A DNA stretch of 39,420 bases from an uncultured Duodenibacillus sp. GTDB taxonomy: Bacteria; Pseudomonadota; Gammaproteobacteria; Burkholderiales; Burkholderiaceae_F. Shown here piece by piece: positions 1-39,420 of the stretch (position 1 is its first letter; the number at the start of each line of letters is the position of its first letter). The position numbers and the translations under genes are program-made. The notes beneath the pieces are model-generated. The model saw nothing but the letters and a program-made list of their open reading frames with translations, searched no databases and had not been told where the DNA came from. Location of the stretch: the NCBI GenBank assembly GCA_944388865.1, contig CALXKM010000001.1, positions 1 to 39,420 on the forward strand. Direction: 5' to 3'.

Positions 1-26
1 TGTCAGGTAGCGCGATCGATTGACAC
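1..26 (+). repeat. Left terminal inverted repeat of the IS21 element
   Basis: This matches the reverse complement of 2906-2931 at 20 of 26 bases. The outer TGTCA, the central GCGCGA and the inner ATTGACAC are the conserved parts. Confidence 0.85.
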
Positions 27-216
27 AGGTAGTGCGCTAAAAATTGACACCCCCGAAATTAGTTTTTGATACGAGAGATGCGCGATTTTGTGAATCGGTC
101 TATGCGCCAAAAAGTATTACAGCTGTAGCGTTTATTTTTGATACTTTGAGAGCGTCAGGACTGGATACAGTCGGCGCTTTTTCTTTTGACGCGGTTGGTG
201 CGTGATTATTTGTGTT
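20..216 (+). repeat. Left-end array of 24-bp-spaced transposase-site-like repeats
   Basis: Variants of TTGAYAC begin at 20, 44, 66, 90, 114, 138, 162, 186 and 210. The steps are 24, 22 and then 24 six times. Most are followed about 5 bases later by a GGTGCGC-like core, for example at 31-37, 79-84, 103-107, 151-155, 173-177 and 197-203. Multiple terminal repeats are known in IS21 and bind the IstA transposase. The regular period and high copy number are visible here directly; their role as IstA sites is inferred. Confidence 0.75.
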
Positions 217-290
217 ATTTGCTACGTGCGCTGCCGTGCTGATGCCCCATCTTGCAACACTGCTGATATCGCCTGTTTGTGCAGAGTTCA

Positions 291-358
291 GCCTTTTTTC
301 GTTTTTTCGGCCGCTCATTTTTAACGATGGGCCGTAGGCCGAAAAAACGAAAAAAGGC
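291..358. repeat. Perfect 22-bp inverted repeat upstream of istA
   Basis: Bases 291-312 and 337-358 are exact reverse complements around a 24-base loop. The arms are rich in T and A with GC at both ends. In RNA read from outside the element this would form a very stable stem. It may act as a block against incoming transcription, a device known from other insertion sequences such as IS10 and IS50. A smaller GGCCC/GGGCC stem follows at 402-424. Confidence 0.8.
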
Positions 359-461
359 GTATGTGCTGACATCGGTTCCCTCAGATTTTGTTTGCTTTTT
401 AGGCCCGGAGCGAAGCGTAGGGCCGCCCTCGAGAGCTTGTCCCTCAAATACATTGAAAGTC

Positions 462-520
462 ATTCCTCCTAAGCTTTCCGAGCCTTGCCATTCGGCAAGG
501 CGAACTAACTTGGGAGGAAT
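462..520 (+). promoter_or_regulatory. Hairpin hiding the istA ribosome binding site
   Basis: Bases 462-473 pair with 509-520 (12 pairs, one of them G-U). Inside that stem 482-489 pairs perfectly with 494-501 around a four-base loop. The istA Shine-Dalgarno GGAGG at 513-517 is buried in the outer stem, 5 bases before the ATG at 523. A transcript containing the whole leader would therefore start istA poorly, while one starting inside the structure could start it well. Confidence 0.65.
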
Positions 521-522
521 TT

Positions 523-1806
523 ATGATTCCTGACATTACAGTCCAGAGACTTCGAAGGCTACGCGCCGAGGGGTTCTCTTTACGCAAAATCAGCAGCACG
601 ACGGGCGTGTCCGTCAACACGATACGCAGCTACCTGAGTCAGCCCAACAAAGGGCTGGTCCCAAAACCAACTCAGTTCCGCAAGTCTCGTCTCGATGCGA
701 TTCCGCGAGAGGATTACGAGTCGATGTATTCGGCTTGCCGAGGCAACTACGCTGCCTTGGCGCTGGCTTTTGCTCTTTTTATGAAGGAAAAGGGTAATCC
801 AGACTTCTCTATCAGCCGCAGTGCCGTGAGACGCTACTCGTTGAGCCGCTATCCCGATTTGAAGCAACCGGCGCCTGAGCCGGCGCCATTTTTTGTTGAA
901 CCGGGTCAACAACTGCAAATTGATTTTGTCGAATGCAGATTTCAATTCACCGGTGATGCGCAGCCCTCCAAAATCAAGGTTTTTGAGGCAATCTACAGCT
1001 ACTCAAGGCGTGCTTTCATCCTCATCTGCCCGGATTTGTCCCAAAAGTCATGGCTCACCGGGATCGTCAGATGCCTATCCAAATGGGGGATCCCTCGGCA
1101 AATCTTGTGCGACAATGACGCCGGCCTGGTACGACGTGGCATTCATCCCGGCAAGGCCAAATTCAACCCTCGTTTTTGTTGGCTTTGCGATTCCATCGGC
1201 GTCAATCCCAAAGCTTGTCGTCCATTAACACCTCGAACCAAAGGCCGTGTCGAACGCTTTGGCGGCACCTTGAAAAGCAATGCCATCGCCGTAGCCCAGG
1301 CCCTGATCAACTCAAGCTCTGGTCGAGAGATTCGAACCAACGAGCAACTGCAGGAGTTTGTGGATGAGTGGCTTGTGCTTACAGCCAAACAGCTGAGATT
1401 CCTGCACCACGATGGCAAAACCAAAGCCAGTGAAGATGAGCTTTACGAGATCGAGCGCAAGTTTTTACTTTTCCCCGAAAAACTTTCTTCGCTGCTTAAC
1501 GTCTCCACCTATCCAATTCACGTGTCCGCCCATGGTTCTGTTTATCTGCACGGCTTGCGTTTCTTACTGACGCGGCACGCCAATCAGGATCTGGAAGTCA
1601 CTTTCAGAGCCGACGGCGCCTTCTTCATTACGACGCAAAGTGGAACACCGGTCTTTCAGTCTCAGATTCCGGACGAAAACCTCAGCAAGTACCGATGGAA
1701 CGACAGGCCGCCTCAGGCCAGTCAATACACAGAAATCCCGGCTCAAACTCAGCCAGAAACGGACCCCTATCTGGAATATGTCAAACAACTTTTACTCGAG
1801 GAGTAA
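523..1806 (+). CDS. istA: IS21-family transposase IstA
   Basis: This 427-residue DDE transposase cuts and joins the element ends together with the ATPase IstB. The N-terminal 40 residues form a helix-turn-helix (around LRKISSTTGVSVNTIRSYL) of the kind that binds terminal repeats. The integrase core shows D134 in QIDF, D197/D199 in CDND and E244 in GRVERF, in the order and spacing expected of the family. The ATG at 523 follows GGAGGAAT at the proper distance. istB starts 6 bases after its stop. Length and motifs are complete and no frameshift is seen. Confidence 0.95.
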   Translation: MIPDITVQRLRRLRAEGFSLRKISSTTGVSVNTIRSYLSQPNKGLVPKPTQFRKSRLDAIPREDYESMYSACRGNYAALALAFALFMKEKGNPDFSISRSAVRRYSLSRYPDLKQPAPEPAPFFVEPGQQLQIDFVECRFQFTGDAQPSKIKVFEAIYSYSRRAFILICPDLSQKSWLTGIVRCLSKWGIPRQILCDNDAGLVRRGIHPGKAKFNPRFCWLCDSIGVNPKACRPLTPRTKGRVERFGGTLKSNAIAVAQALINSSSGREIRTNEQLQEFVDEWLVLTAKQLRFLHHDGKTKASEDELYEIERKFLLFPEKLSSLLNVSTYPIHVSAHGSVYLHGLRFLLTRHANQDLEVTFRADGAFFITTQSGTPVFQSQIPDENLSKYRWNDRPPQASQYTEIPAQTQPETDPYLEYVKQLLLEE

Positions 1807-1811
1807 CCATC

Positions 1812-2666
1812 ATGCCTTTGTTTACATCCGACTCCAACGTCACCATCTCTTTGCCGCCGGTGGCTTTTGATCCGTCACTGTGGTCAACTGCCGCAAAACA
1901 ACTCAACCTCAAATACTTGGCCGAACACCCGGATGTAGCCGCTCAATTGCTACAGTCAGGGCTGTCAGCCGATGCCGCTGCGCTTCACATCCTGCGGCTC
2001 GAGTGTGAGTATCGTGCCAGACATAAAACCGTAATGCTCATGGCGATGGCCAAATTCCCCGATGGTGCTCTGACACTTGAAAACTTTGATTTCTCCGTCT
2101 CTTCGCTGGATGAATCTCAGTTCCGGAGCTTGGCTGGACTCACGTGGATGCAGAATCACGTCAACTTGCTGTTCTGGGGCGATTCCGGGCTGGGGAAAAC
2201 GCACCTTGCAGTTGCATTGGGAAAAATAGCCATCGCCGAAAAAGGTTACAGCGTACGATTCATTGCCGCAAATGAACTGATGGAAATGCTTGAGTCAGCT
2301 CGAGTGCATGGAGTATTGACTGAAAAGCTGCGGCTGCTGAATCGAAATGATTTGATCATCGTCGACGAATTTGGATATCCGCTGATGGCTGATCACCCCG
2401 AGTATGCTGCACTCTTTTATGCGTTCATTTCATCGCGCTACAACAAGAAAAGCACCATTCTGACCACAAACCGCCAGGTTAGTGAATGGCCGAAATATCT
2501 GGGCAATGACCAGAAATGCTGCATCGCTAGTCTGGATCGCTTTTTGCATCACTCTATCCGCATTCATTTCACCGGGCTAAGCTACCGACTGAAAAGAATC
2601 CGCGAAGAGCGATTGGCAGGTAATGCAGAATCCGGCAAGCTCATCCGAGCATTAGACGGAGAATAA
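1812..2666 (+). CDS. istB: IS21-family helper ATPase IstB
   Basis: This 284-residue AAA+ ATPase of the DnaC/IstB type forms the oligomer that selects target DNA and stimulates IstA. The Walker A motif GDSGLGKT lies at residues 123-130 and Walker B (LIIVDEFG) around 181-188. An arginine-rich C-terminus follows. The frame stays open further upstream inside istA, but the ATG at 1812 is preceded by GAGGAG and starts just after the istA stop, so it is the likely start. Expression is probably coupled to istA. It is slightly longer than the usual 250-265 residues because of its N-terminus. Confidence 0.94.
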   Translation: MPLFTSDSNVTISLPPVAFDPSLWSTAAKQLNLKYLAEHPDVAAQLLQSGLSADAAALHILRLECEYRARHKTVMLMAMAKFPDGALTLENFDFSVSSLDESQFRSLAGLTWMQNHVNLLFWGDSGLGKTHLAVALGKIAIAEKGYSVRFIAANELMEMLESARVHGVLTEKLRLLNRNDLIIVDEFGYPLMADHPEYAALFYAFISSRYNKKSTILTTNRQVSEWPKYLGNDQKCCIASLDRFLHHSIRIHFTGLSYRLKRIREERLAGNAESGKLIRALDGE

Positions 2667-2729
2667 CTCACGTCAATGCCAAGCAGGGCGTCTACGATGC
2701 CCTGCTGAAGGCAATTTAACGCACCAACC

Positions 2730-2912
2730 GCATCAGTTTTAAACGCACTTGATGTAGCAACTTACAGCGCACTAAGCGCATCAATTGCGAACGCACCATC
2801 CGTATCTTTATCTGAAGCTCCCGTTGTATCAGAAATAAGCGCAATACCCGTGTCAGAGAGACACGCACCAAACCGCCTTAAATTGCTACAGATGACGCAC
2901 CAGATGTGTCAA
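2730..2912 (-). repeat. Right-end array of 24-bp-spaced transposase-site-like repeats
   Basis: On the plus strand, variants of GTRTCAR (reverse complement of the left motif) begin at 2730, 2754, 2778, 2802, 2826 and 2850, exactly 24 bases apart. The outermost copy lies at 2906. A CGCAC core stands 5' of most copies, for example at 2864-2868 and 2896-2900. The gap from 2850 to 2906 is 56 bases and holds a poorer copy. The array mirrors the one at the left end. Confidence 0.75.
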
Positions 2913-2931
2913 TTCTTCGCGCGCCATGACA
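2906..2931 (-). repeat. Right terminal inverted repeat of the IS21 element
   Basis: This is the inverted partner of bases 1-26, with 20 of 26 matches. It ends in TGACA at 2931, directly at the break in the WG-repeat-like gene. Confidence 0.85.
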
Positions 2932-3715
2932 TTTCTTGACCACGATCGTCAATTAGTCCATAGCGAGTCTGAGACGAAAGGCTTCGCTCGGATTTTTTTT
3001 GCCTTACCTTTGCAGGATTTTTGCCGACGATGAAACACCCGGCGCCGACAGCGCATAGATAGTCATATTGGGGCGGAATAACTTCGTTGCCATTCGCATC
3101 GATTAGCCCCCAGAGTTTGATTTCTACTTGACGCTTTTTGATTTCAACGAACTTGACGATGAGATCTTCATATGCAAGCGGCAGGATTTCCTGACCTCGA
3201 TAGTCAATTAGTCCATAGCGAGCCTGAGACGAAAGACTTCGTTCGGTTTTTTTTTGCCTTACTTTTGCAGGCTTTTTTTCGACGGAGAAACAACCGGCGC
3301 CGACATCGCAAAGATAGTCATTTTGGGGCGGAATAACTACGTTGCCATTCGCATCAATCAGCCTCAAGAGTTTGTGTGCTACTTGACGTTTTTTGATCTC
3401 AATGAGCTTGACGGCTCTCACGCCTGCTGAGCGTCCGTTAAAGTCGGTGACGGTCTGATAAGAGCGGTTCAGTTCTAGTTCCGCCCCGTTCTTTTTAACG
3501 AGCACAATCGTTCCGTCGCTCTTTTTCGCCCAGGCTATGTCGTTGACGAATCTGCGAGCGGTTTCGGTATAGGTGCGATCAGAGACCGGTTGTAATCGAT
3601 CAGAGAATAGGCGGAACTCGGTTTCCCCTTTGAGCTTCAGAAAAAGAAAAGTCCGGCTGCTTGGGATGTGATTTTTCCTCGAGGCAGGGTAGGGACCAAC
3701 GGAGGCACGGTCCAA
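2932..3715 (-). pseudogene. WG-repeat-like protein, 3' end cut off by IS21
   Basis: The predicted protein contains two copies of an 85-residue unit with motifs such as RYGLIDYRGQEILPLAYEDL and LWGLIDANGNEVIPPQYDYL. These resemble WG repeats, which form beta-propeller-like or solenoid folds of mostly unknown role. The DNA copies are 255 bp apart (near 2937 and 3192). The last unit stops after DDRGQE, where the IS21 tip begins; seven element-derived residues then lead to a stop at 2909. The first possible start is TTG at 3715 with no good ribosome site, so the 5' end is uncertain. The gene follows the one at 3728-4168 by 12 bases and may be in one operon with it. Coding-strand A8 and A9 tracts occur in the two repeats. 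Confidence 0.7.
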
Positions 3716-3727
3716 AATTTTTTCGAA

Positions 3728-4168
3728 CTAAAGGTTTGTCGCTCTCGATCCGTCGGCGTTGAGAAAGGTTATGCGTTCGCAGTTTTGATCGCAGGCAACA
3801 AAACAATCGTAGGTAAACGGCAGGACTTCTCCGTAGGGCCATCGCCAGATGTTGCGCACAATAAGAGTACGCGACTTCAACTGCGGATCCGTGTAGCTGA
3901 ATAGAATCCGGTCGACAGGAATGCCGGCAGCATCGTCGGGCGCCGACGGTCGTTCGCTGGACGCAGGCTCAATGACGATTGATCGCGGGCCGTATCGTCG
4001 GTCGCCCCAATCGGGGTCAATGCGGACGTTTTTTTTTCCTTTGCGGCGAGCCTTTGCATTGTCGATCATCTGCTTGATCCAGCGCTGCGGATCGGCGTGC
4101 ATGCGCGCGACAGGCGAGTCGTCTTGGGGGGCAGTTTCACCGGTTGTCTTAGTCTTACTATTAGACAT
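3728..4168 (-). CDS. Hypothetical protein (146 aa)
   Basis: I do not recognise this protein. It is hydrophilic, with a charged N-terminal half rich in K and R and a C-terminal half with many aromatic residues. It has no signal peptide or membrane segment. The ATG at 4168 is preceded by GGAG at a 6-base distance, which favours it over the upstream TTG at 4180. An A9 run lies in the coding strand opposite 4029-4037, in the lysine-rich part. The next gene downstream is the IS21-cut WG-repeat-like gene, 12 bases away. It is transcribed away from the DUF262 pair. Confidence 0.5.
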   Translation of the reverse strand: MSNSKTKTTGETAPQDDSPVARMHADPQRWIKQMIDNAKARRKGKKNVRIDPDWGDRRYGPRSIVIEPASSERPSAPDDAAGIPVDRILFSYTDPQLKSRTLIVRNIWRWPYGEVLPFTYDCFVACDQNCERITFLNADGSRATNL

Positions 4169-4228
4169 GAAAGACTCCAAATGCGAATGGTGGAGGGGTC
4201 AGGGCTTTTGATGGATCGTATAACCTTC

Positions 4229-4247
4229 AGCGTCATTTTTTGACGCT
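4229..4247. repeat. Hairpin between divergent genes
   Basis: A perfect 7-bp stem (4229-4235 with 4241-4247) surrounds a TTTTT loop. It sits in the 180-base space between the minus-strand gene at 4168 and the DUF262 gene at 4349. It could be an operator or a leader hairpin; no convincing promoter was seen beside it. Confidence 0.4.
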
Positions 4248-4348
4248 TTCGTCCGATCTCTCGAGCAATAGGCGCTAGAGAATCCTGCACTTTGCTAAAA
4301 TGGCTCGCATTAACCACCGAGCATCGACACTCGTTTTCTTGAGACAAA

Positions 4349-5911
4349 ATGTCGTCAAATCCACGTGCGCAAATCGCAACCATCGCTCAACTCTTTGATA
4401 AAGAGCTTGTTATTCCTAACTATCAACGCCCATATAAGTGGTCTGAGCGAAGCGTCAACTTGCTTATCAACGATCTAAAAGAAATTGCTGACGACTCACT
4501 CTGCTCGAGTGTGAGATATAGGCTTGGAACGATTATCGTCCATCGCGAAGCCAATAAGCTCAACATCGTCGACGGCCAGCAAAGGGTTGTGACGCTTGCG
4601 CTTCTTATGGTTGCTTTCAACAAAATCGAGAATGAAAATGGAAGTGCGGATAGTTGCGAAACCAAATTGAGTGAATACTCTTTTTTGCCTAAGTTCTTTA
4701 ATAGCGAAGAATTCATGGCTAATGCTCTCTCTCGCCAAACTCTCGTGCGGAACTATCGCATCATTGAAGGGCGCGTGCGCTTCTGGGGTAGTGGGCTAAT
4801 ACGAAAAGTTCAGGATGCATTTCAAAAGCGCATCGAGGTTGTCCTGATAGAAGTTGAAGAACTAGACCAGGCTTTTCAAATCTTCGACTCGCAAAATTAT
4901 CGCGGCAAGAACCTTGCTGCTCATGACCTTCTAAAGGCATATCATCTACGATGCATGGGAGAGCTTTCTGCTGACGAACAAATTTCGGCTGTCGAGAAGT
5001 GGGAGGCGCATTCGTCGACTGAAATAGCTGCGCTTTTCGAGAAATACCTGCACAGAATCGGGTGTTGGCGCCTAAATAACAACGCAACTCCCTTCACTCG
5101 TGATGATATTGACGAATTCAAGGGAGTGGATGTAAGTGACGGCTATCTTTACGCTCTGCGTACTTACGCGTCAACTTCTTTGGTGCCGAAACATTGGTCT
5201 GACGTTTGTAAAGCTGGTTCGGAGATTCACTTGCTCAATCAAGAGTGGTGGGATAAAGGCGGAAACATCTTTCAGATAGGTCAACCTTTCATCGCTGGAT
5301 CTGATTTTTTCAAGATGGTCGACTATTACCTAACTTTGGAAGCGGAGCTAGGGAAAAAGGTTGATGCAGAACTAGAAAAAATTGCAAAAATATTTGCTGA
5401 AAAAAACTGTACTGACATCGATAAAAAGGCACAAGCTCTCTTAACCCGCAAAGGGGAAATCTCTCGAGATGTCGGTTTTCAGCATGCTTATGATCTATTC
5501 CGATGTGCTGTTTTGTTTTTCTGTGATCGCTTTGGTCTTCAACTGCTTTTCCAACCAGACACTGAGCCGAGTAACCCTGCTTTGCAGGATACTGCGCAGG
5601 TTCCAAAAGAAGCATTCATCAGACTCTTTACCTGGGCGATGTTGCCCAGAGTCACTAAGCAAAGGCTTGGATTTGCAAGCATCAACAAGTTTGCTCTAGG
5701 CGCTGCCAAAGACTGCGGTTGTTCTGTCAATATTTTTCATCAGCTTGCTTTTGCGAGAACTCCTGACGAATTTCTGAACCTGCCTATTCCTGAAAACGGA
5801 TTTGATGACAAAGATTCTGAAGACTACAAAAAAACAGAATATCGTAAAGGCCTTAAAGCCATTTTGCGCACTATTAACGGCAAGCATGACCTTCGAGGGG
5901 AGGTGAAATGA
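4349..5911 (+). CDS. DUF262 protein, first gene of a two-gene GmrSD-like system
   Basis: This 520-residue protein has the N-terminal DUF262 (ParB/GmrS-like) nucleotide-binding domain. YQRPYKW lies at 25-31, GTIIVH at 60-65, the DGQQR signature at 75-79, and the family helix with NYRGKNLAAHDLLKAYHL at about 176-200. In GmrSD and BrxU enzymes this domain uses NTPs to drive a nuclease against modified phage DNA. No IEH...P / GN...N nuclease signature is visible in this protein, unlike its neighbour. Its stop overlaps the next start by 4 bases (ATGA), so the two are coupled. The start at 4349 has only a weak GAG ribosome site. Composition is AT-rich compared with the hyp region (bases 4621-4680 have 23 G+C of 60), which suggests transfer. 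Target modification and substrate are unknown. Confidence 0.85.
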   Translation: MSSNPRAQIATIAQLFDKELVIPNYQRPYKWSERSVNLLINDLKEIADDSLCSSVRYRLGTIIVHREANKLNIVDGQQRVVTLALLMVAFNKIENENGSADSCETKLSEYSFLPKFFNSEEFMANALSRQTLVRNYRIIEGRVRFWGSGLIRKVQDAFQKRIEVVLIEVEELDQAFQIFDSQNYRGKNLAAHDLLKAYHLRCMGELSADEQISAVEKWEAHSSTEIAALFEKYLHRIGCWRLNNNATPFTRDDIDEFKGVDVSDGYLYALRTYASTSLVPKHWSDVCKAGSEIHLLNQEWWDKGGNIFQIGQPFIAGSDFFKMVDYYLTLEAELGKKVDAELEKIAKIFAEKNCTDIDKKAQALLTRKGEISRDVGFQHAYDLFRCAVLFFCDRFGLQLLFQPDTEPSNPALQDTAQVPKEAFIRLFTWAMLPRVTKQRLGFASINKFALGAAKDCGCSVNIFHQLAFARTPDEFLNLPIPENGFDDKDSEDYKKTEYRKGLKAILRTINGKHDLRGEVK

Positions 5912-8034
5912 GTCAAGAAACTTCGAGTGGAATGAAAGATATTCCAGTGTTGAGCATAGATAGGCTTTTCGATGATGGTATGTGCTATGTGGTGCCTATG
6001 TATCAGCGGAGTTTTGCCTGGACCAAATCTGAGCTCGAGCAACTTATCGAGGATATTTGTTGTTCTACTCTTTCCGAATATTTTCTTGGCTCACTGGTTG
6101 TAGCACAACGCCAAGGAGAGTATGAAGTAGTTGACGGTCAGCAACGTCTAACGGCTCTTTTTTTGATCCTCTGTGCCCTTGAACAAGGGTGGAAGGGGCC
6201 ATTGCCGCTTACATATGACTGTCGGAAGAAAGCTCAGAAAACCCTTGAATTTTTCGCAAATAAAGCCAACTGGACGGACGATGGAGACTTTTATCATCTA
6301 AATCTTGAAGAACTAAATGCTTTTGACATGGGTATTTATGTAGGCATGCAGGCCATTCGTGATTTTTTTCGCTCTGCCGATTTTAAAGTCAAAGCCGAGA
6401 GATTCGCTGGAATACAAGATCTTGCCTCCGAGAAGAAGTGTGACACATACGAGATTTTCAAAAAACAACTGAGTAAAGTTCGCATATTGCGTATTCAGGT
6501 TCCTGAAGGTACAGATTTAAATCTGTATTTCGAACGCATGAACACTAGAGCCGAGCAACTTGAGCAAACAGACATCATTAAAGCTCGATTGATGTCGACA
6601 ATTGGAAACGAAAGTCAAGCGAAGCTCTTTGCTTCAATATGGAATGCCTGTTCAGATATGAACGGTTTTGTCCAGATGGGGTTCAATCCTGAGATGCGGA
6701 CAAAGCTCTTTTGCGGTGAATGGACACAACTTAACGTCAATGCGCTTGCCTGTGAATTAACGCCCTCTGACGTTGTTTCTCAGACTGATCAGACTCAAGG
6801 GAGTAATTCAACTTCGGGTGATGAAGCTTCGAAAACATTGATGCAATTGCTGGAGGGACCAGGGACAGAACTCATACGCGGTTACAGAAATAATAGTGAC
6901 AGCGGGGGAGATGAGTCTTGCGCTCATTTTCTCAGTATTATCAGTTTCCCAGTTTTTTTGCTGCATGCCATGAAGGTCTTTGTTAAGCGCGAGTGCAAGC
7001 TTGACTTAGATGTAACGGATGTTTTGCAACGCGAACTTGACGATTTGAAGCTCGTATCTATTTACGAAGAAATGCGAAAATGCTTCGATCACCCAGAAGA
7101 CGTTGATATAAAGAACAAATCTAGGAGTCTTGCCATAGAGTTCATTCAGTGCCTTCTGACGCTTCGCTATCTTTTTGATAAATACATAATAAAACGTGAG
7201 CTGTTGGAGAATCATGGTGGTATCTCATCAGAGGGCAAGTGGGCATTGCATAGTTTGAAAACAGTAACGAATAAGTCACGCAACGGAATACAACATCACA
7301 CTGCGCAAACTCCGGATTTGCAATTTGAATCGAAAGAATCGGTTGAAACCAAAGAACAGTCAGTGTCGAACTCTACTGCAAACTCGGCCAACAAGCGGTG
7401 TCTCATGATCGAGTCGTGTCTGCGTGTAGCCAATACATCCCCGAGATCGATGCACTGGATTACGAAGATTCTCGATTACCTCTACGTCAAGTTTCAAAAT
7501 AAAGAGCTGATCGAGCTTAATGCAATCGCTTCCATTGCCGAGACCTTGGCGGCAGATGAAGTAAGAAAGTATCTCGACGAATGGCGCGAGCCTCAAGATT
7601 CGCGACCTTATAGCAGCGGATTGGCTACGCCGCACATTGTTTTTCACTTTCTCGACTACTTGCTTTGGAAAGAAGATCCTACTGAGGCAGAGGCTAAAAA
7701 GTTCGAGTTCAAGTTCCGTAACTCAATCGAGCATTGGTATCCGCAGCATCTTTCTAAAGACGTCGGTGAAATTTGGCCACGTCAGGACGGGGTTGACGAC
7801 TTCGGCAATCTCTGTATTGTGACGACGAGTACAAATTCCAAGTTTTCCAACCAGTCGCCGGGACAAAAAGTCATAAATAAGAAACTAATCGAAGACGCAA
7901 GCCTCAAGCTCAAGAGAATGGCCCAGATGACGCAACAGGTATCCAGATCCGACCCTGTGCTGGCCGAGTGGAGGGAGAACTATTTGGAACACCAGAAGCA
8001 GATGATCGCCCTGCTGGAAAGGTCATGCTCTTAG
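5908..8034 (+). CDS. DUF262 and DUF1524 (HNH-like) protein, second gene of the pair
   Basis: This 708-residue protein repeats the DUF262 module, with YQRSFAW at 32-38, DGQQR at 76-80 and a FERMNTRAEQLEQTDIIKA helix near 210-230. It ends with a DUF1524-type His-Me nuclease domain: IEHWYP at 607-612 (H609), then FGNLCIV at 632-638 (N634) and an Asn-rich strand to N648. The middle 350 residues are unassigned, with a Ser/Thr/Asp-rich linker around 290-330. The architecture is that of GmrSD/BrxU type IV restriction enzymes or SspE-like effectors. A role in phage defence follows from family knowledge and the mobile neighbourhood and has not been shown. The frame is complete. Confidence 0.85.
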   Translation: MSQETSSGMKDIPVLSIDRLFDDGMCYVVPMYQRSFAWTKSELEQLIEDICCSTLSEYFLGSLVVAQRQGEYEVVDGQQRLTALFLILCALEQGWKGPLPLTYDCRKKAQKTLEFFANKANWTDDGDFYHLNLEELNAFDMGIYVGMQAIRDFFRSADFKVKAERFAGIQDLASEKKCDTYEIFKKQLSKVRILRIQVPEGTDLNLYFERMNTRAEQLEQTDIIKARLMSTIGNESQAKLFASIWNACSDMNGFVQMGFNPEMRTKLFCGEWTQLNVNALACELTPSDVVSQTDQTQGSNSTSGDEASKTLMQLLEGPGTELIRGYRNNSDSGGDESCAHFLSIISFPVFLLHAMKVFVKRECKLDLDVTDVLQRELDDLKLVSIYEEMRKCFDHPEDVDIKNKSRSLAIEFIQCLLTLRYLFDKYIIKRELLENHGGISSEGKWALHSLKTVTNKSRNGIQHHTAQTPDLQFESKESVETKEQSVSNSTANSANKRCLMIESCLRVANTSPRSMHWITKILDYLYVKFQNKELIELNAIASIAETLAADEVRKYLDEWREPQDSRPYSSGLATPHIVFHFLDYLLWKEDPTEAEAKKFEFKFRNSIEHWYPQHLSKDVGEIWPRQDGVDDFGNLCIVTTSTNSKFSNQSPGQKVINKKLIEDASLKLKRMAQMTQQVSRSDPVLAEWRENYLEHQKQMIALLERSCS

Positions 8035-8321
8035 CTCGAATCCTATGATTCTCAGGTTGTTTTGGTTTCTGTTGCACGAGTCGAAAGCTTTTGGTAATAA
8101 AAGAAAAAAATCCGATGTTTGCAGAACAAAAGCCGTTTCCAAAGAATTCACTTTCAAGCGAAGGTTTGATGTTGAGTCGGGTGCAGCATTCTTTGCAATG
8201 GGATTAGGCATTGAGGCATTGCCAATGCTGCGCCTGAAAAAGGTGTTTTTCCAAAAGCGACGACCCGTAGTGAATATTTGTCGATGCATCCAAAGCATCG
8301 GCGAACCTGCACCGGGAAGAC
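8035..8321. other. Intergenic stretch without a recognisable gene
   Basis: About 290 bases separate the DUF262 pair from the transposase remnant. Open frames exist on both strands but are short and of low-complexity composition. I see no terminator with a U-run. It probably includes the outer end of the decayed insertion sequence, but no inverted repeat could be matched. Confidence 0.4.
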
Positions 8322-9605
8322 CTACCTCGGCACCCAGTCCGGCAATGCCGTATAGAGATCAGGGAAACCCATTCTCAGCACGATGTTGTGCTGCTTCTTC
8401 GACACCTCAGACCAACGTCTACCGCCACGGCCGTCGAAGATCATGTAGATGCCCTCGAGGTGATTCTTAAGTTCTTCAAAGCTCATATCCTGGGCCAAAG
8501 GCTCAAGAATCTTCATGCCATTGCCGTCATCAACCGTCACCGACTCCTTCATCAAGGCGTACAGACGGCTGAGAATCGTCATTGCAACAAAGGAAATGAT
8601 GAATTTGCCTTCGGCCGTATTTTCTCTGTGGGAGCGAACGACCGACATGTCTGCCGTGCTCTTGCCCGCCTTGAATGTCTTTTCAATCAAATCTCTTGTA
8701 CCGTAAATTTCAATAGCCTCTTGAGCCGTACAGGGCATGGTTGTGATGTTGCAGAAAACCCAAATTAACGCGTGGCCTGATCTTTGGCTTCATGATCAGG
8801 TTAATGGGCGGTACCTGGCTTGTGTGAGCCCTTGAAGTACTTCAGCCAGCGGCTCTTCAGCAACGGACATTCTGCAACCTTTGCAGTCGGCTTCCATTGA
8901 AGCCATTGTTTTTCAAAATTTTCAAGCATTCGTCTGAAGGCCATGTGCTCCATGTGCGTCTTTGTGTCGCTGCGGTAGACGCACCCAAAACTGCCGCTCC
9001 TTGCCGTCTTCAAATTTGTGCTCGACAGGAAAGCTTCGATCCCAGCACTCATGACCAGCGATGTACGACGAGCTTTGCCTAAGAAAAGGCAAGGCCTCCT
9101 CAATGGCATCCTGCACTCAGGGTCGGTACGGGTGGCTATGACAACACGGCCCTTGGTATCAAAAAAGCTGGCGATATTGCGTCCAGGGCAGAAGCCGCTA
9201 TCGAGGACAGCGGCAAAAATACGTTTGCCATCGGTAAGTTCGTCAAAACGAAAAAGCATGTCCTTGACCGTCGTGACATCGGTAATGTTGCACGGAAGCG
9301 TACGAAAAAGGACCGGCAAGCCCGATTTATTGCCAACTAGAAGAATCAGGCCAATCTGTTGCTGAAAGCCGCCTGTTTTGCCCAAACCAAGTTGCGCATA
9401 GGTGATCTCCTGGGCTTGAGAAGCAATCTCTGTGGCGTCAAAGCAAAGAACTTCATTCTCGGGAAGTCCGGCTATACGGGCTCCGAAGAAACGTTTTCTC
9501 CATCCCGGCTCGGCTGGCAGCGACGCCAGCAGATCGGTCATGTCTAGAAGTGATTACATCGACATAAGGCGACAGTTTGTTGACCGTAGGGAGCGAGGTA
9601 TAAAC
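8322..9605 (-). pseudogene. Decayed IS1634/IS4-type transposase
   Basis: Pieces of one DDE transposase can be read in different frames. A N-terminal scrap LPTVNKLSPYVDVIT lies at about 9550-9605. The main block from 9541 holds VLCFDATEIASQAQEITYAQ, FQQQIGLILLVGNKSG and FAAVLDSGF (two catalytic Asp regions). A middle piece is in another frame (9116 to about 8975). The frame then returns to the first until a stop at 8801. The C-terminal part (8738-8322) holds EAIEIYGTRDLIEKTFKAGK, the usual YREK/RD-E region with the catalytic Glu. At least four frame changes are needed, near 9545, 9110, 8980 and 8740-8800. It cannot give a full transposase. Confidence 0.8.
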
Positions 9606-9710
9606 ACTGCCAAATTAAGTTTGGGTGCGTGGTATATACAGAAAGAAATAGTATCTGCTTTTCAAATTAAGAAAAACATCAAGTGAAACTAAGAAGAAAT
9701 CACAATTGCC

Positions 9711-9719
9711 GGGGGGGGG
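9711..9719 (+). repeat. G9 homopolymer, candidate phase-variation tract
   Basis: Nine G residues follow a TTGCC at 9706-9710, in the space between the IS remnant and the autotransporter. Poly-G tracts of this length are known contingency sites upstream of or inside surface protein genes in Neisseria, Campylobacter and others. The link to the gene at 9984 is inferred from position. Confidence 0.6.
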
Positions 9720-9849
9720 TAGTTGTGAAATTCTAAGCTTTCGCCACTGTGCGAAGAAGCAGGGGAATTTTACAATCAAAGACTTTTCGGTTGCTTTTAA
9801 TAGAAAAGCTGGGATGGACAATAAAAAATCAGTGGCTTCGTGAATGGAC

Positions 9850-9877
9850 TTGTCGGTCAGGATGATTCACATATTAT
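9850..9877 (+). promoter_or_regulatory. Possible sigma-70 promoter of the autotransporter
   Basis: TTGTCG at 9850-9855 and TATTAT at 9872-9877 are 16 bases apart. This would give a leader of about 100 bases. It was found by eye and is not unique in such AT-rich DNA. Confidence 0.35.
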
Positions 9878-9983
9878 GTCTGAAGGAGAAGCGAGTTTGA
9901 GAAATAACGGCAAGGAAAAAATGCTGCGCACAATTTCCTGAGGCAACGAGAAAAAGATTTATTCTTAGGGAGGGGGAGTAACA

Positions 9984-12900
9984 ATGATGTATATACAATA
10001 CGAAAAAGCAAATAAGATTATTGGAAATATGCAAAGAAAGAATAACGGTTTTACAGCTCTGGCTTGGGCGGTTCTTGTTTTAATAGGTTATTCGCAAGAA
10101 AATAATGCCGCTCAGTATGATTATCTGACAAGTGGGGCGCTCGATCATATTAGTAACAATATAATTTTTAAAAACGAACAAAATTTTAGTAATAATACTG
10201 TTAATCTAAATATTAGTGCTGTTCCCAAGAAAACAACTCTTTCGGTTGTAACCTCTGAGTCATTGAATTCTGCCTCCTGGGGCAATAATAAATTTAATAT
10301 TTTCTATGATAAAGATTTTTCTTCGAGTATTTTGCGAGGTTTTTTTGTTAAAAATTCAACTTTTGCGTTGATTGAGGGTAACGAAGTTGTTGTCAATGTA
10401 GAAGGTAGTCCTTCCTATGATGCAGGAAACATTCATGGTGTGCGTCTTGACAGTGTGAGTTCGAATGGTGATATTCAATTGAGTGATGATTCTGCAATGG
10501 TGAAAAACAATATATTGTCCGTTATAGGTTATAACAATCAAGGAAATGCAATACTTACTGTAAGTGCGTACAAAGTTTCGGGTGTTCTAGAAGGAAATGT
10601 TTTAAAAATTGTCGATTCTACACTTGGTTCGTTTGGTGCTATTTCTGCCTCTGGTATTGACAAGTCGTATATTAAAAACAACAAAACAGAAATCTATAGA
10701 AGCGTTTTTTACAAGGGTTATGGATCTTATTCTAGCGGAATTCGCAATTATGGAGGGATGAGTGTTAACTCGCTAACAGTTTCTGATTCGATTTTGCGAG
10801 CGAAGAATAGTGACTCATACTTGCATGGTCAGTATTTTACTGGTAATTGGTTGGGTTCAAACAAAATTCTTGAAGGCGGAAGTCTTGAAGTCGAAGGTAT
10901 TTTGACAATTGAAAATAATACTCAAAAAACACAAACAGTGGACCTGTCAGGCTCATATGCTCTCGATTCAGGAGGCGTCTCTAAGAGCTCAGTACGATTT
11001 AATAAGGCAAAAGTTGAGTCTGTCTCTGATTATGATTACGATGTCTCTATTCAAGTTTATGGAGGTTGTACTGGAGACGATGACACTCAGGTCGGATATG
11101 CTTCTGAAAACGAAGTTGGAATGCTTGAGTCTACTGTCGTCATTAGCAAAGGAGTTTCGATATTTGCGGCTCGGACGAAGTCAGGAACTGTATTGCGGAA
11201 TAAGCTTAAGTTGCGGGATTCTAGTGTTGTAGCTAGTAATGTACTTATGTATGGTGGTAAGGTTGCTGAATTTGAACTTGAACAGCAGCAAGGTAAGTCC
11301 ATCGGGGAATCTCTGAACAATTCTATTCTGATAAGTAATTCTGATGTGAGCGGTGCTGCAGTGTCATTGATTGCTGGTCGCGCTGAACTTGGTGATGCTA
11401 ACGATAATTTTACGCAAATAGAGGACAACTCAAAACTCAGCAGTAGCTCAACAATGGAGATTTCCGGTGGAATTTCAAGAGAGGGAAGTGTCGCTCGAAA
11501 TAAGGTCGCGGTTAAAGGTATTAACTTAAATTCAGACGTATTGGCTATTTATGGCGGAAAAACTGAAAATAATGGGCGTTCCTCAGAAAATTTAATTATG
11601 GTAGATCATTCTCAGATAAATGCTGAGAAGGCAACTTTAATTGCTGGCTACTCGCAAAATGGTGATGCAGATAGTAATTCGATTTGTATACTAAATAACT
11701 CCAAACTTGCTGCCAACGTTGTCGGAGGGTGGTCTGGTTTAAAGGTCGAATCAACTTCTGTTTTAATTGATGCAAGTACTGTAGAAGGACATGTATCTAT
11801 TTTCGGTGGAAAAGAAACGACTCAGGGTAATGGAACGTTGACTGTTGCTGGCTTTTCTAACCTTGAAAGTGCGGGATTGCACCCACATATGATTTCTGAT
11901 TACGATGGAATATCTGATACCGAGCTGGTGTTTGATGGTTTTGCTGGGAGGGTAAGCCAAATTGGATTCGTGGACGTCAATTCTCAGAATGAAATACAAA
12001 ACATTCATGCGTTTGACAGAATCAAGCTCCTGAATCAATCATGGTCTGAGTCTTCGCCGATTATTACTGTTTCAAATGCAGAAACGGCATCCGTTTTTGC
12101 GAAGTCTTCATTTAATGACAACTCTCTGTCTTTTGTGAATCCTGAAGCGATTCTTCCTGGAAGTTCTATTACGCTTGTGAGTGTTGAAAACGATGGTTCA
12201 CAAACTCTTTTGTATGTGGATCCAGATAGCCCCGATACCCGAACACTGAAGGGGAATGCAGGTACTTCGACTGAATTTACAGGTGATATTTTCTTCGGGG
12301 ATAAGGAGATTACGTATTCCATCGAGGATGTTGAACCCGCTGAACAGACGTTCTTGGTTGGTGACGCTCGGGCAGCAGCCTCAGCTTTCGTCAATCAGGG
12401 GTCAGATCTTCTTGAGCGCGTATTTCATGGCTTTACGCTTTCAAGGGAGAAGTACGGTTTCATGACGTTTGCCACAGCTGAAGGCATCAAGAGCAATTAC
12501 GATATGTCGGATTCTCTCAAAATCAATGGCTGGAACTTCCTTGCAGGGGTGCGTTCGGTCAATTCGGTTTTGTCGGGAGATCTTACAAGCGCCGCATTCT
12601 TTGAATATGGCAAGGGCAACTATCGTACTCACAACGAGCATTTGGGGCTTTCGTTCCGTACGGATGGTGATATCGAGTATGCAGGCGGTGGACTCGCTCT
12701 GCGTTATATGACTGAGGGCGGTTTTTATGGCGAAGCTTCCGTAAGGGCTGGTCAGCTCTCTTCCGACATCAGCCATGCTTTGATGGACAATAAGGGTAAT
12801 TTTTACGACGTTGACACTGAGTCGTTCTATGCTGGCGTTCATGTTGGCCTTGGCAAAGTGTTCTCCATTACGGATGCTTTCGAAGTTGATGCATACGGAA

Positions 12901-13259
12901 AATATTTCTACACGTATACAGATTCTGACGATTTCATGATCAATTCCGAGAAGTACAGTTTTGATCAGATATCGAGCAATCGATTCCGTCTGGGGGCGAG
13001 AGCAAGTCATACAAAGGACGGCCTGACATTTCTGTTTGGTTTGGCTGGAGAGTATGAGTTCTCAGGGGAAAGCAATATGACTGCAGCAAATACTCCCTCT
13101 CAGACTTCTGATTTCGGCGGTTTCAGCGCCTTTGCAGAAGCTGGAGTTTCATTAATCCCGTCTTTAGGATCGCCTTGGCAGTTCGATTTGCAGGTTCGCG
13201 GCTGGCAAGGCACTCGTGAGGCAATCACCGGAATGCTTACGATCAATTACCTGCTGTAA
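9984..13259 (+). CDS. Autotransporter (type V secretion) outer membrane protein
   Basis: This 1091-residue protein has an N-terminal signal region (hydrophobic TALAWAVLVLIGYS, likely cleavage near NNAAQ at about 42). A long passenger follows, to about residue 790. The passenger is made of loosely repeated beta strands with Asn/Ser/Gly-rich turns, such as IYGGKTENNGRSSENLIMV and LIAGYSQNGDADSNSICIL. This pattern suggests a right-handed beta-helix adhesin. No protease or lipase motif is seen. The linker helix DARAAASAFVNQGSDLLERVF leads into a C-terminal 12-strand barrel ending INYLL; the last residue is Leu, where an aromatic residue is more usual. Passenger DNA is extremely AT-rich (10141-10200 has 11 G+C of 60), while the barrel is ordinary (13141-13200 has 30 of 60). 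The first of two ATGs fits the ribosome site. Confidence 0.92.
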   Translation: MMYIQYEKANKIIGNMQRKNNGFTALAWAVLVLIGYSQENNAAQYDYLTSGALDHISNNIIFKNEQNFSNNTVNLNISAVPKKTTLSVVTSESLNSASWGNNKFNIFYDKDFSSSILRGFFVKNSTFALIEGNEVVVNVEGSPSYDAGNIHGVRLDSVSSNGDIQLSDDSAMVKNNILSVIGYNNQGNAILTVSAYKVSGVLEGNVLKIVDSTLGSFGAISASGIDKSYIKNNKTEIYRSVFYKGYGSYSSGIRNYGGMSVNSLTVSDSILRAKNSDSYLHGQYFTGNWLGSNKILEGGSLEVEGILTIENNTQKTQTVDLSGSYALDSGGVSKSSVRFNKAKVESVSDYDYDVSIQVYGGCTGDDDTQVGYASENEVGMLESTVVISKGVSIFAARTKSGTVLRNKLKLRDSSVVASNVLMYGGKVAEFELEQQQGKSIGESLNNSILISNSDVSGAAVSLIAGRAELGDANDNFTQIEDNSKLSSSSTMEISGGISREGSVARNKVAVKGINLNSDVLAIYGGKTENNGRSSENLIMVDHSQINAEKATLIAGYSQNGDADSNSICILNNSKLAANVVGGWSGLKVESTSVLIDASTVEGHVSIFGGKETTQGNGTLTVAGFSNLESAGLHPHMISDYDGISDTELVFDGFAGRVSQIGFVDVNSQNEIQNIHAFDRIKLLNQSWSESSPIITVSNAETASVFAKSSFNDNSLSFVNPEAILPGSSITLVSVENDGSQTLLYVDPDSPDTRTLKGNAGTSTEFTGDIFFGDKEITYSIEDVEPAEQTFLVGDARAAASAFVNQGSDLLERVFHGFTLSREKYGFMTFATAEGIKSNYDMSDSLKINGWNFLAGVRSVNSVLSGDLTSAAFFEYGKGNYRTHNEHLGLSFRTDGDIEYAGGGLALRYMTEGGFYGEASVRAGQLSSDISHALMDNKGNFYDVDTESFYAGVHVGLGKVFSITDAFEVDAYGKYFYTYTDSDDFMINSEKYSFDQISSNRFRLGARASHTKDGLTFLFGLAGEYEFSGESNMTAANTPSQTSDFGGFSAFAEAGVSLIPSLGSPWQFDLQVRGWQGTREAITGMLTINYLL

Positions 13260-13280
13260 TAAAAGATCGCGCCAATAAGG

Positions 13281-13322
13281 AACGACCAACCGAAGTTCAG
13301 ATTTTCTGCAGGGTTGGTCGTT
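13281..13322 (+). terminator. Terminator of the autotransporter gene
   Basis: An 11-bp perfect stem (13281-13291 with 13312-13322) starts 21 bases after the stop codon. Only a short T-run follows it, so efficiency is uncertain. Confidence 0.6.
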
Positions 13323-13410
13323 TCAGCTAAAGCAAGGGCGCATCGTCGTGAAGCGTTTCGATTGCTTCATGCGGCGATTTTGGCCCAGATAATCTTTGCT
13401 GCAATTTATG

Positions 13411-13441
13411 AAAAACCCTTTGCACATCACTTGGCAAAGGG
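13411..13441 (-). terminator. Rho-independent terminator of the hydrogenase accessory operon
   Basis: On the minus strand an 8-bp stem (13441-13434 with 13423-13416) is followed by TTTTT at 13415-13411. It lies 20 bases after the hypE stop. Confidence 0.8.
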
Positions 13442-13460
13442 CTTTGAAGTTTCAGTTTTT

Positions 13461-14513
13461 TTAGCAAATCCTAGGCAGCGGATCAGAATTCAACCAATCC
13501 ACCAACCTCGTCCCTCCAATCTCTGTGTGCATCTGCACAATCCCCTGATTCTCAGCCGTGACCTTGCCTACCAGCGCAGCCTCGCGGCAGGACTCAAACC
13601 CGTGAAGAATCTCAAGCGCCTTCTCGGCATCTTCCTGCGGCACGATGACGATGAGCTTGCCTTCGTTGGCAATGTAAAGGGGATCGAGCCCCAAAAATTC
13701 GCACGCCGAGCGCACAGGTTCGCTCACAGGGATTGCTTCTTCTTCAAGCTCAATGCCAACGCCGCTTTGCGAAGCAATTTCGTTTAACGTTGTCGCAAGC
13801 CCACCGCGCGTCGGATCGCGCAGCACGTGCACGTCTTCTCCAAGCGCAGCAATCAGAGCCTCTACAGGGCGATTTAAGGGCGCCGTATCGCTTTTTAAAT
13901 CCACGCCGAAGCTCAGCCCCTCGCGATGCGAAAGAATCGTGATGCCGTGGTCTCCCATGGTGCCGGTGACGATGACTGCGTCTCCTGCACGGGCATTTTT
14001 GCCCGAGACGTTGGCCTGGGAAATCTTTTCGCCTACGCCGGTGGTTGCGATGTAAAGTCCGTCGCCATGGCCTTTTTCAACGACCTTCGTGTCTCCCGTA
14101 ACGATCATGACGCCGGCTTCCTGCGCGGTCTTGGCCATCGACTCGACAATCGTCTTCAACGTTTGCAGCGGCAGCCCTTCTTCAAGGATGAAGGAGGCGG
14201 ATAGATATAAGGGACTCGCGCCGCAGACAGCGACGTCGTTTACCGTGCCGCAGACAGCCAATCGCCCGATGTCGCCGCCCGGGAATATCAAGGGATGCAC
14301 AACATGCCCGTCGCAGCTCACGACAGGTGCGCCTTTAAATTCCGGGAGCACCGCGCCGTCGTGGCCTTGGGCAAGGAAGGTGTTTGCAAAAGCCTGGGCA
14401 AAAAGCTCGTCAATCAACTGCGCCGTGGCTCTGCCGCCGGCGCCGTGGGTCATGTCGATGATTCCGTTTTTGATGTCAAGCGGGCGGATGTAGCTTCTTT
14501 TGGCTTCAGGCAT
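13461..14513 (-). CDS. hypE: Hydrogenase maturation protein HypE (carbamoyl dehydratase)
   Basis: HypE dehydrates a carbamoyl group, which HypF places on its last cysteine, to a thiocyanate, and hands the cyanide to iron held by HypC-HypD. The 350-residue protein belongs to the PurM/AIR-synthase fold. It shows THGAGGRA near the N-terminus and the ATP-binding segments GDIGRLAVCGTVNDVAVCGA and VTGDTKVVEKG. It ends in the diagnostic PRIC, so the acceptor is C350. The ATG at 14513 has GAGGAAC at a good distance. It is the last gene of the operon, 60 bases after hypD and just before the terminator. Confidence 0.97.
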   Translation of the reverse strand: MPEAKRSYIRPLDIKNGIIDMTHGAGGRATAQLIDELFAQAFANTFLAQGHDGAVLPEFKGAPVVSCDGHVVHPLIFPGGDIGRLAVCGTVNDVAVCGASPLYLSASFILEEGLPLQTLKTIVESMAKTAQEAGVMIVTGDTKVVEKGHGDGLYIATTGVGEKISQANVSGKNARAGDAVIVTGTMGDHGITILSHREGLSFGVDLKSDTAPLNRPVEALIAALGEDVHVLRDPTRGGLATTLNEIASQSGVGIELEEEAIPVSEPVRSACEFLGLDPLYIANEGKLIVIVPQEDAEKALEILHGFESCREAALVGKVTAENQGIVQMHTEIGGTRLVDWLNSDPLPRIC

Positions 14514-14573
14514 TGCAATAGTTCCTCTTTGTTCTTGACTAGGTTTCTTGGCAAAGGCTGCGTTTTTTTTGAG

Positions 14574-15704
14574 TTACGAGCGCGAACGACTCTGGTAGCT
14601 GAAGTAGGCTGCGCAGGCGCCTTCGCTACTTACCATGCAGGCGCCGATCGGGTGAATGGGCGTGCAGACGGTTCCGAAGGCCTTGCAGTCTCGAGGCTCC
14701 TTTTCGCCGCGAAGAATCTCTCCGCAGGCGCAGGCCTTGTTGTCGGGCACAAAGCGATCGACAAGGCAAAAGCGCTTTTCAGCATCAAATTCGGCATAGG
14801 CTTCTGACAAAGCCAGAGCGCTTTGCGGCAATTCTCCGAGTCCTCGCCAGGCAAACTTGTCTCGCAAAGCAAAAACTTCCTTCATGAGAGCAATGGCCGT
14901 GGGATTGCCGTCAACGGGAACGGCGCGGTCAAATTCGTTTTCTACGCGCGCTGCGCCCTCATTGACCTGCCGCACGAGCATCAGGATGCTCATGAGCATA
15001 TCAAGCGGCTCAAAGCCGCAGATGACGATCGGAATATGCCACTCATCGACGAAATCCCGGTAGGGCTTCTCGCCGATGATGGTTGAGACGTGCGCGGGCC
15101 CCACGAGGCCGTCCAAAAATGGCGCGGCGTCTTTGCCGTGCATGCGCATGATGTGCGTCATGGCCGAAGGCGTCAAGACATGCGAGCAGACAACGGAAAA
15201 GTTCTTAAGTCCCTGGGCTCGAGCGGCTTTGAGCGCCACGGCCGTCGGAGGCGTCGTCGTTTCAAAGCCGATCGCAAAAAAGACGACATCCTTGTCGGGA
15301 TTGTCTTTGGCAAGCTTTAAGGCATCCATGGGCGAGTAGACCATGCGCACGTCGGCGCCCTGCGCCTTGGCTTTAAAAAGCGTTTTCCCGTTGCTGCCCG
15401 GCACGCGCATCATGTCGGCATAGGTGCAAAGGACAACGCCTTTTTCGAGCGCCAATTCAAGCGCCATGTCTACGCGCCCGACGGGAAGCACGCATACGGG
15501 GCAGCCCGGACCGTGAATCATGCGGATGTTTGAGGGGAGCAGCTCCTGCAGCCCCCAGCGCGCGAGCACATGCGTGTGGCCGCCGCAAAATTCCATGAAG
15601 CGGTACTTTTTCTCGGGCTTTGCTTCAGCTGCAATCTGACGCACGAGCGTTTGCGCCTTGTCCTTGTCGCGAAAGTCTGTGATGAAGGGAATGTTCTTGG
15701 TCAT
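14574..15704 (-). CDS. hypD: Hydrogenase maturation protein HypD
   Basis: HypD is the iron-sulfur scaffold on which Fe(CN)2CO is assembled together with HypC. Counting from the ATG at 15704, the 376-residue protein shows FCGGHTH with C40, and GPGCPVC with C68 and C71. These match the essential cysteines known in E. coli HypD (C41, C69, C72). GFETTTPPT follows, and a Cys-rich C-terminus (CACGEIL...C...C...C) holds the [4Fe-4S] ligands. The frame extends to a TTG at 15728, but the ATG fits the family start better. The ribosome site is weak (A-rich), so translation may depend on coupling to hypC, which ends 24 bases upstream. Confidence 0.97.
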   Translation of the reverse strand: MTKNIPFITDFRDKDKAQTLVRQIAAEAKPEKKYRFMEFCGGHTHVLARWGLQELLPSNIRMIHGPGCPVCVLPVGRVDMALELALEKGVVLCTYADMMRVPGSNGKTLFKAKAQGADVRMVYSPMDALKLAKDNPDKDVVFFAIGFETTTPPTAVALKAARAQGLKNFSVVCSHVLTPSAMTHIMRMHGKDAAPFLDGLVGPAHVSTIIGEKPYRDFVDEWHIPIVICGFEPLDMLMSILMLVRQVNEGAARVENEFDRAVPVDGNPTAIALMKEVFALRDKFAWRGLGELPQSALALSEAYAEFDAEKRFCLVDRFVPDNKACACGEILRGEKEPRDCKAFGTVCTPIHPIGACMVSSEGACAAYFSYQSRSRS

Positions 15705-15728
15705 GATTTTTTCTTTTTTTTGCTTCAA

Positions 15729-15959
15729 TCAGGCGCGGGCAGGGGCGGCATCGGCAACGCTTTGCATGGCGGCAAGGGTGGCGGCGGCTTTTTCTTCGTC
15801 GATCACCTGCAGGGCAAAGCCCACATGCACGATGACCCAGTCGCCTGCCTTGGCTTCGGGCGTGAGGGAGACGTCAATGTCCTTGGTGACGCCCGACATT
15901 TCGCAGTGTGCGGCTGTGCCATCGATGGAAAGAATTTTTGCGGGAATAGCCAGACACAT
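15729..15959 (-). CDS. hypC: Hydrogenase maturation chaperone HypC
   Basis: This 76-residue chaperone binds HypD and then the large-subunit precursor, and carries the Fe(CN)2CO unit between them. It begins with the diagnostic MCLAIPAKI; after Met removal C2 is the iron ligand. The beta-barrel core GDWVIVHVGFAL is intact. An AGAGG ribosome site precedes the ATG at 15959. Only one HypC-type gene is present in this window; HoxL, the second copy found in Cupriavidus clusters, is not here. Confidence 0.97.
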   Translation of the reverse strand: MCLAIPAKILSIDGTAAHCEMSGVTKDIDVSLTPEAKAGDWVIVHVGFALQVIDEEKAAATLAAMQSVADAAPARA

Positions 15960-15990
15960 AATGAATTGCCTCTAAAAAGTTGTTGTATTT

Positions 15991-18348
15991 CTATTGCTTA
16001 AAACTGTAGCGCTTTAATCGTTGGGCAGCGACGGCCGCCTGGCCGAAACTGACGGCGCCGTCGCCTGCAGGCAGCTGCTTTGGCAGATAAACCTTGCGGC
16101 CGCAGGCTTCTAGGCGCGCCGCAACGTTGGTTGCCAAAAAGCGGTTTAAGAAGGTGCCGCCCGCGAGCATGATAGGAACGCTCGGATCAGTGCATTTGAA
16201 GGCCCAGTCGACGAGCGCCGCGGCAAGCGTGCCGTGAAAAAGGGCGGCGGCGTGCGAGACGGCTTCATCGCTGTGCTTCATTTGCAACGAGTCAATGATA
16301 AAAGCCATCAATGGCCTGAGGCTTAAGACGCCGTCGAAGGAAATGCTCCAGCCGTCTTTAAGAACGGGGTAGGGTTTGGCAAAGCATTCGGCTGCCGTTT
16401 CAAGGAGCATGGCGGCATAGGCTTCGTCTTGCTGCACTTCACAGAGCCCCGCCAAGGCGCTTACGCCGTCAAATAGGCGCCCCGCGCTGCTTGTGCGGCG
16501 CGTCAATCTTTCGTTGTGAATGAGCGCAGCCACAGGCAGATGCGCGTACTTGGGCCAGAATTGACCGATCAAATCGTCTTTTTCGCAAAGCGCCAGAAGC
16601 GAGGCGCCCATGCGCCAGGGCTCTCGCGCGGCTTTGTCGCCTCCGGGTAGCGCCATCTCTTCGAGGTGCCCGAGCCGCACGAAGCCGCCTTCAGAGTCCG
16701 AGGCGTCGCAGCTTAAAAGCTCGCAGCCCCAGATTTGTTGATTGAGTCCCAAGCCTACGCCATCAAGGGTGAGCGCCGCATAGGGGCCCTCAATTGCGTA
16801 TTCGCAGGCAACAGCTGCGGCGTGCGCGTGGTGGTGCTGCACGGCAAAAAGAGGCGCATCGTATTTTTGCGCGAGCTTTTGCGCAAGCCTTGTCGTAAAA
16901 AAGTCCGGGTGCAGGTCGCAGGCAAAGGCCTGCGGCTTGACCTCAAGAATGTCAAGAAAATGCTCGATCGACTCTTCGAGCGCCGCGCACACGGCGGGAT
17001 TGTCGGTGTCGCCCACGTGTTCGGTAACGAAAACTTCCTGCGCGCGTCCGATGGCGGCGGTCACCTTGAGCGCTGCGCCAAGACCAATGATGCCCGTCAT
17101 GTCGCAATTGGTTTTGACCGCAAGCGGCGTAAAGCCGCGAGCGCGCCGCACGATGCGCGGCGTCTCGTTGATGACGCGCACAACCGAGTCGTCGCAGCGG
17201 CAGACGATGTCGCGGTTGTGCATGAGGAAAATGTCGGCAATGCCGCCCAACTTTGCAACAGCCGCATCGTTGTCCGTCACAAGAGGTTCGCCCCTGGGAT
17301 TGGCGCTTGTCATCACAAGCACCAGAGGAACTTCTTGATGCTCGAACCACTTGATGCCCGCTGGGCGCCCCATCGCCTCATGAAACAAAAGCAGGTGCAC
17401 GGGCGTATAGGCAAGCATGATCCCGATTTCAGAAAGCCCGGGCGCAGCAAGCGGCATCACGCAGTCGACCTCGGGCTTTTTCTTCATGAGCACGATGGGG
17501 TGCGAGGGCAGCTGAAGTTCTTTTTCCTCTGCAGCCGTCATCTTTGCCCAGCGCTTGGCCGAAGCAATGTTGGCCGTCATCAGCGCAAAAGGCTTGTCGC
17601 GGCGCGTTTTTCTTTTGCGCAGTTCAGCTACTGCCTCGGGGTTGGCGGCGTCGCAAGCCAGATGAAAGCCTCCGAGCCCTTTGACGGCAACGATTTTGCC
17701 CTCGCGAAGCGCTTTATATGCATAAGCAATCGGATCGACGTTTTCGATCGTTTTTCCTGCACTGTCCGCAATGAAAAGGTGCGGCCCGCACGTCGGACAC
17801 GCATTGGGCTGGGCATGAAAGCGGCGATCGGCCGGATTTTCATACTCGCTTCGACACTCGGGGCACATCTCAAAGCGCGCCATTGAGGTCTCTATCCTGT
17901 CGTAGGGAATGTGCCGCGTGATGGTAAAGCGCGGCCCGCAGTGCGTGCAGTTGGTAAAGGCGTAGCGCCAGCGGCGGTTTTTGGGATCAAACATGTCGGC
18001 CGCGCACGCCTTGCAGGTCGCGGCGTCCGGCGTCACCATGGTCTTGGCCTTGCCGCCTTCGCTTTCAATGATGCGAAAGTCGCTGTAGCCCTGAGCGGGC
18101 CCTTGGCAAACAAGCTCAATGCCCTCGATGCGCGCAAGCGGCGCGTGCTTGGCAATGTCTTCGGCCAAAGCCGCGGGAAAGGCATCAAGAACGGACTGCG
18201 CGCCTTCGAGTATGGCAGTGACGCCGCCCGCGTCATTGTTGACGGTGCCCTTGAGATTGAGCCTGCGGGCCGTGTGCCAGAGCGTTGGGCGAAAGCCCAC
18301 GCCCTGCACAAGTCCCGTGATGCGATAGGTGCGGCAAATGTCGGTCAT
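15991..18348 (-). CDS. hypF: Hydrogenase maturation carbamoyltransferase HypF
   Basis: HypF moves a carbamoyl group from carbamoyl phosphate, through an AMP intermediate, to HypE. All domains are present in order over 785 residues. The acylphosphatase domain has VQGVGFRPTLWHTA (about 13-26). Two zinc fingers with CxxC pairs follow (CKAC...CTHC and CPEC...CPTC, about 110-185). A YrdC-like domain has KGLGGFHLACDA and KRKTRRDKPFALM, and a Kae1-like domain has the metal site HHHAHAA and LAGGTFLNRF near the end. It starts 12 bases after the hypB stop. It is slightly longer than E. coli HypF (750) with no obvious insertion. Confidence 0.97.
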   Translation of the reverse strand: MTDICRTYRITGLVQGVGFRPTLWHTARRLNLKGTVNNDAGGVTAILEGAQSVLDAFPAALAEDIAKHAPLARIEGIELVCQGPAQGYSDFRIIESEGGKAKTMVTPDAATCKACAADMFDPKNRRWRYAFTNCTHCGPRFTITRHIPYDRIETSMARFEMCPECRSEYENPADRRFHAQPNACPTCGPHLFIADSAGKTIENVDPIAYAYKALREGKIVAVKGLGGFHLACDAANPEAVAELRKRKTRRDKPFALMTANIASAKRWAKMTAAEEKELQLPSHPIVLMKKKPEVDCVMPLAAPGLSEIGIMLAYTPVHLLLFHEAMGRPAGIKWFEHQEVPLVLVMTSANPRGEPLVTDNDAAVAKLGGIADIFLMHNRDIVCRCDDSVVRVINETPRIVRRARGFTPLAVKTNCDMTGIIGLGAALKVTAAIGRAQEVFVTEHVGDTDNPAVCAALEESIEHFLDILEVKPQAFACDLHPDFFTTRLAQKLAQKYDAPLFAVQHHHAHAAAVACEYAIEGPYAALTLDGVGLGLNQQIWGCELLSCDASDSEGGFVRLGHLEEMALPGGDKAAREPWRMGASLLALCEKDDLIGQFWPKYAHLPVAALIHNERLTRRTSSAGRLFDGVSALAGLCEVQQDEAYAAMLLETAAECFAKPYPVLKDGWSISFDGVLSLRPLMAFIIDSLQMKHSDEAVSHAAALFHGTLAAALVDWAFKCTDPSVPIMLAGGTFLNRFLATNVAARLEACGRKVYLPKQLPAGDGAVSFGQAAVAAQRLKRYSFKQ

Positions 18349-18360
18349 GAAAGCGTTCTT

Positions 18361-19176
18361 TTAGATCTGCGCAATCATATGGTTGGCCGTAAGCCATGCC
18401 CACCACTTCTCAATGCCTTCGCCCGTGGTTGCCGACATGCGAATCGAGCGAATCGAGGGGTTGACGCGCCGCGCATTTTCTTCGCACTTGTCAAGATCAA
18501 ACTTGACGTAGGGGGCAAGGTCAACCTTGTTGATGATCATGAGATCGGCTGCGGCAAACATGTCGGGGTATTTAAGCGGTTTGTCGTCGCCTTCGGTGAC
18601 CGAGATCACCACCACTTTATGCGCCTCTCCGAGGTCAAATTCGGCCGGGCAAACGAGGTTGCCGACGTTTTCGATGAATACAAGGCTCGAAGCCGCGGGC
18701 TTGGCTTGCTCGAGGGCAAGCTTGACTTGTTCGGCATCAAGGTGGCACCCCTTGCCGGTGTTGATCTGAATGGCCCGGGCTCCCGTTTCGCGAATGCGGG
18801 CGGCGTCGTTGTCGGTCTGCTGATCGCCCTCGATGACGAGAATGTCGGGAGCATTTTCGGGCTTGGCGCGCACGGTTGCGCAAAGAAGTTCCGTTTTGCC
18901 CGATCCCGGAGAGCTCACAAAGTTGAGCGCAAGAATCTTGTTGGCGGCAAAGTAGGCGCGGTTGACCGCTGCAAGCGCATTGTTTCTGGCCAGAATGTCG
19001 GTTTCAACCGCAACGGTTCTCGTCGCGCCCGAGGCCTGATGGCGATGCTCATGATCGTGGTGGTGATGATGGTGATGATCATCGTGATCATGGCTGTGGG
19101 TGTGCGTGACGATGTTGCCGTGTTCATCAACGTGGGTATGGCTGTGCGGATCTCCGCAGCCGCAGGTGGTGCACAT
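18361..19176 (-). CDS. hypB: Hydrogenase nickel incorporation GTPase HypB, His-rich
   Basis: HypB is the GTPase that, with HypA, inserts nickel into the large subunit. The 271-residue form starts MCTTCGCG, the high-affinity nickel site. Residues 11-47 are loaded with histidine ([14 protein letters not shown] among others), which gives nickel storage in rhizobial and other HypB proteins. The G domain has P-loop SSPGSGKT at 88-95, the metal site GKGCHLDAE and C in [12 protein letters not shown], and NKVD for guanine. The ATG at 19176 has GGGAGAAT at 8 bases; the TTG at 19182 would be too close to it. Confidence 0.97.
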
Positions 19177-19235
19177 GATCAAATTCTCCCAAAAGGCTTA
19201 AAAAAATACGGTTACAACTGAAAATAGAGCAGTTT

Positions 19236-19607
19236 TTAGGCGCCGTTCTCGTTCGTTTCTTGCGGCGCATCGGCCGGAATCTCGATGTCGAGCACTTTGA
19301 GTTCGTGGCCTTGCGTAGCCAAAAGCTGAAAGCTGCCGCACTCCGGACATGGATCGCCGTGGCGGTGCAGGGCGACCTCTTTGGAGCACTGCACGCACCA
19401 GGCGCGCCCTTCGGGGCGCTCGACGACAAGACGGGCTTTTTGCATGCAGGTGCCTTTTCGCACGGACTCCCAGGCAAATAAAAGCGCGTCTATGTCAACG
19501 CCCGCAAGTTCGCCCACGGCCACGCGCACGCTCACCACGGGCGTGCCGGCCGTGACGGTGTTTTCAACGGCCGAAGCGATGCCCTCTGCGATTGAAACTT
19601 CATGCAT
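19236..19607 (-). CDS. hypA: Hydrogenase nickel insertion protein HypA
   Basis: This 123-residue protein delivers nickel with HypB. The N-terminal MHEVSIAEG gives the nickel ligand H2. The zinc site is CVQC (C71, C74) and CPEC (C87, C90). Length and motifs are standard, apart from an acidic tail of about 12 residues. It lies between hupK and hypB in the same operon, with 21 and 59 bases to its neighbours. Confidence 0.97.
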   Translation of the reverse strand: MHEVSIAEGIASAVENTVTAGTPVVSVRVAVGELAGVDIDALLFAWESVRKGTCMQKARLVVERPEGRAWCVQCSKEVALHRHGDPCPECGSFQLLATQGHELKVLDIEIPADAPQETNENGA

Positions 19608-19628
19608 GACAAACAGTGCTCTCTGGGT

Positions 19629-20753
19629 TTATTGCGCAGCTGTTTTTACAGCAGCAAAGCGAATCTGATAGGGCACGCAGGGGTCAACGGCGGCAATTAC
19701 CCAGGCCGCATCGGCGCGGTACTGCGCTTGACTTTGAAAGTCAATTGACTCAAGCACGGCCTGTGCGGCGCTGCCGGGCGCAAAATTCCATTCCGTGGGC
19801 GCAATGATCTGCACGCGTGCGAGCATGTCGTCGGCGGCTTCAACGCGCGTGATGAGCGTGCCGCGCGCGCACTGCACGATGGCCAAACCCACGCCCTTTT
19901 CGGGTGAAGCGGCTTGAAGCACGTTTTGCGGCAGCCGCCGTTCGAGCCAGTACTGCATGAGGTCAATTAAGCGCGCGGTGAACTGCGTGCGCACGCCGCA
20001 GCTGTACTGCTCGCGGATTTCGGCCAGAAGCGGGTGCTCTTCGTGGCGCGCCAAGGCGCTTGTCTGATAGGCGCGTCCGGCGACGGTCGGCGCATTCGTC
20101 GAGATCCCTAGCGCAAACCAGCTGTTGATTTCGGCAAGCGAAAGCGCGGGCGAGAGCATCGGCACCGGCGTCTGGCGGCGGCAGGGAACGTTTTCCCAAA
20201 GCTGCGCATAAAGGCGCGCTGCCGCAGTTTTGCCGCGCAGCATCCAGGCTTCAAAGTCAGGCAGCGAATTCAAAGCATGAAATCTCTCGATCGGGCATCC
20301 CGTGACGAAGTATTCGATCAAGGGCTCGAGCTCAATGTCGAGCGCTTCGAAATCGGGATCGGGCTTGGAAAATTCGCGGCTCAAAAGCGCTCTTAGGGCG
20401 CCGAGCTTTTTGACTTCGGGGTCAGAGGCAATGCCTACTGTATTGGGCGCATCAAAGGCAAGAAAGCGCAGATGCTCGCCCATGAGCTCGTAGACGATGC
20501 GCCGGTCGACGCCGGCATTGTCGTCGCGCTGGCCGGTTGCAGCCGCAAGCGCGCTTTTGTAGGCGCCCAAGTGCGCCTGCGGACACAAAGCGTAGAGCGT
20601 TGAAATGAGCGTCAACGGCAGGGGCGAGTCAATGCGCTGCCCGGCCATGGCCTGGGCGATCTCGCCGCCGCGCGTTGAGCGCGTGCGCACGCGCGTTACG
20701 CCTGGCGTAGAGGCATCGACATCAATAATGACAGAGCCTTCGGTGAAACTCAT
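19629..20753 (-). CDS. hupK: Hydrogenase scaffold protein HupK/HoxV
   Basis: HoxV/HupK is a catalytically dead relative of the hydrogenase large subunit that is thought to hold Fe(CN)2CO before transfer in oxygen-tolerant, membrane-bound enzymes. In this 374-residue protein the large-subunit CxxC pairs are reduced. The first is CPQAH (C57 kept, second Cys replaced by Ala). The last is DPCVPY (C359 kept, second Cys replaced by Tyr362). That pattern fits HupK rather than a true large subunit. Its ATG overlaps the stop of hybE by 4 bases, so the two are coupled. Confidence 0.88.
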   Translation of the reverse strand: MSFTEGSVIIDVDASTPGVTRVRTRSTRGGEIAQAMAGQRIDSPLPLTLISTLYALCPQAHLGAYKSALAAATGQRDDNAGVDRRIVYELMGEHLRFLAFDAPNTVGIASDPEVKKLGALRALLSREFSKPDPDFEALDIELEPLIEYFVTGCPIERFHALNSLPDFEAWMLRGKTAAARLYAQLWENVPCRRQTPVPMLSPALSLAEINSWFALGISTNAPTVAGRAYQTSALARHEEHPLLAEIREQYSCGVRTQFTARLIDLMQYWLERRLPQNVLQAASPEKGVGLAIVQCARGTLITRVEAADDMLARVQIIAPTEWNFAPGSAAQAVLESIDFQSQAQYRADAAWVIAAVDPCVPYQIRFAAVKTAAQ

Positions 20754-21496
20754 GAATTGTTCTCCGTCGCAGAAGGTTGTGCACCGGTGCTCCAGCGCTT
20801 AAGAAGGCCGCGCCGGGTCAAAATAGGTTTTTCTTCGGCGTTTTCGCTTGCGCGAGCCTCACTAGAGGCTAGCGGCACAGATTCGTCTTCAGAAGCCTCA
20901 GGCAGCTGCCTGCGCCCGAGCATCAGCTCAAGACATGCATCGGCAAAGGCATCGGCCGTGGCCTGATCGGCAAAGTCAAACACCGGGCTTTTCAGAGAGC
21001 ACATGCGATAGTGTCCGAGCGTGGAATCCGCGCACGACATGAAGCGAAAAACTCCGCCCTCCAACTCTACATCATCTACGGCGCCAGCCGGCACGAATTT
21101 CCAACCTTCGCGCTGAGCGGGAGCCAAAATGCCCTGCACCGACCAGGGGGTGACGATGACCCCGAACCAGACGGGAGCGCCGTTTTCAAGCGTGGTCTTC
21201 ACGAAAGGACGCGCGCGCACGGCAAGCTTGGGATTGACGATCGGCAGCCCCTGCATGCGCGTGGCAAGAATCTCGTTCATGCCGTTGACGAAAAAGTGCG
21301 AGGGCTCGTTTTGAAAGACCCTCAGGTGCGTGCCGGCGTGGCGAGCGCGCATGGCCTTCATGCGCAGCTCGGCAAATTCCGGGTGCTCTTTTTCGTAGGC
21401 GCGCGCAGCCTTGTCGCGGTCAAAAGCCTTTGGGCGGCTGATGAGCGTCACGGGTGCTTCAACGACAGTGCGAGGGGGCTTTTTAACTTCCGTCAT
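20750..21496 (-). CDS. hybE: Hydrogenase assembly chaperone HybE/HupJ/HoxT
   Basis: Members of this family escort the Tat-exported small subunit and prevent early assembly. The family core NPKLAVRARPF...GVIVTPWSVQGILAP is clear at about residues 85-125, followed by the FRFMSCADSTLGHYRMCSLKSP region. The protein has 248 residues, longer than most HybE proteins, because of a 30-residue N-terminal extension and a charged C-terminal tail after about 200. It abuts the rubredoxin gene and overlaps hupK by 4 bases. Confidence 0.88.
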   Translation of the reverse strand: MTEVKKPPRTVVEAPVTLISRPKAFDRDKAARAYEKEHPEFAELRMKAMRARHAGTHLRVFQNEPSHFFVNGMNEILATRMQGLPIVNPKLAVRARPFVKTTLENGAPVWFGVIVTPWSVQGILAPAQREGWKFVPAGAVDDVELEGGVFRFMSCADSTLGHYRMCSLKSPVFDFADQATADAFADACLELMLGRRQLPEASEDESVPLASSEARASENAEEKPILTRRGLLKRWSTGAQPSATENNS

Positions 21497-21748
21497 TTAG
21501 CTTTGCTCCACATCGTCTTCATACGGGATGAAGGCGTTTTTGTCGCTTCCGCAGCCTGGGCACGTCCACCACTGAGGCAGCGCCAGAAAAGGGGTGCCCG
21601 CCGGCGTCTGGCTCTCCGGGCAGCCTTCTTTGGGGTTGTAGACGTACCAGCAGACCTTGCACTGCATGCTGGTGTCGTCGTGAATGCGCGCATTGCGCTC
21701 GGCCTCGAGCCTTCTAAAGACTTCATCGGCTTTGGCAAATTCGGTCAT
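21497..21748 (-). CDS. hoxR: Rubredoxin-type protein HoxR/HupI
   Basis: This small iron protein of 83 residues shows CKVC (C30, C33) followed by WYVYNP, and CPGC (C63, C66). These are the four ligands of one iron. It carries an N-terminal extension of about 25 residues before the rubredoxin fold. In Cupriavidus and Rhizobium, HoxR/HupI supports hydrogenase assembly at higher oxygen, probably by keeping the small-subunit clusters in the right redox state. Its position between hoxQ and hoxT is the conserved one. Confidence 0.93.
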   Translation of the reverse strand: MTEFAKADEVFRRLEAERNARIHDDTSMQCKVCWYVYNPKEGCPESQTPAGTPFLALPQWWTCPGCGSDKNAFIPYEDDVEQS

Positions 21749-21769
21749 GCACTGTGCTCCTCGGTGAAT

Positions 21770-22573
21770 TCAACCCAAAGCGCCGCGGGCAAGGTCGCTC
21801 TCAATCCAGTCGTAGACCGAGCGGATTTTTGCCAACGCATCGGGGAGGTCTTCAGGGGCCGCGGGCACTTCGGGCGGAATGCGCGCAATGACAAGGCTGT
21901 CCAAAAGCGACTTGCCGGCGTTGTTGATGATGACGCTGCGCCACAGGCCCTTGACCTTGGTCGAGTAGATGCGGCTGTCGGCAAAGCCCAGAAGCTGCAC
22001 GGAGACGGGGCCTTTGCCGATGACAGACAATAAAAAGGTCTTGTCCACCGGGGTGAGCGGCTGGCGCACCATGTCGATCTGATAGGGCACGGTGGTTTTG
22101 ATTTCCGAGACGTCGGTCTTGCCGAGCACGTCGACGACTTCCTGCAGCAAAGGTTCTGCAGCAAAAAGGCCCTCGGGCTTGTCCTCAGGAATGTGAAGCT
22201 CGTCGCGTCCGCAATCGAGCGCCTTTTGCACGCACAACGGCAAAAGAGCCGCCACAAGGCTTTCCTGTTGGCCGATTTTCAGGCGCCACAGGCCCGCAAT
22301 GTCGGTTTCAGTGGCAACCGCCTCGCCCTCGTAGAGCGTGATGCGCACTTCGCCCGTGCCCAGAGAATTAAAGAGAAAACGGCAGGTGTCTTCGCCAAGG
22401 TTTGCCGTGTCGTAAATCCAGTGCAGGGGCTTGCCCGATTCAATGGCGAGACTGTAGGCCGCTTCGAGCTCCTTTAAAAGCTCCATGGTGCGCTCGGCGG
22501 CGCGCCGTTCGGCCTGGCGGTCAAGATCAGGGCCTGTCCAGTTGGAAAGACGACTTTTGTGTTGAAGCTGCAC
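21770..22573 (-). CDS. hupH: Hydrogenase expression protein HupH/HoxQ/HyaF
   Basis: HyaF/HupH proteins act on the small subunit during assembly of membrane-bound hydrogenase; the exact reaction is unknown. The family segments FLFNSLGTGEVRITLYEGEA and ETDIAGLWRL are present in the first half, and a C-terminal WIESDLARGALG closes it. I place the start at the GTG at 22573, because AAGGAG stands 8 bases upstream. A TTG six codons earlier overlaps that ribosome site. The mature length is then 267 residues. A 150-base spacer with a possible attenuator separates it from hyaE. Confidence 0.88.
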   Translation of the reverse strand: MQLQHKSRLSNWTGPDLDRQAERRAAERTMELLKELEAAYSLAIESGKPLHWIYDTANLGEDTCRFLFNSLGTGEVRITLYEGEAVATETDIAGLWRLKIGQQESLVAALLPLCVQKALDCGRDELHIPEDKPEGLFAAEPLLQEVVDVLGKTDVSEIKTTVPYQIDMVRQPLTPVDKTFLLSVIGKGPVSVQLLGFADSRIYSTKVKGLWRSVIINNAGKSLLDSLVIARIPPEVPAAPEDLPDALAKIRSVYDWIESDLARGALG

Positions 22574-22640
22574 GAGTGTGTCTCCTTGCAATATCTCTTG
22601 ATGCTGCCGGGGCTTTGATTTTTTTTACCGATGCCTGCCG

Positions 22641-22673
22641 AAAAAAAAAGGCTAACTCAAGAAAGCCTCCTTG
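22641..22673 (-). terminator. Possible attenuator between hyaE and hupH
   Basis: On the minus strand AAGGAGGCT (22673-22665) can pair with AGCCTTTTT (two G-U pairs), ending in a T9 run at 22649-22641. This would be an intrinsic terminator inside the operon, lowering the genes after hyaE. It was judged by eye only. Confidence 0.35.
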
Positions 22674-22724
22674 AGGCAGGATTCTCACAAAGCATGTTGG
22701 CAAAGCGCTCTGAAAAAGTTCTTT

Positions 22725-23186
22725 TCAGGCAGAGGCAATTGAAATTGTCTTTTTGGGCATGACGGGGCTCATGAGAATTTTGACGAACTCCTTTTCATAT
22801 TCAGCCCAGGTCTTGAGGCCTTCGACGGCGCCCATCAATTCGCCAAAGCGAAAGATCGCCACCGCGGGCAGCCGGTGAATGCCAAGGCTCGAGGCAATGG
22901 CTCGTCCCTCTCTGGGATCAGAAAACCCAGCGCCCGAGAGCGTGTCATCAAACATGCGCACCAGTTCCGGGCCGATGACCACCATGTCGAAGGTTTCCTT
23001 AAACATCACGGGATCATCAACAAGGCATAGCATGACCAGCCCCGAAGTCTGTCTAAAGGTCTCGAAGTTTTCCTGATTGACGCGCGTCATGCCGCTTTCG
23101 TTCCAAAGCTTGACGAAAAGCGGATGCTTGTCGGGATCGATTTTGACGAGTTCTGCCGTAACGGCGTTGAGTTTGGTTTTGCCCAT
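22725..23186 (-). CDS. hyaE: Hydrogenase small-subunit chaperone HyaE/HupG/HoxO
   Basis: This 153-residue protein has the thioredoxin-like fold of the HyaE family but no CxxC. Recognisable segments are LVMLCLVDDPVMFKETFDMVVIGPEL and GIHRLPAVAIFRFGELMGAVEGL. HyaE/HoxO binds the Tat signal of the hydrogenase small subunit and keeps it from export until it is folded. The ATG at 23186 has AAAGGTAG before it. It is the first gene of the operon in this window; hoxK, G, Z, M and L, which usually come before it, are not present upstream. Confidence 0.87.
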   Translation of the reverse strand: MGKTKLNAVTAELVKIDPDKHPLFVKLWNESGMTRVNQENFETFRQTSGLVMLCLVDDPVMFKETFDMVVIGPELVRMFDDTLSGAGFSDPREGRAIASSLGIHRLPAVAIFRFGELMGAVEGLKTWAEYEKEFVKILMSPVMPKKTISIASA

Positions 23187-23876
23187 TAAAAACTACCTTT
23201 GCAATGCGGCCTTTTCGGCGGGGCGAGCAAACGCCCGGCCCGATAGATGGATTGTGCCGCTTCAAAGATCGCTTCGTAAATAATCCGAAGGAGGGAAAAA
23301 GGTGGTGCCCGTTTCTAAGTCCGTTGTATTAGTTCTTCGAATTTGGTCGAGGCAAGATGAGGGAACGACAAAAACAAGGGTAATTCCTAATGGATCAAAG
23401 TTTTATAAAGATTGAGCTACCAGAGGGTGTGCCTAAAAAATAGGCACAAGAAGAAGATGCTGATTTTTCATGACTTTTTAGGTGCTCTCCACGGCTATTC
23501 ACAGATTACGTGAATAACTTTTCGATTGCCCGAAAAGCCTTGACTTTCGGTGTAAGTTTTTGATTTTAAAGGATTAAATTTTTACAAGGCGATGACAGGC
23601 TTGACAAAGAGAGCGTCTTTTGAAGACCCGCGCGGCAAGCGGCAAAGCGGGTTTTGCGAAAACTGAAAGCTTTCGTTTCTGTGTGCTTTTGTGCATAAAA
23701 ATAGGCGCTAAGCAAAAATCATGCCAAAAAAGCGACGCAACTCTCTGAAGGCCTTCTGTCGGCTCGATTTCGGCAGGCTTGACGAAGTCCACTGAGGATT
23801 TCCTGCGCTATATTGTTTGGGCTTTGGGCGGCCTGCAGATAGCCGCAAGAATTTTGTTTGGATGGCAAAACGACAG
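23187..23876. other. Non-coding stretch upstream of hyaE and yggS
   Basis: About 690 bases hold the divergent control region of the hydrogenase accessory operon and yggS. A 17-codon frame lies at 23390-23443, and its end can form the stem 23429-23435 / 23441-23447. A homopolymer-rich stretch follows. No complete gene was recognised and no NiFe structural gene is present. Confidence 0.5.
23390..23443 (+). pseudogene. Short frame, possible start of a decayed gene
   Basis: The frame reads MDQSFIKIELPEGVPKK, then a TAG. After the stop the same frame continues AQEEDADFS, and another frame then gives DFLGALHGYSQIT. This looks like a protein start broken by a nonsense codon and a frameshift. The family is not recognised. 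Confidence 0.3.
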
Positions 23877-24590
23877 ATGAGCCAAGAGAATTTTTCACAG
23901 ATTGCGCCGCGTTTGCATCAGGTGCAAGACAAGCTTCAGGAAGCTGCTGGCAAGGCCGGGCGCGAGATCGTGCTGATGGCTGTGAGCAAAACCTTTCCTG
24001 CCGAGGCAGTCGAGGCTGCCGCTGCAGCTGGTCAGCGAGTGTTTGGAGAAAACTATGCGCAGGAAGGCTGCGCCAAGATTGATGCGCTTAAGGCTTCGCA
24101 CCCCGAATATGCGCTGCAGTGGCACTTCATCGGACCCCTGCAGGCCAATAAGACCCGCATGGTGGCCGAGCACTTCGACTGGGTCGACTCCATCGACAGG
24201 CTCAAAATCGCTCAGCGCCTGAATGATCAGCGCCCGCAGGGCATGGCGCCTCTAAATGTTCTCATTGAAGTCAACATTGATGCCGAAGATACCAAAAGCG
24301 GGGTGGCTCCCGCAGCGCTCGAAGAGCTCATTGAGAATGTTCAAAAGCTTCCCCGCCTGCGTCTGCGCGGACTGATGACGATTCCTGCGCCGGCTGCGAC
24401 CAAAGAAGAGCAGATGAAGCCCCTGAGGGCGATGAAAAAGCTCTTTGACGAGCTCGCGCCTCGCTACGGACTCGATGTTTTGTCCATGGGCATGAGCGCC
24501 GACATGGTGGCGGCCGTTGAGGCCGGAAGCACCATGGTGCGCGTCGGAAGCGCCATTTTTGGCGCCAGGCACTATCCGAACAAGGCCTGA
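23877..24590 (+). CDS. yggS: YggS family PLP-binding protein
   Basis: YggS (human PLPBP) holds pyridoxal 5'-phosphate and keeps its free level in balance; no catalytic activity is known. The alanine-racemase-like barrel is complete in 237 residues. LMAVSKTFP has the PLP lysine K38, and FGENYAQE, LQWHFIGPLQANK, LRLRGLMTI and the phosphate-binding LSMGMSADMVAAVEAGSTMVRVGSAIFG are all present. The frame is open to 23817 and an ATG lies at 23862, but the ATG at 23877 aligns best with the start of E. coli YggS. It has no operon partner here. Confidence 0.95.
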   Translation: MSQENFSQIAPRLHQVQDKLQEAAGKAGREIVLMAVSKTFPAEAVEAAAAAGQRVFGENYAQEGCAKIDALKASHPEYALQWHFIGPLQANKTRMVAEHFDWVDSIDRLKIAQRLNDQRPQGMAPLNVLIEVNIDAEDTKSGVAPAALEELIENVQKLPRLRLRGLMTIPAPAATKEEQMKPLRAMKKLFDELAPRYGLDVLSMGMSADMVAAVEAGSTMVRVGSAIFGARHYPNKA

Positions 24591-24637
24591 GACGCCTGCT
24601 ACTTGCCGTGCTGCGCATATGAAGTGCGCATAGGATC

Positions 24638-24671
24638 CAGGCCGCACAACACAATCAAGTGGTGCGGCCTG
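24638..24671 (+). terminator. Hairpin after yggS
   Basis: A perfect 10-bp GC-rich stem (24638-24647 with 24662-24671) lies 48 bases after the yggS stop. There is no U-run, so it may be a weak or factor-assisted terminator. Confidence 0.45.
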
Positions 24672-25058
24672 AACTTCAAATTATGCGAGCACAGAGCATC
24701 TCTGCGGCTCATGTCGAATTTTCGAAATCAGGCCAGCGTCACGGCGGCAAGAGTTGCCGCAAGCTCATGACCTTCTTGGGAAGATCAAAGAACTTGAGCG
24801 CAACTTTTATGCGAAGTTAAGGATGAAGTCAACGTAAAAGGCAGATCAATGGACAGCAAGCTGATGTCGTTTAACGAAGGCGCTGAAGAGTGCTTCGACA
24901 TGGAGCCCCGGCTTTCTTGGAACTGCAGGGCAAAGCGCCTGCATTAGATGAAAACGGCTCCGGCCGTTTTTTATGTCCCTCTTGGAGCGATAAGGTCCTT
25001 GCTGCCGTTTTTCTTGGGCGTGTACGGTAAAATGCCGGTATGGGAATTTTAGGAGGCA
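24672..25058. other. Stretch between yggS and the toxin-antitoxin pair
   Basis: No convincing gene is visible. A fragment LGKIKELERNFYAKLRMKST and a 32-codon frame starting at 24849 (MDSKLMSFNEGAEECFDMEP...) are coding-like and may be decayed gene pieces. A clear terminator ends the stretch at 24972. TAAAAT and ATTTTA at 25029-25052 form an inverted pair in front of the antitoxin start and could be an operator. Confidence 0.4.
24951..24972 (+). terminator. Rho-independent terminator
   Basis: The stem AAAACGG / CCGTTTT (24951-24957 with 24964-24970) runs into six T residues ending at 24972. It points along the plus strand and has no intact gene directly before it, which suggests that a lost gene or a small RNA lies upstream. 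Confidence 0.65.
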
Positions 25059-25355
25059 ATGATGACTACTGGTACTGCCGCACTAGACCGAGTCGATCTC
25101 CGGCTTGGGAGCGATGACAAAGGAATGCTGCAATTGGCAGCCTCTTACGAGGGCGTTTCTTTGGCTGCTTTCATTAGAAAGGCGGCCTTGGAAGCTGCTC
25201 GTTCGATTGTCGAACGAAATGAGCGATTAATTCTGAGCCGAGAGGAAGCCAAAAAGATCATCGCAGCTTTGGATCAGCCTTTCGCGCCAAACGAAGCGTT
25301 GAAGAAAGCGATGACGGCCGCTGAGGCAATTGAGGCCAATGCTTTGGAGGCATGA
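25059..25355 (+). CDS. DUF1778 (TacA-type) antitoxin
   Basis: This 98-residue protein has the ribbon-helix-helix DUF1778 fold: VDLRLGSDDKGMLQLAA, then GVSLAAFIRKAALEAAR, and the C-terminal toxin-binding tail LSREEAKKIIAALDQPFAPNEALKKAM. TacA antitoxins neutralise the GNAT toxin and repress their own operon with it. AGGAGG stands before the first of two ATGs. The stop is followed after 4 bases by the toxin start, a typical coupled pair. Confidence 0.93.
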   Translation: MMTTGTAALDRVDLRLGSDDKGMLQLAASYEGVSLAAFIRKAALEAARSIVERNERLILSREEAKKIIAALDQPFAPNEALKKAMTAAEAIEANALEA

Positions 25356-25359
25356 CTTA

Positions 25360-25839
25360 ATGCTGCTGTTTCAAAAATTGGATAGGAGCGTTCACGACCG
25401 TCGAGCATTTAGTTGTGGTGTGCCCGCACTGGATAATTTCTTAAAGCGGTATGCTGCGCAAAATCAAGATTCGGGCGACTCTACAACCCATGTTCTGGTC
25501 GATTCGGATAATCCCGCGAACATCTTGGGCTTTATGAGTTTGAGCACCGCTGAGCTTGAGTTCGAAGAACTGTCGGCTGATGATCTTCGACGCTTTCCGC
25601 ACTATCCGGTTTCGGCCTTGCGTATTGGTCGGCTGGCTGTTTCGCTGCAAGCCAGAGGAAAAGGTTGCGGCGGCGCTCTTTTGGGTTTTGCGGTTAGACA
25701 AGCTTTGAAAGTTCGGGACATTGCCGGTGTCAGAATTTTGCTGGTAGACGCCAAGGATGAAGAGGCGGAAAATTTTTATAAACACTTTGGATTCACGGCA
25801 ACTTCGAGTGCCGCCTCGATTTTGTACCTTGTGATTTGA
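25360..25839 (+). CDS. GNAT-family toxin (TacT-like acetyltransferase)
   Basis: TacT-type toxins acetylate the amino group of aminoacyl-tRNAs and so stop translation. The 159-residue protein shows the family N-terminus (FSCGVPALDNFLKRYAAQNQ). The acetyl-CoA loop is VSLQARGKGCGGALLGFA at about 89-106, and the C-terminal part has NFYKHFGFTA with the conserved catalytic Tyr region. The ATG at 25360 lies 9 bases after GGAGG; an upstream frame overlapping the antitoxin lacks a ribosome site. The frame is intact, so it should be an active toxin. Confidence 0.93.
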   Translation: MLLFQKLDRSVHDRRAFSCGVPALDNFLKRYAAQNQDSGDSTTHVLVDSDNPANILGFMSLSTAELEFEELSADDLRRFPHYPVSALRIGRLAVSLQARGKGCGGALLGFAVRQALKVRDIAGVRILLVDAKDEEAENFYKHFGFTATSSAASILYLVI

Positions 25840-25960
25840 AGTTGCGGAGCACTCGGAACGGCTTATTGGGTGCAAATCGTCTTCTCTTTAACTGCATTGC
25901 GGCGAGGGCGACCGAAGCCGTCCTTCATTCAATGACCGGTTGCCCGAGCGGCAAAGACCT

Positions 25961-25988
25961 TTGAGAAATCAGTGAAGTAGGGTATGTT
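25961..25988 (+). promoter_or_regulatory. Possible promoter of the higBA-like pair
   Basis: TTGAGA (25961-25966) and TATGTT (25983-25988) are 16 bases apart, 30 bases before the toxin ATG. A partly symmetric AATAACC-TAT-GGGTAAT follows and could be the operator. Confidence 0.4.
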
Positions 25989-26018
25989 TTTTTTAATAAC
26001 CTATGGGTAATATTTCTG

Positions 26019-26381
26019 ATGTGGACTGTAATCCTGAGACCTAGGTTTCTCGAATGGTTGGATGCTCAGCCTGAAGATCTAAGAACGCGCGTTTATGCCT
26101 CAATTGTCTTGCTCGAAGATAATGGACCAAACTTGGCTCGTCCTTAAGCGGATACGCTGAAAGGCTCCAAACTTAACAATCTGAAAGAACTGCGCATACA
26201 ACATGGAGGACATCCCGTCAGAGCCTTTTATGTATTCGACCCTGTGCGCCGGGCTGTTGTCCTTTGTGGTGGTGACAAAACTGGAAAGAAACGTTTCTAT
26301 GAGGAACAGATCCCGATTGCTGAAAACGAGTATGAGCAATATCTCCAAGAGTGTCGAACAGAAGAGGAGGATAAAGAATGA
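26019..26381 (+). pseudogene. HigB/RelE-type toxin with one premature stop
   Basis: Read through, the frame gives a full 120-residue toxin of the phage-derived Gp49-like/HigB group. It starts MWTVILRPRFLEWLDAQPED and contains LKGSKLNNLKELRIQHGGHP, VRAFYVFDPVRRAVVLCGGD and KRFYEEQIPIAENEYEQYL. Codon 43 (26145-26147) is TAA, directly after LARP, where the family usually has Tyr or a similar residue (TAT or TAC). No other lesion is visible, and the real stop at 26379-26381 overlaps the antitoxin start. These toxins cut mRNA on the ribosome. The product here would be a 42-residue stub. Confidence 0.85.
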
Positions 26382-26686
26382 AAACTGGACTGACGCTTCA
26401 GGAAGCAATTGCCCGCGAATCTCCTGAAATGCAGGAAAAAATTCATCAGGAAGCCGACCGCCTGCGTGCCGAGTATGCCATCATGCAGATTCGCAATGAT
26501 CTTGAAATCTCTCAGGCTAAACTTGCTGGCCGTTTGGGTGTATCTCAGGCCGCTGTTCACAAAGTTGAACATGCAGGCAAAGATCTCAAACTCTCCACCT
26601 TGAAAAGGTATATTGAAGCTCTTGGCGGAAAAGTTAGTCTTCAGGTGGAAATGCCGACTGGTGAAGGCCGAATCTATACGGTATGA
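26378..26686 (+). CDS. HigA-type antitoxin, XRE helix-turn-helix
   Basis: This 102-residue DNA-binding protein pairs with the broken toxin before it (ATGA overlap). The helix-turn-helix LEISQAKLAGRLGVSQAAVHKVEHAGKDLKLSTLKRYIEALGG is complete and typical of HigA proteins in which the toxin gene comes first. GAGGAGG at 26363-26369 is a strong ribosome site. It should bind its own promoter and remains intact although its toxin is interrupted. Confidence 0.92.
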   Translation: MKTGLTLQEAIARESPEMQEKIHQEADRLRAEYAIMQIRNDLEISQAKLAGRLGVSQAAVHKVEHAGKDLKLSTLKRYIEALGGKVSLQVEMPTGEGRIYTV

Positions 26687-26765
26687 GATTCGATCTGCGG
26701 CGAGAAAGCGGTGGCCTATGCTCTCGCCGATCCTCTAAGAAGCAACAGAAACATCAGTACCGAAT

Positions 26766-26804
26766 TTGCGGGTGTTCCCGCAATGACGCTGCCATGTGGC
26801 AGCG
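26766..26804. repeat. Two adjacent hairpins after the antitoxin
   Basis: TTGCGGG/CCCGCAA (26766-26772 with 26777-26783) is followed three bases later by an 8-bp perfect palindrome (26787-26794 with 26797-26804). There is no U-run. They may be end structures of the higBA transcript or a repeated extragenic element. Confidence 0.45.
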
Positions 26805-26876
26805 CCAATAAAGCGAAAAGCTCATCCCTATTAAACGAAATACCAAGGCCAAAGCCAGTCATTCATCCATTGTCCT

Positions 26877-26909
26877 AAAAGAAACGGCAGCCGCTGCAGC
26901 TGCCGTTTC
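26877..26909 (-). terminator. Rho-independent terminator of ilvD
   Basis: On the minus strand an 11-bp stem (26909-26899 with 26891-26881) is followed by TTTT at 26880-26877, 35 bases after the ilvD stop. The stem could also stop transcription arriving from the antitoxin side. Confidence 0.8.
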
Positions 26910-26943
26910 TTCAGAGTCCAGACTCAAAGAAAAGTTATTGAGA

Positions 26944-28602
26944 TCAGCTCAGCACTGCTCCCTTCATGCCGGAACTCACCTGCTTGGCGTAGCGCGACAG
27001 GTAGCCCGTGGTCACGCGCGGCTGACGGGGCTTCCACTCAGCGCGGCGGCGAGCCATTTCTTCATCAGAGACTTCCACGCTGATCGTGTTGTTGGTGATG
27101 TCGATGGAGATGATGTCGCCTTCCTTGACCAGGGCGATCGGGCCGCCCACGGCCGCTTCAGGCGAGACGTGGCCGATGGCTGCGCCGCGGGTTGCGCCCG
27201 AGAAGCGTCCGTCGGTGATGAGCGCTACGCAGTTGCCCAGTCCCGAGCCCATGATGGCCGAGGTGGGATTGAGCATTTCGCGCATGCCGGGGCCGCCCTT
27301 GGGGCCTTCGTAGCGGATGACGACGACTTCGCCCGGGTTGATTTGACCGCCGTAGATGGCGTTCAAAGCGTCTTCTTCGCAGTCGTAGACGCGGGCCTTG
27401 CCCTTGTGCTGCATCATTTCCGGAGCCACGGCGGCACGCTTGACGACGGAGCCGTCCGGAGCAAGATTGCCCTTCAAAACGGCAATGCCGCCTTCGGGCG
27501 AAATCGGGTTTTCGACCGTGTGAATGATTTCCGCGTCAAGGATCTTGGCGCCGGCGATGTTTTCGCCGACGGTCTTGCCCGTGACCGTCATCAGAGTCGT
27601 GTCAAGAAGGCCGAGCTTGTTGATTTCGGCCATGACGGCGCGGATGCCGCCGGCGTCTTCGAGCTCTTCAATGAAGTGATTGCCGGCCGGAGCAAGGTGG
27701 CACAGGTTGGGCGTCTTCTTGCTGATTTCGTTTGCAATCGACAGATCAAGGTCGATGCCGCACTCGTGCGCAATGGCAGGCAGATGCAGCATCGAGTTCG
27801 TCGAGCAGCCAAGCGCCATGTCGATGGTAAGCGCATTCATGAAGGCCTTTTCGGTCATGATGTCGCGCGGGCAGACATTCTTTTCGACAAGCTCCATCAC
27901 CTTCATGCCGGTTTCCTTGGCAAGACGCAGACGGGCCGAGTAGACCGCGGGGATCGTGCCGTTGCCGGGCAGCGCCATGCCGAGAACTTCCGAGAGGCAG
28001 TTCATCGAGTTGGCGGTAAACATGCCCGAGCAGGAGCCGCAGGAGGGGCAGGCCTTGTTTTCAAGATCTTCAAACTGAATCTTTGTGATCTTGCCCGTGC
28101 GGAATTGGCTCACGCCTTCGCTGATGTTGGAGTAGGAGACTTTGCGGCCTTCGAAGTGGCCTGCGAGCATGGCGCCGCCGCTCACAACAATCGAGGGGAT
28201 GTTCAAGCGCGCCGCAGCCATCAAAAGGCCCGGGACGTTCTTGTCGCAGGCCGCAACCATCACCAAGCCGTCAAAGGGGTGCGCCGTGGCCATGGCTTCC
28301 GTGCTGTCGCAAATCAATTCGCGCGAAACAAGAGAGTACTTCATGCCGACGTGGCCCATGGCCAGACCGTCGCAGACGGCAATGGCAGGGAATACGATCG
28401 GCACGCCGCCGGCGAGCGCAACGCCCTGCTTGACGGCTTCAACGACCTTGTCCAGATTCATGTGGCCCGGAACGATGTCGTTTTTTGAACTCACAATGCC
28501 GATCAGGGGCTTGCCGATTTCGGCGTCGCAAAGGCCCAGGGCCTTCAAAAGACTGCGTTGGGGTGCGGCGTTGATGCCTTTGGTGAGCGGATCACTGCGC
28601 AT
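26944..28602 (-). CDS. ilvD: Dihydroxy-acid dehydratase IlvD
   Basis: IlvD makes the 2-oxo acids that lead to valine, isoleucine and leucine, using an iron-sulfur cluster as Lewis acid. The 552-residue protein is full length for the short IlvD type. AACDKNVPG gives C119, D120 and the metal-binding lysine K121. [18 protein letters not shown] gives C191 among others. The C-terminal [21 protein letters not shown] is the classic signature. The ATG at 28602 is preceded by GGAG. It stands alone on the minus strand with its own terminator. No attenuator with runs of branched-chain codons was seen upstream. Confidence 0.97.
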
Positions 28603-29440
28603 AAATGTCTCCAGTTTTTATTGTCTTTGCTAAGTAGGGGCGAACGCACGCAATGAATTTGCATGAAAAAAGAGCAAATCCGCGCGCGCACAGTGCCATT
28701 CATTGTATCCGCATGGATGGATTCGAAAAATAAGGTGCTTTGCTTAGTTTGATGCTTGCCCACGAGGCAAGTCAATTGATTGAGGAAACCAAAAAAGTTT
28801 GGTTCAGAATAATGCCAATTGAGTGTGGACAATTCGGCATGTGCTCGACGGCCGTATGGGATATGATTTTCCTGTGTTTTTGGGGGCTTTCCGAAAAAAT
28901 CTCCTAATCTTATAACAAGATTAGAAGATCCAATGGAGAAGTCCGTCTTCTCTTGCTCGAAGCTCGGGCAGAAGCGGCTTTAACTGCATTGCCTCTCGTT
29001 TGAGTGCAAGGCTTAGACTCAAGCGCTGCCGGACAACAAAAGAAGATCTCAAGGACACGGTGCAGGCTGTTCGCGACGAAGTCGCAGGCATCGAGATTGC
29101 TGAACTTTTGTCAAACAGATAAACAACTTGCCATTGCCTTCTTAAGCAGGCAACTTTGGGCAAGACGACCGGTTGACTCTCCTTGCCGGAAGTTTTGCCT
29201 TTTTGTCGTCTGCGGATAGGTCTGCGGCTTGAGCAGAATTTATCCGGCATAGCCGTCGTGCTCAAAGGCCCCGGCAGAAATAGTCGATTGCGTTTTATAA
29301 GCCTCTCTTAATGCGCCGCAACTAAACTCGCCGCACTGCAAAAATGCATTTTTTTCCGACAGAAAAGACCAGCGCGAGGACAATTGGATCCGGTCCGAAT
29401 CAGCGCTCAATGAAATCTGTCTGATTGCGCAATACTTTTT
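28603..29440. other. Long gap with traces of a decayed gene
   Basis: About 840 bases lie between ilvD and ccmA, which face away from each other. Plus-strand pieces look coding but are broken: VRLLLLEARAEAALTALPLV then a stop (about 28944-29007), and in another frame KEDLKDTVQAVRDEVAGIEIAE to a stop near 29122. A stem at 28904-28911 / 28917-28924 is followed on the minus strand by a T6 run and could stop transcription. A Ser/Arg-rich open frame on the minus strand (28921-29265) is probably only the shadow of the broken gene. Confidence 0.4.
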
Positions 29441-30145
29441 ATGACTGAACTTCAGAATCAGCCGCGGCTGACGGCCAAAGATCTCGAGCTCGAGCGAGGC
29501 GAGAGGCTGCTTTTTCGCGGACTTCATTTCGATGGTGCAGCCGGAACTCTTGTGCGGCTTGCGGGCGCCAACGGCACGGGCAAGACCTCGCTTTTGCGGC
29601 TTTTGACGGGCCTTATGCAGCCCGACGCCGGAGAGGTTCTCTACAAGGGCGCCAATATTTCCAAACTCAAGGAAGACTACGCCAAGGACCTTGTCTACAT
29701 CGGCCACATGAACGGCGTCAAGGACGATCTGAGCGCCATTGAAAACGTGCGCATCGCAGCGCGCATGGGAAACATCATCACCACCGACGAAGAGTTGGTC
29801 GACGCCCTCACGCGCGTTGGACTGCAGGACTTTATTGATCAGCTCACGGGCGAATTGAGTCAGGGCCAGCGCCGCCGCGTTGCCTTGGCGCGCCTTTTTG
29901 TGAGCAAGTCCAAGCCCGTGTGGATTCTCGATGAACCCTTTGTGGCGCTCGATGTCGCAAGCGTTGCCAACCTTGCCGCCACGGTGGCCGAACACGTTGA
30001 GGCCGGAGGCATCGTCATCTACACTACGCATCAGGAGTGCGATGTTCCGGTTGATCCCGCAAGAAAAATGACGGTCGACGTCTCGGCTTTTTCTCCGCGC
30101 CGCAGTTGGGCCGCTTCCAAGAGTGAGGAGGCTGCCGATGTTTAA
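29441..30145 (+). CDS. ccmA: Haem exporter ATPase CcmA
   Basis: CcmA is the ABC ATPase of the CcmABCD complex, which releases haem-loaded CcmE for cytochrome c assembly. The 234-residue protein has Walker A GANGTGKT at 42-49, signature LSQGQ at 139-143, Walker B WILDEP at 161-166 and switch H197. The reading frame overlaps the ccmB start by 8 bases. No clear ribosome site precedes the ATG at 29441; the upstream bases are T-rich. It is the first gene of a nine-gene operon. Confidence 0.96.
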   Translation: MTELQNQPRLTAKDLELERGERLLFRGLHFDGAAGTLVRLAGANGTGKTSLLRLLTGLMQPDAGEVLYKGANISKLKEDYAKDLVYIGHMNGVKDDLSAIENVRIAARMGNIITTDEELVDALTRVGLQDFIDQLTGELSQGQRRRVALARLFVSKSKPVWILDEPFVALDVASVANLAATVAEHVEAGGIVIYTTHQECDVPVDPARKMTVDVSAFSPRRSWAASKSEEAADV

Positions 30146-30806
30146 TTTGTTTTTGGCAATGGTGCGCCGCGATCTGATGCTTGCATTGCGGCAAAAGACC
30201 GACATCGTGCAGACGCTTTTCTTTTTTGCGGTTGTGGTGACGCTCGTTCCGCTGGGCGTGGGAGCCGAACCGAACCTGCTTCGCTCGATGGCCCCGGGCG
30301 TCGTCTGGGTGGCCGCTCTTTTGGCTGCGCTCTTGTCGCTGCCGAGAATTTTTGCCTTTGACTACGCCGATGGCACCCTTGAGCAGATGGTGATATCAGC
30401 TGAACCCCTGACCGTCATTGTTCTTGCCAAGGTTTTTGCGCATTGGCTTGTCACGGGCATTCCGATCACGATCTTTACGGCAGTCTTTGGCGTCATGTTT
30501 GACCTGCCGCTTGATCAGGGGCTTGTGCTGATGCTTTCGCTTTTGCTGGGTACGCCCGTGTTGAGCCTAGTGGGCGCCATTGGCGCTGCGCTCACGCTTG
30601 GACTCAGAGCGGGATCGGTGCTCACGAGTTTGCTGGTCTTGCCGCTTTACATCCCGGTGCTCATCTTCGGCACGGGCGCGACCGTGCAGGTTGCCATCAG
30701 CGTGAGCCCGGCGGCCTATCTGATGGTGACCGCGGCGCTCAGTTTTCTGGCGCTTGCGGCCGCTCCCTTTGCGATTGCTGCGGCGCTTCGCATTTCGATT
30801 CAGTAG
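30138..30806 (+). CDS. ccmB: Haem exporter membrane protein CcmB
   Basis: This 222-residue inner membrane protein has about six membrane helices, beginning MVRRDLMLALRQKTDIVQTLFFF, the family N-terminus, followed by the conserved FAFDYADGTLEQMVISAEPL. It is the permease partner of CcmA. A GTG at 30123 is in frame, but the ATG at 30138 has GAGGAG at 8 bases and fits the family. The start lies inside the end of ccmA, which implies coupling. Confidence 0.96.
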   Translation: MFNLFLAMVRRDLMLALRQKTDIVQTLFFFAVVVTLVPLGVGAEPNLLRSMAPGVVWVAALLAALLSLPRIFAFDYADGTLEQMVISAEPLTVIVLAKVFAHWLVTGIPITIFTAVFGVMFDLPLDQGLVLMLSLLLGTPVLSLVGAIGAALTLGLRAGSVLTSLLVLPLYIPVLIFGTGATVQVAISVSPAAYLMVTAALSFLALAAAPFAIAAALRISIQ

Positions 30807-30873
30807 TGGGCAAAACCAAAAAAGACATCTGCAAATTTTTTAAAACGACTAATCACCAGAGGCAAACCAAGAG

Positions 30874-31605
30874 ATGTTTCGTAGTCTGTTTGAACCGCAA
30901 GGGTTTTACTACTTTGCCGGACGCACCGTAAAGTGGTTTTTCGGGCTTGCTTTCGTGCTTGCCGTCATTGGCCTATATCTGGGCTTTTTCGTCTGCCCGA
31001 TTGACGCCACGCAGGGCAACTCGTATCGCATCATCTTTATTCACGTGCCGGCGGCCTGGATGAGCATGCTCATCTACGTGCTCATGGCCGTGTTTTCGGC
31101 TGTGGCGCTTGCGGCCAACAGCAGAATGTGCTCGATTTTTGCTGCCGCAATGGCCCCCACGGGAGCGATCATGTGCTTTGTGGCGCTTTTTTGCGGCGCG
31201 GTTTGGGGGCGTCCTACGTGGGGCACGTACTGGGTGTGGGATGCGCGCCTGACGAGCGAACTCATTTTGTTGTTTTTGTATCTGGGCTTTTTGGCGCTTC
31301 AGAGCTCAATTGCCGATCATCGCCGTGCGGATCGCGCCTGCGCCGTGATTGCGCTGGTGGGCGTGGTGAACGTTCCCATCATCTATTTTTCGGTTCGCTG
31401 GTGGAACACGCTGCATCAGGGGGCTTCGATTACGAGCTCGGGCAGCTCGATTCATCCGATTATGCTCACGACGCTTTTGGTGATGCTTGCGGCCATCTGG
31501 CTTTACTGCATTGGGGCTTCCTTTGCCCGTGCCCGCTCGATCATTCTTGAGCGCGAGCGGCGTGAAACCTGGGCGCAGGAAGCGGCGCTGCGCGGAAATG
31601 TTTAA
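30874..31605 (+). CDS. ccmC: Haem handling protein CcmC
   Basis: CcmC loads haem onto CcmE at the periplasmic face. The 243-residue protein has six membrane helices and the tryptophan-rich WWD segment WGRPTWGTYWVWD at 111-123. The haem ligands H57 (in IFIHVPAAW) and H181 (in TLHQG) match H60 and H184 of E. coli CcmC. A 67-base spacer with an A-rich stretch separates it from ccmB. Confidence 0.96.
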   Translation: MFRSLFEPQGFYYFAGRTVKWFFGLAFVLAVIGLYLGFFVCPIDATQGNSYRIIFIHVPAAWMSMLIYVLMAVFSAVALAANSRMCSIFAAAMAPTGAIMCFVALFCGAVWGRPTWGTYWVWDARLTSELILLFLYLGFLALQSSIADHRRADRACAVIALVGVVNVPIIYFSVRWWNTLHQGASITSSGSSIHPIMLTTLLVMLAAIWLYCIGASFARARSIILERERRETWAQEAALRGNV

Positions 31606-31633
31606 GCAATAGGCCAACAAGGAGCAATTCGTC

Positions 31634-31822
31634 ATGGATTGGGATTCTTTTGCACACTTCATTCACATGGACGGCCATGGCTTTTACGTCTGGATGGCCT
31701 ATTCGGTGACGCTCATTGCAGTGATCATTGAGATTTTTTGCCTGAAGTCGCGCCGTGCAAAGGCTGTGAACCGCTTGACGCGCGAGGCGCGCGCCGTTCG
31801 CGCTGCGCGCGAGCAGAACTAA
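31634..31822 (+). CDS. ccmD: Haem exporter small subunit CcmD
   Basis: This 62-residue protein has one membrane helix (about 17-38, YVWMAYSVTLIAVIIEIFCL) and a basic, cytoplasmic C-terminus (RRAKAVNRLTREARAVRAAR). CcmD helps release holo-CcmE from CcmABC. It starts with MDWDSFAHFIHMDGHGFYVW, the usual beginning of betaproteobacterial CcmD, after an AAGGAG ribosome site. Confidence 0.93.
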   Translation: MDWDSFAHFIHMDGHGFYVWMAYSVTLIAVIIEIFCLKSRRAKAVNRLTREARAVRAAREQN

Positions 31823-31862
31823 TTTTTTCTTACCTGACATTGTTTTTTAGGAGCATTCGTCA

Positions 31863-32369
31863 ATGGCAAGTGCAGCAACCAAAAGACTCGCTTTGATCGG
31901 CGGAGCCGTTGCGGTCGTGGGCGTGGGCGTCTATCTGATGCTTTCGGCCTTCAATGAAAACCTCGTTTTTTTCTACTCTCCCATGCAGGTGGCCAATAAG
32001 GAAGCCCCGCAGGGCAGAACCTTCCGCATGGGCGGCATGGTTGAGGTGGGATCGGTCAAGCGCCTTGACGACGGCGTGACGGTCACATTCGGCATCACCG
32101 ATACGGCAGCCGTCATTCCTACCGAATTCAAGGGGATCCTGCCGGACCTCTTTAAGGAAGGCAAGGGCGTGGTCGCGCAGGGCAAGCTCAACGACAAGGG
32201 TGTTTTCGTGGCAAGCGAAGTGCTTGCAAAGCACGACGAAAACTACATGCCGCCCGAGGCGCAAGACGCTGTTGACAAGGCGCACGCTGCCATGAAGACG
32301 CTCGACGAGAAGGGCGCCAAGGAAGGCAGCGGCAAGGCGAGCGCCCAGGGCAAGGCTTCAGCCGGCTGA
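31863..32369 (+). CDS. ccmE: Haem chaperone CcmE
   Basis: CcmE carries haem covalently on a histidine in the periplasm, from CcmC to CcmF. In this 168-residue protein the N-terminal membrane anchor is at about 9-28. An OB-fold barrel follows, then [12 protein letters not shown] with the haem-binding H124 and the axial ligand Y128. The tail is long and rich in Lys, Gly and Ala ([19 protein letters not shown]), which is variable in the family. AGGAG precedes the ATG. Confidence 0.97.
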
Positions 32370-32427
32370 AGTCCTTAGCTGACAAGACAGAAGTTTTATT
32401 CATAAAAAACCAAGGGGGAAACACTCC

Positions 32428-34404
32428 GTGATTGCAGAAATCGGTCACTTTGCCTTGATTTTGGGGCTTGTGATGGCGGCGGTGCAGTTTGCGCTGCCGC
32501 TTCTGGGCTCGGCCAAAGGCATTGCGTCCTGGATGGCGCTCTCGCGTACGGCTGCGTACGCCAATGCGCTTTTCATGACGATTGCTTTCGGTGCGCTTGC
32601 TTATTGCTTTTACATCAGCGACTTTACCGTTTTAAATGTCGCCAACAATTCTAATTCGCTGCTGCCGTGGTTTTACAAAATCGCAGCCACTTGGGGCAGC
32701 CACGAAGGCTCGATTCTGTTTTGGGCTGTGACGCTTGCCTGGTGGGGCTTTTTTGTAGCCATTTTCAGCCGCAGGCTTCCGGATGCGACGGTCGCACGCG
32801 TGCTGGGCGTGATGGGCTTTATTTTGATGGGCTTTCTGGCCTTCATGCTCTTTACGTCAAATCCGTTTTTGCGTCTTTTCCCGGCCGCGCCTGAAGGGGC
32901 GGACTTAAATCCGCTGCTGCAGGATCCGGGCATGGTGTTTCACCCGCCGCTTCTATACATGGGATATGTGGGCTTTACCGTTCCCTTTGCTTTTGCCATT
33001 GCGGCATTGATGGGCGGCAAGCTTGACGTCGCGTGGGCGCGCTGGATGCGTCCGTGGACAACGGGCGCCTGGATTTTGCTCACGCTGGGCATTTCGCTTG
33101 GCTCGTACTGGTCCTACTATGAATTGGGCTGGGGCGGCTGGTGGTTCTGGGATCCGGTTGAGAACTCCTCCTTCATGCCGTGGCTTACTGGCACGGCGCT
33201 TTTGCACAGCCTTGCCGTGACCGAAAAGCGTGGCTGCTTCAAGATCTGGACGGTGCTTTTGGCGATCATCACGTTTTCGCTCTCGCTGCTGGGCACGTTC
33301 CTGGTGCGTTCGGGCATTCTTACGTCGGTGCACGCCTTTGCAACGGATCCCGAGCGCGGCATCTTTATTTTGGCGTTTTTGATCGTCGTCATCGGCTTGT
33401 CGTTTCTGCTGTTTGCCTGGAGAGCTCCGACGGTGGGACTGGGCGGCAACTTCTCGATGATCAGCCGCGAGTCGATGCTTTTGGTCAACAATGTGCTTCT
33501 TGTGGTGGCGATGGCTGCGGTGCTTTTGGGCACGCTCTATCCGCTCTTTTTGGATGCGCTCAACGCAGGCAAGATTTCCGTGGGCCCGCCTTACTTTGAC
33601 TCCGTCTTCGGTCCCCTGATGCTGCCGATGCTCTTTTTGCTCGGCGTGGCTCCCTTTGCTCGCTGGAAGGAAGCCGATGCCGGATGGCTAGCCAAGCGCC
33701 TGTGGGTGATTGCCGTCATTTCGGTCGTCTTGGGCGCCTGCGTGCCCTTTGCGATGGGCCGCTGGAGCACCTGGGTGTTCGTCGGCATGACGCTTGCCTT
33801 CTGGGTGGCGCTCTCGGCACTGGACAATATTCGCGAGCGCGGCCGCAACATGAAGGTTGGCGCCTTTGCCAAGCTCTTCAAGCACCCGCTTGCGTTCTGG
33901 GGCATGCATCTGGCGCACCTCGGGGTGGCGATGTTCGTGGTCGGCGTGGCGCTTGTGATGGGCTACTCCTCTGAGCGAGACGTGCGCATGTTCCCGGGCG
34001 AACATGTCACGGTAAGCGGCTATACCTTTGTCTTTAACGGCACCAAGGATGTCCGCGGTCCCAACTACACCTCGACCATGGGCGACTTCACGGTGAGCAA
34101 GGACGGCAAGGAAATCGGCAATCTGAAGCCTGAAAAGCGCGTGTACTTCGGTTCTCGCTCGATGCCGATGACTGAGGCCGCAATCCGCCACTCGGTAACG
34201 GGCGACGTGTACGTGAGCTTAGGCGAGCCGGTGGGCAACGGAGGCTGGATTGTGCGAGCCTACCGCAAGCCCTTTGTGACCTGGATTTGGTGGGGCACGA
34301 TTCTGATGTCGGTGGGTGGCTTCATTGCCGTGCTTGATCGCCGCTATCGCGTGCGCAACAAGAAAAAGACGGCTGCGGGCAAGACTGCGGCTGCGGAGGC
34401 ATAA
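32428..34404 (+). CDS. ccmF: Cytochrome c haem lyase subunit CcmF
   Basis: CcmF accepts haem from CcmE and, with CcmH and CcmI, attaches it to the apocytochrome CxxCH. The 658-residue membrane protein has many helices, the WWD motif GWGGWWFWDPVE (W235 to E245), and the conserved NNSNSLLPWFYKIAATWGSHEGS and GILTSVHAFATDP segments. It starts with GTG at 32428 after AAGGGGG. ccmG begins 2 bases after its stop. Confidence 0.97.
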   Translation: MIAEIGHFALILGLVMAAVQFALPLLGSAKGIASWMALSRTAAYANALFMTIAFGALAYCFYISDFTVLNVANNSNSLLPWFYKIAATWGSHEGSILFWAVTLAWWGFFVAIFSRRLPDATVARVLGVMGFILMGFLAFMLFTSNPFLRLFPAAPEGADLNPLLQDPGMVFHPPLLYMGYVGFTVPFAFAIAALMGGKLDVAWARWMRPWTTGAWILLTLGISLGSYWSYYELGWGGWWFWDPVENSSFMPWLTGTALLHSLAVTEKRGCFKIWTVLLAIITFSLSLLGTFLVRSGILTSVHAFATDPERGIFILAFLIVVIGLSFLLFAWRAPTVGLGGNFSMISRESMLLVNNVLLVVAMAAVLLGTLYPLFLDALNAGKISVGPPYFDSVFGPLMLPMLFLLGVAPFARWKEADAGWLAKRLWVIAVISVVLGACVPFAMGRWSTWVFVGMTLAFWVALSALDNIRERGRNMKVGAFAKLFKHPLAFWGMHLAHLGVAMFVVGVALVMGYSSERDVRMFPGEHVTVSGYTFVFNGTKDVRGPNYTSTMGDFTVSKDGKEIGNLKPEKRVYFGSRSMPMTEAAIRHSVTGDVYVSLGEPVGNGGWIVRAYRKPFVTWIWWGTILMSVGGFIAVLDRRYRVRNKKKTAAGKTAAAEA

Positions 34405-34406
34405 AA

Positions 34407-34934
34407 ATGCGTTGGAAGTATCTTATTCCGCTGGCGATTTTCCTTTTCGTGTGCGGTTTTCTCTTCAAAGGCCTGTATCTAGATCCTCGCGAGGTTCCCT
34501 CGGCTTTGATCGACAAGCCCGCGCCTGAATATTCGCTTCCCACGATGGACGGCAAGACCGTGACCAAGAAGGATTTGCTGGGAAAGGTCTACCTGATGAA
34601 CGTCTGGGCAAGCTGGTGCGAGGCCTGCCAATATGAGCATCCCTATTTTGTGAAGCTCAAAAACGAGGGCGTCAAGACCTTGATGGTGGGCTACAACTAC
34701 CGCGACAAGCCTGCGGCGGCCCGCCAGTGGCTCGTCGCTTTGGGCGATCCCTACGACGTCAAGCTCGTTGATGCCGATGGCCGCACGGCCATTGATTTCG
34801 GCGTGTACGGCGCCCCTGAAACCTTCGTGATCGACAAGAAGGGCATCATCCGCCATAAAGTGGTGGGCCCCGTGACCGACGAAGTCTGGAATAAGGAGCT
34901 CAAGCCTCTGCTTGCAAAGCTTGAGGCCGAGTAA
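34407..34934 (+). CDS. ccmG: Periplasmic thiol reductase CcmG (DsbE)
   Basis: CcmG is a membrane-anchored thioredoxin-like protein that keeps apocytochrome cysteines reduced. The 175-residue protein has an N-terminal anchor (about 4-22). The active site is WASWCEAC with C71 and C74, and the conserved cis-proline loop is VYGAPETF. It is directly coupled to ccmF. A 174-base gap follows before ccmH, the largest inside the operon. Confidence 0.96.
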   Translation: MRWKYLIPLAIFLFVCGFLFKGLYLDPREVPSALIDKPAPEYSLPTMDGKTVTKKDLLGKVYLMNVWASWCEACQYEHPYFVKLKNEGVKTLMVGYNYRDKPAAARQWLVALGDPYDVKLVDADGRTAIDFGVYGAPETFVIDKKGIIRHKVVGPVTDEVWNKELKPLLAKLEAE

Positions 34935-35036
34935 AAACCGCTGCGACAAAGGATGGCGCAAGGTGCGGGCCTATTGGGCTTAGAAGCGATTCTGAGGACG
35001 CATTCGCAAAAAACGCTGCAAAAAAGGGAGGTGAAT

Positions 35037-35108
35037 TTGACTTCTTTGGCGTTTTTCGATTGCCGTGCTGCCCGCAGCCCAGTGCCGACATCCTTTAGGA
35101 GAGAATGA
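35037..35108 (+). CDS. Possible short leader frame before ccmH
   Basis: GGGAGGTGA at 35026-35034 is a near-perfect ribosome site. It is followed 5 bases later by TTG at 35037 and a 23-codon frame (LTSLAFFDCRAARSPVPTSFRRE) whose TGA abuts the ccmH ATG at 35109. It may be a leader peptide that couples translation into ccmH. An accidental match is possible. Confidence 0.3.
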   Translation: MTSLAFFDCRAARSPVPTSFRRE

Positions 35109-35615
35109 ATGATGAAGAAAATTCTTGCGATTTTTGCCATGACGGCCGCCATTGGTGCGGCTGCGGCCGCAGCTGATCTTCCGAGCGCGCAGATCTCGGG
35201 CAAGGAAGCGCAGGCCACCGAGCTCGATCCTGGTGAACACCGCCGCGTGCAGGGCATTGCAAGCCAGCTGCGCTGCCTCGTGTGTCAGAACCAGTCGATT
35301 GCCGACAGCGACGCCGATCTTGCCGTTGACTTGAGAAAGCAGGTGATCGAACAGATCAATGCCGGCCGCACGGATAAGGAAATCATCGACTACATGGTCG
35401 AGCGCTACGGCGACTTCGTGCTCTACAACCCGCCGTTTAAGGCTTCGACCATCATCTTGTGGCTTGGGCCTGTGGTGATCTTTCTGGGCGCGGCCGTGGC
35501 CTTTTACATCAACGTGCGCCGCCGCAAGTCGACGGTTGCGGCCTCTGAGCGCACGCTCACGCCCGATGAAAAGCGCCGTGCCGAAGAGCTGCTCAAGGGC
35601 GGCAAAGCAAACTGA
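35109..35615 (+). CDS. ccmH: Cytochrome c biogenesis protein CcmH
   Basis: CcmH is the thiol oxidoreductase subunit that presents apocytochrome to the haem lyase. The 168-residue protein begins with a cleavable signal (about 1-22). The redox motif is LRCLVCQNQSIADS with C56 and C59. One membrane helix lies at about 115-135, with a short basic tail. It is the short CcmH type; the TPR part found in E. coli CcmH is the separate ccmI gene here. Two ATGs (35109, 35112) follow AGGAGAG and either could be used. Confidence 0.96.
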   Translation: MMKKILAIFAMTAAIGAAAAAADLPSAQISGKEAQATELDPGEHRRVQGIASQLRCLVCQNQSIADSDADLAVDLRKQVIEQINAGRTDKEIIDYMVERYGDFVLYNPPFKASTIILWLGPVVIFLGAAVAFYINVRRRKSTVAASERTLTPDEKRRAEELLKGGKAN

Positions 35616-35635
35616 GCCCATAGGAGAGTAAAAAC

Positions 35636-36919
35636 GTGTTGATTGCATTTATCTGCATTTCCGCCTTTTTGGTGCTCATTGCTTTGGCTTTCGTCATCTG
35701 GCCGTTGGTGACAAAGCGCCGCGACGAGGGGGAAGCCAACCGGCGCGAACTCAATCTGGCCGTGCTGCGCCAGCAGTATGCCGAGCTCGAGGCAGAACAC
35801 GCCGCCGGACGCGTGCCCGATGATGAATTTGAAGAGACGCGCTCGGAAATCGAAGCGCGCGTGCTTGAAGAAACCCGATCGGCCGACGAAGTCGAGCATA
35901 AGGGCGGCCGCCAGGGTCAGTATGCAGCTTTTGCGCTTGCCGTGCTCATTCCCGTGTCGGCCTTTTTAATCTATCTTGAAATCGGTGCGCCGATTGCGAT
36001 GGATCCTGACTTTACGCGCCAGCAGCGTCAGATGATGGCCGCGCAGGGCGGGCACAGCGATGCTGAGATTCTCGAGCAGATTGCCATTCTTGAAGAACGT
36101 CTCAAGGAGCAGCCCGACAACCCCGATGGCTGGATGATGCTTGCCCGCACTCAAGCCTCCTTTAAAAACTGGGCCAAGAGCGCCGAGGCCTTCGAGCAAG
36201 TCAATCGACTGGTGCCGGACAATCCCGACGTGATGGCCGACTGGGCCGACGTGCTGGCAGCAGCTCAGGGCGGCAGTCTTGACGGCCGCCCGCGCGAGAT
36301 CATTGAAGCTGTGCTCAAAATCGATCCTACCCACTGGAAGGTCCTGGCCTTGATGGGAACGCTTTGCTACAACAAGCAGGACTACAAGGGCGCAGTGCAA
36401 TACTGGACGCGCATGCTCGCAGGCGTCGAAAAGGGCAGCGAAGAGTGGCGCCAGATTGCGGAAAACATCGAACAGGCCCGTCACCTCGGAGGACTGCCTC
36501 CGAGCGAAAACGCAAGCCTTCTGGCTGCGCAGGCTGCGCCCGATGCCGCAAAGAGTCCTGCCGCCGCCCAAAAGTTCATTGACGGCAGCGTTGAGGTTGC
36601 TCCCGAACTCAAGGATAAAGTCGGCCCCAATGACGTGGTCTTCATCTACGCTCGCCCGATCGAAGGCAGCAAGATGCCGGTTGCCTTCATGCGCATCAAG
36701 GCTTCTGAATTGCCGGCGACATTTCACCTTGACAGCTCAAGCACGATGGGCATGGGCATGAAGACCTTAAATGAGGTCGATGAGGTGATCGTTGAGGCGC
36801 GCGTGAGCCGCTCGGGCAACTTCATGCCTGCTTCGGGCGACCTTGAAGGGACGGTCGAAGGCAAAGTTGCCGTCGGCAAGCAGTCCGTGAAGGTGATCAT
36901 CAACCGAGTGCTGCCGTAG
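35636..36919 (+). CDS. ccmI: Cytochrome c biogenesis TPR protein CcmI (CycH)
   Basis: CcmI binds the C-terminal end of apocytochromes and brings them to CcmFH. The 427-residue protein has two N-terminal membrane helices (about 2-23 and 96-115) with a leucine-zipper-like cytoplasmic loop between them. TPR repeats follow (GWMMLARTQASFKNWAKSAEAFEQV, WKVLALMGTLCYNKQDYKGAVQYW). The C-terminal periplasmic domain starts at about 315 with IDGSVEVAPELKDKVGPNDVVFIYAR. The start is GTG at 35636, or the next TTG, after AGGAGAG. It is the last gene of the operon. Confidence 0.95.
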   Translation: MLIAFICISAFLVLIALAFVIWPLVTKRRDEGEANRRELNLAVLRQQYAELEAEHAAGRVPDDEFEETRSEIEARVLEETRSADEVEHKGGRQGQYAAFALAVLIPVSAFLIYLEIGAPIAMDPDFTRQQRQMMAAQGGHSDAEILEQIAILEERLKEQPDNPDGWMMLARTQASFKNWAKSAEAFEQVNRLVPDNPDVMADWADVLAAAQGGSLDGRPREIIEAVLKIDPTHWKVLALMGTLCYNKQDYKGAVQYWTRMLAGVEKGSEEWRQIAENIEQARHLGGLPPSENASLLAAQAAPDAAKSPAAAQKFIDGSVEVAPELKDKVGPNDVVFIYARPIEGSKMPVAFMRIKASELPATFHLDSSSTMGMGMKTLNEVDEVIVEARVSRSGNFMPASGDLEGTVEGKVAVGKQSVKVIINRVLP

Positions 36920-36951
36920 CTCTTCGAAAATTTGGATGCCGAGGGCAACCT

Positions 36952-37010
36952 AACCTCCGCAAAGACTTCAAGCCTGCGCTCGAATCTCTTTGCGGGGGTT
37001 CTTTTTTTTT
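36952..37010 (+). terminator. Strong rho-independent terminator of the ccm operon
   Basis: A 14-bp stem with one G-U pair (36952-36965 with 36987-37000) runs into a C and nine T residues (37002-37010). Confidence 0.92.
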
Positions 37011-37196
37011 GAGATCCATGAAACAACTTCTCACTCTTTTTTCCGACTGACAAAACTTTCGGTCTGCGGCTTAACACAAAGACGTGACAAAATGAACGCA
37101 TGTTCAGTCAGCGGGGCCGAACGCTTTTTCAAGCGCTTCGCAAGCATAGCTTCAGGAAACGTTTTGGCTTCGACATAAAAAAGAAAGGAAATAAAA

Positions 37197-37961
37197 ATGA
37201 ATCGTCTGCGTACAAGCGCGGCTGCGCTCACCTGCATTGCTTTGATGGGAACGGCTTTCACTGTTTGCGCTGCTGAACCGGAGGTCATGCGTCCGGGCAA
37301 GGACGGCACGGTTTTGAATCTTTCGGCTACGGCAAGCGTTGAGCTTGCCAACGATCAGGCCGTGGTGAATTTTTATGCCATGGAAACCGCGCCCACGCTT
37401 TTGGAAGCTACGCAGAAGGTCTTAAAGCGCGTCAATGAGGGACTCGCCAAAGTCAAGGCGCTTGACATCAAGGCCGAATATGAGACGACGAATCTGAGCT
37501 CTTACCCGCGCTACAACGAACCCAAAAAGGGCGAAGCAGCAAAAATCGTCGGCTGGGAAGTGAGGCAGAGCATTTCGGGCACAGTAAAGGAAGTTGACGA
37601 TGCGGCCGAGCTTGCTCAGCAGGCAGCCAAGTACTTTGCCTTTGACGGCGTGCGGTTTTCTCTGAGCAAAGCTGCGCAAAGCAAGGTTCAGGAGCAGCTC
37701 ATGCGCGAGGCTCTCATTGATGTGCGCACGCAGGCCGCGATCATCGCCGAGGAGCTTGGCGCCAAGCCCTCTGACGTTCGCGTCGAGTCGATCAACTTCA
37801 ATCGCTCGAACTACGGCATGGGCGTGGAGTACAAAACGAATATGCCAAGACTTGCCGCTGCGCGCGCCATGGATGCCGCCAGCATGCCTTTGCCTCAGTT
37901 TGAGCCGGGCAAGTCTACGGTCTCGCGCCAGGTAAGCGCGCAGCTGCGCATTGATCCGTAG
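37197..37961 (+). CDS. Periplasmic SIMPL-domain (DUF541) protein
   Basis: This 254-residue protein has a clear signal peptide (MNRLRTSAAALTCIALMGTAFTVCA, cleavage likely before AEP). It is followed by one SIMPL/DUF541 domain. Family features are the first strand VLNLSATASVELANDQAVVNF, the middle YNEPKKGEAAKIVGWEVRQSISGTV and the LMREALIDVRTQAAIIAEELGAK helix. Relatives include E. coli YggE, linked to oxidative stress and envelope functions, and the role is not settled. AAAGGAAAT precedes the ATG. It is flanked by strong terminators on both sides, so it is a single-gene unit. Confidence 0.92.
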   Translation: MNRLRTSAAALTCIALMGTAFTVCAAEPEVMRPGKDGTVLNLSATASVELANDQAVVNFYAMETAPTLLEATQKVLKRVNEGLAKVKALDIKAEYETTNLSSYPRYNEPKKGEAAKIVGWEVRQSISGTVKEVDDAAELAQQAAKYFAFDGVRFSLSKAAQSKVQEQLMREALIDVRTQAAIIAEELGAKPSDVRVESINFNRSNYGMGVEYKTNMPRLAAARAMDAASMPLPQFEPGKSTVSRQVSAQLRIDP

Positions 37962-37996
37962 CTGGAAATTCGTTTTGCCGGTTGATCAACAGCACA

Positions 37997-38046
37997 AAGC
38001 CGCCGCAAGCCGCTATTTTTAGCTAAGGGCTTGCGGCGGCTTTTTT
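37997..38046 (+). terminator. Rho-independent terminator of the SIMPL gene
   Basis: A perfect 14-bp GC-rich stem (37997-38010 with 38029-38042) ends in six T residues. It also lies between convergent genes and may insulate the minus-strand gene that ends at 38077. Confidence 0.92.
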
Positions 38047-38076
38047 GCGTGCGTAAAAGCACAAAAGGTTGCCGTG

Positions 38077-39153
38077 TTAGCGGTGCGGGATGCGCGAGAC
38101 TATTGCGCGGGCATCCTGCGAGAGGTTGTCGACGAGCTCGTGCAAGGCCGTAGCTGTTTTTGGTTTGATGAGTCCGCGCGGCGTGACGTAGCCCGTGATC
38201 CACTCGGCCGGCACAAGGTCGGTAATAGGCGAGCAGGCAAGACCGATTGTGTCAAGAGGCAGCTCCATGGCCTGAAGCTCCTCAATGGGAATGGCGTGGC
38301 CATTTTGCGTCTGGGGCGAGGCGGTAAACGTATAAGCAACGGCGTAGACCGGGATGCCCATGGCTTTGGCAACGGCTGCAGCGGCCGTCGCTCCGATCGG
38401 GGCGCTCACCGTTCCATTCAGGGCGATGCGGTTGACAAGAAAGAAAACAGCATCATGACGCTTGACGAAAAGCGTGGTGGCAACGCCGCCGTCAGATATG
38501 ACTTCGCATTCAACGCCGGCGACGTGCATCTCATATCTCGTAAAGCGCGGCCCCGAGCAGATGGGAGCCGAAATGGGCGTGGTAACACGCACGTTTTTGC
38601 CCAAGCTTTGAGCAACGGAGATGCCGTTGAGAATTGAGCCGCACCCAACCGAAGACAACTTGCCGCAGGCGCCGATCACCATCACTGTTGAATTGGCCGC
38701 AATGAGCTCGTTGACTGCGCTCGAAAGCTGCACGTCCTGCGTAACGATTTCCGTAAAGAGCTCATCGGCAAAAGCGCGAAAGCGCTCGGCAGTCTCCAGC
38801 GGCGAGAATCCGCCTTCAGCGCATTGCCTTGCAATCGTGTTGAGGTGGCCGAGCACGTAGGACAGGGGATAGCTTTCCGGACGGGCGGCCTTAAGCGTGA
38901 GCAGCGCCTCCATGATCGAATAGTTGAAGGCGGCCTGCGATGTGGCGTTGGATCGCACTTGCGCCTCAAGCGCAAGACCGTAGGCGGCGGCAACGGGCAC
39001 GACGCCCGGGCCGTAGATCATGCCGTCGCGCAGAGCCTGAGAAAGAGGACTGATGCCTTTAAAAGAGCTGTATTGAAAGGTTTCCGGAATTAGGCGACAG
39101 TCAAGGAGCTCAAGGCTATCGGGCTTGATCAGCAAAGGGGTTGGAATCTGCAT
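38077..39153 (-). CDS. Divergent MtnA / eIF-2B-alpha family protein
   Basis: MtnA isomerises methylthioribose-1-phosphate in methionine salvage, and relatives act on other sugar phosphates. The 358-residue protein (ATG at 39153; a TTG at 39168 is also possible) follows the family layout. LELLDCRLIPE lies near 14-24, an AAAYGLALEA helix near 55-64, and the catalytic Cys region GACGKLSS gives C163. ISDGGVATTL gives the acid D221, and NRIALNGTVSAPIG and GIPVYAVAY follow. Several hallmark residues differ: the RGAP motif reads YGPG, and ETRP is replaced by TTPISAP. The Cys-Asp pair remains, so an isomerase on another substrate is plausible. It stands alone. Confidence 0.72.
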   Translation of the reverse strand: MQIPTPLLIKPDSLELLDCRLIPETFQYSSFKGISPLSQALRDGMIYGPGVVPVAAAYGLALEAQVRSNATSQAAFNYSIMEALLTLKAARPESYPLSYVLGHLNTIARQCAEGGFSPLETAERFRAFADELFTEIVTQDVQLSSAVNELIAANSTVMVIGACGKLSSVGCGSILNGISVAQSLGKNVRVTTPISAPICSGPRFTRYEMHVAGVECEVISDGGVATTLFVKRHDAVFFLVNRIALNGTVSAPIGATAAAAVAKAMGIPVYAVAYTFTASPQTQNGHAIPIEELQAMELPLDTIGLACSPITDLVPAEWITGYVTPRGLIKPKTATALHELVDNLSQDARAIVSRIPHR

Positions 39154-39420
39154 GATGTATTTAAGCAAAAGCTTCTTCTTCGTTTTTGAGCCTAGCCTGC
39201 TTATTGCAAGCTCTCCGAATCCATGTTAAATCGGCAGCCGTTGGCTGCCGAAAATCATTTAGTGGGTTAAATTAACCACAGAGACTGTGGATCACTGAGT
39301 GAAATCGCGGAATCTGGACACAATTTCCCCTTGCCCCGAGAAGTACAGCGCGGCGAGTCGGGGACGCTCAGGCTGATTTATATTCGTATTGAGAAGAGAG
39401 CTTCAAAAGCTTGCCGGTCA
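39154..39420. other. End of window without a recognisable gene
   Basis: No gene is visible in these 267 bases. An 8-bp perfect hairpin lies at 39232-39250 (CGGCAGCC, GTT loop, GGCTGCCG) and a smaller one, CCACAG/CTGTGG, at 39280-39294. They may be a terminator and an operator of genes outside the window. Confidence 0.4.

Follow-up and report, generated by a model that had tools for sequence, protein, structure and literature searches.

Two overlapping DUF262 genes of an uncultured Duodenibacillus: a probable two-subunit type IV restriction enzyme of the TgvAB and GmrS1/GmrSD2 kind

Background

Why would a bacterium carry a second DUF262 protein, one that lacks a nuclease, next to a DUF262 protein that has one? 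This question is raised by two co-directional genes, here called A and B, in a stretch of 39,420 nucleotides from an uncultured Duodenibacillus sp. (the window). The first-pass annotation of the window read them as a two-protein type IV defence system. Its coordinates, strand and ATGA overlap of two DUF262 genes were exact when we checked the sequence again, but the novelty that it implied for a two-protein DUF262 system does not hold, because such systems were published in 2024-2025.

TgvAB of V. cholerae VPI-2 (J Bacteriol 2024, PMC11411939) and GmrS1/GmrSD2 of E. coli ECOR17 (Nat Commun 2025, PMC12373910) are both two-protein DUF262 systems. In each of them defence against T-even phages takes both genes, neither gene protecting by itself, and the targets are phages with sugar-modified cytosine. 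TgvAB needs the DGQQR of each protein together with H571 and N602 of TgvB (PMC11411939); GmrSD2 needs E582/H583, the residues that were mutated, and joint induction of both ECOR17 genes is toxic (PMC12373910). GrwAB (Nat Microbiol 2025, PMC12137116) likewise needs both of its DUF262 proteins, of which one has DUF1524. There the name order puts the nuclease-bearing protein first, and the partner, described as distinct from TgvA, has an extended tail with domains of no known kind.

Gene organisation and domains

The features of the locus are collected in Table 1. The start ATG of gene B (5908-5910) shares bases with the stop TGA of gene A (5909-5911), and both reading frames were called open over their full length.

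Table 1. Features of the A/B locus and its flanks (window coordinates)
Feature	Position	Strand	Basis
IS21-type istA/istB frames (context, outside the system)	523..2666	+	Pfam, NCBIfam; single place in assembly
Gene A (TgvA/GmrS1-like), DUF262 + DUF7834, 520 aa	4349..5911	+	ORF, Pfam, profile comparison
A: GmrSD_N (DUF262) domain, YQR, DGQQR (residues 75-79), FDSQN (179-183)	4382..4945	+	Pfam, alignment
A: DUF7834 (PF25202) domain	4976..5827	+	Pfam; family also in A of L149 and L154
Shine-Dalgarno-like GGAGG, within gene A, ahead of gene B	5899..5903	+	sequence, by eye
A stop/B start overlap, ATGA (predicted translational coupling)	5908..5911	+	sequence
Gene B (TgvB/GmrSD2-like), DUF262 + linker + DUF1524, 708 aa	5908..8034	+	ORF, Pfam, profile comparison
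B: GmrSD_N (DUF262) domain, DGQQR (76-80), FERMN (208-212)	5965..6594	+	Pfam, alignment
B: middle region, linker position, conserved among B, no Pfam family	6610..7629	+	alignment, profile search, Pfam
B: GmrSD_C (DUF1524) His-Me nuclease domain, H609, N634, N643	7651..8004	+	PF07510, alignment
Broken IS1634-type transposase remnant (context)	8322..9541	-	NCBIfam; three places in assembly

The HMM check proposed in the first-pass annotation gave the expected picture, with DUF262 in both proteins and DUF1524 in the second only: PF03235 covers residues 12-199 of A (E 3.6e-30) and 20-229 of B (E 1e-31), and PF07510 covers residues 582-699 of B (E 1.9e-10). A has no nuclease domain, as described earlier, but that description overlooked a second domain, PF25202/DUF7834, at residues 210-493 (E 2.4e-41). 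This family is common to A of the TgvAB-matching Vibrionaceae loci and A of the E. coli/Klebsiella pair that matches ECOR17, and no mention of the name DUF7834 was found in the literature searched. We also considered the A tail as a nuclease-less copy of the B linker, which was unsupported (hhalign of A tail against B middle, E 0.27), and the A tail had no profile similarity to the nuclease part of B either (hhalign E 0.12). Regarding the roughly 350 middle residues of B, earlier left unassigned, they indeed match no Pfam family; however, their sequence is conserved within the B group (profile A6), and they lie at the linker position, which is equivalent to that of a helical linker in GmrSD enzymes (PMC11411939).

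The residues were compared in alignments of 59 rows, made from 76 genome-scan pairs, of which 61 passed the length limits and the required nuclease-profile match, three rows then being removed. YQR, DGQQR and FxxxN were invariant among the 59 A proteins. The same motifs were invariant among the 59 B proteins, as were H609, N634 and N643, although for the nuclease residues selection accounts for part of this, the rows having been chosen for intact length and a nuclease-profile match.

Conservation of the pair

The first-pass annotation had made its reading depend on the two genes being neighbours in other genomes, and this is what we found. Searching 398 genomes of the window's phylum, a profile of the A tail only and a profile of the B middle only each gave 4 matches, in the identical four genomes (the window's own among them) and in adjacent genes; both profiles were built from paired loci and have no bearing on GmrSD enzymes outside this group. 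Across phyla, A was followed by B in 76 of 80 loci (the best 80 of 422 confirmed), a scan that is biased to pairs, as tblastn merged the DUF262 segments of A and B, so that the tail-only and middle-only counts are fairer. In one locus (L092) A had no B within 6 kb downstream. Among the 76 pairs of these best 80 loci the junction was overlapping in 56, by 4 bases in 9. Because order and abutment are kept in many phyla, the pairing is more than chance. The window pair is diverged, with a best identity of 36% among the genome-scan matches listed. Of the weaker matches of a further search, seven loci were followed (L147-L153).

A and B descend jointly. Starting from 114 pairs, 99 remained after length and nuclease-profile limits and 90 after the removal of near-copies, and the A and B trees of these 90 pairs agree (r 0.954), with none of 2000 permutations as high. 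Leaving out the TgvAB-like group, r was 0.877 for 84 pairs, again with 0 of 2000 permutations as high. A fully supported branch cuts off the TgvAB-like rows, and the window pair lies together with the ECOR17-type pair on the other side, on a long end branch (1.64). The relatives on its tree branch are rich in Bacillota.

Relation to published systems

Residue positions and gene order, rather than the records of the named strains, served to identify three Vibrionaceae loci (L149-L151) as TgvAB-like. Their B proteins have H571 and GN at 593, as at the published TgvB positions, and N602 was checked in L149; furthermore, L149 and L151 show the order hsdM-hsdS-A-B-hsdR (Pfam), as in VPI-2. Through these loci the window pair is like TgvAB in gene order, domains and catalytic residues, with profile homology over most of both proteins: in hhalign the match of A to TgvA-like proteins spans 363 columns (E 2e-41) and that of B to TgvB-like proteins 588 columns (E 1e-71), and the A tail by itself aligns over 124 columns (E 1.3e-9). 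It differs in that the TgvAB-like rows group apart from it, with a long branch of their own, and in that TgvAB is embedded in a type I R-M operon, whereas the window pair lies outside any hsdS/hsdR. This embedding is not essential, because 1,341 tgvAB homologue matches were reported against 79 five-gene operons (PMC11411939).

The E. coli/Klebsiella pair (L154) was matched to ECOR17 by E582/H583 alone. In it, as in the window pair, a DUF262+DUF7834 gene comes first and overlaps a DUF262+DUF1524 gene, and the Pfam architecture of both window proteins is that of L149 and L154. Compared with GmrS1/GmrSD2, identity is low (blastp against L154: 28% over residues 8-481 of A, 29% over 9-703 of B) and the host group is different. 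GrwAB shares with the window pair two DUF262 proteins, one with DUF1524, but here the nuclease gene is second and A has DUF7834, a distinction drawn from the published description of GrwAB (PMC12137116). As for the single-chain enzymes GmrSD, BrxU and SspE, B has their DUF262-linker-DUF1524 layout but differs from them in standing next to an A protein, both in the window and in the three other genomes matched by the B-middle profile.

No NCBIfam family was found for A or B at E 0.01. With E up to 1, PADLOC gave 35 and 32 family matches for the two proteins (best 25 of each), the HEC-06 and Orf5 models leading, mostly through the common DUF262 part, with one SspE model matching B best in the nuclease part. 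No PADLOC model sets the A/B system apart, so naming the pair from PADLOC was dropped.

Genomic setting

The neighbours of the pair are a WG-repeat frame, the IS21-type frames, present in 1 place of the 53-contig assembly, and the IS1634-type frames. G+C is 44-47% at 4-8 kb against 52-60% at 13-23 kb. The first-pass annotation noted AT-rich DNA between an IS21 copy and a decayed IS, but the window has other AT-rich stretches (10-13 kb, 36-46% G+C; parts of 23-27 kb, 47-50%). Full-length A was found in none of nine same-genus genomes, and in phage genomes A had two matches, both partial (37% and 20% of A). We infer that the pair was probably acquired by horizontal transfer from other bacteria.

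Discussion

From these comparisons of sequence, A and B very probably make up a single modification-dependent (type IV) restriction enzyme with two subunits and NTP gating, of the TgvAB / GmrS1-GmrSD2 type. The earlier "two-protein type IV system" is supported in this sense by the neighbours kept across phyla and by homology along most of the length to pairs matching TgvAB and ECOR17.

B could instead be a complete single-chain enzyme of the GmrSD/BrxU type, since it holds both GmrSD_N and GmrSD_C, with A as an accessory, either a decoy that frees B from inhibition by phage internal proteins or a brake on self-damage. Countering a phage-encoded inhibitor is one option proposed for TgvA by the TgvAB authors (PMC11411939), and the toxicity of jointly induced ECOR17 genes (PMC12373910) would also fit an accessory A. 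We regard this as unlikely: in TgvAB and in ECOR17 a single gene gives no protection, every one of the 4 B-middle matches in 398 genomes has A beside it (a profile of this B group only), and the DGQQR invariant in 59 A proteins argues against a mere decoy, which would not need it. A signal other than modified bases, such as phosphorothioate DNA as for SspE and DndI, is very improbable. Among solved chains, both profiles find their best matches in 9jfl_B, 20yv/20yw and SspE, "9JFL" being named in an IscS-DndBCDE-DndI paper and "20YV" and "20YW" in an SspE paper, and the SspE model of PADLOC points the same way. However, the solved-chain matches score best within DUF262, none of the eleven window proteins scanned with Pfam came out as dnd- or ssp-type, and those relatives that match over nearly the full length and have been tested in print act on phages with modified cytosine (PMC11411939; PMC12373910). 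The least probable reading is that of a decayed, inactive leftover between insertion sequences. The flanking IS frames and remnant, the long branch and the lack of full-length A in the nine same-genus genomes would fit it, but both frames are open end to end, the residues invariant in the 59-row alignments are kept, and GGAGG and the ATGA coupling are intact.

Returning to the two-subunit enzyme, B would be its GmrSD-like subunit, with an NTP-binding DUF262, a linker and a DNA-cutting His-Me (DUF1524) nuclease, and A, which has no nuclease, would contribute another DUF262 domain, complete in its motifs and fused to DUF7834. Most likely A and B would pair through DUF262, A standing in for one of the two protomers seen in a dimer of the BrxU type. 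On contact with a modified base, NTP would then be turned over in both pockets and the B nuclease released on incoming phage DNA. The heteromer, the role of A, which may be that of the sensor or regulator suggested in the first-pass annotation, and the activity and target of the window copy are all inferred. Because the pair is so diverged in identity and end branch, its target may differ from that of its relatives.

Conclusions

The window locus itself is an ordinary, though diverged, example of a known two-protein kind, in which the A and B pair is kept together across phyla. DUF7834, a Pfam family without assigned function, is now tied to proteins matching TgvA and GmrS1, the partner subunits described in print. 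As a tentative proposal, to which we give only a modest chance, DUF7834 would mark A in a two-subunit type IV family from an archaeon to Bacillota, Bacteroidota and Pseudomonadota; A would be a second NTP-gated modification reader, so that A:B reads two marks or both strands, and the Bacillota-rich branch of the window would read modifications beyond those of known GmrSD. Why a second DUF262 protein is needed, a question raised in the TgvAB paper (PMC11411939), can now be tested on many diverse pairs.

Architecture of the gene pair

The first-pass annotation had placed two DUF262 genes, A (TgvA/GmrS1-like) and B (TgvB/GmrSD2-like), at positions and on a strand that proved exact, as did their ATGA overlap: the junction sequence is GGAGGTGAAATGA, where the ATG of B (5908-5910) overlaps the TGA of A (5909-5911). 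Pfam agrees that both proteins carry DUF262 and that only the second has the DUF1524 nuclease end. The first protein is indeed nuclease-less; however, it is not DUF262-only, since PF25202/DUF7834 had been overlooked. Regarding the middle of B, it has no Pfam family, as had been noted, yet as a stand-alone profile it picks out B proteins, and its position matches the helical linker of GmrSD enzymes (according to sections of PMC11411939).

Features of the gene pair and of neighbouring or related elements (G000, the window's own assembly)
Feature	Position	Strand	Size or E value	Source
Gene A	4349-5911	+	520 aa	ORF
Gene B	5908-8034	+	708 aa	ORF
Ribosome-binding-like GGAGG	5899-5903	+		by eye
GmrSD_N (DUF262) in A			E 3.6e-30	Pfam
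GmrSD_N (DUF262) in B			E 1e-31	Pfam
GmrSD_C (DUF1524) in B, not in A	residues 582-699		E 1.9e-10	Pfam
PF25202/DUF7834 in A	residues 210-493		E 2.4e-41	Pfam
Broken IS1634-type element, in the window	8322-9541
Broken IS1634-type element, second place	G000:C28:27920-28284
Broken IS1634-type element, third place	G000:C51:1949-3178
WG-repeat protein frame (PF14903) and adjoining Pfam-less frame, between IS21-type frames and A	2909-4180	-

The proteins were aligned with those of 58 loci (n=59), which were drawn from the 76 pairs of the genome scan under length limits and with a match to the nuclease profile as a requirement. In A, YQRPY, DGQQR (75-79) and FDSQN (179-183) were invariant; these DUF262 motifs were not row-selection criteria, but the genome scan used DGQQR and FDSQN patterns. 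In B the invariant positions were DGQQR (76-80), F208, N212, H609, N634 and N643, the nuclease residues being conserved partly by row choice because of the required match. The window proteins retain every one of these motifs and residues, and both DUF262 pockets as well as the B nuclease look functional.

Conservation as neighbours

The genome scan took one genome from each of 84,980 species, used seven aligned A proteins as query and confirmed at least 422 loci, the best 80 of which were examined. These came from Bacillota, Bacteroidota, Pseudomonadota, Spirochaetota, Fibrobacterota, Actinomycetota, a Methanobrevibacter and others; the host of L080 is Buttiauxella agrestis. The genes, which had been proposed to act as a coupled pair, are conserved as neighbours: B lay downstream of A on the same strand in 76 of these best 80 loci, and the two are adjacent in all four genomes with matches in the window's phylum. 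B was not scored at L054, where a fragment falls under the cut-off, at L083 and L085, where the contig edge was reached after 145 and 0 bases, respectively, and at L092, where B is absent within 6 kb downstream of A. Six of the 76 B frames (L016, L018, L059, L066, L078 and L087; contig ends or broken frames) had no nuclease-profile match. The 76 junctions comprised 56 overlaps, 9 of them of four bases as in the window, 18 separations of 0-20 bases and 2 wider ones.

The scan is biased to pairs, given that tblastn merged matches to both DUF262 domains, and therefore further searches used DUF262-free pieces, namely the A tail (its DUF7834 part) and the B middle. These profiles were made from paired loci, so that the counts hold for this A/B group and not for GmrSD enzymes generally: in 398 Pseudomonadota genomes each piece gave 4 matches, at E up to 1e-6 for the A tail and up to 1e-3 for the B middle, and both sets fall in one group of four genomes to which that of the window belongs; in the class of Clostridium vitabionis (391 genomes) the A tail gave 4, one of them in C. 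vitabionis itself, each adjoined by a B-type DUF262 gene (one frame short, 247 aa). The phylum of the first set is known from G199, a genome of the window's class that contains the L080 sequence without any difference. Among 329 Vibrionaceae genomes there were 21 strong A matches (at least 464 bits), all with B present (one being L082). Seven of the weaker Vibrionaceae matches (L147-L153) also had a DUF262/DUF1524 gene downstream of A, although L152 has only a short A frame, 282 bases from that gene.

Joint descent

The A and B trees agree, which is joint descent: over 90 pairs the distance correlation was 0.954 and none of 2000 permutations was as high (best 0.338). Leaving out the TgvAB-like rows gave 0.877 (84 pairs), with 0.14 as the highest permuted value. 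Common host ancestry contributes to correlations of this kind. The trees used 90 of 114 pairs, the others being dropped for length, nuclease-profile limits or near-identity. The joint tree groups host phyla only in part, with 20 changes against a minimum of 9 and a shuffled mean of 35; this fits, without proving, transfer of the two genes together. The TgvAB-like rows, set as outgroup by choice, are split from all others by a long, fully supported branch.

Relation to published two-protein systems

In TgvAB, according to sections of PMC11411939, TgvA has DUF262 and TgvB has DUF262 and DUF1524, both are required, and defence is lost in DGQQR mutants of either protein and in TgvB H571A or N602A; 1,341 tgvAB homologue matches are given there for 41,142 genomes. 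In GmrS1/GmrSD2 of ECOR17, both genes and GmrSD2 E582/H583 are required (part of PMC12373910). GrwAB is another such DUF262 system (part of PMC12137116), covered together with TgvAB in a review (part of PMC12409362).

The Vibrionaceae B proteins of L149, L150 and L151 have H571 and GN at 593 (N602 was confirmed in L149), and L149 and L151 have the order hsdM-hsdS-A-B-hsdR by Pfam, the VPI-2 arrangement; by these residue positions and gene order we take the three loci as TgvAB orthologues. L154, a pair on a Klebsiella plasmid, carries E582/H583 and is on that basis taken as the ECOR17 type. DUF7834 is present in A of L149 (E 2.2e-43) and L154 (9.3e-77), with GmrSD_N in both, while each of the B partners combines GmrSD_N with GmrSD_C; since these are the same Pfam domains, the window architecture is that of the TgvAB-like and ECOR17-type pairs. 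Profile comparison against the TgvA-like and TgvB-like sets aligned A over 363 columns (E 2e-41), B over 588 (E 1e-71) and the A tail by itself over 124 (E 1.3e-9). By blastp the window pair is nearer to the ECOR17 type (A 28%, B 29% identity, nearly full length) and to L015, a second Klebsiella type (A 29%, B 33%), than to the TgvAB type, where A aligns at residues 20-220 only and B has 23%.

Origin, spread and genomic context

Full-length A was found in the window's own genome only, of 41 searched, and was absent from all nine same-genus genomes (84-100% complete). In the joint tree, a quick one, the window pair falls within a 19-row set (SH-aLRT 100) with 12 Bacillota rows, at least L023, L033, L039 and L075 being of rumen, reticulum or faeces origin in database records; its exact place is unsure because the tree is quick and its own branch long (1.64). 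Regarding the earlier claim of an AT-rich transferred locus, G+C is low at the pair (44-47% versus 52-60% at 13-23 kb), but further AT-rich stretches occur elsewhere in the window, so that this is not unique to the pair; horizontal acquisition is the natural reading, although not proven.

A matched 925 of 72,556 plasmid records (861 Klebsiella) and B 1053 (908 Klebsiella), counted separately, the pairing being read at L013-L015, L154 and L155 only. At a cover of at least 80%, 5426 E. coli genomes include 251 with the L154-type pair and 77 with the L015-type pair. The defence-gene neighbours are hand-picked, uncounted examples: OLD-TOPRIM and UvrD-type genes, which we take to be Gabija-like, adjoin the pair at L012 and L126, a type I R-M operon lies near it at L179 and the anti-phage gene hhe at L178. 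On an Aliarcobacter plasmid (L014:5663-14332), PD-(D/E)XK nuclease and UvrD-helicase genes flank A-B and overlap its two ends, an arrangement that looks like insertion into an operon; compare TgvAB within a type I R-M operon. On a Picosynechococcus plasmid (L013:9412-12147) B is in pieces, an IS1 transposase gene separating the DUF262 and nuclease parts.

The window's genome has a second adjacent DUF262 gene pair (L009:7894-9951 and 9955-11922, on G000:C28; frames of 685 and 655 aa), with GmrSD_N in both and PF25202 and PF07510 in neither at E 0.01; the 655-aa frame has an IEHW stretch near its end. By match positions, DUF262 doublets occur in same-genus genomes G736 and G737 too. Of the three IS1634-type places, two are no more than about 4 kb away from the two DUF262 pairs. 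Past the IS remnant, a 1091-aa frame (window:9984-13259; no Pfam family at E 1) resembles an autotransporter adhesin by eye, and an autotransporter-like frame (L009:4433-7009) lies near the second pair.

Proposed mechanism and novelty

Most likely, A and B would form a heteromer: the DUF262 domain of each subunit would bind and turn over NTP, and the B nuclease would cleave modified phage DNA. We infer the A-B subunit pairing because BrxU is a dimer changing state with NTP (part of PMC10952713). The role of TgvA is left open by its authors in sections of PMC11411939, and profile comparison gave no similarity of the A tail to the B middle or the B nuclease part. A literature search found no paper naming DUF7834 and, among the titles and abstract starts listed, none joining TgvAB, GrwAB and GmrS1/GmrSD2 through it. 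The window pair is a diverged, newly found instance of an already published two-protein DUF262 type.
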